DNA from: Acanthochlamys bracteata
Taxonomy: Eukaryota; Streptophyta; Magnoliopsida; Pandanales; Velloziaceae
DNA: 64,000 nt
NCBI GenBank assembly: GCA_019914995.1
Contig: CM034143.1
Span: 436,501 to 500,500 of the forward strand
Reading direction: 5' to 3'
A program made the translations under genes and the position numbers. Position 1 is the first letter of the stretch; every line of letters begins with the position of its first letter. Of the stretch, positions 1 to 64,000 are shown in pieces. Under the pieces are notes generated by a model. It was not told the DNA's origin. It made no database searches and was given only the letters and a program-made list of their open reading frames with translations.

Positions 1-2135
1 CTGTGAAGGAGCCGTTGGACTTGATTCGTCTTAGTCTCGACGAACGAATCTACGTAAAGCTTCGGTCCGATCGAGAGCTCCGCGGCAAACTACATGTAAC
101 AATCTGTCTCGAAAACCCTAATTTTCTAAGTTTGGTACGAACAAAATGTTTGATATTTGTTGAGAATTTTGGTTGGTTAAGCTTAAGTCGAGTGTTATCG
201 ATCTTGATTTTTATTGTAAAGCCAAAATCTGCGGTTAAATAGGGTTTGGGTTTTGTCAATTAGCTCTATTCATTGGAAATTTTTTGAAACAGGAATTTTA
301 TCTTCAACCAATTTTCACGAGTTTAGTATATAGGTTAACTATTAGGTTTGTTTAGGGTTTTGGGTTTGTCATTCAATTTTTTTTTTATTTTTCTGTCTAG
401 GCTAACCTGGAATCTGTTGGTTTTCCCTCCTGATTATGGCCTTTGGACTGTATCTGATGGCCGGAGAGCTATATTCAACGAAGAGGTCTTAGTACACTTT
501 TTCTTGCTTGAGCCTGATAAGTTATGTAACAAGTCTGCAAGCCTTGGAAAATTAGTACTTCTTATGATGGAATTGATATCCTGAATGAGGGATACTTGAT
601 TTGAAAATTGAAGAGCGTTTTTGCAGTACATTTGTCCAGGCACGTCAGGCTTAAAGTAAGCACAATTTCTTCTACATTAGACGATGACATATGAATTTGT
701 AGTTGTCTCACAGTGAAAACTCTAAATAAGAGAAGGGTATTAATGCTACAACATGGACTAAGTTTGCTATATTTCTACATTACGGAAAGATATATGCGCC
801 TTGTAATTTTGAATTATTTTGCAGTCTTACTATCTATGCACTTTGAGATAAATGGCATGATTTTGTTGATACTGATGGAATTTGGTAAAATTGTTGAAAC
901 ATGTGCTAATCTGCACTCACTGAGTTATTTGTTTGGTTCATAGCAATTAAAGGTGCTTCTTGCAGGTTAGTCCAGCAGTCTAGGTGTCCTGCAATTACCT
1001 CTTTTGTGCTACCAATCGGCATAGCGCGACATAGGATTTGTAGATGAGGTGTTATGTTTCTGAAAAATAGCTTACGTCGGACTGATTCAAAATTTCTCAT
1101 GCAACACAATTATATAGAATAATTCTGAAAGCTATCTTAGCACTCTTGTTAAGGCCTAGTAGGTGCCAACCTCTATGGTAGTAGGATTATAGCTGGCTTG
1201 GATCTGGCATTCGATATGGCGGTTTGAATGAACTTGTGAGGCAAAGTAAAAGGACTATAGCTTTTGTCATCTAGTTGTACCTTGGGATACTTTAAAGTTT
1301 TAGCTGTCTTCTATACCTAATTTACGTCAGCTTGCTAAGTAGTGAAGTCTCCATGTTACTAATTTTTACGAGTTATTGTAATGTATGCTCCAGCAGCATA
1401 ATCTATTACTAATTGTATTATTCTAACGTTCTAACATTTGGTAGTTGTCTTCTTGTTTTAGGCTTATGATCAACACCTTAACATGATACTTGGCGACGTT
1501 GAGGAGGTAATTACTACTGTAGAGATTGATGATGAAACTTATGAAGAGATTGTCAGAGTAAGCTTCAAATTTCTCCTGTTTTTTATCTATTTCTTCATTG
1601 TATTCTTTCAAATTTTCTAGTACCCCCTACCCTAGGTTCTTGTACCTACAAGTTTACTGATGTGAGTGCATTAGTGTTGCTTTACCCGATTTTTCTGCTT
1701 ACTAACACTAATAGTTTATTTGACCAAACGGATGATAATTAGTACCATCAATTATTTGGTCCTATATATTTTTTTACAAGGTTTTTCACCTGTTAATGTT
1801 TCCTCTCCCCTGTGGTCGTACATTTTCCTAATATAACACAAGGGAAATCGTATTCTTTCCACTGCCGTTATTTAATTTCCACCTAGATCCCATAAGACCT
1901 CACTCGTGGCTTCCCTGCAGGAGAGTGTTTATCTGTCATTGGGTAGGTTAACGGGATAAGACTGATTCTGACTTACCTAGTTTCCTTGTGATTCTGTATA
2001 AATTGGTAGCCTTATATTCATCTGCGTACAGTTTCTCCCTTTTGATGTTCACAGACTACAAAGCGCACCGTTCCCTTCCTTTTTGTCAGAGGAGACGGTG
2101 TCATTCTGGTTTCTCCACCTCTGAGAACAGCTTAA
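1..2135 (+). CDS. LSM3: LSM3, U6 snRNA-associated Sm-like protein (5' end outside window)
   Basis: LSm3 is a subunit of the LSm2-8 ring that binds the 3' end of U6 snRNA in the nucleus and of the LSm1-7 ring in cytoplasmic mRNA decay. Coding exons are 1-95 (partial), 1462-1557 and 2055-2135, all with GT-AG boundaries and in frame. Exon 1 reads [20 protein letters not shown] and ends RELRGKLH; exon 2 continues [16 protein letters not shown]; exon 3 holds the Sm2 motif [13 protein letters not shown] and ends in LRTA before the stop. Family members are about 98 residues, so only about 8-10 N-terminal codons lie upstream of the window. The first intron is long (1.37 kb) for so small a gene. The identification is close to certain; the start codon cannot be seen. 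Confidence 0.96.
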
Positions 2136-3236
2136 GTGGACCCGATGTCTCCAATGACAACCATTTTGGTGTTCGCTTATTTATGATCCATCTGCGATTA
2201 CCTGCTTGTTGTCTTTCATCTTCTGGTGTTGTACTTTCTGAGGCCAATGTACTTTAGTTGAAGAGAGCGTTTAAGCTGTAGAAGGTTAATTGGCACCTTC
2301 TTGCAAAATTGCGATTAGAAACGTGTTGTAACAAATTACATGTATTACTCAGAGGTGCTGACTGATGTGTTCCCTTTTTCTTGATTGGAGTAATTCAGTG
2401 ATCCAAATTTTATGAAGCAGGTATTGAACTGATGGTAAGGTTTTTCTTCTGTGGTGCAAAGTATTCAACGGTCAAAGTTTGTTGAATGCACCCATTCAAT
2501 CTATTTCCGAAACTCTGGGTTTGTGGTTGAAATGTGTGCGGAATTAGGTTATAATTTTTATACGAAAGGCCTAGTTGAGTTGATTAATCATATTATAAAT
2601 GTCTGTTAACAATGTTGTCACATACTTCAATTTGAATTTTGCATTCTTGTCTTTGGTTCTTGTTTTGTAGCTTGATTCTAGAGGATGATAAGTATTTCCA
2701 AAATTTGGAAAATGGTCTCTCGAATTTAATGGAATCTTCAGTTCAGCAAGGGTGTGTTCTTTTACACCCAGAATTAATTTATTTTTTACTAAAAATTATT
2801 TTTAATTTATTTTTATTATAAAAAGAATACAAAAAATTATTTTCAATTTATTTTTCAATTCAAAAAAATTTATTATTTTAAAACAATATTATTTTTAATA
2901 ATTTAACTTTAAGAATTCACTTTCAAAATAAAAAAAGTACACTCTATAGAATTCTTAAAATCAAATTCTAGTTTAGATTTTTTTCAGAAGCCGAAAAAGA
3001 TGTAGATTAATTTGAAAATAATAGAACAATTGTTTGTGGGAAAAAAAAAACAATATCCTCGTTAAAAAGAAAGCTGTGTAATTAAAGAAATTTATAAGAT
3101 TATCCAAAAGAAAAAAGAACACGAAATAGCCCTCGAAGGTTTCTCCGCCGAATTATTCGCTCAATTCGACCAAGCCAAAGCCTGACCCAAAAGAAAAAAG
3201 GAGAAGAAGATCGAGAGCGAAGAGAAATAGAAAAGA
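2136..3236. other. LSM3 3' region and BolA2 promoter
   Basis: The first few hundred bases are probably the LSM3 3' UTR. From about 2750 to 2950 there is an AT-rich block flanked by GTGTTCTTTTACACCC-like sequence on the left and AAAGTACACTCTA on the right. This could be a degenerate inverted-repeat element. The 3100-3236 stretch is purine-rich leader sequence of the next gene. No further gene was seen. Confidence 0.5.
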
Positions 3237-4341
3237 ATGGGAGTGACAAAGGAAGACGTAGTTGCTGCTCTCAATTCAAATCTTGTCCCGTCTCATCTGG
3301 TAATTTCAGTTCTCTTCAACTGCATCTCACTCTGTGTTCTTTTAAACTGTAGAAGAATTTCTGTTTTTTTTTTAATTCTGATTTTGCTGTTGGCGTTCTT
3401 CTTCTTCTACGCAGGAAGTGATCGATACCTCTGGCGGGTGAGTAGCTAGCAAATCAATTCAATCTTCTAACAAAGTTTATATACTTTCTACCTTTTTCGT
3501 GATTTTTCTAAAAATTCTTTTTGAAGAAATTTGATTCCAATATCGCAAGGGTTGAGAAATTGGTGTTAACTGAAATTTTTCTCTATTATATATAAGTTCA
3601 TTTGTTCTTGTATAATTTTTGCTAAATGTTGCTGTTCTATTTTGAATTTTGTAAACTCTTAAGAAGAATTTAGAACTTGGAGAAGTTAAGAAAGAAATTG
3701 TAGTTGTAGGTGATTGTTTTTGGAGGTATCATGACATTACAGAAGTTAGACTATTAGTATTGAAGGACAAGCAGCAACAACGAAGTGCAAGGATAAACTA
3801 TAGCGGAAGGTTCATGAAAATCCAACCTTCTTAAGTTGGATAACACTGGAAGGAGTTTACTAGTGACAATTAGTTAGTATTTGTAAGCAAAATTTATAAT
3901 ATTACCATAGAACTTTCTATTTAAAGAAAGTTAGATGCAAGTTTTCTTATTATTGTTGGGTATGTAAATTAATAAAACTAGACTAGAATGGGAAGGAAGT
4001 AGCAGAAACAACAAGTGAGTTCAAGTACTATGAATAATAGTTAAACAAGAGAACCTAAAATTAAAGGGTAGACTGTCATGACAATCCGATCCTTATTAAG
4101 TTGGGTAACAATGTTTCATAGAAAGTTAGATTGTTTTCTTTGTAATATTTTGTTCTATGTATAAAGGTGTGGGGCTAGCTTTGAAGTGGAGATAGTATCA
4201 GAGAAGTTCGAGGGGAAGCGGCTTCTGGAGCGCCACCGCATGGTCAACACAGCACTAGCGGAGCAGATGGGCAGTATCCATGCCCTTTCTATCAAAAAGG
4301 CTCTTGCCCCTTCTCAGGTTCAAGAACCTCCCAAGGCTTAA
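3237..4341 (+). CDS. BOLA2: BolA2-type BolA-like protein
   Basis: BolA2-class proteins act in the cytosol and nucleus with monothiol glutaredoxins (GRXS17 type), sharing a glutathione-ligated [2Fe-2S] cluster. Exons are 3237-3299, 3415-3437 (only 23 nt) and 4167-4341, giving 86 residues. The protein reads MGVTKEDVVAALNSNLVPSH, then LEVIDTSGGCGASFEVEIVS, then EKFEGKRLLERHRMVN, ending SQVQEPPKA. The conserved cysteine after the GG pair and the RHRMVN motif are present. There is no targeting extension, unlike the chloroplast BolA1/4 and SufE-BolA forms. The start is the first ATG and agrees with family length. The tiny second exon has perfect splice sites and keeps the frame. Confidence 0.95.
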
Positions 4342-5717
4342 GCTTGCCATATTATACTAAATTAATGTCCAAGTCTTATCTGTAGTGTGAAGCAGGATCT
4401 TGAGAGGTTGTTGTAGGAGTGGCTGCAAGCACTAGAGTAGTTATGAATGTCAAGCAATATTTACAATTATATGCTCCCTAATGGTGCTATAATGCCTGGC
4501 CCATTTTCAACCATTGGATCTTTGATTTTTATTATATCTATTGGGTTATGACTTTACTTGTGACTTTACTTGGGTATGACTTATTGGATTTTAATGGCCA
4601 TAGTTTGATTCTTCTTGTTCTGGATAATTTACTAGGAGTTTCATTACTTAGACCCATTCAGTTTATTAACACTAGGGTTTTTGGTTCCTTGTTCGAATTG
4701 TGAGCTGGTTGACAGTGTGAACCCCATGGCCGTGATCTATGAATGGGCATGATTTACTAAGGTCATACGGTGCATTGAATTGCACTTGTGTGGATTTTTT
4801 GCATTTGCAAGACCACTTATTCGTACGCTTCTTTAAACAAATCTTATACTTTACCTAAGAGTAAGATAAAATCCGTTATGCTCAATTCTTCCTTCGATTC
4901 CACTCTAGAGTGAAGTTCTAGTCTCTAGAAGCGACAGTGGTGTACTGAATAATGTTTTCTGGAGTATAATTAACTGCCATGATCCATGTCTTTCTAGGCT
5001 GTAGGTAGCACCAAATGTTTGTAAAAGTCTCATTCGGCCTATATATGATTCATCATCTTCAAAGAAGTGATTGGTTCATGTGATTCGTTAACTTTCAAGG
5101 CATGTCAAGTTCATTACTATAAGATAGTTGTTGTAGGTTGCAACAATTCTTGTAAGTTTCTCATTACTTTGGTTATTTCATCTTTTAAGGGAGTTGGATT
5201 CATAAATTTGGGGATATTTACCAGCTAGAAGCGGTTCAAAATTTTGTGAACTTCCTTTCTTAATTCTTTATGTGCATAGACTGTTTGTAGCCTCTTTAGC
5301 ACTACTACATAAAAGTGCCTGCAATTCTGCCTTATACTTCTCGTAGTGAATCCAAAATCTGTACCTGTTTTTCTGTTGTTGATGCTTCAAAGAGTTATCT
5401 TTCTTACACAGGCTCAGATAGGATTGATTAATCTAGTTCATGACCTATATATAAAACTCATGGTTTAGGATCATAGTGTGTATTTTTTCCTGCTTATAAT
5501 TTAGTTTCTTTCACTAAAAATTACTTCTAGCTTAACTTTAGTTACACAAAAGAATATAAGAAATCACTCTCAATTTATTCTTTTATAAGGAATACAAAAT
5601 TAAATTTATTTTTGACGGCACTATTTGTAGTAATTTAATTTTTATTAACTCATTTTCTATTAAAAGAATATATTTTTAAATTGAGTTTCGTGAAATTGAA
5701 TTCAGTAAAAAATATAT

Positions 5718-5811
5718 TAGAAGTGAGTTCGAGGTAAACTAAAATACAGAAAATCAATCGAATTTAGAAGTGAGTACGAGGTAAACTAAAATACAGAAAA
5801 TCAATCGAATT
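5718..5811. repeat. 47-bp tandem duplication
   Basis: Two adjacent 47-bp units, 5718-5764 and 5765-5811, differ at one base (GTTCGAG versus GTACGAG). The near-identity indicates a recent duplication in the pyrophosphatase upstream region. Confidence 0.9.
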
Positions 5812-5864
5812 CAAAATTTGAATGTAATTGAAAAAACATCCTTATAGTCTTAGAGTGGAAGACC

Positions 5865-5884
5865 TATGGGCTATATAGCCCATA
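5865..5884. promoter_or_regulatory. Perfect 20-bp palindrome with paired site II (TGGGCT) motifs
   Basis: The sequence TATGGGCTATATAGCCCATA is its own reverse complement and carries TGGGCT on both strands. TGGGCY (site II) motifs bind TCP factors in plant housekeeping promoters. Further AGCCCA and GGGCCC motifs follow within 100 bp. It lies about 0.3 kb upstream of the likely pyrophosphatase TATA box. Regulatory function is inferred. Confidence 0.5.
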
Positions 5885-6805
5885 TAGTTAGCCTACTGAC
5901 TGTTTATGATAGCCTGTGAAATATAACAATGAGTAAAGCCCATGAACTATACTACATGATCAGGGCCCAACTATATTCTGTGGATTTAACTCGCCATAAG
6001 AGACTGCGCTATAGCACTCAACAATAATATACTTTCAAAAGAAAGAAGAAAAAGAGTTAAACGTGCGCTCACGTAGATAGAGAGAACAATTCCACTGGAT
6101 TCGCGCGCCAATCTGACCACAAGAAAAAATCTCCTCAATTTTTTTCGCTGCTTCATTCATTTCAATCTCTCCATATTTAAAAGCTCAAATCTTAAATGCA
6201 ACCAGATCCAATCACCAGAAAAACAAGAAGAACAAAACATTGTAATCTTTTTTTCTTCTGCAAAGGTATTATTAATCTATCGGTTGTTTTTCATGTTTCT
6301 TTCTCTGTTTTGATTTCTTTGTTTTCGTCTTGATTCCAGAAATTTGTTGTTATAATTACATCTTGAGTTCTCTTTTCTTGTTAAATTATTCATAATGTTT
6401 ATGATTTGGGATTTTGGTTCACATCTGTTAAATTAATTTGAAAACTAGATTTATTAGAGAATAAATGAGTTGGCATGAACATGAACCACCTTTTCACAAA
6501 ACAAGATGTTTTTTTTTTTCCTGGAATCAAGTATAGCGTGCTATAAGATCTCATCTGAGAAATTAATCACGGAAGCAAAACGTTTTCCAATATGAAAAAA
6601 TTTTTTTGTCACAATATCCATGGGCATAAAATCCGCTTTTTGCATTTAAACAATTATATCCTTTATTATTGTTCAAGGAAAACTCGGTGGAGAAACCTTT
6701 CTTAATAGATAAAGCTAGCTGCACACGATTGCCTTATGTAAAACGTGTTTGTGTTAAAATCTGAAAGTGATTTGTGTTTTCTTTGATTGCGCATGTTTCA
6801 GCAAA

Positions 6806-8292
6806 ATGAGCGAAGAAAATGAGATTGTACCAGTTGAGAAAAAGCGTTATGTTCCTAGATTGAATGAGAGGATTCTTTCATCCTTGTCAAAGAGATCTGT
6901 AGCCGCACATCCTTGGCATGATCTTGAAATTGGTATGCTTTCGCCGTACTAGAACTCTTTTTGCATGTGTTAATAGTGGGCTGGAATGATCATAGTTGTG
7001 TGATTTGCATTCAGGTCCTGGGGCTCCCGCTATATTTAATGTTGTAAGTTACCGTTCCATGTTTTTTTTTTATACTGGTCTATGACAGAACTTCAGTTCA
7101 TGTTCCTTTATCAATTTGCTATAGGTCATTGAGATTACTAAAGGAAGCAAAGTCAAGTATGAGCTCGACAAGAAAACAGGACTCATTAAGGTCTGTAGCT
7201 CCTCTACCCTTGGCCTATTATTTGTTGTCTCACGTATGTCTTGAAACATTTGTGGAATGCCATACTAATGGATCCTTTGTCATCTGCTGAGTTTGTCGTT
7301 TCCAAAGACATCCGAATAGATAGATCAGGCCTTGCTTATATGATGAGCTTCTTTATTTTGACAAAATTGTTATGATGTTGCTTCTAGGTGGACCGTGTAC
7401 TATACTCCTCAGTTGTGTATCCTCACAATTATGGCTTTATCCCCCGTACACTTTGCGAAGACAATGACCCTATGGATGCTTTGGTCCTCATGCAGGTGAA
7501 TCTTTTGTGTTTATGATCAAAACAGTATTAACTTGCTGTTGGGTTTTGCGAAAGTTGCTGGTGTGCATTTAGTAAAATTCTTAGGGCTCAGACTTAACTA
7601 ACTAGAAATGGAGAACTTGAATTGCTATAGGAGCCTATTCTTCCTGGATCTTTTCTCCGAGCGAAGGCAATCGGGCTTATGCCCATGATTGACCAGGTAC
7701 TATATATGAGAGTTACTTGACTATAGAATGTTTTACAGATAATGAGAAACTTAAATAATGTTTGAAGTGTTTTTGCACAGGGGGAGAAGGATGACAAGAT
7801 CATTGCAGTATGTGCAGACGACCCTGAGTATCGTCACTACAACTGCATTAGTGAACTTTCTCCTCATCGTCTTAATGAGATCAAGCGTTTCTTTGAAGAT
7901 TGTATCCTTCTTAACAAACAGCTTTACCTTCCCTGATTTTATCCGAATCTTGTTTAGTTCTAGAATTTCTACTTTAAAGTCCTTGACAAATACTTCAGAT
8001 AAGAAGAATGAGCACAAAGAGGTTGCTGTCAATGAGTTCTTGCCTCCAGAAACTGCTCGTGAAGCTATAAAATACTCCATGTAAGCTGTTCTTACTCTGT
8101 AGTGAGGTTAAATATGAAACGAAAAGCAGTTTTAGCTGCATGTACGTTCAAATTAAAATGTGACTGAATATTTGTTTTAATATCTTTCGATCAGTTATAT
8201 TTGATGCAATCTGAATTAATCTTGTCTGTTCTGATCGATGTGGATGCAGGGATCTGTATGCTGAATATATCTTGACTAGCCTGAGGCGTTAG
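6806..8292 (+). CDS. PPA: Soluble inorganic pyrophosphatase (family I)
   Basis: Hydrolyses pyrophosphate to two phosphates in the cytosol, pulling UDP-glucose and other PPi-releasing reactions forward. Coding exons are 6806-6932, 7015-7043, 7125-7190, 7388-7495, 7631-7696, 7781-7901, 7999-8080 and 8250-8292, giving 213 residues, the usual plant PPA1-like length. The family signature [11 protein letters not shown] carries the metal-binding aspartates. [18 protein letters not shown] and the [19 protein letters not shown] block are also typical. There is no transit peptide, so this is not the longer plastid form (PPA6). A leader intron at about 6266-6801 ends just upstream of the ATG. The N-terminus [20 protein letters not shown] fits the cytosolic group. 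Which PPA1-PPA5 paralogue it matches is not decided. Confidence 0.95.
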
Positions 8293-9149
8293 AAGATTGC
8301 TGTTGGTGTCCTACTGGAATTATGCTGCAGTTTCACTTGCTATGATCAGTAGAGGAATCGCTCTTTTTCCTCCTCTGAGGAATTTGCAGCATTGCTTCGG
8401 ATCTTTTACTTCTGTTTCAGAGCGTAGTTTTAAATCCCATAAAAGTGAGAAAACTTGCAGAGTTCACCGATGAATTGTACTTAAATATATGCCAATTACC
8501 TACATTTATAAATATGTTAAATAAGAATCTTGTTTTATAATGGTCTGAATATATACATACGAATGTTATTATTGATTAGGTTTTGAGTTGCTTTCTTTCA
8601 CCAAACATTTCAGGGACAATTTTTTTGGGAAAGATAAGAGCAACGGCATCAACCAGGTATTTGCTAGAATCATGAAATAAACAAACCTCCCAGGTTACAA
8701 AATACTCATTCCGCAAAGATGTATTTCGCTCACCTCCTACCATACAACAAATAGAAACTGTAGACAAGTGTACTCAAAGACATAGCCATAGTATTACCCT
8801 TTTTTTACGTACTGAAGCAAAGTATTACTACAGCAGTACAGGTAATAACATGCGTTTGCGTACTTGTGTATATCACTGAGATAAATAAAGAAACCAGCAG
8901 TATTAAAATTGCTTCATCACCTATTGAAATCCATTTAAATTTCAAATCAATAGACATGTACAGTAAATTAGAGAGAATTGCCCAACGATGATTATAAAGC
9001 AGGATGAATTGAATCAATCAAGATGACAAAGGAGTCTCCATAAGCAGATACATACATCATGGAAGTTTTAGCATGAGAATTTTAGAAGGCAAGTGTTCAC
9101 CATGCAGAGTAGTTGTTGTATATCCAGCTCTAGGAAATTTTAAAGAATT
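8293..9149. other. Convergent 3' ends of pyrophosphatase and FBPase
   Basis: About 0.86 kb separates the two stop codons. It should contain both 3' UTRs running toward each other. No other gene or repeat was recognised. Confidence 0.6.
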
Positions 9150-12100
9150 TCAATCCTTTGACTCCTGTGCAGCATAGAGTGATTTAATCTCTTCAACATC
9201 GTCGTAGCTTCCGAGAAAGATTGGTGACCTCTGGTGAATCTCGGTAGGAATCAGTTCAAGTGCCTAAAAAAATGGTAAGTATAAGGCGGGTAATACCCTG
9301 TGAAAAATGACGCTGTACTCTTAAAAGAATGTAAAGAAAAAAAGATGACAAAGGGCTTACCCTTTGCTGTCCTGTGAAAGCCTGGCCACCAGCTTGTTCC
9401 ATCAGGAATGACATTGGGAAGACTTCATATAGAACACTGTCAAGAAAGGAATTGCAAAAACAGTTAATTCGTCTTTTCACAGAGAAGCTGTTACTCTTGT
9501 AATTTGATAAAGGGAGAAGAAGTATCTTCAAACATACCGCAATTTCCCGTTAGGACTCTTCTTATCAGCAGGGTACAAAAAGATGCCTCCGTAAAGAAGA
9601 GTTCGGTGAATATCAGCCACCATACTGTAAGGAGTCAAAGAAGAGACACACATCAGAGATAACATTAATCAGGACATCAGAAACAAGATCTGTAGAAATA
9701 TAAAAAAATTCATTGCCTTGAAACTTTGAATTGATTCTTCCCATGTAAGAGTCGTTATTGCTACAAAAGTTACTTTAATTCGATTTAAACAAGTATTATT
9801 AGCAGCATACACGGCATGATGCGCATCACCGCTGGCACCATTACTTTTTGCAGGTTACTAAGTTTCTAGCATAAAGCATAGATATAAAAATTAAGACGGA
9901 AATCTATAGGAATTACTACAACAATATCCTATTCGAACCATAAACTACTCATCCAAAGATGTACCTCCCAATATATCTCAGAGACTTCGGTGAAGAACCA
10001 TCCTTAGGAAATTTGCACTTCTCCACAAACCTGTAAGTCAAATTTTCTTTAGAATCTTGGTAGTTAGAGACATTTCTAGTTACACAAATAGATAGATGCT
10101 GAAATTATTTGTAAAAGGAAACTAGAAACATTTCATATCGTCATTTACTTTGTTGTAGGCTCATCCCAGTTCTTAGCATTTCCTTCATTCACTGAATATA
10201 TTTTCCCCTTCTTAGGTATCTGCAAGCATAAAGCAAATTTCATGTAATCATCCAGGCAGATTAAGGACTAGTCCTATGATAAAAATAGTAGAGATAACAA
10301 GTATAAAATTGATACTAAATTCATTAAAAAGGCGAGGATTGATGCTCATGTTAGTACAACATACTAAAAATAGCACAAATCTATAGAGCATTCATATGTA
10401 TATGTCAGTTGATCAATCTTAACATCAATTAGAGTCCAAGCTGTCTAAAAAGGGGAAAGAAGTTATTGTGTAAGTGCATAACCTTGATGTCTGGGTGTGT
10501 TAATATGAATTCTCCAAGAGAAGGATCCAGGGTAAAACCATTTACACCATTTCCTGTACTCAAAACAAGCTGCAAAACAAACATTTTCAGGTTAAACATT
10601 TAAAGCAAGGATGAACTTTCAGATGGAAATACTAATATACAAGACATATAAGTAACCAGCAGTATTAACCTAAAATCCATGATTTAGAAGGGAAAAGCAT
10701 GTTTCTATAAGCATGCACTTCATACAAACTTCCAATGCAGAATCCTCCAATAATAAGCACGTTACTCATTCAAGTAAAAGTGAAGTTCATGGATACATTA
10801 CCGTGCATGAACTTCCATACATGCAATAGCCAGCTGCTAACATATGTGTTCCTGGTTGCAGTACATCATTGATGGAGACGTCATCCTTATTGTCAATCAA
10901 GTAAATGCCAAAAATCTACGACAAACAACAGAAAAGAAAATTAGGTGGAAATCTGCTAAGCTCTTCCATTTTTATCCTGAAACGTAAATTTCTTTACAGA
11001 AAAGCAGCCAGCAGCTTATAGTTCATGTCTATTGCAGAAATCAAGTCACAGTTTTTTTTTTAATATTTATTTTTCAAATTTAACCAAATCAGAGCAACTT
11101 GAAGTTTGTGAAATCATGAAAATCTGTCCATCTCTCCAAGGAAATTTCTCTACTCCAGAAAACTTTTTGACTGCAAGTTTACTCAGAAAAGGGCTTACAG
11201 TTCCAATGGAAACACCACAGTCAATGTTCGATGAACCATCAAGAGGATCAAAAACAACAGCATACCTGCAGAAGGAGAAGAAAATCACTAAATAACAACT
11301 AAAGTCAAAATAAAAATTATTAAAAGAATAACTATTACACACTTTCCGCGCAGGGAGTGGTCCACGATATGTGCCTCTTCATTCTCTTCAGACACCAGGA
11401 TACACTGTGTAATCAAAATTATTACAGACACATTATGAACCAACTTCTATATGTGATTGACCAAGACTTACTGTTCTTCCACTGCTGACTAATGCCTTGA
11501 TAAATACTTCATTGGACAAAACATCAAGTTTCTTCTGCTCTTCACCCTGAATTTATACAAGGAACAATCATTAGATTCATTTTGACTTGTTTAACAATGA
11601 CAAGCAATAACATGAAAATGATGTCTATAATGGGAACTACAAAATGCGTTTCAGACTTTGCTGACCAGACATTTTATGAAACAGTTATTTGAATAGGACC
11701 TCTACTCATTCATATACCAGTAATCAACAACAAAACCAGTTCTAATGTGTCATTAATGTAAGATTAAGTGCATCAGCATAATAAACCACTCTATAACAAC
11801 ACTATTTCTTTTAACTTAAGAATGACTTTTAATCTTTTATACAACACCATGCTCCTAATTGATGCAGAACTAGAGAATTAAAATAAAATACATAGAGAGA
11901 AGATCCTTGCCTGAACATTCATCTCCCCAGCAAGTCCAATGAGTTTCGCTAGTCCAGCCTGTACAGAACAATTCATTAAAAAATCCAGAAAAATTGAAAG
12001 AAACAAAACATGGTCCAATCCAGACACCAACCGTGCTAGCATTTCTTGTTTAGAATTACTAAGGAATATGAAATTAAAACAAAGGCATATGTTAAGTGGA

Positions 12101-12828
12101 ACAGAACAGCAGCCAATCATTCAGTCCTCTTAACCACACACATAACACAGCAAAAGCAAAAACGAAAAATCTATTAAACGATAATAAGTTCTACTAATCG
12201 AAAATAATCACACATTTTTAGTGCTAGTTACGTACGATCCTCTCAACTACAAAACAAATCAATCTCTACGACAGGGGCGGGGTATGGGGGAGGGTGGGGG
12301 CGTGGACAAAAATGAGCGATATCAGTTGATTGAGTGAAACCAAACATCAACCAGACTAGCTATTCATGCTTGTTTAATTAGTACTCACATCAATTTCTAA
12401 ACCAGATACATGTTAAAATGAACGCAAGAAACATACATCCATTAACCGAGAAGAACGACTCATTAAAAATGCTAATCAATCCGGTCATTTTCCGATAAAC
12501 CCGATTAATACCAAATTGTAAATTATTAATAAATAAAAGAACAGTTACTTAACTGGCACAATGATCGCAGCTGCTAGATACTACAAATACCCAGACAAAA
12601 AAAAGAGAGAAAAATCCCCCCAAAAGAAAGAGAAATTGACAACAGATACATAATTTGATTGAATAGAACCTTGTTGACTGCGGAGCAAACAAACTTGCAG
12701 CCGAGAACGATGTGATTGAGAAGAATGCTGAAATCGCCGCGCGACTCCGGGTGCTTTCCCTGCTCGTTCAACACGTAGCGAGTAATCGTCATCAGATCAG
12801 TCCGGTGAGCGTCCGCCGAGTGATCCAT
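9150..12828 (-). CDS. CYFBP: Fructose-1,6-bisphosphatase, cytosolic
   Basis: Converts fructose-1,6-bisphosphate to fructose-6-phosphate in the cytosol, a control step of sucrose synthesis that is inhibited by fructose-2,6-bisphosphate. Twelve exons from the start: 12670-12828, 11911-11958, 11472-11546, 11343-11404, 11199-11265, 10802-10915, 10483-10569, 10149-10219, 9965-10030, 9538-9624, 9361-9436, 9150-9263; total 341 residues. It starts [20 protein letters not shown]. The metal-site motif [17 protein letters not shown] and the signature [20 protein letters not shown] are intact. There is no transit peptide and no cysteine-bearing regulatory loop, so it is the cytosolic isoform. An in-frame ATG lies 21 codons upstream, but the family start is MDH. 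The second intron has a GC donor (see findings). Confidence 0.97.
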
Positions 12829-12951
12829 CGATACCCGATCGATAGATATTTTACTTCTCCGACTGTTCGAATATCTGCTTCCTGATTTCAAATTTGTTCT
12901 TCTTTTGATTCTGCGAATGAAATGTGCGGAAAGAAAAACAGCGCTGGCGCC

Positions 12952-12960
12952 ATTTATATA
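12952..12960 (-). promoter_or_regulatory. TATA box of cytosolic FBPase gene
   Basis: The minus strand reads TATATAAAT about 125 bp upstream of the FBPase start codon, a consistent distance for a TATA box with a leader of roughly 90 bases. Confidence 0.55.
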
Positions 12961-15151
12961 GACATTAAATTATATCCTCTTATGCCTTATTTTCCCACAT
13001 CAGTCCTATAATAATGTATTTTTCACACTACCTCCTATTTAAGTAACATTCTATTTTAAGATATTGCAGAAAGGGCACAGGCAGGTTCGAAACTGCTGAA
13101 TTGAATTATTGATGGGCATATAGTGAAATATTGTCGGTTGATGAGTAGATTACAGGGGAGGGAGGGAATGAGGGATAAGAAGGTTATCCCCGGTCTATGG
13201 AATGTTCGAAGACACGTGGCAGCGAGGGGATGAATGAGCGCCGGTGGCTGCGGTTGGAGCGAGTAAAGATAACGCAGCTCCGCTATTAGAGCTGGAGTAG
13301 TTATCCTATTTTGTCTTCGAACTTGTTTACACTTTACCGGCGAATCAAATTTATATTTTTGAAACTTATTTTTTTTAAAATAAATAAATTTAAATTTAAA
13401 ATAAACTTTTTTATTAATAATTATTTCTAATATTAATTTTTTAACTCATTTTTTAATACTAAATAATATAAATTTTATTTTTTTATTAAATATTTTTAAT
13501 TTTTTTATAAACTCATTTCTAAACGGTAAATTTAACATCAAAATAAAACACAGCCTTCATCGTAAGAAACGGTCCAAACAGGCGAACTTGTTTCATAGTC
13601 ATTCTTGAAGTCCTTTTTTCTAAGAATGTATTTCAAACTCAGGTAAATAATTTTTGCAAATATGAACAATAAAAAGTAAAATTTTTTAAAATTTTGAAAC
13701 TCAAATTTAAATTTTATATTTTAATTATATTTGAGTGGTTTGCAAATAAAATTTAATTTTTATTTTCTGAGTGAGTTAAAAATATAGTAATTTTAAAGTG
13801 TAATTTTAAATTCAATTTATATTTAAAATATGTGAATGATTTAAAAATTTAATTTGTTCGAAATTTTAATAATAACGAAAGAAACTAAAATTTTATGAAT
13901 TTAAAATACACATTAAAAAAATTATAAATTCTTTTTTAAGCTCAGACTTTAATAGAAATTAAGAATAGTTTGATTATGATAGATGATATTAGAAATTTCT
14001 GATTTTGATTTTTGAAACTAATAATTATTCGATCGGGATGCCAAGTCGGGTCAAAAAGAAGAGCGATGCGAATAGAAAAAAGAATCTTCTCATAATCGTC
14101 TCATAATTGCATTAATGGTGCAGACAACTAATATCCACATCACCGGAGATTATATTATAAGATTAGCATTTGCTTCCAAGGATTCGTAAACGCGTGTTTA
14201 CTGAAAATGAATTTTTTTTTCAAAAGAAGAATATTTAAAAACTTTTTAAAAATAATTTTTATTTTCTGAAAAAATAATAAAATAATTAATAATAAAATTT
14301 CACGATGTAAATTTTTTTATTTTTAAAATTTATTTAAAAATGTAAAATAAAAAATTAGAGAAAAGTTCTCCCGCTCTTAGTCAAATGCTGATCTTAATAT
14401 AGACATTAGAAGAAAGAAACATAAAAAATTAAATTAAATTAAAAAACAATGTTCACGTAGCTAATAGGGAACATCGAACCTCAAAGTCGGACAGCACAAT
14501 CAAACGGTCCTCTCCAAGATGAAAATACCTTATAAATGATCGAAAATAAATTTCTAAAACATAAACAATTTTAGAACAAATTACTTACTTATAATTATAA
14601 AAATAAAAGTAAAAAATTAACGAAATTTACTTTTATAATATAAAAGATACGTCATTATTTAGATGATTTTTTTTATAACTTTAAAAGTAAACAAACACTA
14701 TCGCTAGACATTGATTCCGTCACCCAAACCCGGGTGCTTGAGTCCTTGACGACAAAAATGGCCATAACTAATCTAAAGATCAAAGTCACAACATTGAACA
14801 AAATGAGATGCAAAAACAAATTTTAGCTGAAACTTTGAACATATTTTCAGGTCAACCTGAAATGATGTATCAATATCGTTGCATGAATTTCAATCAAGTA
14901 AAACACAACAACTACAAGCACCTGTACGTAAGATCAGTTCATTATGAGATAATTTGTTTTGTGAAGTCCATACATATATATACCTGTAGAAAAATAAATA
15001 GAATAGGAGAAAAGCTAATGCTTTTGCAAGCATAACATTCAACAAATGATACTTATAATACAAACACAATTTCATTCTATTAAATATTGAGAAATAGCTT
15101 ACAACATTTTTACTAGGGAATCTTCCATTTAGCACAGCCTTCCAGGTACCT
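12961..15151. other. Intergenic between FBPase promoter and YKT61 3' end
   Basis: Mostly AT-rich sequence with no recognised gene. A block at about 13317-13554 has ends resembling the GGGCRTGTTTA inverted ends seen elsewhere in the window, and similar AT-rich stretches follow to about 14700. The last few hundred bases are probably YKT61 3' UTR. Confidence 0.45.
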
Positions 15152-18100
15152 TTAGAGTACAGTACAGCACTGATTCGTTTTCCTTGCCTGCTTGTAAAAC
15201 ATCTGCAAAGACAGAAAACTATTAGGTAGCTAACAACAACATCGACGTTTTTAGTTCAACAATTTAATCATGTCCTATTACAAAGAACATGCACAGGAGC
15301 TCAATAAATATATTTATCAGCTACATTTTGTAAATACTGAAGAATGAAGAAAAACGCCCAGCATTGCCAAAGGTTATAACTGCTGACCATTATGAAGAAA
15401 AAGTACATTTACCTGAGATGACGCACTCAGATCTGAACTCTTCTCCACCAAGCTATCCAACTTCTCACCTCTTGCAAGCACACTATCAATTGTCTTATGC
15501 TGCAATAAGTCAACATCCATGAGAAAGATACCAAACCAGAAACAACACAAAAAGCTGCAGTAAGATGCATACATCACTGGATAACTAAGTGAATGAAGGA
15601 TACTCATTCCAAAATGTAGAAAATTTTATAATTGCGAAGAGATATTCCATCTCAGCTTTGACTTTGGTTAATTGTTACAAACTCGGTTTTGCTTGCAACC
15701 ATTCAGTTTTGGTCTTTTTCAACTAAACTTATGGCTTCAAGTTGGGCTTGTATCGTGTATGTCTGATACTTTTGAAATTAGTTTTCATTGAGAAACTCCC
15801 ATATAAAAGTCATTCTATTTTATATACAAAATTGAATGATCATCTTTGGAAGTCTTCTAGATGTTTAAAAACTTGTGGTGTTCATCTAACCAATAAGAAA
15901 TAGTTTACAAACTTTACAGTATGACTAATGACATCACTGCTTACCAGAATTATTTTAGTTTCATCCAAGTCCCTCTGGATCTTCATCAACTTGTCAGCTT
16001 CAGCAGGATCCTAAGGTATCCGGAACAGCATTGTTACAAGTCAAAAAAGGACAAAAAAACTTTCCTAGAGCAAGTGAAAACTCAAAATTTTCTGTAAGGC
16101 AATACAAATGCTTAAGCTAATAATTTCTTATAATTAAATGCATATATACCAGGATTAAATGGGAAAGCATTCAAAGTTCAACAAGTTATAGGTAAAAACG
16201 CTGACTAGTTATTCCTAAGATTAACCTAAACAGCATGCCCTAAAATATACAAAGTACAATCAGAAAAAGATACATCGAATGGAATAGGAACAGTAAGCCA
16301 TTAGAGGGGTAGGCCGACAATGAAACACATATGATATTAAACAACACCACTGATCGATCATTATACATACTCAAATACTAGAGAATTGTTACCTTTGGAT
16401 GCACATATTTAGAATAGATACAAAAGAGATAACTGCCCATATAATCCAAGAAATCGTACCTGAAACTTTGTTAGCGCATCATTCAAGTACGGCCATGGTT
16501 GAGTAGAATCTGTCTGCGCCGTTCTCCAGGATTCCCCAAAATTCTTTTGATATTCATCAAGAACCTTCAGAAATTTCAATTAAGATAATAAGCACTGGAT
16601 ATAGCTAGGTTTGAAACTTCAAATGATAAAAACTTTGTATAGTATAATATGTGGACGTCTTGGAGGTAGAATTGTGTCATACTTACCTTGTTCAGCAGTG
16701 AAAAAGCACTTCGTACTGGATAATGATCATCCATAAAGGCAACAGCACAGAGACCATTTCTATTATATGAGTGCACTTTGTATTCTGCAAGCATTCAAAA
16801 AACCCCTTGGTTTCATTTCTTGTGAAGGAAGGTGAGAAGAAATCTCAAAGTCCAATCAATCAGAAAGGAACTGGAAAAAAAGACCACATCTGGGTTGATG
16901 ATACTAGGCAAACAAGATATATTTCTCATATCCTCTCTGTATTTCAACAATGTGACTCACAGATTATTGCAAAAGTCAGTTCATAAACGTACACCTATGC
17001 AGATTTTAAATCCTTGAACAATGAAAAGAGTCTAAAGAAGCAAACGTATATGTAAAACCAACCTTTTAAATAAAATCAACAAGACAATTTAGCCTTTAAA
17101 ATTTCCCTCAAGTTATGTTTACCACAACAGAAATTTAAGATAGCAAATTCAAATTTTTGTTTAGTCATGCATCCCTATATTCTTAACTACAATGTGTACG
17201 AACTCTTCCTATTCTAAACACAATCTAATCATTATCATCGTCCTTGACATTCACCACAACTAACTCCAATTTTGAAATTAGCTTCCTGCTGCTACAAGTA
17301 CCAGTCCAATTTGACTTTCAAAAGAAGATCCACAGACTCCACAATAGACAAATCTCTTAAGTTCAGCAGAAATGTAAGCATGTACTTCACACACAAGCTA
17401 TTAAGGCATGCACCCCCTTATCTTTCACTTGCATGCATACAACATTCATCCAATCCTATAACTCCAATCTAAACTCACAGACCTCCCAATGAATCACCAC
17501 TATAACTGCGACACCAGTGTGATCAATCCAAAAACTAATCGATAAACCTCACTAACTTATCATGATTACATCCAAGATAGTGCTAATCCAAGAAATCTTA
17601 TATAGTACATAGCTTGGTCAATTTTAACTCAATACTAGATCTCCGCATTCATTCTCAAGCATTAAAAAATAAACAACACAATACTACATCTCCATATCTA
17701 CTACAGCAAATCCAACATACACACATGTCACCTAACAGATTAACCATCTAAACACTGATCATCTAATCACGATTGCCCTCCATCACGCATTAATTATCAC
17801 CAAAAATTTAGTAAGTCAATTTAATGACAGAAACCTCAAACTCGATCTAACCTAACGTATATACATCTCATAGTCCGAAATTTCAGAGAAATATATGAGT
17901 GTTTTAATCATCAGATCATCAAAATACCTAACTAACTGAAAGAAAAGGGGAAAAAAAAGAAGAAGAAAGAGATAAGACCTAAATCCAATCGGTGATCCGC
18001 AAGTACAAGCTTCGAGAGATAATATCTAGTCAATCTAATCTGAGCTTCAATGAACAGCACTCAAAATTTTCAAGCAAAATCTGATCGAACCTTCATGCTG

Positions 18101-18307
18101 AACAGATTGGCGTTGGCCTGGAGGAGTTCTCTTGGCGACGGTTCGAGAAACGAAGATTATGAACTCTCTCGCTGCGCTCCGTTGGAAATAACCAAAGTGG
18201 CTTACGTCAGTGGCGTTCGCCAACACCACTGCCTCTCCTTCGCCGCCGGATGACGTCGATGAATCGCCAACGACGACCTTCAGCACCAGCAGCGCTGTGA
18301 TCTTCAT
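15152..18307 (-). CDS. YKT61: YKT61-type R-SNARE (longin domain, prenylated)
   Basis: Ykt6 SNAREs drive fusion at the Golgi, endosome and vacuole. Exons from the start are 18091-18307, 16687-16784, 16460-16564, 15945-16010, 15413-15499 and 15152-15202, giving 207 residues. Residues 1-130 form the longin domain (MKITALLVLK, then FGYFQRSAAREFI, RTPPGQRQSVQHE and DDHYPVRSAFSLLNK). The SNARE helix follows and includes DSVLARGEKLDSLVEKSSDL with the central-layer arginine. The protein ends NQCCTVL; the last cysteine fits a CAAX-type prenylation site, with an adjacent cysteine available for a second lipid, and there is no membrane helix, as in all Ykt6. The N-terminal loop around residues 14-27 is rich in Ser, Gly and Glu. 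The first intron is 1.3 kb. A slightly unusual CTGAAG acceptor opens exon 3. Confidence 0.95.
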
Positions 18308-19388
18308 CGATCTCTCTAAACTCTCTTAAATCTCTCTTGTGGTTGTTGTTGAAAAACAAAAAAGATTGGAGAGAAAATTTTGTTGCTGTTATAATTGATG
18401 GAGAATTGAATCTGAACAACTGATATGAGAAATCGTCAGACGAGGAAGAATCAGATGCGAGCTTTATCAGAAAAAGGGTAAAATAGTCTTTTCTGTTAAG
18501 TATTGCTTTTCTCACTGAGTTGAAAATTGTTAATTTTTGTTTTTGGAAGGCTGCTTTTGTTTATATAATGACTATTACGACCTTTATTCTACTCCCTTCG
18601 AAGTTATCATTAGAGATTAATAAAAAAGAGAATTGCTAACTTCTTTCGTCCAGTTTTACAATTTTCTAATAAATCTTTTATAAATTTTTATAAAAAAAAT
18701 TTTATTTTAAAAATTTTATTTTTTTAAGATAACAATATAATGTATTTTTAAAATTAAAAGAAAAATTTTCTGAAAAAATTTTTTAGAAATATTTTCGAAC
18801 GTAACTCTCAAGGAATGTTTAAGAATTAATGTTAGGTTCATGGCTGTGCTCAAATCGTCCAACAAAATTTGAAGCTTTGAATCTTGATTATCATTAACTT
18901 TACTTGATATAACACTTGTAAAACTCTAAACTACTATTTAACAAGAAGAATAAAATAAATATTTTTTGTCTTGATTTTCCTTATGTAATCCATAGCTTCA
19001 GCTTTGGATATGCTTACCTCGAAACAAATTCACATTTTTAGAATAAATTAAAAATTAATTTTTATATTAATTTTATATTAATAATAAAATTTAAATTAAA
19101 TTATGCAAAAAAATTGATAAAAAATTTATTTTATTTTATATTAAAATTAAGTTTAAAAGAGTAAAATTTTTGTGGTAAATAACGAGCCCTTTATGCAACC
19201 AGAGTTATATGGGTATTAAAACATGGCCTAAGCCTTTTGGGCCTAGCTAATTTGTTCGTTCATATTTTTATTTTACTCCTTCAGTTAATAAGTATTTCAA
19301 CTAAGTCCCTCCATTTTCTATAGCACGAACTAGTTCAATCACCACAACTCTAAAACCCATCGAACTCCAAAATCCTCCGCCGGCCGCC
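18308..19388. other. Divergent promoter region between YKT61 and uL15 genes
   Basis: About 1.08 kb separates two divergent start codons. It contains an AT-rich block (about 18650-18790 and 19020-19160) and a TGGGCC site II motif near 19238. No gene was seen. Confidence 0.5.
19238..19243 (+). promoter_or_regulatory. Site II element (TGGGCC) upstream of organellar uL15
   Basis: TGGGCC lies about 150 bp upstream of the start codon. This motif is frequent in promoters of plant ribosomal and mitochondrial protein genes. Function is inferred from position only. Confidence 0.35.
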
Positions 19389-21201
19389 ATGTACCGGCGG
19401 TTCTCTCTCTTGTCCTCCGCCGCAAATCAATTCCTCCATCACCACAAACAAATTCCAACTTCCCATTTTACCCCTGGACCACCAACACTACTACCACTCC
19501 ACCACCACAAACAAATCAATCGGCAGCTGCCATCGATCTTGCCTCGGGATTCGTTCTTGTTTTGTAGAGGAATGAGTTTGTTGAGCTTGAACGATTTGGG
19601 TGCTGGGCCAAAGAAGAAGAAGAAGAGAAAGGGGAGAGGGATTGGGTCTGGGTTAGGGAAGACGGCTGGACGAGGGCATAAAGGTCAAAAAGCACGAGGC
19701 ACGATGAAGTTTGGGTTCGAAGGAGGGCAGACTCCGTTGCGCCGGAGATTGCCCAGACGAGGGTTTAAGAATCCTTTCAGTCTCGAGTTTCAGGTAAATG
19801 GTTTTCTGACTGTTCGTACTAATTACTTGTTACCTGTCGCCTTTCATCAAACTAATAACCATGTGATAGTGTTATCCTTGGTTGAGGAAAAGATAGGAGG
19901 TTGCTCATCCCATATATCTTTGTATTGATTAGACAAGCTAGGAGTTCAGGTCTTTTAGCCCTTGAAAGACAAAACAACTGTATAGGACATTGTATGCACA
20001 GCAGATTGCTGTTGCTTTTTGGTGGCAATGAGTTGCTGCAGCCTTTTGCCGCTATAACTCAGTCATTCCACAGTTCTCTGTAGATAGATAAATTTGTTAA
20101 AATATGCTATCCAAGAAGTATCTTGCTTCAAATTTGATACTTTTCTGTTGTAAAACTTAGTAGTTTTTATCAAGTAGTCATTTTAATTAAAGGCAATGTT
20201 TTATTTGGCAATATGTTTGATGTCGGAAACCCTATTCAGTTTGTTATTTCCATGTCAATAGCCAGTAGGTCTTGGGAAGATAGCGAAGCTGATAAATGCA
20301 GGGAAAATTGACTCATCTGAGCTTATAACAATGAAAACTCTGAAGGTGCTGGCTTTTTCCAGTTACATAGCTTTTGCTTAATACTCTCTGCTACATGTTT
20401 AAAATTCGTATTTGTACTTAAAGTAGGAAACCGGAGCTATAGGCAAGCAGATAAAAGATGGTGTTCGTTTGATGGGGCGCGGCGCTGAAGAGATTAAATG
20501 GCCAATTCATCTCGAGGTATAGCTCAACATCATATTGAAGAATAGTTTCTTAGTTACATTACGACTTCTCATCCTGCCACTTCCCTTTGCTTAGAATCAT
20601 TTGATCCTATTCTAAAGCAAGATATAGAAATTTCAGTCATCAGACTGACTCTTCTGCAAGTTTTATTTCCACCTACATAATACAGTTGAGACGTTCTATG
20701 CATCGTGTATTGACTTTCTTGCTTTCTAATTAATTTCAGTTGATAGTTTGTTAGTCCCAGCATTTCTAGTGGATTGTTATTTCCGTACCAAACAATGTTA
20801 TTGACTTATCACGATCTTGTGTTTTAGTGCTGCAGATAATTTAGGACTTAGTTCACTATATATAGTATCAGTTTGTACTCTTAAATGTTCTTGATTTCAA
20901 CCTTAATTAGGTTTCAAGGGTCACTGTAAGAGCCAAAGCTGCAGTAGAAGCAGCTGGGGGTTCCGTGAGGAAGGTTTACTACAATAAGCTGGGATTCCGA
21001 GCTTTGCTTAAACCGGAGTGGTTCGAGAAGAAGGGAAGACTACTGCCCAAAGCAGCCAGGCCTCCTCCTAAGCAGGGGGACAAGGTTGATAGCGTGGGTC
21101 GTCTACCCGCTCCAACGAAGCCTATACCTTTCACGACAGAGGAAAAGGAAACAGCAGCAAGCCAGGCGGCTGCAGCATCATCCTCACCTATTGCAGCCTA
21201 A
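19389..21201 (+). CDS. Organellar (probably mitochondrial) ribosomal protein uL15
   Basis: A large-subunit bacterial-type L15 protein. Exons are 19389-19793, 20262-20345, 20427-20516 and 20911-21201, giving 289 residues. Residues 1 to about 60 are rich in Ser, His, Pro and Arg and poor in acidic residues, like a targeting presequence. The L15 core begins at [20 protein letters not shown], followed by [20 protein letters not shown] and the [16 protein letters not shown] signature. The last exon has the L18e/L15 C-terminal fold ([20 protein letters not shown]), then [16 protein letters not shown] and an Ala/Ser-rich tail. The tail and presequence resemble the mitochondrial plant form more than plastid RPL15, but localisation is inferred. 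Exon 2 uses a TAG acceptor at 20261 that keeps the frame ([10 protein letters not shown]). Confidence 0.92.
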
Positions 21202-22078
21202 ACAATTGCATTCCACATGTAAGCCTCCGCGAACAGTTACTCACAAAGAATTCATCAGCTGAGTTTCAAAAGCTAGAAATTTCAAGCTTTACAAAGTATA
21301 CGTATTCTCAGCTTTTGCTTGTATGCACTCTTAGCAAGCTAAAACAATGACTTAATTTGCATGTTCTTTTGTTTAATTTCATATCTGATTCTTCTGGTTT
21401 AAGGCTTGTGAACTTCTATAATTTGTTTTATATGTGAAATAATCCAACTACTTTTTCTTTTCCGTCTACCGTCCCTAAAATTATAATCAAGATGAAACTA
21501 CAAAAATCAAGGAACCCAAAGATAGGTTCCTTCTGGATAAGCTTATAGAGTTTAAACCATTTCTTTTCTTTTGTTTCTAGGCTTCTAGTGAAATGGAAAT
21601 TTGTTTAGTATTTTATTGAGCACTACGGCATTGTTTACTATCACTCTAAAAGTTTACTTTTCAAATTTATTACTAATATGAAATAAATAAAAATTTTAAA
21701 ATAAATTTTTTATTACTTTTAAATATTTTTTAAAACTTACTACCAATATAAAATTAACATAAAAAATTATTTTTATTAAATATTTTAATTTTAATTTAAT
21801 TTTTTAATTTATTTTTCAAAATTTAAGTTTACTGAAATTATTTTCTAGATAAACATGCCCTAACTATCTGAGATTTAATTTTATGAATTCTGTGAACTGA
21901 ATTGATTATAGATTTTGCATTATTGTAAACCTTAAAAACTCGACTCGACTTGAATTGTTCTTAATCAGAAACTCGTAAATACTCGAAAATACTCATTAAA
22001 ATTCATAGTAAAGCGAAGGTATGTCAAAGTATTGTATAAAATTCAAACACTGCGATGTTAACGTTTTCAAAGACTTGA
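21202..22078. other. Intergenic after uL15
   Basis: Contains the uL15 3' UTR and an AT-rich element (listed separately). No gene was recognised. Confidence 0.5.
21627..21860. mobile_element. Candidate MITE, GGGCRTGTTTA-ended AT-rich block
   Basis: The left end reads GGCATTGTTTAC and the right end, reversed, GGGCATGTTTAT. The interior is almost only A and T. A block at 52523-52776 has similar ends and interior. No convincing target-site duplication was seen. It is a non-coding, probably non-autonomous element. Confidence 0.4.
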
Positions 22079-22288
22079 GTGTTTTTATTTTGTCAACTTA
22101 TGTTCTCAAGTATACTATCAGGCGAACTGGAGTCGATCGCTTGTAGGATAAAGTTTACCAGCAACGACGATCACAAGCCATATAAGAAAGAGGCAGTGAA
22201 AGAGTTTGGGCGACGATGCTTGCAGCAGAGCAAATTCTTCAATGATCTCATCTCCTATTCAAATCTACAAATGATTTCCGGCGTTTAG
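22079..22288 (+). CDS. Unrecognised short reading frame, possible exon or gene relic
   Basis: An open frame of 69 codons. From about residue 15 it reads GELESIACRIKFTSNDDHKP, then YKKEAVKEFGRRCLQQSKFF, ending NDLISYSNLQMISGV and stop. Composition there (Lys/Glu-rich, with Asn, Asp, Phe) looks more like protein than the surrounding AT-rich DNA. A possible acceptor, TATCAG, sits at about 22122 just before GELES, so this could be a lone 3' exon. I do not recognise the family and see no upstream exon. It may be a gene fragment. Confidence 0.25.
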   Translation: MFLFCQLMFSSILSGELESIACRIKFTSNDDHKPYKKEAVKEFGRRCLQQSKFFNDLISYSNLQMISGV

Positions 22289-22328
22289 CTAAATATACTT
22301 CGTAAGATGAAGCAACTCGAATTAGAAA

Positions 22329-22577
22329 GGTGTTTGAAAGTATTTATAAAATAAAATTTTTCTGATATAAAAAATATTTTTATTTTTTTAAAAAAATAAA
22401 TTCTATTTTTTATTTTTAAAATATAATAAAATATATAATAAAAAAAATTTATTTCGTAAAATTTTTTATATTTTCTAAATTTTTAAATAAATTTTTTATA
22501 TATTTATAAAATATATATTAAAAAATATAAAATAAAAAAAATTAAAAAGCAGCTTTTGAAAATGTAAACCAAACGCG
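22329..22577. mobile_element. Candidate MITE, GYGTTTG-ended AT-rich element
   Basis: The left end reads GGTGTTTGAAAGTA followed by TTATAAAATAAAATTTTTCT; the right end reversed reads GCGCGTTTGGTTTACA. The interior is AT only. Copies or relatives occur at 30531, 32671, 41224, 52981, 53291 and 63733. Confidence 0.5.
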
Positions 22578-23338
22578 CTCTTCGAACATTTAGTGAACAC
22601 TAGTTACAATTATAAATAAATAGAAGATATTCCATCAATTAAAATCACATGACATCAAAAGAGTATCCCAAATGAACTGGTGAGAAGAAAGTTGAAGCAT
22701 CCAACTAAGCACGCCATAGTAGACAAACACCAGCTGGTTATACTCCGTATAAAGAAATTCAAGTGGTAATGCAAGTTGTCCGAAAGGGCGGCACGACTCA
22801 AAGCTTCCTCATCTACTACAACTTTTCGGCGACTTTTCTATTTATAAGATAAGTGTCGAAATCATGGCTGCCGAAGAATTCTAAGCAATGTGGCTGGCCC
22901 AATGTAAAGCAAGAACTAAGTCACCAATAAAATCTTAAACTCCAGGCATCACCAATATGGTACAAACAGTTCGATTCAGTAATTTCAGACCAACACGAAG
23001 AACAATGAAAGCTAAAAGCCTAAAACAAATTGTGACAGAATTAAGCCATTTCAATAACCAGTCACAAGATGTAAAACATAGCTTAGCAGCTTCCTCAAAT
23101 TTGACAACTGAAGTGATTAAATAATAGATGAAAACTCTGAAGAAGAAAGAGTACCAACCTGCTCTTTTCTTGACCCCAATGCAAACATGTGATGGTGTCT
23201 TGAAGTAGACACACAACACAAGCAAAATCCTCAAACTGCTCTCTAATGTAAAAGTGGGGGGAAAAAACATAGTATAAACCTGCCACCAATACGAGACTAC
23301 AACACGATAACCAAACCACCAAGCAGACACAAAGCACC
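22578..23338. other. Intergenic downstream of actin
   Basis: Probably includes the actin 3' UTR, since actin is transcribed leftward into it. A 59-codon open stretch on the minus strand around 22660-22850 was noted but is not recognisable. Nothing else was seen. Confidence 0.4.
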
Positions 23339-24853
<1,515 letters not shown>

Positions 24854-24856
24854 TTT

Positions 24857-25465
24857 CTATGTCTTTATTAAAAAAAAGAAAATGGTCAATTCAGGTACCC
24901 TCCCATTAATGACAAACATAATTACAAGAATACATTTTTAACAACGAGGCACAGGATCGGGCTAACAAAAACTGCTGCATGTAACAGACCAAAAGAAAAA
25001 GTACGGAGATTTTATATCCAAACTCATCGATCAACATCAGCATAGAAGCAGGCTTTCTTCAGACATATCGAGCTACAGATTTAACATTCTCTCAAGCACA
25101 CGAGACAAATCCAGTAAACAGCCGATAATAGCATGCTCAAATCAACAACCAGTAACCCTCAAGATCTAGTATCTATTAGACGCCACAAGTATTTCTAAAT
25201 AATAAACAATAATCATACAACATGAACTAAACAGATCGAACAAAACAAAATTCTCAAGCAAGAAAACCAAAATTCAATAATACAGATCACGCAAGCCAAC
25301 TTCAAAGCACTGTGAAGCACGAATTTCTCCCCAAGAAGAAAACCAAAAACCGTAAATTACAGATCTCGATTGCATTCTCAAAACCAAGCGCGTCCAAGAT
25401 CGACAGCTGCAACAGATAGAAGAACCAATGGCAGATTGAAGTCGAGATCAGAGAGAACTACTGAC
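24857..25465 (-). other. Actin 5' UTR leader intron
   Basis: On the minus strand a GTCAGT donor at 25465 and a CATAG acceptor at 24857, three bases before the ATG, frame a 609-bp AT-rich intron. Plant actin genes characteristically have one leader intron just upstream of the start, often needed for strong expression. The boundaries are read from splice consensus only. Confidence 0.6.
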
Positions 25466-25595
25466 CTCAGTGTAAATCAATCAACCCGAGAGATTCTCTT
25501 CGATTTCTCAGAGTGTCTGATGCAGAGATCCAACACCGAACCCGAGAAGAAAAAATTTCCAGAGCGAGAGAAACGAATATCGAGCCGGGTCACTG

Positions 25596-25605
25596 ATATA
25601 TATAA
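25596..25605 (-). promoter_or_regulatory. Actin TATA box
   Basis: The minus strand reads TTATATATAT about 130 bp upstream of the leader-intron donor, giving a first untranslated exon of about 100 bases. Confidence 0.5.
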
Positions 25606-27434
25606 GCATAGATTCCTAAGAAATTCAAATAAAATTCGCTGCAAATTAATTAATGCTTTCTTTTCTTTTCGCAAAATAGAACAAACATTAATTGTTTTAG
25701 CATTAACAGACCAATTAACAGTTATTTGGTATATACGAGCTCTTTCATTTTTAGGATAGTATATAAGAATTCTAACTTACAATTGATTAACAGTTTTAGG
25801 TAAAAAATACTTCCTTATTTAGATTGGCATAAGTTAGACTATCATATTTATCATATAATTTATTTTGACATGTATTAAATTATATTTTTAGACGAATAAA
25901 TTATGTAGCCCGTTGCAGTTATGATGTACAAATTCATCTCAAAAATGGTATGAGAATTCTAAGTAAGAGATAATGAAAGTTGTTTGCCTTTTCTTCTCAT
26001 AAGAAACAGAAAAAAGGTAATGCCTTTTGGTCCTTGGGAAGGCAATTTAAACTCAGCTTGTGAGCCACCTAATTTTTGGACGTTATTTGAAGCCACGCCA
26101 TTGCCCGTAAGCTTTAGGGTCTGTTTAGATACAGAAATAATAGTAAAAATAAGAAAAATATAAAAATAATATAAAATAAGAGTAAATATTTAGTTTTATT
26201 TCGTTTGAATATATTATAAAAATAATGAAAAATAAAAAATTATTCTTGTTTGATTAGAGAGTAAAGTGACGAGTAAATACACTTTATATTTATAAAAAGT
26301 TTGAAATGTCTTCATTAGGTCTTGAATTTTTTTTAAACATTATCTTCATATTATGAGGAATAGAGTCTAGAGAAAAGAAGCAATTAATTATTATTAATTA
26401 ATTTTAGTTGGTTAGAAAAAACCAAATAGAGTTATTTGATATAGGTATGGAAAATAAAAATAAATATAAGTACTGTAATTTTTTTAACTTAATAGAAACA
26501 AAAAATGTCACAACTCTAAATTAATCTTATTCTCAATTACACCCTATATTGGGATATAATATATTACTCTTCATATAAGAGTAAAAAGATAATTTTACTT
26601 TTTATTAATATTATGAAAAAGTTGCCAAACCAAAGTAGAGAAATGTAATCGATTTTCTACTCCAATTTACTCTTATATACTCTCAATCCAAACAAACCAT
26701 TAGGAGTCATTTTGTAAAGCTTCTCATTTCATTTCAACTTTAAGTTTTTCAAACTTTCTACAATATTTAGAAAAAATTAAACATTTAGAAAGAACAAATA
26801 AATTATCTGTCATAAAATATTTATATTTGTAATTATTATCTTTTAAACAAAGTTAAGTTGGTTTCTCGAAAAGCCTACAAAGTAGACTCCTTTATAGAAA
26901 AGCTCGTTACATTTCTCAGATTAAATTGTTATACAACTTATAAAAACAATGTTTTCATAATGCAAACACTTAAGCGAATGACATATCTTCTCTATTTGCT
27001 TATAACTAAGAATTAGTAATGCATTACTACCGCATTGAATTCAGTTAAACCTTGATATGAATTAAGTTAATAAAATTCATTTAATCAATCAATAAGTTTC
27101 TCCTAAATAAAAATGTAATGGCTTTTTATTGGGGATTACATATTGCCAGAAATAAAGATCGTAGGCATCAAATTACAAGGACGATGTTACAATAAATAAT
27201 TACCAGGCACCTTTGTGCAATACTTTTGCTCAGTTTTTCAGTGTACACCCTCGTTAAATACGAATTATAATTACAAACATGAATTCAAATAAAACCTTCT
27301 GATTAATCTTATTATATAATGATCCTCTTTATTTTCTTATATTAGAAAACCCGGTGCCCTTTATTTGTGGTTTCTTCTTCTACGCTGCTGCGGGTTCGAT
27401 CCACAAAGACAAAAACCGAGAGACCAAATCGCGG
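25606..27434. other. Divergent intergenic region between actin and QCR6
   Basis: Contains the actin promoter, a 583-bp candidate element (26117-26699, listed separately) and AT-rich sequence. From about 27360 it becomes the QCR6 untranslated first exon. No additional gene was recognised. Confidence 0.5.
26117..26699. mobile_element. Candidate Tourist-like MITE with TTA target duplication
   Basis: The left end reads GGGTCTGTTTAGAT and the right end reversed reads TGGTTTGTTTGGAT, 11 of 14 positions matching. TTA flanks both ends (26114-26116 and 26700-26702). A three-base TTA/TAA duplication is typical of PIF/Harbinger-derived MITEs. The 583-bp AT-rich interior has no coding frame. Confidence 0.5.
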
Positions 27435-27613
27435 GTGAGTCTAAGTTTTCTTTTTCCTTAAGATATTTTGATTAATTTCTTCTTTGCAATTGGAAATCTC
27501 GATCGAAAGGTTCTTGAGCGAATCGAGATTTTTTGTTTCTTTTCTTTGGATCGAAAGCAGTATTGTTGAACGAATATCTTATACATGCTGGTTTTTACGT
27601 GTGACTTTCGCAG
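27435..27613 (+). other. QCR6 5' UTR intron
   Basis: The donor GTGAGT follows CGCGG at 27434 and the acceptor CGCAG ends at 27613, leaving a 33-base second untranslated exon segment before the start codon. Confidence 0.6.
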
Positions 27614-27646
27614 GATTGATCGTTCGGTTAGATCGAGTCAGAGTCA

Positions 27647-29730
27647 ATGTAAGAATTTGATTTATCCTACATTTAGATTCAATTTGTTGTTTAATTAGAA
27701 CAGCATTGGTTTAGATGTGGTGAACTGCAATTTGAATTGTTATTTTTAGTATGAGTAATTGGATCTAGCTCTCCGTTTCTCTTTAGAGCAAGTGTGAATG
27801 TGGCACTAATGGTTGCACATTTGTTTCGATTTTGTTTTGGTCCCTAATCGAAACTATAAATTGTTTGCGGGAGGTATATTAAAGTAAAATGCTGAGTCTT
27901 CTTGTTTCTCCTTGAAATGTAGTATTTGGTTCATTATGATGTAACATGTAGATGTTTATTTTAAATATTTATGTATGTTTTGATTCGACCATGCTATTTT
28001 GTGATGGAACAAAGACATCTATGTAGGATGAATTTTTAGGACTTCGATTTTTTAGTAAATGCCAATTTCATAAACATGAGGCTGATTGATTACTAGCAGA
28101 AAGTACAGGAAAGAGAGTGATTCAATGTCCAAAGTTCTTATTCTGCTTCAGCTTTACTTGTTCTCAAGTTGAATGAATCTTAGTTGGTGTTGTCATTTCA
28201 TACTCTCAAATTGTCATGGTATGATATATATTGGCTGAGTTGCTACTTTTGACTCAAATACTAAGCGTAGGTAGTTTGCTTCCGAACTCAGGGCAGATGA
28301 CGAAGTTGTAGATCCTAAAAAGCTTATTGAGGAACGCTGCAAGCCGAAATGTGTGAAGCCCCTGTATGCATATTTGGTAAGAACATCTGTACTAGTTTCT
28401 TGATCGAAGACTTGTTTAGTTTGTGTCATTGTACTTATTAATGCATACTACTTTTGCTATTCTATCTGGTATTGATGCAACCTAGAAGTCATATTGGAAG
28501 GGCTTTTTGGGTTTACTATCGTTGTCTTTCAACCTGTATTACTATTGGTCAAGACGTTAAACTCATAGTTAGATAGTTGGCAGATGTATGAAGGTGCTGC
28601 ACTTATGAAACCCAGTACTTAGTTGATATTTCTGTGTAATCATATCATTTAATGCTGTTTCTACTGAACTTGTTTGAAGTTATTTTACATATACCAACTT
28701 TACTAAATGTTTTTCGACATTTTATCTAATCATGTTCTCTTGAAGGTGAATATATTACCATGATGATAATAATTTTGCATTACTTAAATATGAACATTGT
28801 TTCAACCACTGTTAATCTGTATAAAGTTGGTAAAACTATTTAGTAAGGGGCATGCTTAAAAGATCATGGCTAGAGATTTAGGTTGTCAGATTCAGCCAGT
28901 GACGTAGACGAAATGATAATGTCTTGTAAATTGTTTCTTCCAAGTAAATAGACTTCATGTGTATAATTGAGGTTCAATTTATTTTGTTTGGAACTCTAAA
29001 ACGCATCAAGTTGCTTTTTCTCCTCTCAATTACATCAAGTGATTATAGTATCATAACAGTTCTAGTGCAGCAATTGATTGGTATATGTAAAATGATCTGA
29101 AGCATAGTTTCAACTCTCACACCCCAATATTTGGTTGTGTTTTAATTTTGGAAAGTTGGCTTCTTGTGGCTGACCCTTTTTATGTTTGCTACTGCTTGTT
29201 GTGTCTTTGTAGTTATTGTGTGACTTGCTGTTTGTACCTTTATGGGTGGTTTTCATAAGATTACTTATAAATCAAGTCACAAGTCATCCTGAATAGTTCA
29301 TCTTTCAACCAATTAGATGCTAGTGATGTCACAATCTAGTAACTACAGAATAAGGTTGTTAAGATATTGCAAAGGTTAACCTCTTTGTCTATTGCCAATG
29401 GTGAATGTTCTTGTGAGCTTTTAAAGAACATTATGCTCGTTGTGCTTGCTGATTATGTTACTTACAGGAATGTACCAAGAGAATACAAGATGATGACACT
29501 GGACACAAGCACTGTACTGGCCAGTACTTTGATTATTGGTCGTGTGTTGACAAGTGTGTAAGTATCTTTTTTGACGAAATCCTTCTGTATCCTTTCGCGA
29601 GTTTATCATCACAGGTTTCTGAAGTTAGAATAAGCCTAGTGATAGAGTGAAAATATGCCTACCGGATCTGTGCTGAGGTTTTTCACTTCAATTGCAGGTT
29701 GCACCTCAGCTATTTGATAAGCTGAAATGA
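27647..29730 (+). CDS. QCR6: Cytochrome b-c1 complex subunit 6 (hinge protein)
   Basis: A small acidic subunit of mitochondrial complex III on the intermembrane side, near cytochrome c1. Exons are 27647-27648, 28292-28376, 29468-29557 and 29698-29730, giving 69 residues: MADDEVVDPKKLIEERCKPK, then CVKPLYAYLECTKRIQDDDT, then GHKHCTGQYFDYWSCVDKCV, ending APQLFDKLK. The paired cysteines that form the hinge disulfides are conserved. The first coding exon holds only A and T of the ATG; the G comes from exon 2, so the start codon is split by a 643-bp intron. The family N-terminus MADEE supports this start. The next in-frame ATG is not in the conserved region. Confidence 0.93.
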
Positions 29731-31563
29731 GAGTGTACTCTTGAGTAGCTGCTAATAACTGCTGGTCAGATTCTGTGTTGTTTTTTGTAGTTATGCCATG
29801 CTTGTTTGATCAGTAAAATTTTCCAAAAGACACAAATATTTCCTTTCGCCGTACTTCTCATTTTGATCGGTTTGATGGTTAGAACCACTCACCTTGCTTC
29901 ATAGAAAATTGTTGAATTCTTAAATTTATCTCACCCAAAAACTTCCTAAATGCATAAAATATTCTCCGAAGTATCAAATGTGGATGCACTGAATGTTGCC
30001 CTAGTTACCTGGTTGATTCTTCTGCTTGGTCTCTGCATTATATTGATCGTATGTAGAGAATGTTATATATTTTATTTTTGTGATTCTGCAATATGTTCTG
30101 CACTTATATTGGATATCTGGAAGCTCTGAGGAGTTACCAGAGACTGTTATGATGGCTCGATCTTTCGGGCTAATCTTCTGTTTAACCAAAACGCAGATGC
30201 ATTTAGTTTTAATATTGATTTCAAATAATAGGTTTTATAAATAGTAGTTATTATTAAATTACATACTATTCGGAAACATGATTGTATCTGCTTGAAATGA
30301 GTACATAAATTGTCATCAAACAAATTCGGACCATGGTGGCACCCGCTCCGAATCAGATTCAAATAAGATTAAATCATGGCGGCTGCTGGCCTTGGTTATT
30401 GAACTATTGTTTTGGTTTTTACAGGTTACCAAGCTATAATTTATTTCTTCGGCAACGTATAAGACCACTATAGAAGAAGAAAGAAAAGAACGCACGATCA
30501 TCTATTGAAAGAAGCATCATATTTTTTTGAAGCATTTGATAGTACTTATAAAATAAAATTTTTCTAAAATAAAAAATATTTTTATTTTTTTAAAAAATAA
30601 GTTTTATTTTTTATTTTTAAAAAAGTAATAAAAATATGTAATAAAAAGATTTTATTTCATAAAGTTTTTTTAATTTTTTAAATAAATTTTTTATAAATAA
30701 TTGATAAATAATTTTTCATACGCTGTGCTAAACATACCCAATAGTTCAAAATGAACTATAATAAAGTGTTTCAAATACAAATACATGAGTTTTACAAAAA
30801 TAATAAATCAAAAGTAAATTTTTTTTAAAAATAAATTAAAAAATAGAATTTAGTTTTATATTCTAATATTTTTTTTAAAAATAGAATAAAAAGAAAGTAT
30901 AATAATTTTAAATTTTAATTTTAAATTTAATTTGTATTTGAAAGTGGTAAACGTCTGGTCGTTGGCTAAATAAAACAATCAATCTTAGTCAAGTCATGAC
31001 TTAAAAATACCCGACTGTTATATTTTCCAAATTGATAATTGCGAAGAGGTGAACGGTTGTTACGAGTTCTTATCCGTCAAAATTGCGTGTTTCGTAAGCC
31101 CATAATTTTATTTTTTTATCAAATTTAAAGTTTTAAATATTATATACATTTTATTTATATAAGAAATTTAAAATTTTAATTATATATATATAATTTTATT
31201 TCTAATTTTTTTATTTATACATCTATAAATATAATTTTATCTTAATTATAATTCATTTTCAAAATTATTAAAATATAAAAATTAAATTTTATTTAATTAA
31301 ATTTAAAAAATTATAATTTATATAATTTATTTTTTAAAAATTTAATTACGAGTATTTAAAATTCGCAATAATCACCGATCAATTATTGGAAACTGATAGA
31401 GCGAACTTATTAGTAGTTGAAGGGGGAAAGGCTAGCTATAAGCTATAGGTTAGCTCGCTGCATGTACAGAGAGAGTAAGGTAACGAGTTGAGTTCCCGGC
31501 TAGTAGCTACTAAAGTTTCTGGACTGACTGTATCGATCTTTGTTTATCTATTATTGCAGATCG
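29731..31563. other. Intergenic with upstream part of duplicated block
   Basis: QCR6 3' UTR, then from about 30375 sequence homologous to 33875 onward (duplicated block 1), an AT-rich element at 30531-30738 and further AT-rich DNA to 31360. A TATTGCAG acceptor at 31559 just before the MGC start suggests a leader intron. Confidence 0.5.
30531..30738. mobile_element. Candidate MITE, GYGTTTG family
   Basis: The left side reads AGCATTTGATAGTACTTATA with AAATAAAATTTTTCT following; the right end reversed reads GGGTATGTTTAGCACAG. The interior matches the element at 22329. Confidence 0.45.
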
Positions 31564-32016
31564 ATGGGCTGCACGGGATGCGAGCCTTTCTTGATTACCG
31601 CCTTGATGCAAGGGTTCACAATGGTGACGCGTTGCTTCCAAAATAGAGATCATCGGAACGGCGGGCAAGGTCATCGCCGTCGGAGTCAAGACAACTACCC
31701 GCAGAGACCTCATGTGAATATGGTACATATTGATCACCATCCTCAAAACGTGACTTTTGTTTTACAGTTAAGAGGGTCGACGTCTACGGAAACCGCCCGT
31801 CGCCGGTCTACGGAAACCACTGCTCGGCGGACAAAAGAGTTAAGAGGGACTAGGGAAACCACTCCTCGGCCGATAAAACAGTCAAGAGAGACTACGGAAA
31901 GAACCCCTCGGCGGACTTCGGAAACCACTCCTCGGCCGATAAAACAGTCAAGAGAGACTACGGAAAAAAACCCTCGGAGGCCTAGGGAAACCCCGCCTCG
32001 ACGGACAAGACATTAA
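31564..32016 (+). CDS. Unrecognised small basic protein, MGC family copy 1
   Basis: 150 codons. The start follows a likely leader-intron acceptor (TATTGCAG, 31559), and the same ATG context is kept in the second copy. The protein begins MGCTGCEPFLITALMQGFTM. Gly2 and Cys3 could be myristoylated and palmitoylated, but this is inference. A hydrophobic stretch follows to about residue 24, then a His/Arg/Gln-rich middle. The C-terminal half is strongly basic and repetitive, with ETT, RRT and PRPIKQSRETTE units from a 66-bp tandem repeat. I do not recognise the family. Homology to 34977 and 36532 supports a real local gene family. It is not shown that this copy is expressed. Confidence 0.5.
   Translation: MGCTGCEPFLITALMQGFTMVTRCFQNRDHRNGGQGHRRRSQDNYPQRPHVNMVHIDHHPQNVTFVLQLRGSTSTETARRRSTETTARRTKELRGTRETTPRPIKQSRETTERTPRRTSETTPRPIKQSRETTEKNPRRPRETPPRRTRH
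31855..31986 (+). repeat. Two 66-bp tandem units inside MGC copy 1
   Basis: Units 31855-31920 and 31921-31986; the first 46 bases of each are identical. The length is a multiple of three, so 22 residues are repeated in frame. Flanking shorter GGAAACCACT/CTCGGCGGAC units suggest older expansion. Confidence 0.85.
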
Positions 32017-32670
32017 TCGTCCGTCGGCGGACGGTTAATATATTTCGACCCGTACGCAGTTTCTTCAAATGGAGATGGAAATTCTTCTTTCACCGTGTGA
32101 GTGCAGTGTGTAATTTATTACATATATATATAATTTGTATTGCTTGCTATATATGTCCATTACAACTGTTTTAAGTCTAGTTGTAAAATTTGATTGCGTA
32201 CCATCTCACTGAGAAAGTTTGCAAAACTTTAGAGCGTTTTATTTTATTTATATATAATTTACTCTTTTTATTAAAAAATAAATTTGTATATTTAGTTTTA
32301 TACACTTAGTTTTTAGAATTCAGTATGTATTGCAACAATCAGCTCAAAATATATGCACTTTGATTTATTCTGAATCTTTTTTCTATTTTTTAAATATTAT
32401 TATCCAATTCAAAATTGGTACCATCTGAAGACATCTGCATTACAAGCATTTTCCACTAACCCAACTACCTGAGAATGTTGCATGCATGTTATCACATCTA
32501 GCTTTGAAGTGTCGTGGGGTTACAAAATCTATAATTCAACTTGACAGGTGGAGTCTTCTTTTTCTTAAACTTGTTACTAGCATAACAAATAGGCCAAAAT
32601 AGGAAAGATATTATCTTTTACATTGCTTTTACAATCCAGTGTCCATCTATTGTTGATAATGGCATGATGA
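32017..32670. other. 3' flank of MGC copy 1
   Basis: Homologous to the 3' flank of copy 2 as far as about 32260, then AT-rich DNA. No other feature was recognised. Confidence 0.45.
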
Positions 32671-32932
32671 GGGTGCCTTTGGTGCGGCTTATAAAAATTT
32701 ATTTATTAAAATTTTTTTTATTATATATTTTTTAATATATATTTTATAAATATATAAAAAATTTATTTAAAAATTTAAAAAGTATAGAAAAATTTTACGG
32801 AATGAGATCTTTTTATTATATATTTTTATTATTTTTTAGAAATTTAAAAAAAAATAGAACTTATTTTTTAAAAAAAATAAAAATATTTTTTATCTTAAAA
32901 AAATTTTATTTTATAAGCAATTTCAAACGCCC
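32671..32932. mobile_element. Candidate MITE, GYGTTTG family (inverted relative to 22329)
   Basis: The left end reads GGGTGCCTTTGGTGCGGCTT and the right end reversed reads GGGCGTTTGAAATTGCTTAT. Both continue into ATAAAAxTTxATTT. The inverted ends are clear, the interior is AT-rich, and no target duplication was identified. Confidence 0.55.
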
Positions 32933-32987
32933 TTTGTAGTCTTCAACTCTTCATAAGGGATGAACTTACTGATTGTCCTTATTGCAG

Positions 32988-33294
32988 GTGCCTCTTCAAA
33001 TACCCAGTCTGCAGGCAAAGAAACTAATAGGCATGCATCATCTAAGCACCAATACCCCAGCAACCAGCTGGTAAGGTTTAGCTACATGGATTTAATCTCC
33101 ATATCAATATTTTTTTTCATTTACATGGAATGTTTTAGGCATGAGATACAACTTTCCAAGAGCTTCCGCTTGTAGGTCGTTTGCATTCCTTGTTGCAGGC
33201 CCAAGAGTATGAGATCTACCATATTAAGCTTTTCTTTACTAGTGATCCTCGTAAGAATAAGTGGATAACAACTGCAACCTGGATGAAGAACTGA
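32988..33294 (+). pseudogene. Possible two-exon gene relic
   Basis: A stretch with an acceptor (TTGCAG, 32987) and donor (CTG|GTAAGG, 33070) reads ASSNTQSAGKETNRHASSKH then QYPSNQL. A second stretch after TTGCAG at 33198 reads AQEYEIYHIKLFFTSDPRKN then KWITTATWMKN and stop. The splice signals and normal codon-like composition are suggestive between two repeat-rich blocks. A second frame is also open in the first stretch. The family is not recognised. Confidence 0.2.
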
Positions 33295-34250
33295 GGGGCT
33301 TGATAGCATCTACTTGCTAGATGAAGTTATCCAGTTGGTTGATCTGCACAGTTAAAGTAAGGACCTTCAGATTCAATCTCCAGATCAATTTTTTAAAAGA
33401 TTTTATTGATTGATCAAGGATTCAAGGTATAAATATTACACGAAGATAATTGTTCATACATTTTAATTTGTCATTGGTAACTTCTTAGTTTTCTGTTTTC
33501 ACTTGTTTCAAATATCATTCAATTCTATTTTCACCAAACTCTATTTTTACTAAACTTTATTTTTATAAAATTTAGTTTTGCGAAAATCAGTTAAACACGA
33601 CTTATATAATATAGGCATAGTCAAACTTATTCAATTTTGAAGGCCGAGTATAGCCATAAAGTTTGTATGTAGCGGCACTGATCAGTCTCTCTAATCACAG
33701 ATAAATACAAACGGCGAGGAAAGCATCTGCACCGTGCGTTCATAACAAGAGAAAATTTTCAAAGAATATCTAATACCTATCACAATGCACAGAGAACAAA
33801 CGGTAGAAATTGAAGGCGTACGATGCGTGCGTTTACACAACTAGCCGGCTTCTATTTCCCACTACAACTCCCAATACGGCTGCTGCCATTGGTTAGTTGG
33901 AATATTGTTTTTGTTTTTACATTTCCAAGCCACAATTTATTTCTTCGGCAACATATAAGAGTAAGACCACTATATTATTTCTCAAATAAATGCAAGCCCA
34001 TTCTTTCTTTTACAAACAGTAAATCAACACTGTATAATTTTTACTATTAGATTGATATTGAATCAAGACATAATTTTCAACTATTAGATCAAATAAGCTA
34101 AAACAAAATATAATTTAACTATTTGATCATTTAAAAAATCTCTGGTTAGGCTCTATTGAAAGAAGAAAGAAGAACATAAATCTATCCATGCAGAAAAAAT
34201 CATATTTTATTCAGTAGTTCAAAATGAGTGTTTCGTCATGCCTTGATTTA
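33295..34250. other. Spacer and upstream part of duplicated block 2
   Basis: Low-complexity and unique sequence, then from about 33875 homology to 30375 onward. No gene was supported. Confidence 0.4.
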
Positions 34251-34535
34251 GGTTACGTTTCAAGTTGGTGTAACTTTATTTTCTTTCATCAGAATTAAAA
34301 TTTTATTAATTTTTTATATTTTAATTACAAATAAAATTAAAGATTCAAATTTTCAGTTCTACACAAATAAAATTTAAATTTTATTATATATATTTTTTTA
34401 AATTCACTTCCAACTCACTTTAAAAATTAATTAAAATATAAAAATTAAATTTTATTTCTAATTTATTTTTTAAAAAATTTAATTTTCTATTTTTTATTTT
34501 CACATAATTTAGTTTCACCGACTTGAAACATGCAC
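34251..34535. mobile_element. Tourist-like MITE with TTA target duplication
   Basis: The left end reads GGTTACGTTTCAAGTTGGTG and the right end reversed reads GTGCATGTTTCAAGTCGGTG, 15 of 20 positions matching. TTA flanks both ends (34248-34250 and 34536-34538). The interior is AT-rich and non-coding. The size and TTA duplication fit a PIF/Harbinger-derived MITE. Confidence 0.65.
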
Positions 34536-34582
34536 TTAGCGCATAAGCTTAAAAAATATTTAAGAACATAAGAGAATTTTCC

Positions 34583-34740
34583 AGTTGACAATTGTAAAGA
34601 AGTGATTGGTTCATATGGGCTCTTACGTGTGTTGATAGCTGTTACCTTACTAGAAGTTGACAATTGCGAAGATATGATTGGTCCTATGAGCTCTTACGTG
34701 TGTTTTAACTTGCAGTTAGTCGAAGTTGACAATTTGATAG
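34583..34740 (+). repeat. About 70-bp direct repeat with W-box cores upstream of MGC copy 2
   Basis: The segment GTTGACAATTG...GATTGGT...GCTCTTACGTGTGTT occurs at 34584 and 34656, with a third partial GTTGACAATTTG at 34725. Each unit contains TTGAC (W-box core), an ATTGG (inverted CCAAT) and ACGTGTG. Block 1 has a diverged single copy near 31035. A role in promoter function is inferred. Confidence 0.6.
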
Positions 34741-34976
34741 CAACAGGCAACCAATTGGAATCACAGAGCAGCTATATTAAAAGGGATTGAAGCGAGGGTA
34801 CAGAGGAAGAACGAAAGGAAGTGAGAGACGGGGGACAAGGAAAAGAAGAGTCGATCAGGTTCGACGATCGACGAAACGAAATCCGGATTTGGCCGAAAAA
34901 GTGCCATCCTCGTACTGATAGTCAGATTCAAGCAAATTCTGGTTTCTCCGTCTGTATTGATCGTTATCTCTTGACG

Positions 34977-35207
34977 ATGGGTTGTGGTTTTGAATATCTC
35001 ATCTTGGCCCCCAGAATAATTTTACGCTGCTTTGGAACCAAAGGAAAAGATAGTTCGAGAGAAAACAACCCATAGCAGGTTGTGATAGATGTCAAACTCA
35101 AACAAAAGGTGTATATTGTAACAAAACGCCTCAAAGAGACTGCGCAAACGGTTCGTCGGCGGACAATACAGAAAAGAGGTATCGAAACGACCCGTCGCGC
35201 AGAGTAA
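34977..35207 (+). pseudogene. MGC family copy 2 with in-frame TAG
   Basis: It begins MGCGFEYLILAPRIILRCFG and runs 32 codons to an in-frame TAG at 35073-35075, preceded by SSRENNP. The same frame then stays open for 43 codons: QVVIDVKLKQKVYIVTKRLK, then ETAQTVRRRTIQKRGIETTR, ending RAE and TAA. Copy 1 has HPQNV where this copy has NP-stop-QV, so TAG may come from a CAG or CAA codon by one change. The C-terminus keeps the basic RRT/ETT character of copy 1. The frame is also open upstream to 34821, but the MGC start is favoured by homology. I see no plausible intron that would remove the stop. Confidence 0.5.
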
Positions 35208-36531
35208 GTTAATATATTCACACAGTCGTACGTAGGGCCTACATATATTTCGACAAGAGAATTGGATCATGCAGTTTCCTTCAATTGGAGATGGAATTAT
35301 TATTGCTGTAGGGCCTACATATATACTTTGTACTGATTGCTATGTCATCCCTTGATCCTGTTCCTGTTGTATTTCAACTGTTTTCAATCTGACTACAGAA
35401 TCTGATTGGATGCTGTTGAGAAAGTTTGCAAAACTTTAAGCGTGTTTTATTTTGTCGATAATTTATTTTTTATAAATAGAATTTTTATATTTATTTTTAT
35501 AAACATAATGTTTAATAATTTATTTTTAAAAATTTTACTTTAAGAAACTTAAGTTATCACTTGCTGTTTTTTTATATAGAGAAAATATCAAATACAAATT
35601 TTTTTATTTTTTAAAAATAAATTTTAGTTTTTATTAAAAAATTATAAAATAAATAATTACAAAATTTGTAATATAAAATTAATGTATTTATAAATAAAAT
35701 CTTATAATTTTATAAAAATTATTTAAATATAAAATATTTTTATGAAATAAAAAACGAAAGAGAAGTTATTCGAAAATTTCCAAACAAACTTAAGGAATTA
35801 TTTGGCAACGAAAAACAATTTTTTAATTTTCTATTTCATAAATTTAAACAAAATTTTTACAAATTTTTATAAAATTTATCTAAAAATTAAAAAAATATAT
35901 ACGTAATTAAATTTATTATTATTAAATTTATATATTTTAAATAAAAATAAAAATTTATTTTTTAAATATAATAAAAATATTTTTAAAAAATTACTTCCAA
36001 ATATCCGTTTTAACAAACGTATCGCGCACTGTTGACCGACGATAGAAACACTACTTGCTTCAAACTCGAATAAACTTTTCAGTAATCCTCGATGATCATA
36101 CGATATGGAACGCACGGTTGGTCGATCTCAAGAAGAATCATATCTTCTTGACGGCGTCCATAACATCGACGGACTAGCCTAGCGAATTAAGGCGTTAAAA
36201 AGCCAGAGCGAAAGGCGAAGCAGCAGACTGCTGATTATTCTCTTTATATTTTTGGGGCTAATATGGGACTTCATAAACCATGATAAAGTTTATCAAATCA
36301 CTGGAGATTAATTCTCATTGAAGTCATAATTACTACGTTAGATCTAAGAGAAGATAACAATTATTTAAACTTTATTTAAATTTAGAAAATACTTTTTTAT
36401 TTAGTAAGCGTTTTAGTTATTATTTATTTTTTTAAAATTAAAAAATAAAACTAATTTTTTATAAAATAAACATATTTTTTTAAAAAAATTATTTAAAAAA
36501 TATTTTCAAATGTTCCTCCTATCTATTGCGG
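35208..36531. other. 3' flank of copy 2 and AT-rich spacer
   Basis: Homology to block 1 continues to about 35455, followed by AT-rich blocks (35570-35790, 35820-36000, 36360-36510). A segment near 36105-36150 (GAACGCACGG, AAGAAGAATCATAT) resembles the start of block 1 near 30487. No other gene was seen. Confidence 0.4.
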
Positions 36532-36696
36532 ATGCGTTGCACAGTGTGTGAGTCTTTGTTGTTTACAGCCTTGGTGAAAGCGTGCAATATTAAAGTTATA
36601 CTATGCCTTCGTTACAGGGATCGAACGGGCAAGATCGCCATCGGGGAGAGGACAACCACCGGCCGCTTACAAAAATTTATAACATTAAATTTTTAA
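36532..36696 (+). pseudogene. MGC family copy 3, truncated
   Basis: A 54-codon frame starting MRCTVCESLLFTALVKACNI that aligns with MGCTGCEPFLITALMQGFTM of copy 1. It continues with RDRTGKIAIGERTTTG and then runs into AT-rich DNA at about 36668, where homology stops, and ends at 36694-36696. Position 2 is Arg, so the glycine needed for myristoylation is missing. DNA-level similarity to 31545-31700 covers about 140 bases. It is probably a broken copy cut by an AT-rich insertion. Confidence 0.5.
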
Positions 36697-37112
36697 TAAA
36701 ATATTGTTAAAAAGTTTTTTAATTAAATATTTTTTAATTTTAAAAATAAAGATAATTAATGTTAAAATTTATTCAGAATTTTTTTATATTTTAAAAAATA
36801 AATATTATAAAATTTTATTAAAAATATAAAAATAGTCAAATTAGAAAGCACTCGGAAAATATCTAGCGCGTTTTGTCTCACGTCAGTTTCCATGTAAATT
36901 AGATGCAAAACAATTAGTTCGTAGCATTTCTTTGCAACCATCTCTTTATAATCTATGCTGCAGATTCATCTATTTCTTTTGTTATTATTACGAAAGGGAT
37001 GTGATGAGATCCTTGAAAAATGTGTACAAATGAAGGCCAACTTCTACTCGAATACCTCAGATTTGCTAAAACCAATCGCAGAAGCCTCATTTTTTATTAA
37101 TAAAGTAACTTA
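36697..37112. other. AT-rich spacer and F-box promoter
   Basis: AT-rich to about 36840, then more complex sequence leading to the F-box gene. No promoter element is called. Confidence 0.4.
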
Positions 37113-38471
37113 ATGTCCTTTTTGCAAAATGCGCCGTCGACACGAGCTACAACAACAAGCAAAGCCAGAGAACACTCAGAGCAGCGACGACTTTCTCCTC
37201 CTTCTTCATCCTCCTACTTTCTCGACGCACAAACAAATCCACTGATGTCCACCGAATCGCCGCCGTCGTTAACTGTAATAGAAAATCTAACGGCGTCAGA
37301 CGACAACAACAGAGCTCCGTTATACTCTCTTCCACAAGACGCTGTTCACAACATCATTGGCCGTTTATCTCTCCGTCAAGCTCTTTCTTGTTCTGTTTCC
37401 TGCCGTTTTTTCCGTGACGCAATTTCTTCTCCTCCGTTTCCTTTCCGTCTCCCTCCGTTGCCGCTCCTCGCTCTCCGTCACCCCCGTTTCCCTTCCGTTA
37501 TCCCTCCGTCTCTCTTCGTTCTCGATCCAACTGATCTTCGCTGGCTTCGAATCCCTCTCTCGTTTCTCCCACCTTTCGTTTCCCCTCCTTCACCCGCTTC
37601 CGCTTCCCCTTCTCTTCTCCTGCTCTGGGCTGACGTTTCCCATCCCGTATCTCATTCCGTCTCCCGATCCCTCGTTATCTGTAACCCGTTAACAAAATCT
37701 TTCCGTGTTCTTCCGCCGTTAGGATCTGCCTGGTCCCGTCACGGCACGGTTATCGCATCGCCTGACGGCGGAGCGATCGTGTTAACCGAGCTTGCCGCGC
37801 TGTTATATTCACAGGAATGTCATTCGTGGCTTAAATTTTCCCTCAATTTGCCTTCGAAGCCCCGATCGCCGATATTGGTTTCGGGTGAAATCTTCGCTTT
37901 ATGTGATGTAGGATCACCGTGGCGAAGCCAGTGGAAGATGTTTTCTTGCCCAGTAAAAGAGCTAGGGCGGTTGCCGAGGCGGCCTTGGGCACCTCTTGAT
38001 CGGCCTGAATGGGGTGATGTGTTTGACATACTAAAGAGGCCACGGCTTGTGCCAGGTGGGGGAAGCTCTCGGATTCTAATGATCGGTGGATTGCGGTCTT
38101 CATTTGCTGTTGATTCGCCATGCTCGACGGTGCTGATTCTGAGATTGGATTTGAAGTCAATGGAGTGGGATGAGGCCAGTCGGATGCCTGAAGATATGTA
38201 CCGTTGTTTTATTGGCAATTGCAACGGAAATGGCAATAACAATATCAACGGAAATGCTCCTGGCATGGGGCAAGGCATTAACAATAAGGTGAAGGTGTTT
38301 GGTGGTGGTGGGAGGGTTTGGTTCTCAGGGAAGAAGGTGAAGGGGAAGTTGGCAATGTGGGAGGAGGGGGGACCGGGTGGCATATGGAGGTGGGTCGCAG
38401 GGTTGCCTGGGTACAATGAAGGGGTCTACAGGGGTTTTGTATATGAAGCTGGATTCATGGCCATACCTTGA
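37113..38471 (+). CDS. F-box protein (F-box/kelch-like, single exon)
   Basis: Probable substrate adaptor of an SCF ubiquitin ligase. A single open frame of 452 codons. The F-box is at about residues 70-106 (LYSLPQDAVHNIIGRLSLRQ, then ALSCSVSCRFFRDAIS), where it would bind an ASK/Skp1 subunit. The rest has Trp- and Gly-containing strands (WADVSHPVS, LVICNPLTKSFRVLPPLG, SSRILMIGGLRSSF) like the kelch/galactose-oxidase-type C-terminal domain of the UFO/LCR-related F-box group. A low-complexity NGNGNNNINGN insert lies near residue 370. A Met at residue 45 (37245) could be the real start, since residues 1-44 are Ser/Thr-rich and unconserved in appearance. Its substrate is unknown. No intron is needed. 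Confidence 0.85.
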   Translation: MSFLQNAPSTRATTTSKAREHSEQRRLSPPSSSSYFLDAQTNPLMSTESPPSLTVIENLTASDDNNRAPLYSLPQDAVHNIIGRLSLRQALSCSVSCRFFRDAISSPPFPFRLPPLPLLALRHPRFPSVIPPSLFVLDPTDLRWLRIPLSFLPPFVSPPSPASASPSLLLLWADVSHPVSHSVSRSLVICNPLTKSFRVLPPLGSAWSRHGTVIASPDGGAIVLTELAALLYSQECHSWLKFSLNLPSKPRSPILVSGEIFALCDVGSPWRSQWKMFSCPVKELGRLPRRPWAPLDRPEWGDVFDILKRPRLVPGGGSSRILMIGGLRSSFAVDSPCSTVLILRLDLKSMEWDEASRMPEDMYRCFIGNCNGNGNNNINGNAPGMGQGINNKVKVFGGGGRVWFSGKKVKGKLAMWEEGGPGGIWRWVAGLPGYNEGVYRGFVYEAGFMAIP

Positions 38472-39838
38472 TTTGAGATCATGCAGGTACGCTGTGCTCT
38501 TACCCTGTGACTGTGGTGTACTTCTCTTTCGCAAAATTTTGGTTTTCTTACTTTTCATTGTTGTTGGTGATACTATATAGTTCTTAAGTAGCTGATTAAT
38601 ATTGTAGTGATTTTGTTGTGGGCAGCCATTGATGTCACTTCCTACGTGAAGCTCGCAGATTGCCCTTGTATCCTACTTTGTATAGAAAATGACGTTTTAC
38701 TTTTGCCACTTCATAAGAGATCTCCTTTCAATTAGGTGATTGCTGGGTGAAGTTCAAACGATTTAATTAAGAGATGTTCTTATACATTAAAGTATTTCGA
38801 GGTTGTGAATGAGGAGGAGAGACGTTGGCAAGTTGCATCTTTGTTACCTGATTTTCTAAGTTCCAATTCGTAGATGAGCTATTCTGAGGTTTTACCAGAG
38901 GATGCAATAGTGCATACATTCAAAACTGTGTTATTCCTTTGTATTAGTTCTTTTTAGTTCAGAATACCCTTTAGTTCTTTTTAGTTCAGAATACTATATA
39001 TTCAGAACAACATAAATTCTCTTTGAATATATTTGATCATCTAAAGTATAAATGCAGAGTCCCGTCTAGTTCTTTTTCTCTGATGCAATGCCTTCTAATA
39101 CCTTACTTAGCTGCAATACTACTGGACCCCACAGTTGGTGCATGCTCTTTCATGTGGAAAGTTGCATGATTCTTTTACGAAAGTGTATCCCCCTTTGGTA
39201 GAGGTTCTCATCGTTCACTCTGGTGGGTTTGTCTTGTCAAAGTTGCTAGTCATTAAATGATAGCATACATCTGAACATCTGTCAATCTACCAGTATTAGA
39301 GCCCCTTTTCCTATTACCGATTTTCAACTCAAGCCTTTCGCCAAAGTGATCTCTTTCTCAACAATGTGTTTTTCAAGTAGTGCATAGACGCGCAACGTTT
39401 GACCTTAGCATAGCCAAGCTGGTGGGTATGGCTATGGTAACGATACTTGTCTTCCTTTTAGAGGTACACTATAAGGTTGCATTTCTCATATAAACCTTCT
39501 GATTTTGATGAATGCATTGCAGGAGTTTGATGCTTAGCATTTTTTTCACCTGCTTGTACTTCATGATGAATCAGATTCTTTGCTTAGTTTCTTTCATTGC
39601 TGCATCTATTTTTTTATGCGCATATACTCCAGTGTAAAGTTGCATGTAATTGCTCTTAGGTTTTCACATTTTGAAAAGCAGTAGGCAGCCCCTGCGTTTG
39701 TTGTTGGTGGATAGAACAAAAGAAACAACAATTTAGACCTTATCCTCATTTTACCAAACTTATCTAGGTATTGTGCTTGCTGAAGCAAGCTTAGCAAGGT
39801 ATCTTGGTTGTTTGTTTAAGCTACTCTAGGGAGGTTGC

Positions 39839-40163
39839 CTATTTGTAAGCCTGAGGAGCTAAATGCAAATATTTGAACTTTCCAATGGCCTTCTGCTCTT
39901 TAATGTAATGTGGATCTTCTCTAAGTCTTTTAGCTTTTAACTTTTCAGACACACTTCCCATTAATTTGATATCGAGAAATTGAGGCATTTTATGTAAGCA
40001 ATCATGAAAGTCCTTGTTATAGTTAGGCAACACTTTTTCTCCGAAGTGCCTCATCTTCCCCTTCTTGCAATAGTCAAATGTCATACTCCATATAGGCCCA
40101 GGACACTTTTTCTATAAGGACTACCCACTGAATTGAAAAGTGAAATAAAGAGGAAGTAGCCAT
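39839..40163 (-). pseudogene. Unrecognised coding-like segment, possibly frameshifted
   Basis: On the minus strand 81 codons from 40084 read MTFDYCKKGKMRHFGEKVLP, then NYNKDFHDCLHKMPQFLDIK, LMGSVSEKLKAKRLREDPHY and IKEQKAIGKFKYLHLAPQAYK with a stop at 39839. Nine more codons (KKCPGPIWS) are open upstream, after an in-frame TAG. A different frame from an ATG at 40163 reads MATSSLFHFSIQWVVLIE up to the same place. The two frames could be one gene with a one-base shift, or TATAG could be a splice acceptor of a last exon. The composition is clearly protein-like (Lys, Asp, Phe, His-rich). The family is not recognised. Confidence 0.35.
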
Positions 40164-41223
40164 ATTTTGATCACCGTCGAGTTTCTATGTAATTGTGTAT
40201 AAAGATGCAAGTACAATTTACTTAGACCGCTGTTATTTCTCTCTAGTTGATACTTATGTCTTGAACTCTTTTTACAGCCTTGGTATGGGGCAGTGAGTAG
40301 CTGTTGATATACTGCATTGTGTACTACACTGCAACTTTAGGAGTTAAAGAATTTAGTGGACACCATTTTGAGTTTACCAGCAAATGAGAACTCCATAACA
40401 AGCTGCAAGAGAGGTTCATTTGATATGGTGATGGTTGCAACTCATGGTTACTTGGAGAGTCAATTATCATAGGGTTGACAATCAAGATAGTCCCAACACT
40501 GTCAAAGATACATTACTCATCTCATTCATGATCTTTATTTAAAGTCGCTAGGAATTGACGAGGGGTTGCGGAGATTTTTGTGGTCATATTTCTCGGTTGA
40601 CTAACATGTCTTCTCCCATGTATATCCTACATTCATATTTATTATTTTTTGTTGTTGTGGAAAATTAGTTAAAGGTGGGCTTCAAACTAAGGGAACATAC
40701 CGAGTTATTAGGTTACTTGCTTTTTATGTTGTAATTTATTTCAGTTATTGTATTTGTACCAAAAATCACAAATTTCTTTGGACTGCTATACAAATTGAAT
40801 ATTTGTGGCTCTTTCATGGCTTCGAATACATTCTTTTGTTATGGTACACCAATTTCACTCTTTGTGTGCAATGTCTTCTTGTTCTAGTTGGTCTAAGTAC
40901 TTCATGCAGTTTCTTTAAAGATGATGTTTTGAATACTCTTACATAGAGAAGTCTTCATGTTTCATTGGATTTACATAGAGAAGTCTTCATGCTTCATTAG
41001 ATTCATGTAGTTATAAATTAGAGGGAAAACTCAAATCCTACTGATTACAGTGAGGTGCACAGGTGAGAAGCTGGCCATTTCTGTGTAATGTTTTCCTAAC
41101 AAACACCATTCCACAGTTCTGGCTTTCTCCAAATCAAGGTTAGAAAAGTCCTTTTCGTTTTTTTTGAACTGTTTTGGTCATGGATGAATTTGAGCAATCC
41201 CAAACACTGCCTTTCAACTTTTC

Positions 41224-41432
41224 TCATTTATATGTTTTTTAATATATATTTTATAAGTATTTAGAAAATTTTTAAAAATTTAGATAGCGTAAAAAATTTT
41301 TAAGTAATGAGATTTTTTATTATATATTTTTATTATTTTTTTAGAAATAAAAAAAATAAAATTTATTTTAAAAAAAATAAAAATATTTTTTATTTCAGAA
41401 AATTTTATTTTATAAATAATTCTAAACGCACC
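41224..41432. mobile_element. Candidate MITE, GYGTTTG family, left end lost
   Basis: The right end reversed reads GGTGCGTTTAGAATTATTTA and continues as in the element at 32671. The interior matches closely. The left terminus is not visible, so this copy looks truncated. Confidence 0.45.
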
Positions 41433-41936
41433 ATAAATCAATCAATCAAACAAAGCTGAGTATCAATAAACAATGGGATGATTAATCATTATTTCGTGCT
41501 TTTCATCGAATAGTAAAAATAATCATAAAATAATATATTAGAAAAGAAATAAAGATTTTAAGCCTATATTCATCTTATGATGGCAGGCATAATTAGTTAG
41601 ATACTCGACTAAAATGGTATCTTAAACGCCGCTCTAAATTCTCTTCTTATGAGCTGTTTGTTCTCGTTTAGTTAAAAATTTCAAATAAAAATTTATATTT
41701 ATATATTTATTTTTAAATTTCATTTTTTAATAATTAATATTTAAATTTTATTTTCAAAATTGATTTTAAACCATTTCCTAATAAATAAATAAATGAATCA
41801 TATAGCAAGTAATGAAATCGACATAATAAATGAAAATTTAACGGACAGATTTTAAATTATATGATGGTTACATTCTTGACGTATAGATGCTTTTATGTCT
41901 AGCATTATTTATATCAATAACAAACTTCCTGATTAG

Positions 41937-42688
41937 TCGGAGCCATAGTTGGCAGATCCGAATTTGCAAAAAAATCGTTTATGCAATCGATCCGTTTCGA
42001 CCTGTTTTTGATCCGTTTCAATCTGGTCGATCCACCCGCCCGGGTCAAACCGGATTAATTTTTTTTATAAAAATTAATTAAAAAATTTTAAATTGATAAT
42101 ATATTTAATACAAAAATAATTATTAATAGCCCTATGTTGAAAAATGATATGTAGTTTAAATTTTGTATTTGGATGTAATAATGCAAAAATATAATTACTT
42201 ATGTCTTATTTGTAAATATTAATTATTAGTGATTTTTAAATTTTTATATTGTAAAATATTTAGAATTAAATATGTATATCTAAAAAAATTTGTTATATCT
42301 CTTTTATGATTTTTCTATTTTATAATTTTATTTTTTTCTAATCTCCTAATTTATTTAAATATTTATTATTATAAATTTTAGTTGTTATTATTGCTATTGG
42401 TGGTGGCAATACTTTAATTTTCGCTGTGATTATTATTACTGTTATTATTGATAGTAATGCTATAATAAAAATATTTTAATTTTTTGCTATAATTATTATT
42501 GCTATTATTATTGATAGTATCATTGGCAATAAATTTTTTACTGTAATTATTATTATTATTAATTAAAAATATTTTAATATTATTAATTCGACGGTTCGAC
42601 CGGTTGATCCGATGATTTGATCCAAAAATCGTGACCCGAATAATTTTTCGATTCTATGTCTGATCCGGTTCTTACAACGGTCGGAGCC
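41937..42688. mobile_element. Direct-repeat-flanked block with CCGGTT/GATCC-rich ends
   Basis: TCGGAGCC occurs at 41937-41944 and 42681-42688. Just inside are sequences rich in GATCCG, GGTCGATCC, GGGTCAAACCGGATT on the left and GGTTCGACCGGTTGATCC, GACCCG on the right. The two sides are roughly inverted (AACCGG against CCGGTT). The middle is AT-rich with many TTATTATTA triplets. The structure fits a non-autonomous DNA element with an 8-bp target duplication (hAT- or Mutator-like), but the ends are not precise. Confidence 0.45.
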
Positions 42689-43367
42689 CATTGGTAGACA
42701 CTTTTTGGTATTTCGTCCATTTTACTCCTTAGTTTTCTGATTCATATTCCCTTATAAACCTTGACCACCAAGGGCAACATAGTAATATACCAAATCTTTG
42801 CATAACTGTGCTGAATCTTAACCATGCCACTTTAGAATGATTACGTATCTTTTATATAACAGAAAACATTGACGTAACCAATGAAAATCCAAATTTTTAC
42901 ACGCGTCACAAGTGAACCTGTGTTACAAAAATCTCTGTTTGTTATTATGCACCGGATCTGTTGAGTTAAGCTTCAGAGCGTTTATCCAGAACCATATCCT
43001 CGAACATTCCATTTCGGTCCTTCAACTACCCCGCTCCATGTCAAGGAAAGTTTTTGCAATTTAATACCTACAACGTTCACATGTTTCCTTTCCCTATAAA
43101 AGTCTCTCTATTGTTTTATTTGAAGACTTGATGCTAAAATCAATTTTTAAGTGCTTATTTTGCAAATTTGTTTATAAATACATTTATACCCATTCTTGTC
43201 GGTCTATTTTACGTTTCCAACTCCGCCTAACGGTCAAAGAAAGAACGAGAGAGCTCGGGAGCTGAGAGTGCTCTGAAGCGAAGAAGTAGAATTTAAAAAC
43301 CTTAAACTTTCGTAAATTAAAACGAATCCATGGAGATCGGTGGTTGTGATTTGGTTGAGAATTAATT

Positions 43368-44524
43368 ATGGCGGCAGCGTTGTTGGAGGAAGAAGGCGTT
43401 GGAGAAAGCTCGTCACCGCCGGCAAGCTTTGCCGGAAGCGGTGGCGGAGGGCTTGGGGGTTATGATGTAAAGGTTGATATATATAGGAAGCTTATGGATA
43501 GCGGGTATGAAGAAGCGTTGAGGGATGATTTCTGGGACCAGCTTGAATCTCATTTCGGTCGTCTTCCGCAGAGGTGATTGATGAAGTTGTTGTTTATGAT
43601 ATTGGTTTTTGGTACTATATTTCTAGGTTTTTTATTTGATTTTGTTGCATTTTGTTTGTTTTGGTTGAATTCAGCTAATGTAGTCCTCCTAATGGCGTTT
43701 AGTATGCTAAGGATTTGAGGCTTTTTATCAGAGACTGGGTTTGGTGAATTAAAGCATAAGTTTAGTTGGTTTTGTTTTCTAATTTCTTAGTTCGAGTTAA
43801 TGTGGTTCATTTTTCACTGGTTGAATGCCAATATTTGAATCCAAGACGGTTTGGTGGTTGTGGAAGGTGCTTCCTGCCAAAGCGAGGTGGCAATTGCAAT
43901 CAAGCACTGAAATTGTGAAATATTTTTCGAATTTGAATGTTTTTCTGCAGTTAAGTTTTGTTTTCTTGAATAGAATGGTGCAGCCCGGCTGAGTGTTAAC
44001 TTGGTTTGAGCTAGTGTTTGAGATATCAAGCATCGTCAAGACTTTTGGAATACTTCTAGTGTTGTTTATGAAATTATGTGCTAGTTTGATTTATTTGTAT
44101 TGATTGATTGTGTAGTTTGCACTAGTTGTTTTCTTTATTCTCAAATTAAAGTTAGTGTCGTTCTCTTCGTTGCTAAAATACAAAGAATGATTTCTCAATT
44201 ATACATATATCGTTTGTTAGGTTAGACAGATGGATTAGTTGGTTTAGTTGACTTCCTGTTTTTGAAATTTTTGTTGGATATCTATGGTCTGAGTTGACGT
44301 AAAAAGGTGCATAAAAGAGATTGTTTCAGATTTTGAATGGTTTAATGCTGTTTGTCAATCATAGTCGAGGTAGTTGTAGTAAGCTGAAAGCAGTTGTTGC
44401 AGTTCCTTTAGTTGTGTTCCAATTCTGATTTAGTGTAATTTACTTTTCTCCTCAATGATGAAGCATATGCATGCGCTGTAATTTTAAAGGATGTCCATCT
44501 TTGTTCATATCCTCCGTCCCTCTC

Positions 44525-44579
<55 letters not shown>

Positions 44580-47500
44580 ATGTCTCTCTTAGGTTAGGTT
44601 TGCTATCTTTGGTCTTGATTCTTGGTCTTCCTTGATGCTTTGTACCATATGTGACAAGAAGCTTGCTGATTCTCGACACTGGTTGAAACTGATTACTTTT
44701 GTCTTCCGGTTATACAATTTCAGTTATGTGGTGGACGTACATGTTGATAGAGCAGAAGATGTTTTGCTGCATCAAAGGATTCTTGCTGAAGCTAAGGACC
44801 CAGGAAGACGCCCTGTATTTCATGTTCGTTTAATTAAGGTACATAATGATGTTTAAGCTGCTCCAAATCCGATGCCGTTAGAATAAATTGCTGCTAAGCA
44901 AATGGATTTTTTTAAAACTTTAATATGAGGCAATAAAATAATGTCACATGATTTTGGATAGAAGCCTTTCAGAAACAGTTGTTTTGGGTTTGGTATCTCT
45001 CAAAATGGAAAGTTTTTTGAACAGAAACAACTGCGTTGATAAAAACATATAATTTGACCAAGAAGTAAACTAAAAAAGCGGTATTCAGAACTTTCTCCCT
45101 ATATCATTTTTGGCAATGCAGAAACTTATACGTGCGAGTTGTATAAAAAATTATATTATTTGCTTATCTGTACTAAAGAAAGCTAGTGATATATGGACAA
45201 CTTAAATGCAAAACTCCATCAGCTAACCATTTGATTGAAAAGATAGGGTCATGATTGAAAATTTGGAACCAAAAATTTTCTTTTTTGCCTGAAAGATAGT
45301 GTTTGAACTACTTTTCCATACTGCTGAGCTACAAATTTTTATATTTACTTCCTTGAACGCTGTGTGCCGCATTCTTATTCAACTTCTTCCCTATATATCA
45401 CTGTGAATAGTGTATTCAGACAAGAACAGATGAAGTTGATAATAGTCAACATTATGTGAGGAATTTGCCTACTTCAAGTGCTTTTAACGGGACTGAATAT
45501 GGAGCACTTCCACTGAACAGGTTTTTCACCCTCTAAACTTGTTTTAGTTAATTTCGTATGAGGGATCTTTTTCTCATATTAGATATTAGAAGATCCTATT
45601 CCATGATGATTCATTTGATCAATCTGTTAAATTTATTTTGGTTAGCTCCTATGTTGTTAGATTTTTGTATTTATGTTTGGTATTATTTGCGGAAATAGGG
45701 ACGTTGGAGTTGACTTTGAGCCTTGCTCAAAGCTTGAGGATTTGAATTTGGATCTAAGGAAGGGCGCTGAGGATGTAGATGGAGGTCACATTACTGGGAC
45801 AGAATTTAAGAGGTATATGAGCTTTATTTTGGACAATGCAATCTTGACGCTCAACACACAAGATCTCATTAGAAGAATTATATTTCCATTGAATTTCCTT
45901 CCCAATTGATGAGGGATAATCAGGATATTTGGTAAACATAGAGAAGTTTATTTACTTCTTTCATTTGTTCTACTTCCAATTACCAAATATTTCTGACTAG
46001 TTTACACTATTCGATCAATTATTACCACCCTCCTTTGGTGCATTCAAGTGATCAAAGAAAACCTAGGATTTTTTGATGATTGGGCCTCTTAAAGTACTTA
46101 GAGTACACTTTATCCTATGTGAATTCTCTCAACATGGATCCAACAAGTCTGTAGTTCAGATGTCAGACTCCAATTCTATTGTAGGTGCATTTGTGTGCTT
46201 GGGGAGCTGATGTACACACCATAAATTAAGGGAGTGCAGAATTTGCTAAAATGATTCCAGGGACCTATTATGCAGAAATTCCATTTCACGAAGCTCATAA
46301 ATTGGGGTTTTATGTGCTCGTCCAGTACGTGTATGCTAGGAGTAGATATCATGAACCTATGATCATTGTGAAATGGAATGTTTGTAAGGTCTGCTTTTGG
46401 TTTGGGATGAATGCAACGTCAAAAATTTTAAGTTTGGAAACCCAAAAGAACAAATTAACTGCGAGTTCAGGGTCCATTCAAGTATTTCCCTATGTCGTGT
46501 TCATATAAAATTCTCTATCTCAAAAGTAAACTAGAGTTTTTCTAGCACATCTGGGGCATCATGAAAGAAGTAATTGCTACTTTATTGCATGGTAGGCCTG
46601 ATTCCGTCATGCTTCAGCATTTAAATAGATAGTAATATTTGTTAAATGACATGCAGGAACGATACTTTGCAAGCACCAGTTCATGAGGTCATTTTTTCTA
46701 CGGTAGACAAGCCCAAGCTTCTTAGTCAGGTAGATACAGAAATTTTTGTAATTTTATTTAGTTATTCTCTGTCATAGGATAAATCCATTATATGGCAATG
46801 GTAGAGCAGTAATTTTTTTCAATCCATTCTACAATCTTCTGTTCTAGTGAAGTTACTGGTTGTTTGAGTTGAATGCAATTGGTATTTGATGGTACTTATG
46901 GAGATATTGCTGCATGATTTTGTGAACATGTGTAGATAGTATCGAGGTGGATGAACAAACAGAAGGCTTGTAGGATAAATATCTTTATCAGCTTATACAA
47001 AGTTTTTAAAGTTCTAAGAAAAAAGGTATGCTCTGAGATGGCAATCGGATCTGAGTTGTACAGATGTTGCAACAGATTATACATCGGTCACTTAGTTTTA
47101 TATTTAATTTTCTAAAAGTGTCACCAAATAATTAGGAGGATTAGGAGTTTGGCTAGGGTCCCAACCCGTTAATATCAATTAAATGTTAAATGCCATAGTT
47201 TTTCATGTCTGTGAATGTATTGTTCCACATATTAAAGCGGTGATTCATCACCTTTTATCTTCTACAGCTATCTGCCTTGCTTTCTGACATTGGGTTAAAC
47301 ATTCGTGAAGCACATGTCTTTTCAACAACAGATGGCTATTCACTGGATGTATTTGTTGTTGACGGATGGCATGAGGTTGTTCCATTACCTTAACTGTCGA
47401 TTAGTCTAATTGTTTTTGTTGTCAATTTAGTATAGCTACATCCTTTTCTTTTTAATCATCCTTGTCTTTACATAAATGTTTATAGACAGGTAAAATTTCA

Positions 47501-50500
47501 TACATCTAATTCTAAACTTATTTAACATATAAAGCACTGCATAAAGAAAAGACTGCTTCTGGAAAGACGAGTATTTATTCACTTGAAAAGATGCGAATAT
47601 GCTTCTTTTGCTTTTTGGAGTATGAGAGTTCCATTTGGAAACTTCAACTAAGTAGCACAACTTGTAGAGAACAGAATCATCATGTTGTTGTTGTTAGCTT
47701 CACCAGAGATTCATTTGCATTTAAGCAACAAATAAAGTGAAGGACTCAAAACTGGAGCTTCTTACTCTCAAATCTTTATGGCCTACTAAAGTTTTAAAAT
47801 TCCAACCTTGTAATCACTCTACTTCTCTCGACAGCGGTTTACTTTCCTAAGAGTTTCCTTGTGGTTGATATAGATTTCACTATGAATGTTCTTGTTTATC
47901 ATTTGATACTTCTTGTGGTGTTCCACATGGCATACTTGTTAGAAAAGATAAACTTGATGAAATAATCTTTAAGCTATGGTGATACTTTGGTTAGGTGATG
48001 GACAGAAAGTATTTCATGCCAACATAACTATTATACACTGCTATTGACAGGACACTGATGATTTGCATGAAGAAATCAAAGGAGCAATCGCTAGAAATGA
48101 GGTAACGTTCTTAGGATTCTTCGAGGCGGCGTTGCATCTTTTGTCTGTATTTTCTACTTATTGTCCTTCTATTTAATTTTTGATCATTGTTTTTCCTTCT
48201 TTGTTGTATCGGGATTAAAAGTTAAATAATACCAACAGTTCAGATTCATTAGACAAAGTTAAACAGAACTACAATCTGACTCATGTTCCTCCAATACAGG
48301 TTGTTAGACTTTAATGGCTCGATTCTTACTACAGTCTTACTTTCTTGCTTATTCTTTAGGAGGGAAACTAGTTTTTGACTAACTTAGTACTTTTTTTCTT
48401 GGAGATAATGGTATGTCTAGAGCATCTAACTTCAAGCCTGTATCAGTGATTCCCTACCATATAGTGTAATCTGATCTCAAAGTCATCAACACATGGATGC
48501 AAGATATTGAAGGAGAATTTAGCGACTTACTATGTAAATTACTTTATGGTTTATGGAGCGGAGCTATTTTCTAGTCTTCGTATTATGAATCCTTCGATAC
48601 TTAACCTATCTTGTCCATGTACAGGGTTCATGGTCTGGTTCATCCCATTCTTCAATCACAGAGAAAATCTTAGCTGTGCAACCAAAGGCTCGTGATTGGG
48701 AGATCGATATAAGGTTGCTGAAGATTGGAGAACTGATTACCTGTGGATCCTGTGGAAACTTGTAAGTAGATGGAAAAGTATACATTTCACTTGGGAAGAC
48801 TTCAAATATCTTAGATATTTCCAATTTTTGACCTTTAGATGTGGTATGCAGGTATCGTGGAACATACTCTGGTCAGAATGTTGCTGTAAAGATTCTTAGA
48901 CCTGAGCATTTAAATGATGCTTCAGGTGTAGAATTTGCTCAAGAAGTAATGATTTTAAGGTTCATGGTCTTATATAAATCATCTTCCACATCAACATGAT
49001 TCTCGTAGTAGTATAGTTTTTTTAATTAACATCTAAGACTGCATATCTCATGGGCTAGAAAGAGTTTTTGTTTCTACAATAGACATGTAAGGTTTGCATA
49101 GATATGCTTGTTCTGTTAGCTTAGGTGAGCTATGATTTAGTAAACTCGGAGAAGTATAGAAGTCATTCTGATTCTCTTGATTTCTTGGTGTACTGAAATG
49201 GATTGTACGTCTTGGTAGTGTCTGACATATCACCTGTCCCATGAACTTTCTTCATTCATTTTCGTATCAGTTAATGAATCTGGTTGTAACAATCCTACAA
49301 TCTCTGTACAGCTTGAAAAATTCAGCATATGTGGATTCTATTTGTGTCCTATGTATCTACAAATCATGTGAATTCTGACATTCTTCACTAAGTTCTTATA
49401 AGTAACGATCTAAGGAAGTTATTTGATAGAGATTACTTGATGCTGTTTAAGGTTTAGCTGTATAAATGTGCTCCAGTTGTTGCTGACAAAGTGCCAACTT
49501 GGCCTCTCTTAAAAAAGGAAACACGAGAAAGAAACTTATAATGCTTGAAGCTGAAATAATGTCCTGTAAAATGAATTTTCCTTGTGTTCGGGTGTTTTGC
49601 TTTTCATTAATATTGAGCACCTATTCTTCCCGCACTTGCAGGCAAGTTGAGCATGAAAATGTTGTACGCTTTGTTGGTGCATGCACCAAACCGCCACAGT
49701 TCTGCATTGTAACTGGTAATCAATCTATTTTCTTCGTGTTTGCAGTTATCTAAATAAAAGTGTAAGACACGGCTGATAGTAGTTTTCTGTCTTGAGTGCA
49801 GAGTACATGCCTGGAGGGAATCTCTATGACTATTTGCACAAGCATAACAACATTTTGGAGCTCACAGAAATCTTGAGATTTGCCATTGATATCTCAAAAG
49901 GGATGGATTATTTGCATAAAAACAGCATCATCCACAGAGATCTGAAGACAGCTAATTTGCTGATGGATAACAACCTGGTATTTTGAACGCATATAAGAAC
50001 CATAGTGTGCTTCTTTAGTGATTACACTAGTATACAACCATCACAGCGAGACTAATACTATGAGTAATCTGCCTTTTTGAGTACTCCCTTGTGTAATATG
50101 CTTCTAGTTGTATGATAGAAATGGGATGAGATAGACTACGTTGAGAAGGTGTTTAAAGTTGGACGATGCATTAATAAAATGGTTAAGGCGTTGTTATTGT
50201 TCAAGTTAGGACATAATTTTCAAATATACAACTACTAACATTTTATTTTGTTCTAATTGTTAAAGGTGAATTATCCAAGTTTGAAGCGACCCTACCTTCA
50301 GAACTTAATGTACTTAAGGCTTTACTTACTTGGACGATTTACACTATATACTACTTGGATGAAGGAACAACAGAGCTTAAATATGTTTACTAGTTGAGAC
50401 TTCCAATTACATATATTATAAAAAAGTTAAGTTTATCATAACAAACTGGATGAAGGAACAACTTCTGATGGTCGAGAACTTTGCCTCCGGTTTCTGTTGG

Positions 50501-51992
50501 GTTTCACATTTCCAGAAGCTTGAATTAAGTCTAATAGGAATGAGTATTCTTTACATGGTAGTAGTTGATCTTATTATGTAGCTCTCTTCAATTTAATGGA
50601 CTTTCTGAATTGGCGACGCTCGCTATATCCTGCCTCTTGAGAATTGTGTATCAGCTATCTTGTTTATAACTTCTTATGTTTGTACCTGAAGCACAAGTGC
50701 CATTAGCTACAAACTGGTTTGACTTATGCTGGTCAATAACTGTAGGTTGTTAAAGTCTCAGACTTTGGTGTAGCTCGGTTCCAAAGTCAAGGGGGGGTTA
50801 TGACTGCTGAAACTGGAACGTACAGATGGATGGCTCCGGAGGTAATTTAATATACTTACTGATTTTCTCCTTGCTTTTACTAAAAGCAGAGACATCTAAA
50901 GAGACAAGTTAGTTTGAATTTCAGTTAGTCATATCACTCTCTGGTCATTTGAATCTGTCTCTCTATTATATTTCTTCCTCTTGGTAAATGTTTTGCTGTT
51001 GCATCATCCACCATTACAGGCTATAGTCAGAACCCATAAAGCTAGTTGCCGGCATACTATTTTTCTCAAGTCACACTGTTGCTATTTCGTGAATGCTTTA
51101 TTGGTTTGCCATTGCAGGTAGAACTTATTCATCCTCTGTATAACTAAATGATGTGTTTTCTGATGCTTCTCTTTTTTCCTAAACCTTTCTTTCTGAAGGT
51201 TATCAATCATCAACCTTATGATTATAAAGCAGATGTTTTCAGTTTTGCAGTTGTATTATGGGAGCTAGTGACATCAAAGGTATGCATTCTTGCTCCATCT
51301 TGTGCCTCAAATTACAAAGCAAAGTGTTGTATATGGTAATAAAATTTTGGCTTACCTCATGCAGGTGCCATATGATTCTATGACCCCTGTGCAGGCTGCC
51401 CTCGGAGTGAGAAAGGTTTTTTTAGTTACCACTATCCACTTCATCTCATGATCAGTCATGTTTGTCTTTTATTAAGAGCCTTTTATAAATTTATTCAAGA
51501 CATTTTGCCAACATTATTTATGACTTCCTCATATATTTCAGGGGCTTCGTCCAGAAATTCCTGAATGTGCACATCCTAAGCTTTTGGACTTGATGCAGAG
51601 ATGTTGGCAAGCAGATCCTGCTAAAAGGCCGCCTTTTTCACAGATCACAGTGGAACTTGAGAAAGTCATGCAAGAGGTTCAGGTAAGATCAATTTGCTGC
51701 AAACTCGATCTTTTTTTTGTTTTCTCCTTCTACAGAAGTCCCCGATGCCAACTTAAATTTTATTACCAGGAGGTTGCCTAGGTAGTTCTACTTTCAGTAA
51801 AACTAATATGCTCTTTCTTAGGTAGGGGAGTGCCAGAATTACCCAACAGATATTTAGGGGAACCAACAATAGTAAGAACATCTATTAAAACCTTATCACA
51901 TTTATACATTATAGTTTGAAATTGTCCTGCAGTCAGCTGGAGAGATGAGTAAACGAAGCAAGTCGAGTATACGGGTGAAGTCTGACAGATGA
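43368..51992 (+). CDS. Raf-like ACT-domain protein kinase, STY46/STY8/STY17 type
   Basis: A cytosolic Ser/Thr/Tyr kinase of plant MAPKKK Raf group C. STY8, STY17 and STY46 are known to phosphorylate transit peptides of chloroplast precursors. Sixteen exons: 43368-43573, 44724-44838, 45420-45520, 45699-45812, 46657-46729, 47268-47375, 48051-48101, 48625-48761, 48852-48959, 49642-49715, 49802-49977, 50746-50841, 51199-51279, 51365-51415, 51542-51682, 51933-51992; total 563 residues. An ACT domain lies at about 186-240 ([20 protein letters not shown]). The kinase domain spans about 288-545: GSCGNLYRG loop, AVK Lys315, HRDLKTAN with Asp409, DFG with Asp427, TYRWMAPE and [14 protein letters not shown]. 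All catalytic residues are present. Exon 16, encoding the basic tail, is the least certain. The N-terminus has a Gly/Ser-rich stretch. Confidence 0.95.
44521..44576 (+). repeat. CT microsatellite in kinase intron 1
   Basis: An interrupted (CT)n tract, about 18 uninterrupted units at the 3' side, lies 150 bp upstream of the exon 2 acceptor. It is likely length-polymorphic. Confidence 0.9.
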
Positions 51993-52522
51993 CCAACAGA
52001 CTCCATGTAATCAAATGGGTTCTGTTCCTTGTATATGAAAAGACGGTGTATAAATTGCAGCTATACTACAGAAAAGCTCTGAATCTCAGCTTGCTGTTGA
52101 CACATTGCTCCGGTATAACAAGTTATAGAGTGAAAATGGATAGGTATCAGAGGCACTATCGGCTACCAATTAACTCAGCATATATTTAGCTAACAAATGC
52201 TTGTAATCTAACTACAAATCTACCTTTAGAGTTGTAGAAGATTTGTAAATTAAAAAAAAAAAAAAAAAAATCTTATGCATCTGTTTGTTCCACGTTGAGC
52301 TTGCATGTAAAAAGGGTTTTGAGCTCCAGCTTTTTACAAGCGAAGAACTACGGGGAACTTATACCTTTTTTCTTAAAATCTTAAATGAGTTGTGAATTTG
52401 ATCGGTGCACGCTTGTGGAGTCCTTCAATTTCTAAATATGAAGTTTATGTCTTAGCTAGAACTTGGGCCATTCGTAAATTTGTCAACATAGGGGATTCCT
52501 GTTCCACTGTTTAGGACATAAA

Positions 52523-52776
52523 GGACGTGTTTACCAACTCTTCAAATTTCAGTTTTTTAAACTTATTTTCAACATAAAATACATATAAAAATTAAAATAA
52601 TTTTTTTATCAATAAATTTTTTTAAAAAAATTCAAATTTAAAACTTATTATAAATATATAATTAATATAAAATTTTATTTTTTATTAAATATTTTTAATT
52701 TTAATTTTTAAATTCACTTTCTAAAATTTCCACTTCATTTAAAAATTCCACTTTATCCCATACAATAAACACGCCC
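52523..52776. mobile_element. Candidate MITE, GGRCGTGTTTA-ended
   Basis: The left end reads GGACGTGTTTACC and the right end reversed reads GGGCGTGTTTATT. AAA flanks both sides, a possible 3-bp duplication but weak in AT-rich DNA. It is related to 21627-21860. Confidence 0.5.
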
Positions 52777-52980
52777 AAACTGTGTACTACCATCTTCTTC
52801 GTTGCATAATAAATAATAATAATAATATTTTAATTAAAAAGACGCACTGATTCATTTCTGGCAATTAATCAAATACTTGAAGAAGCACAAGGATATCATA
52901 ACCGAATTTCGCCAAAATCATTTTAATTGAAACCTATACAATTATATCTTTGCACAGATTTCTCTGATATGAATGTCAAG

Positions 52981-53200
52981 GAGATGTTTGGAAGTACTTA
53001 AAATAAAATTTTTTTATGAGAATAGACTTATTTTGAACTTTTAAAAAAAAATATTTTAAAAAAACTTATATATATCTACAGTAGGAAGAGTTGATGTATT
53101 ATCTTTCATATATTTATATATATAACGTAATTACATTTTTCAAATTAAAAAATATTTTTTAAAATATTATAAAAATAAATACTGTCAAATATGAAATATG
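52981..53200. mobile_element. Candidate MITE, GYGTTTG family, right end unclear
   Basis: The left end reads GAGATGTTTGGAAGTACTTA followed by AAATAAAATTTTTTT, as in the other copies. The right limit cannot be placed. Confidence 0.35.
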
Positions 53201-53290
53201 TTATAAATCATTACACGACTATATGAGCTGTAGAGAATGAGTGGTAGCTCACTAAAGGCCATGAATGCCAATTGACTTAGAGAAGTCTGA

Positions 53291-53517
53291 TAGTGTTTTG
53301 AAAAAAAAATTTTATAAAGTAAAAAGTATTTTTATTTTTTTTAAATAAGGTGTATTTTTAGATTTAAAAAAATATAATAAAAAATTTTATTACGTAAATT
53401 TTATTTCTATTTTCAAAATTTTTAAATAAATTTTATAGATATTTATTTAAAGTGTATTGAAAAATGTTCAAAATAAAAAATTATATAGCTTATTTTAGAA
53501 TAAGCAACAGCAAACGC
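53291..53517. mobile_element. Candidate MITE, GYGTTTG family
   Basis: The left end reads TAGTGTTTTGAAAAAA and continues TTTTATAAAGTAAAAAGTA; the right end reversed reads AGCGTTTGCTGTTGCTTATT. The interior matches the family. Confidence 0.45.
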
Positions 53518-53529
53518 TTTCAAAATATA

Positions 53530-53740
53530 CTCCACAGACTACAGCCCACTATAACTCAGGGCTACAGGTTAAGATTGAATTTTTAGCCCACTATAGTTCA
53601 GTCTCTTAACTCTTGGACTATAGCCCATATGCCATAACCCAGAATATTTCGTACACGAGTCACCATGGACTATAACCAACCGCAGGTCACGAATGATAGT
53701 CCATGGGCTATAGCACATGGGTTATTTCATAACTTAGGAA
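53530..53740. repeat. Array of TATAGCCCAT-like motifs in both orientations
   Basis: Motifs include TACAGCCCACTATAACT, TAGCCCACTATAGTTCA, GGACTATAGCCCATATG and, reversed, ATAGTCCATGGGCTATAG. The last two form an imperfect inverted repeat spanning about 53613-53730. The same motif family occurs around 5865-5900 in the pyrophosphatase promoter. Confidence 0.55.
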
Positions 53741-54596
53741 CTAGCGGTATATCGTGTAGATGGGGTTTTCGTGCAAAATCCGTTCAATCACAAAAATAAT
53801 GAAAACCTATCGCAATTTTCATTTATATAAGTTCTGACCTGCCCTGAAGAGCTGATGTCCATTACACAAATCATTCATTCAGGTTTTTCATATTTCAATA
53901 ATGAAGACCCACTGCTTTAGTTTCTGATAATTAACCAACTTAAGGAACACGAGGATATCAACAAAATCATTTCAATTGAGGACTATTTTTTAAAGAAATC
54001 TTCAAAGTAACCGCAAAGAGGTTCTAGGATCTGTTTGTATCAATGAATTCGAAAAGCATAACCATGAAAAAACAGAACAAATTATTTAAGAAAATTATTA
54101 GGAGTTTTTTAGTAATAGAAAAGTTCTGAATTAATATTTTAAGTTGTTTTGAGTGCATGCTAATAAAAAAATTTTACCATATAGTATTACACACTTCATT
54201 GCAGGCTATGAACGAATCAAGACATTTGCTTTAAGATCAATTTTGATCAAGCATCAAAATCTAAAAAATTCTCAACTACCCATTAACAAAAATTATAACC
54301 CTCAGAAATCTTTTAGATGCTCAATCAATGAAAGATTGATGCATTCCAAAATTAAAGCTGTAAATATTAAATAAGCACGTAACTATTATCAGAATCGAGA
54401 AAATACTTGAATAAATAATGTCATTAACGGAAAACAACCAACATCCAGAAACTCCATAACACATAGCTCAACAGTTTTAAGAGAAGTTACAGCAAAACAA
54501 TTTTCCATAGAATCTAAGTAGCTTGGTAAGTTCAGAATTTTAGCTTGACCAAAAACTTTAGGGAACTGATGATGATAAGAGCTACTAAGGCGAGTT

Positions 54597-57319
<2,723 letters not shown>

Positions 57320-57388
57320 CTACGCAGCGGCTGCAGTTGCCTTGCTCCTTGGCGGCGTACAGAAACCTTACGCTGAACCCTAGACTGC

Positions 57389-57531
57389 AATTTATAGGCG
57401 ACTGCATATGAAGAAGCGATGTGGATATTGACCTAAATGCCCCTTAGAGCATTTAGGGCTTATAGTTAGCCCTTGTTATATCGACGAATTTGACGGGCTA
57501 AGCCCAATATCAGCATTATGTAATATGGGCC
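57389..57531 (-). promoter_or_regulatory. uL3 promoter: TATA-like box and two site II motifs
   Basis: On the minus strand a TATAAATT lies at 57389-57396, with a CTAGGGTTC partial telo-box just downstream. TGGGCT (57501-57506 region) and GGCCCA (57525-57532 region) flank the upstream side. Site II plus telo-box is the common arrangement in plant ribosomal protein promoters. Confidence 0.5.
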
Positions 57532-58491
57532 ACTGTCCAATGATTGGACAGTTTAAGGGAACATTTTATAAGTGTTTAAAATAAAAACTTTTTTTAAAGT
57601 TGTGTTTAAAATAAATTTATTTTTTATTTAAAAAATTTAAGATTATGAATATAGAATTTTACTTATAATTTCCTAAAAACATTAATATACTGTAACTTTT
57701 TTAAAACTTCAAATAAAATAAAAATTAATAAATATGAAAAACACGGCTAAACATTTACAACTGACAAATGCAATTTTTTTTTATATACACTTGTCTTTCT
57801 TTTTTTCTGTTTGGTATAAATTAAGATTGAGTTACATTATTGGTGCTCCTTAATACACCTCTACGGTTTTGATACACAATATACCTGCGAAAGACGAGCA
57901 TGGGACGTTTGAGAAAGCGTTTCCCAACAGTTTCATTTTATCTTTTTATTTTACATTTTTTTAGAATATCTTCTATAAATATTTAAAAGTTTTATTTAAA
58001 AATTTAAAAATAAAAAACAAAAAGTTTTACATAATAACATCTGTTTATTATTTATTTTATTTTTTTAAAATAAAAAAACAGAGCTACGAGCAGCGTTGGA
58101 TGAAAGTTGGTACCAAGCCCGCGTAGGCTAACTTAAACAAACATGAAGTTACAATCTATTAACATCTAACAACATTCCAGCCACCAAGTTATACAGATAC
58201 AAAGAAAATTCTCCCAGCGTCACAAAACTATGCTTCGTAAGGTTCAAATCCTAACTAAAATGCTACAACTGAGAGTACAATCACAAAGAATTCTACACCT
58301 CGCCAAAAGACTGTGCACTAACTTCAACAGCACAGCTGCAGCGAGTACAGCCAAGACTGTCACATGATTTTGCAGGCCCCACTTCCGACAATGTGCATAT
58401 TGTCAACCATAGGAACATCATTAGGTATTTGCATATCTGTCGAAATGTCTGTTCGAGGAGAACGGAAAAGCCATAATGAACTGGCTTCAAT
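57532..58491. other. Interval between uL3 promoter and RBM39-like 3' end
   Basis: AT-rich blocks at about 57550-57790 and 57930-58080 look like further degenerate elements. From about 58090 it is probably the 3' UTR of the splicing-factor gene. No gene was seen. Confidence 0.45.
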
Positions 58492-61400
58492 CTAAACACC
58501 AGCGTTGAATTTGGCTTCATACTCCTGAGGTCTCTGCAAAAGATCATTATTCATGGTCAATATTCAGGACAAACAATATAAGAATTTAGCATCTTCCACA
58601 TTCATATACTACAAATCTCAAAATATAGACTGCTGCTATTTCTACCAGTCACAAGGATTCACAAATTTGACTCATAAAGGCATTTTTGTCTCCACTTCTA
58701 CAAATATTGCAAGCATTAGCTTGCAGCTTGTTTACTGAATTCATGCATATCAAAGATAGATGCTTGACTATGCATAAGCTATGAACAGTGCCTCAACTTG
58801 TTAACACTTCTGCATACTGAAAGATGCAGGAAAGAAACTTCAAACTACCCTCATAGGAATTTTGCAGGACCAATTCCATTCAGCATATTATACAGTCATA
58901 AACATTTTACTAGTGTAAAGGTTGTTCAAATCTTGTATGACTTCCTTTGAAAGGAGTTAAAAAAACTAATAAAATTGCAAATAGATATCTTGCACTTGAA
59001 ATATCTGCTTCCTGCTTGACTATAGTATGCACATCATAGTCAAACAAGATATGTACCATAAATAATGCTGCTATTGACCTCCTTGCAAACCATCTGCCAC
59101 CCATTGCCCTCTGACAGCTGGCAGCTGCTGCAACAGACTCAAAACGCAAGTACACATAACCATTGCTATACCTGCAATCATTTAAATGTAAGATGCCAAT
59201 TTATCGATTACCATGAAAGCAACAATCAAAACAGTATGGCTCTGTGTTGACTTGTTAACACAACTCTAGAGTAGATAAAACTATCTCCATTTTCATTAAG
59301 ATGCTAGAAATCCAGGTCTCCAGCCAGTGTCACAAATTATCTATGCTTAGTCTACTTTGAAAGATACTCACTTGTCCACATATATATGTTTCAAAGGCCC
59401 AAATTTCGAACATTCTTCTTGGACATCTTCTTTGATATCCAGTTCAAAGTCTGAGTCAGTCTGCAAGGATTTCAAAATATCAAGGAAATAGAACAACACC
59501 AAATAAAATATCAAATGTTGGTGCCATTCAAATGCACAAGAAACATCACTAGATATGCATACCTCAGTGCTTGGGTCAAACATATTCTTCAACAGCAAGC
59601 ACTCGCTTGGTTCACCCACAGTCTCACTTGCCATGGGAGGGCATATTTGAGGAGCAGCTGTAGCTAGTCCAGCTTGCCCATTTATAGGAAGATTATATCC
59701 TGGCTGCATTGGAACTGCACCATTAAGTACAGGGACACCAAGTGACTCTGCGATACTGCACCATAATGACTGTGTGTGAGTATCAATAGTGATTAAAAGA
59801 ATATGTAACTTCAGACTTCAGAAGATATCACCTCGATGCTGTTCCAGTTCGATCCAGCTTCTGCATGAGCATAGCTCTTGATCGAGCATTAAGGGACTAC
59901 ATGGACAAAGAACACACATGATTACGAGTTATTAAAGAAAAGCAAAACCAAATAGGAAAGCTTTAACATACAACAGAGACAGATGGAAACTGATAACTTA
60001 TTGAATTAGACAGGATTGGTACAGACATATTAGATGCATGTTTACAAAACCTCATATATAAAGATCAGCCAAGTAAACATCAGCTTAGTAGCTTCAATAC
60101 AATATCTCACCAAAACATGGATTGACGCTTTGTATAAACAATACACCGAACTAACTACAAAGTCAGCTGGAGAAGTGAAAACAGCAGTAATTGCTTCAGT
60201 AAAGATTACTCTCAATCAAAGTGACTCCGGAAGAAGCAGATAAACATATACGCCGAACTGACAATGGAGACAACAGATTGCTTAAGTTACTACGATGTGA
60301 AAAACGTAGATCAATGACCTACCAAAGCACCACCATCTTCATCATCGAAGTCAGTAGCATTTGCTCCAGATTCCTGCATCCCAATATGATCTGTGACAGC
60401 TGAAACCTGCACGAAGATAAATGCGACATCAAAGGACTATCAAAAGATGCAACTTATGTGGCATTTGATACAGAAGCCACTGCAAGCATGACATTCAAAT
60501 CACGAAGCTCTGTTTTCAGTGATTAGAACATGACCTTCAATACTCGACCAGCTATTTCCAACTTCCCATTTAATGTTTGTGCTGCTTTTGCTTGTTCTAA
60601 TGTTGCGAGCTGAATAAAATAGCAACAAATCAAAAGTCAGGACGTCAAACTTAATGATTAAAAACTGATAAGGCAGAAGTACTTACTTGGACAAACCCGT
60701 ACCCTCTGCATTGTCCTGTTTCTAGATCAAGTGGTAATTGCACAAGCTCCACCGTACCAAAAGGTTCAAAAATCTGGAAAATCATGAAATGCTATACATA
60801 AACCAACTAAAAGATGCTGCAAGAGGAGAAGAAAAAAAAGGAAGAATATCCTGCATGCTGTTATAGGGTTTTAAAAAATTTATAAACAAAAACAAGTTTG
60901 GCTTCTAGAGTCCCCCCCCACCCCCCCCCACCCACCCACAAAAAAAAGAAAAAGAAAAAGAAAACGAACAACATCAATTGTTAGTTACACCCACCAGGCG
61001 AAGCTGTTCTTCAGTCATGCTAAAGTGAAGGTTGCCAACATAGAGCTTCCTAGCTCCTGTTCCAGCAACACCGGCCGCCCCAGTTGCAGTTGATTGAACA
61101 AGATTTTTTTCAGCTTCAGAAGGCTTTACCATTACAGGCTGACCAAGAAGCATCTGGCCGGATATTGCTATCGCCATTGGCACCGATGCAGCATCATAAA
61201 ATTCAATATAACTGCAGAAAAAGGTAGCATCAGCATTTCCTTACTCCAGAAAAGGAATTTCACTGTTTCCCAATAAGAAATACAATAAACTTAGAAGAGA
61301 ACTGAAAAGAATTGCACCACTTCAAGAGGATACAGAGAAATAAATTGCCACATACCCAACTCCTTTTGACCGCCTTGAGCTACGATCCATGATCAAACGC

Positions 61401-63301
61401 ACGTCTCTCACCTGCAAGCTAGAAGCATGTGTTAAGATGTCTACTTGGTAAATTAGAAGCTGTTCATGGATTTAACAACTTACAACATGATATGCTTAAG
61501 GACATGAATCCACCCTGAGAGAAATTATATAATCACCAATGAACTATCTGTTCATTCTCAAACTCACCAAATTAAAACCAAGTTGAGCCAACAAAAAACT
61601 CATAATATTACGCTTCACTGAAGGCAGGGAGCAAATACTGCAATAAGAAGCAAATGTTTCTCAATGATGGATATCAGTATTTGCTTTGAATGGGGAATTT
61701 GTACCAAATCCTTTTATACAGGTACACGCTATAGCTATGTTGCGGAGCTATATGGATCGATTTACATGGATGACAGAAATTTGTAAAGTACAATACCTTT
61801 ATCTGCGAATATTATGCAAATGCGAGAACACGTTATATCTGGTGGGTGAAACCTATTTCAAATAAGCAGTAAAACCTAAAAAATTGCAAATAAACATCAA
61901 TATTCAGCTACCTAACAGCAAACATTATTAAGACATGACGATTGTGTTTTTCTGACCTTTCCTGCTTTAGAGAAGAACTCATACACATCTCTCTCAGTCG
62001 CCTTCAAGGGCATCTGCATCTCATCATAAAGAACAGATAAATGAATCAGGACACTGGAAATATTGCACTAATATCAGAAACAGTAGAAAGACGATATCAC
62101 AAACCTGGTAGGCAAAAACAGTCCTCTGATCTCTTTCTGGATCAGTTTCAGGATTTGCCTCTTTCTTATCTTTGAATCTTCTGTGTATATTCACAATAAA
62201 TTATTAAAGAAACCTTATGTAGTCTGGAATAGGTAAAAACATGTCCAACAAAGAAGGGAAACTGCAACTCTAGAACATCAAACCTATATACCTCTATACA
62301 AGTAGTTAGGAACTAGACTTGGAAAGTTCAAAGATATAATCAAATCAAAATATAAGAAGCAAACCGTGAAAGTCAACAACGGTTATTAGTGTGCTATGAT
62401 CTCAAAGTCACTATAAGCAAATACTAATGACAGTGACCTTCTAAAAGCTGTGAGATGAACTGCAACCTGTCCACATTAACAACAAACTGACACGGCTCTA
62501 ATACAAAATTCAATTGACTCAATAGGACCTATACAGTTCATCAAAAGAGCAATGTATACAGCTAAACTTCGATGACTACCAATCGAAACTTCAGTTGTTC
62601 CAGCTATGCTGAGCTAGCCACAAGCTACGGATCTATTCCTAATCAAAACAATAACCATTAAAGGGGACATTTCACATTTATCAACTATGAAATAAAAAAT
62701 GATCAAATTCAAATTAAAAACAAAATTAAACACGTCCTACTACAATTCCAACTACACTGAGTAAAACACAAACAGCTCATGCATTCCTAACAGAAACAAT
62801 TAAGCAACAACTACACATCCACGCTTATTGACTACTACAACATCAACATCATAACCGTTTTCAAACTAAAAAGCAAAACAGACTTTGAGAATTTAAGCAC
62901 TACAAATACCTCTTCTCCCTCCCCCAAATCTCTCTCTCAAGCTCCCTTTCCCTCTCTCTCCTGTCCCTACTCCTTGCCCTCTCCATCTCTCTCTCTGCTT
63001 CCCTTTCTCTCCTCGACCTACTGCTACTCCTTCTCTCCCTCTCCTTCTCTCGTTCTCTATCCCTTTCCCTTTCCTTGTCCCGCTCGCGCTCTCTATCTCG
63101 TTGCCGATCTCGCTCTCGATCTTTCTCACGACTGCTGAGGTGGCGCTCACGCTCTCGATCTCTATCTCCGTTTCTATCTCTTTCTCGTTCCCTCTCCTTC
63201 TTCTTCTCTCGATCTTTGTCAGAGCTCCGGCGATCTTTATTGTCCTTCGATTCCTCCACAGCTTTCTCGAGGTACTCGTAATCGTCGAAGTCCGTCGCCA
63301 T
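58492..63301 (-). CDS. RBM39/CAPER-like splicing factor (CC1-like)
   Basis: A nuclear splicing factor related to U2AF65 and human RBM39. Thirteen exons from the start: 62910-63301, 62105-62180, 61957-62013, 61356-61411, 60995-61211, 60687-60773, 60535-60609, 60323-60406, 59832-59896, 59563-59755, 59372-59460, 59057-59171, 58492-58533; total 515 residues. Residues 20-130 are an Arg/Glu/Asp-repeat region replacing a classical RS domain. RRM1 is near 150-230 (TVFAYQMPLK, SKGVGYIEF), RRM2 near 245-325 (KLYVGNLHFS, RGYGFVQL). The C-terminal UHM domain spans about 415-500 (CLLLKNMFDPSTE, IYVDKYSNGYVYL, GRWFARR) with the RWF motif that binds tryptophan ligands of SF1/SF3b155-type proteins. It ends RPQEYEAKFNAGV. 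The order SR-like, two RRMs and UHM separates it from other hnRNPs. Confidence 0.94.
60911..60938 (-). repeat. G-run tract in RBM39-like intron (C-runs on plus strand)
   Basis: The plus strand has C8, C9, C3 and C3 runs separated by single A's, so the transcript carries four G-runs about 55-80 nt downstream of the exon 5 donor. This meets the simple rule for a G-quadruplex. Confidence 0.8.
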
Positions 63302-64000
63302 TGTTGGAATTCGAGCGAGCGAGCGGACTCCGAAAGTGAATGAATTAGAAAAACCCTAACTCTACAATTTGGGGGAAAACTTAGCGCGTTAGGATAAAGA
63401 GGCTCATATAGTTGTGAAGAGAGAGAGAGAGAGAGAGAGGGGCTCAATACTAGAAATCTGAAGCTTTCCTTTTATATAATCAAATTAAATTTCTTTATTC
63501 ATTACCTTATATTCTTTTTTTATAATTTAGCGAAATGGTTACAGATAGTTTTAAAAAACAGATGGTGGATTAGGAATGAGTAAAATTTCACATATACCGC
63601 TTTCTATATTTTCTTATTTTTTGTTTTTGTTACGATTGAAAATGCATGATTAGACACGCTGTGATGAGCGTTTGGAGATGAACGTTTGATTAGGAAAAGA
63701 AACAAAGAACGGAAAAGAATTCTATTCAAAACTTGGCCTCTTGGATAGCTGAAAAAATACTATTTTTGAAGAAAAACTTTTCAAAATTTTTTACAACTTC
63801 TAAACACAACTTGCATGTGTAATTATTTTATAAATATAATTCACTTATATTTTCTAAATCTTTTTAAAACTTTTCTGTAATACTATGCATAAGTAAAAAA
63901 ATGAACTTATTTTTCTAAAAATTTTCAAAATATATTTCGATATAAAAAAAATTTATTTTATAAGCAATTTCAAATTGTCCCCTAACAACAACAAGAGGAG
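63302..64000. other. 5' flank of RBM39-like gene
   Basis: Includes the leader with a (GA)n tract at about 63418-63440, AT-rich promoter sequence, and a candidate element at 63733-63980. No gene was seen. Confidence 0.5.
63733..63980. mobile_element. Candidate MITE, GYGTTTG family, diverged
   Basis: The right end reversed reads GGGGACAATTTGAAATTGCT and continues TATAAAATAAATTTTTTTTA as in 32671. The left end reads GGCCTCTTGGATAGCTG. The copy looks old. Confidence 0.4.

Follow-up and report, generated by a model that had tools for sequence, protein, structure and literature searches.

Organization of the locus

The window, by which we mean the whole 64,000-nucleotide stretch of Acanthochlamys bracteata DNA that was analysed, belongs to a plant nuclear contig and contains three related blocks (30380-32315, 33877-35514 and 36531-36660). 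A preliminary description had proposed a local duplication of a small gene in one open and two broken copies. Its three ATGs (31564, 34977 and 36532) and three quoted protein starts were confirmed when the sequence was read again. The features are as follows.

30380..30464, forward strand: 5' block A of copy 1, 86% identical to 33877-33960 (E 1e-21)
31022..31072, forward strand: upstream (promoter-side) block of copy 1, 75% identical to 34576-34625 (E 0.01)
31480..31559, forward strand: possible intron of copy 1 (AAG/GTAACG ... TTGCAG/AT), splice sites chosen by eye
31564..32016, forward strand: open frame of copy 1, 150 codons, pI 11.7
31784..32013, forward strand: internal repeats of the copy 1 tail, offsets 24, 42, 66, 108 and 174
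32056..32315, forward strand: 3' flank of copy 1, matching the 3' flank of copy 2
32664..32935, no strand assigned: high-copy AT-rich repeat resembling a MITE, located between copies 1 and 2
33688..33960, forward strand: 5' blocks X and A of copy 2, also found next to the F-box gene in the paralogous interval
34786..34930, forward strand: nuclear copy of mitochondrial DNA, two joined pieces
34977..35207, forward strand: copy 2, stop after 32 codons, with a similar tail beyond it in the same frame to a TAA
35271..35514, forward strand: 3' flank of copy 2, matching the 3' flank of copy 1
36013..36196, reverse strand: probable RING-H2 gene relic, within the 5' flanking DNA of copy 3
36532..36696, forward strand: copy 3, 54-codon frame

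The local duplication is borne out by the ordered flanks and by local-alignment scores, each compared at the nucleotide level with 300 first-order Markov sequences. Between copies 1 and 2 the 5' block scored 122 (simulated 20.3 +/- 3.2), the upstream block 46 (18.9 +/- 3.0) and the 3' flank 165 (33.0 +/- 5.8). The 3' flank matches at 32056-32080/35271-35296 (92%, E 0.001) and at 32159-32315/35371-35514 (73%, E 1e-16), and a 22-base stretch of it occurs exactly twice in the 195.5-Mb assembly, both times here, with two mismatches allowed. The measured spans of 1.94 kb and 1.64 kb agree with the ordered match of about 1.6-1.9 kb described before.

The coding parts gave a more uneven picture. The score was 83 for copies 1 and 3 (simulated 17.2 +/- 2.7) and 46 for copies 1 and 2 (21.3 +/- 3.2, simulated maximum 41); that for copies 2 and 3 was not significant (22 vs 18.6 +/- 3.1). 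Protein comparisons, with 1000 shuffles each, followed the same pattern: the N-terminus of copy 1 scored 58 against the copy 3 protein (21.1 +/- 4.6, reached by none of the shuffles) and 36 against the pre-stop protein of copy 2 (18.7 +/- 3.7, reached by one), the copy 1 tail scored 44 against the post-stop protein of copy 2 (30.3 +/- 5.3, reached by 15), and copy 3 scored 16 against copy 2 (18.9 +/- 3.8, reached by 835). Since copy 2 shows flank matches and likeness to copy 1 and none directly to copy 3, its membership in the array is established through its flanks and copy 1; at the sequence level it is mainly the ordered flanks that tie copies 1 and 2 together. A global MAFFT alignment of these two copies was misaligned and was replaced by local alignment.

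As described earlier, copy 1 is open and copies 2 and 3 are broken. The protein of copy 3 resembles that of copy 1 over about 33 residues, is frame-shifted beyond and ends in AT-rich DNA. The ATG context, which had been called shared, is so only in part, as the base at -3 is T in copy 1, A in copy 2 and C in copy 3.

Insertions and a probable relic around the copies

The mitochondrial insert, the probable RING-H2 relic, the high-copy repeat and the collinear paralogous interval discussed below were not part of the preliminary description. The 145-base insert lies upstream of the copy 2 start and consists of an rps3 piece (34786-34901, 90% identical to C40:325-446 over 116 window bases) and a second piece (34899-34930, 100% identical over 32 bases to C40:54366-54397). 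On contig C40 an S3 frame of 545 codons (Ribosomal_S3_C, E 8.6e-20) overlaps an L16 frame (E 1.6e-24); given the length of S3 and the gene order, we take this contig to be the mitochondrial genome. The insert thus closely matches the organelle DNA of its own species, as is characteristic of nuclear mitochondrial DNA. Nuclear integrants of mitochondrial DNA are a known class (PMC7037861), and the two joined pieces resemble them; unlike in gene transfer, a mitochondrial fragment sits here within a decayed gene copy.

Upstream of copy 3, 36013..36196 aligns with C16:412723-412906 (score 76 vs 22.1 +/- 2.5), and the latter matches a RING-H2 protein from C3 (tblastn E 3e-14). No RING match was obtained directly with 36013..36196, and we regard it, from these alignments, as a probable RING-H2 relic. 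The AT-rich repeat between copies 1 and 2 also occurs at 22326-22543; when 40 of its 4636 candidate places in the genome were scored, the best 39 other than itself were 86-92% identical.

Possible coding capacity of copy 1

The predicted protein of copy 1 has a short N-terminal part with cysteines and hydrophobic residues, followed by an Arg/Thr-rich repetitive tail. All repeat offsets in the tail are multiples of three, and these in-frame repeats inflate the length of the frame. A 150-codon frame within the 741-base island was found in 0.35% and 0.2% of 2000 sequences simulated with two Markov models, and the 73 codons ahead of the repeats are below the simulated 95th percentile (98-101). In the non-repeat part the ATG frame had the top codon score among the six frames (-0.03, next -0.09), and the whole frame scored -0.11, little more than the -0.14 of a reverse frame, vs 0.07 for the F-box gene, with a small reference set that included the F-box gene itself. 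The single-sequence AlphaFold2 model was weak (mean pLDDT 57.5, pTM 0.20). In the alignments the acceptor of the possible intron is not conserved in copies 2 and 3, and the putative transcript has an upstream ATG at 31462, ahead of the copy 1 start.

Over 27 aligned codons of copies 1 and 3, 12 of 18 synonymous and 18 of 63 nonsynonymous sites differ (pS 0.67, pN 0.29, Fisher 0.005), an excess reached by 12 of 2000 random placements. This alignment consists of the 17 surest codons and a further 9-10 that are less surely aligned; in the 17 codons the difference is not significant (pS 0.43, pN 0.23, Fisher 0.27), and the other two frames show no synonymous excess there (pS 0.09/pN 0.29 and pS 0.23/pN 0.28). 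The comparison suggests a coding signal in the first 27 codons of copy 1. The repetitive tail gives no such suggestion: none of its five internal repeat comparisons showed a synonymous excess, the longest pair having pS 0.13 and pN 0.26. Conservation of the basic tail is therefore not supported.

The same description had raised the possibility that Gly2-Cys3 is lipidated. N-myristoylation and S-acylation follow a motif rule of Gly2 with permissive residues 3-7, and dually acylated N-termini starting with MGC are found in PBS1-like kinases and in proteins of the CBL/SOS3 type. The start of copy 1, MGCTGC, is similar to these, but the three N-termini (MGCTGCE, MGCGFEY and MRCTVCE in copies 1, 2 and 3) differ from them by Glu7, Glu6 and Arg2, respectively, and, unlike the named proteins, the array has no kinase or EF-hand match. 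The motif is thus not preserved among the copies, and lipidation is not supported.

Database and genome searches

The array was presented earlier as an undescribed gene family, and in the libraries searched this holds: copy 1 had a best E of 0.28 in Pfam (10.8 bits, cut-off 27), a best E of 0.1 among PDB sequences and no match to E 0.01 in NCBIfam, and Rfam over 28000-38500 returned a single match outside the array (28870-28902), under the gathering score. All 33 stop-free pieces of at least 30 codons in the six frames of the three copies (31380-32120, 34930-35260 and 36010-36700; three scanned from their ATG) stayed short of the Pfam cut-off, the best E being 0.023. We took the sub-cut-off matches as chance: Sugar-bind (0.28), DAG1 (0.28), RK-1-like defensin (0.033), Ribosomal_L34e (0.12), Acyl_CoA_thio (0.037) and SVM_signal (0.023). 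Topic searches of the literature, as opposed to sequence searches, showed nothing on this sequence in the titles and beginnings of abstracts of the papers listed.

Searches of the 195.5-Mb genome with the coding parts gave no close copies and returned only the queries; the region of copy 2 matched only itself and mitochondrial DNA (all three candidates scored). The array is therefore not a high-copy repeat, and a common repeat, which would have spoken against a gene family, did not appear in the form of dispersed copies of the coding parts, within the limited sensitivity of these searches: they did not link the three coding parts, and those with the proteins of copies 1 and 3 each missed the other, so diverged copies elsewhere could escape detection.

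The paralogous interval

An interval on C16 is paralogous to and collinear with the window; the F-box paralogues of the two differ by dS 0.47 and dN 0.05 over 411 codons. In comparisons more sensitive than the genome searches, this interval is without a detectable sequence copy of the array (best tblastn E for the coding parts 0.41; a single 29-base match, E 9.9, in relaxed blastn; island alignment 22 vs 23.2 +/- 2.7). A 79-codon C16 frame that first looked gene-like was rejected, as it lies opposite the RING-H2-like stretch, on its reverse strand, and matched nothing in Pfam. Block X-A is present on C16, some 500 bases ahead of the F-box gene. In block A, copies 1 and 2 share 66 of 74 bases, whereas copy 1 shares 56 of 70 compared bases with C16:414365-414436 and copy 2 shares 60 of 71 with C16. 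The two copies are thus closer to each other than to C16, which favours local duplication after the genome duplication, for a block that is short.

Possible origin of the array

Judged from its sequence, the array resembles a lineage-restricted gene undergoing the usual birth and decay, which is a known kind. We see an even chance that it consists of a small, fast-changing gene of this sort, or a former one, with decayed local duplicates; that the coding part of copy 1 is under selection, now or recently, appears to us just as evenly balanced. Plant orphan genes have been reviewed (PMC9305701), and the array is like them in being short, without a family match in the searched libraries, and confined to one place with local decayed duplicates, the comparison being with its own genome. 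The defining absence of a detectable homologue in described families was observed in Pfam, PDB sequences, NCBIfam and Rfam.

It is possible, though we would not expect it, that what was duplicated into three copies is an intergenic or a transcribed non-coding stretch, and that the copy 1 frame is due to chance and lengthened by in-frame tandem repeats. The tail without constraint, the non-repeat frame inside the simulated range, the two broken copies, the lack of a domain or family in the searched libraries and the weak structural model would all fit this, but the synonymous excess against copy 3 over 27 codons and the top codon score of the ATG frame would not, nor would the lack of excess in the other two frames over 17 codons, where that in the ATG frame is itself not significant. 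An old gene family beyond detection, with the array predating the genome duplication, lost from C16, and relatives elsewhere too diverged or outside the searched libraries, seems improbable. The dS between copies 1 and 3 (0.65 over 17 codons, 1.65 over 27) is at least that of the F-box paralogues, and homology detection failure is a general alternative for lineage-specific genes (PMC7660931); however, the identities in the short block A and the lack of a visible coding-part remnant in the C16 interval argue against it. A transposable element or dispersed repeat would be brought to mind by the AT-rich repeats all around, one of which is present in very many copies, but we find it hardly credible, since the coding parts retrieve only themselves (in searches of limited sensitivity that left copies 1 and 3 unlinked), the copy 2 region had no matches other than itself and mitochondrial DNA, and both genomic occurrences of the 22-base 3' stretch are at this array.

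If the array is a lineage-restricted gene with decayed duplicates, local duplication would have taken place beside the F-box gene, on one of the two intervals that derive from a genome duplication; copy 1 would have retained its open frame while copies 2 and 3 decayed. Copy 1 may be transcribed from the duplicated upstream region and, if translated, would give a very basic 18-kDa protein with a short N-terminal helix with cysteines and a probably disordered Arg/Thr tail, which may have been enlarged through in-frame repeat expansion. The basic tail might bind an acidic surface, nucleic acid or membrane lipid, a role that we consider unlikely. We think it rather more doubtful still that a protein-coding gene was born after the genome duplication, on one interval only and with the older conserved block X-A as promoter, and was then copied, one copy losing its function as mitochondrial DNA inserted close to where its transcription starts.

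Should copy 1 prove to be a genuine gene, the locus would show birth and decay within a small space, with a collinear paralogous interval lacking a detectable copy as internal comparison, and a few relatives could reveal in which order promoter recruitment, frame opening and duplication took place. Otherwise it exemplifies how in-frame tandem repeats can create a convincing open frame.

Some smaller features lie around the copies. Exon-like stretches at 32980-33300 had no Pfam family past the cut-off and no likeness to the C16 interval or the left flank. AT-rich repeats are found on all sides of the array. The stretch 30488-30530, downstream of block A, does not match the RING-like stretch of C16; it resembles the flank of copy 3 (40 vs 18.2 +/- 3.2).

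Three related copies and their kinship

The local array is real; in our reading it probably represents a small lineage-restricted gene and two copies of it that have decayed:

31564-32016: copy 1, 150 codons open
starting at 34977: copy 2, with a stop after 32 codons, the same frame continuing into a basic tail up to a TAA whose last base is 35207
starting at 36532: copy 3, 54 codons

Copies 1 and 2 are linked by ordered flank matches spanning 1.94 kb around copy 1 and 1.64 kb around copy 2, which bears out the 1.6-1.9 kb of in-order matches given in the preliminary description. A 22-base stretch of their 3' flanks has, with two mismatches allowed, exactly two places in the genome, one in each of these copies, and its reversed control has none. 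The start regions of copies 1 and 3 resemble each other in DNA (score 83 vs. 17.2 +/- 2.7 in 300 Markov sequences) and in protein (score 58, equalled in 0 of 1000 shuffles), while direct comparison of copies 2 and 3 at both levels showed no resemblance. The frame of copy 3 shifts after about 30 codons through small length differences. As had been proposed, the array consists of one open and two broken copies.

The preliminary description had named a match to a common repeat among the findings that would speak against a gene family. In the assembly (195.5 Mb, 557 contigs; the window is contig C18, 436501-500500) the DNA of 31300-32300 gave 41 matches, with 40 of 98 candidate places scored. One was the query, one lay in the 3' flank of copy 2, and the other 39 were short and fell within the first 75 bases of the query, which are AT-rich. 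The DNA of 34580-35450 matched itself and two places on another contig, C40. The coding parts have therefore no near copy in their own genome, and the array is not a high-copy repeat. It must be noted that the searches of the genome with the copy 1 and copy 3 proteins each returned the query alone and so missed even the link between these two copies, thus equally diverged copies elsewhere could go undetected.

Coding status of copy 1

Over 27 codons of copies 1 and 3, 12 of 18 synonymous and 18 of 63 nonsynonymous sites differ (Fisher 0.005), an excess reached by 12 of 2000 random placements. The frame is long for its 741-base island, being matched in 0.35% of 2000 sequences under one Markov model and in 0.2% under a second, and its non-repeat part has the best codon score of the six frames. 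These observations argue for coding. Against it stand the lack of significance of the synonymous excess in the 17 surest codons, the tail repeats, where none of five comparisons showed such an excess, the length without repeats (73 codons, within the simulated range) and an upstream ATG at 31462. On balance, the chances that copy 1 is coding, or was so recently, are about even.

The predicted protein has a pI of 11.7, with 20 Arg and 20 Thr among its last 80 residues. AlphaFold2, run on the single sequence, placed a helix at residues 7-29 (pTM 0.20); block mean pLDDT was 78 over residues 11-20 and 71 over the final ten, and lay at 47-61 in the other blocks. The tail is probably disordered, and a helix with a basic tail would suit binding to an acidic partner. 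Lipidation at Gly2-Cys3, suggested previously, was not adopted, the residues concerned differing among the copies.

The paralogous interval

The window and C16:394340-441416 are collinear paralogous intervals; the 60 kb fetched from contig C16 follow the order of window bases 1 to 63410, apart from gaps and some matches off the diagonal, the picture that a past genome duplication or large segmental duplication would leave. The F-box/Kelch gene of the window (Pfam) is 86.6% identical in DNA to its C16 paralogue (dS 0.47, dN 0.05 over 411 codons). Further window frames we take to encode actin and ribosomal proteins.

Against the 60 kb of C16 the coding parts of the array gave no match in AT-masked blastn at E 0.001. 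Within the C16 interval the best tblastn E was 0.41, and relaxed blastn found one match to the copy 1 island, 29 bases long (E 9.9). Genes that arise, duplicate and decay in this way are of an already known kind; the value of the locus lies in a well-kept paralogous interval without a detectable copy.

Two 5' blocks of copy 2, X and A, match C16:414182-414434 at 76%. On C16 they precede the F-box gene by about 500 bases; in the window they are now about 3.2 kb from it. In block A copies 1 and 2 agree at 66 of 74 bases, and these copies agree with C16 at 60 of 71 and 56 of 70, a pattern that would be expected if the local duplication were younger than the genome duplication, the block being too short to settle the matter. 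Copies 1 and 3, however, have diverged at synonymous sites (dS 0.65 to 1.65) as much as the F-box gene or more, which counts against such an order of events.

The non-coding stretch 33688-33960 is 77-85% identical to C16:414180-414450, above what the F-box synonymous sites would suggest, and is a candidate for a conserved element upstream of the F-box gene.

Insertions and a probable gene relic in the interval

The array lies in an unstable intergenic interval that mitochondrial DNA and a high-copy repeat have entered as well. These, and a probable gene relic, are:

36013-36196, minus strand: probable relic of a RING-H2 gene, 5' flank of copy 3
32664-32935 and 22326-22543: AT-rich, MITE-like, very frequent repeat (own-genome search and window comparison)
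34786-34901: insert piece 1, 90% to the rps3 frame of C40
34899-34930: insert piece 2, 100% to another C40 place

The stretch 36013-36196 itself gave no direct RING match, so its probable identity rests on C16: it aligns with C16:412723-412906 (score 76 vs. 22.1 +/- 2.5), and C16:412569-412909 (minus strand) matches, in two different frames (E 3e-14), a protein encoded on contig C3, which is a zf-RING_2 protein (E 2.8e-15) with 209 open codons. The C16 counterpart reads PTYRKC, the C3 relative PTCRQC.

For the repeat at 32664-32935, the 39 best other places were 86-92% identical, 40 of 4636 candidates being scored in the own-genome DNA search. Next to it, 32980-33300 holds two exon-like stretches, one reading cag/GTGCC...CTG/gtaag and the other a short open frame that ends at 33291; these had no Pfam family above the cut-off, and in the genome search the scored places (40 of 4636) were taken up by the adjacent repeat.

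C40 carries a 545-codon S3 frame and an overlapping L16 frame, and is inferred to be mitochondrial. The insert directly follows the TATATTAAAA stretch (34773) of copy 2, ahead of its start codon, in the position that a possible first exon and splice donor occupy in copy 1. The two pieces of this nuclear mitochondrial insert (34786-34930) have 3 bases in common at their joint. Read in the rps3 frame, the 94 codons from 34791 to the stop of copy 2 are uninterrupted, probably by chance.
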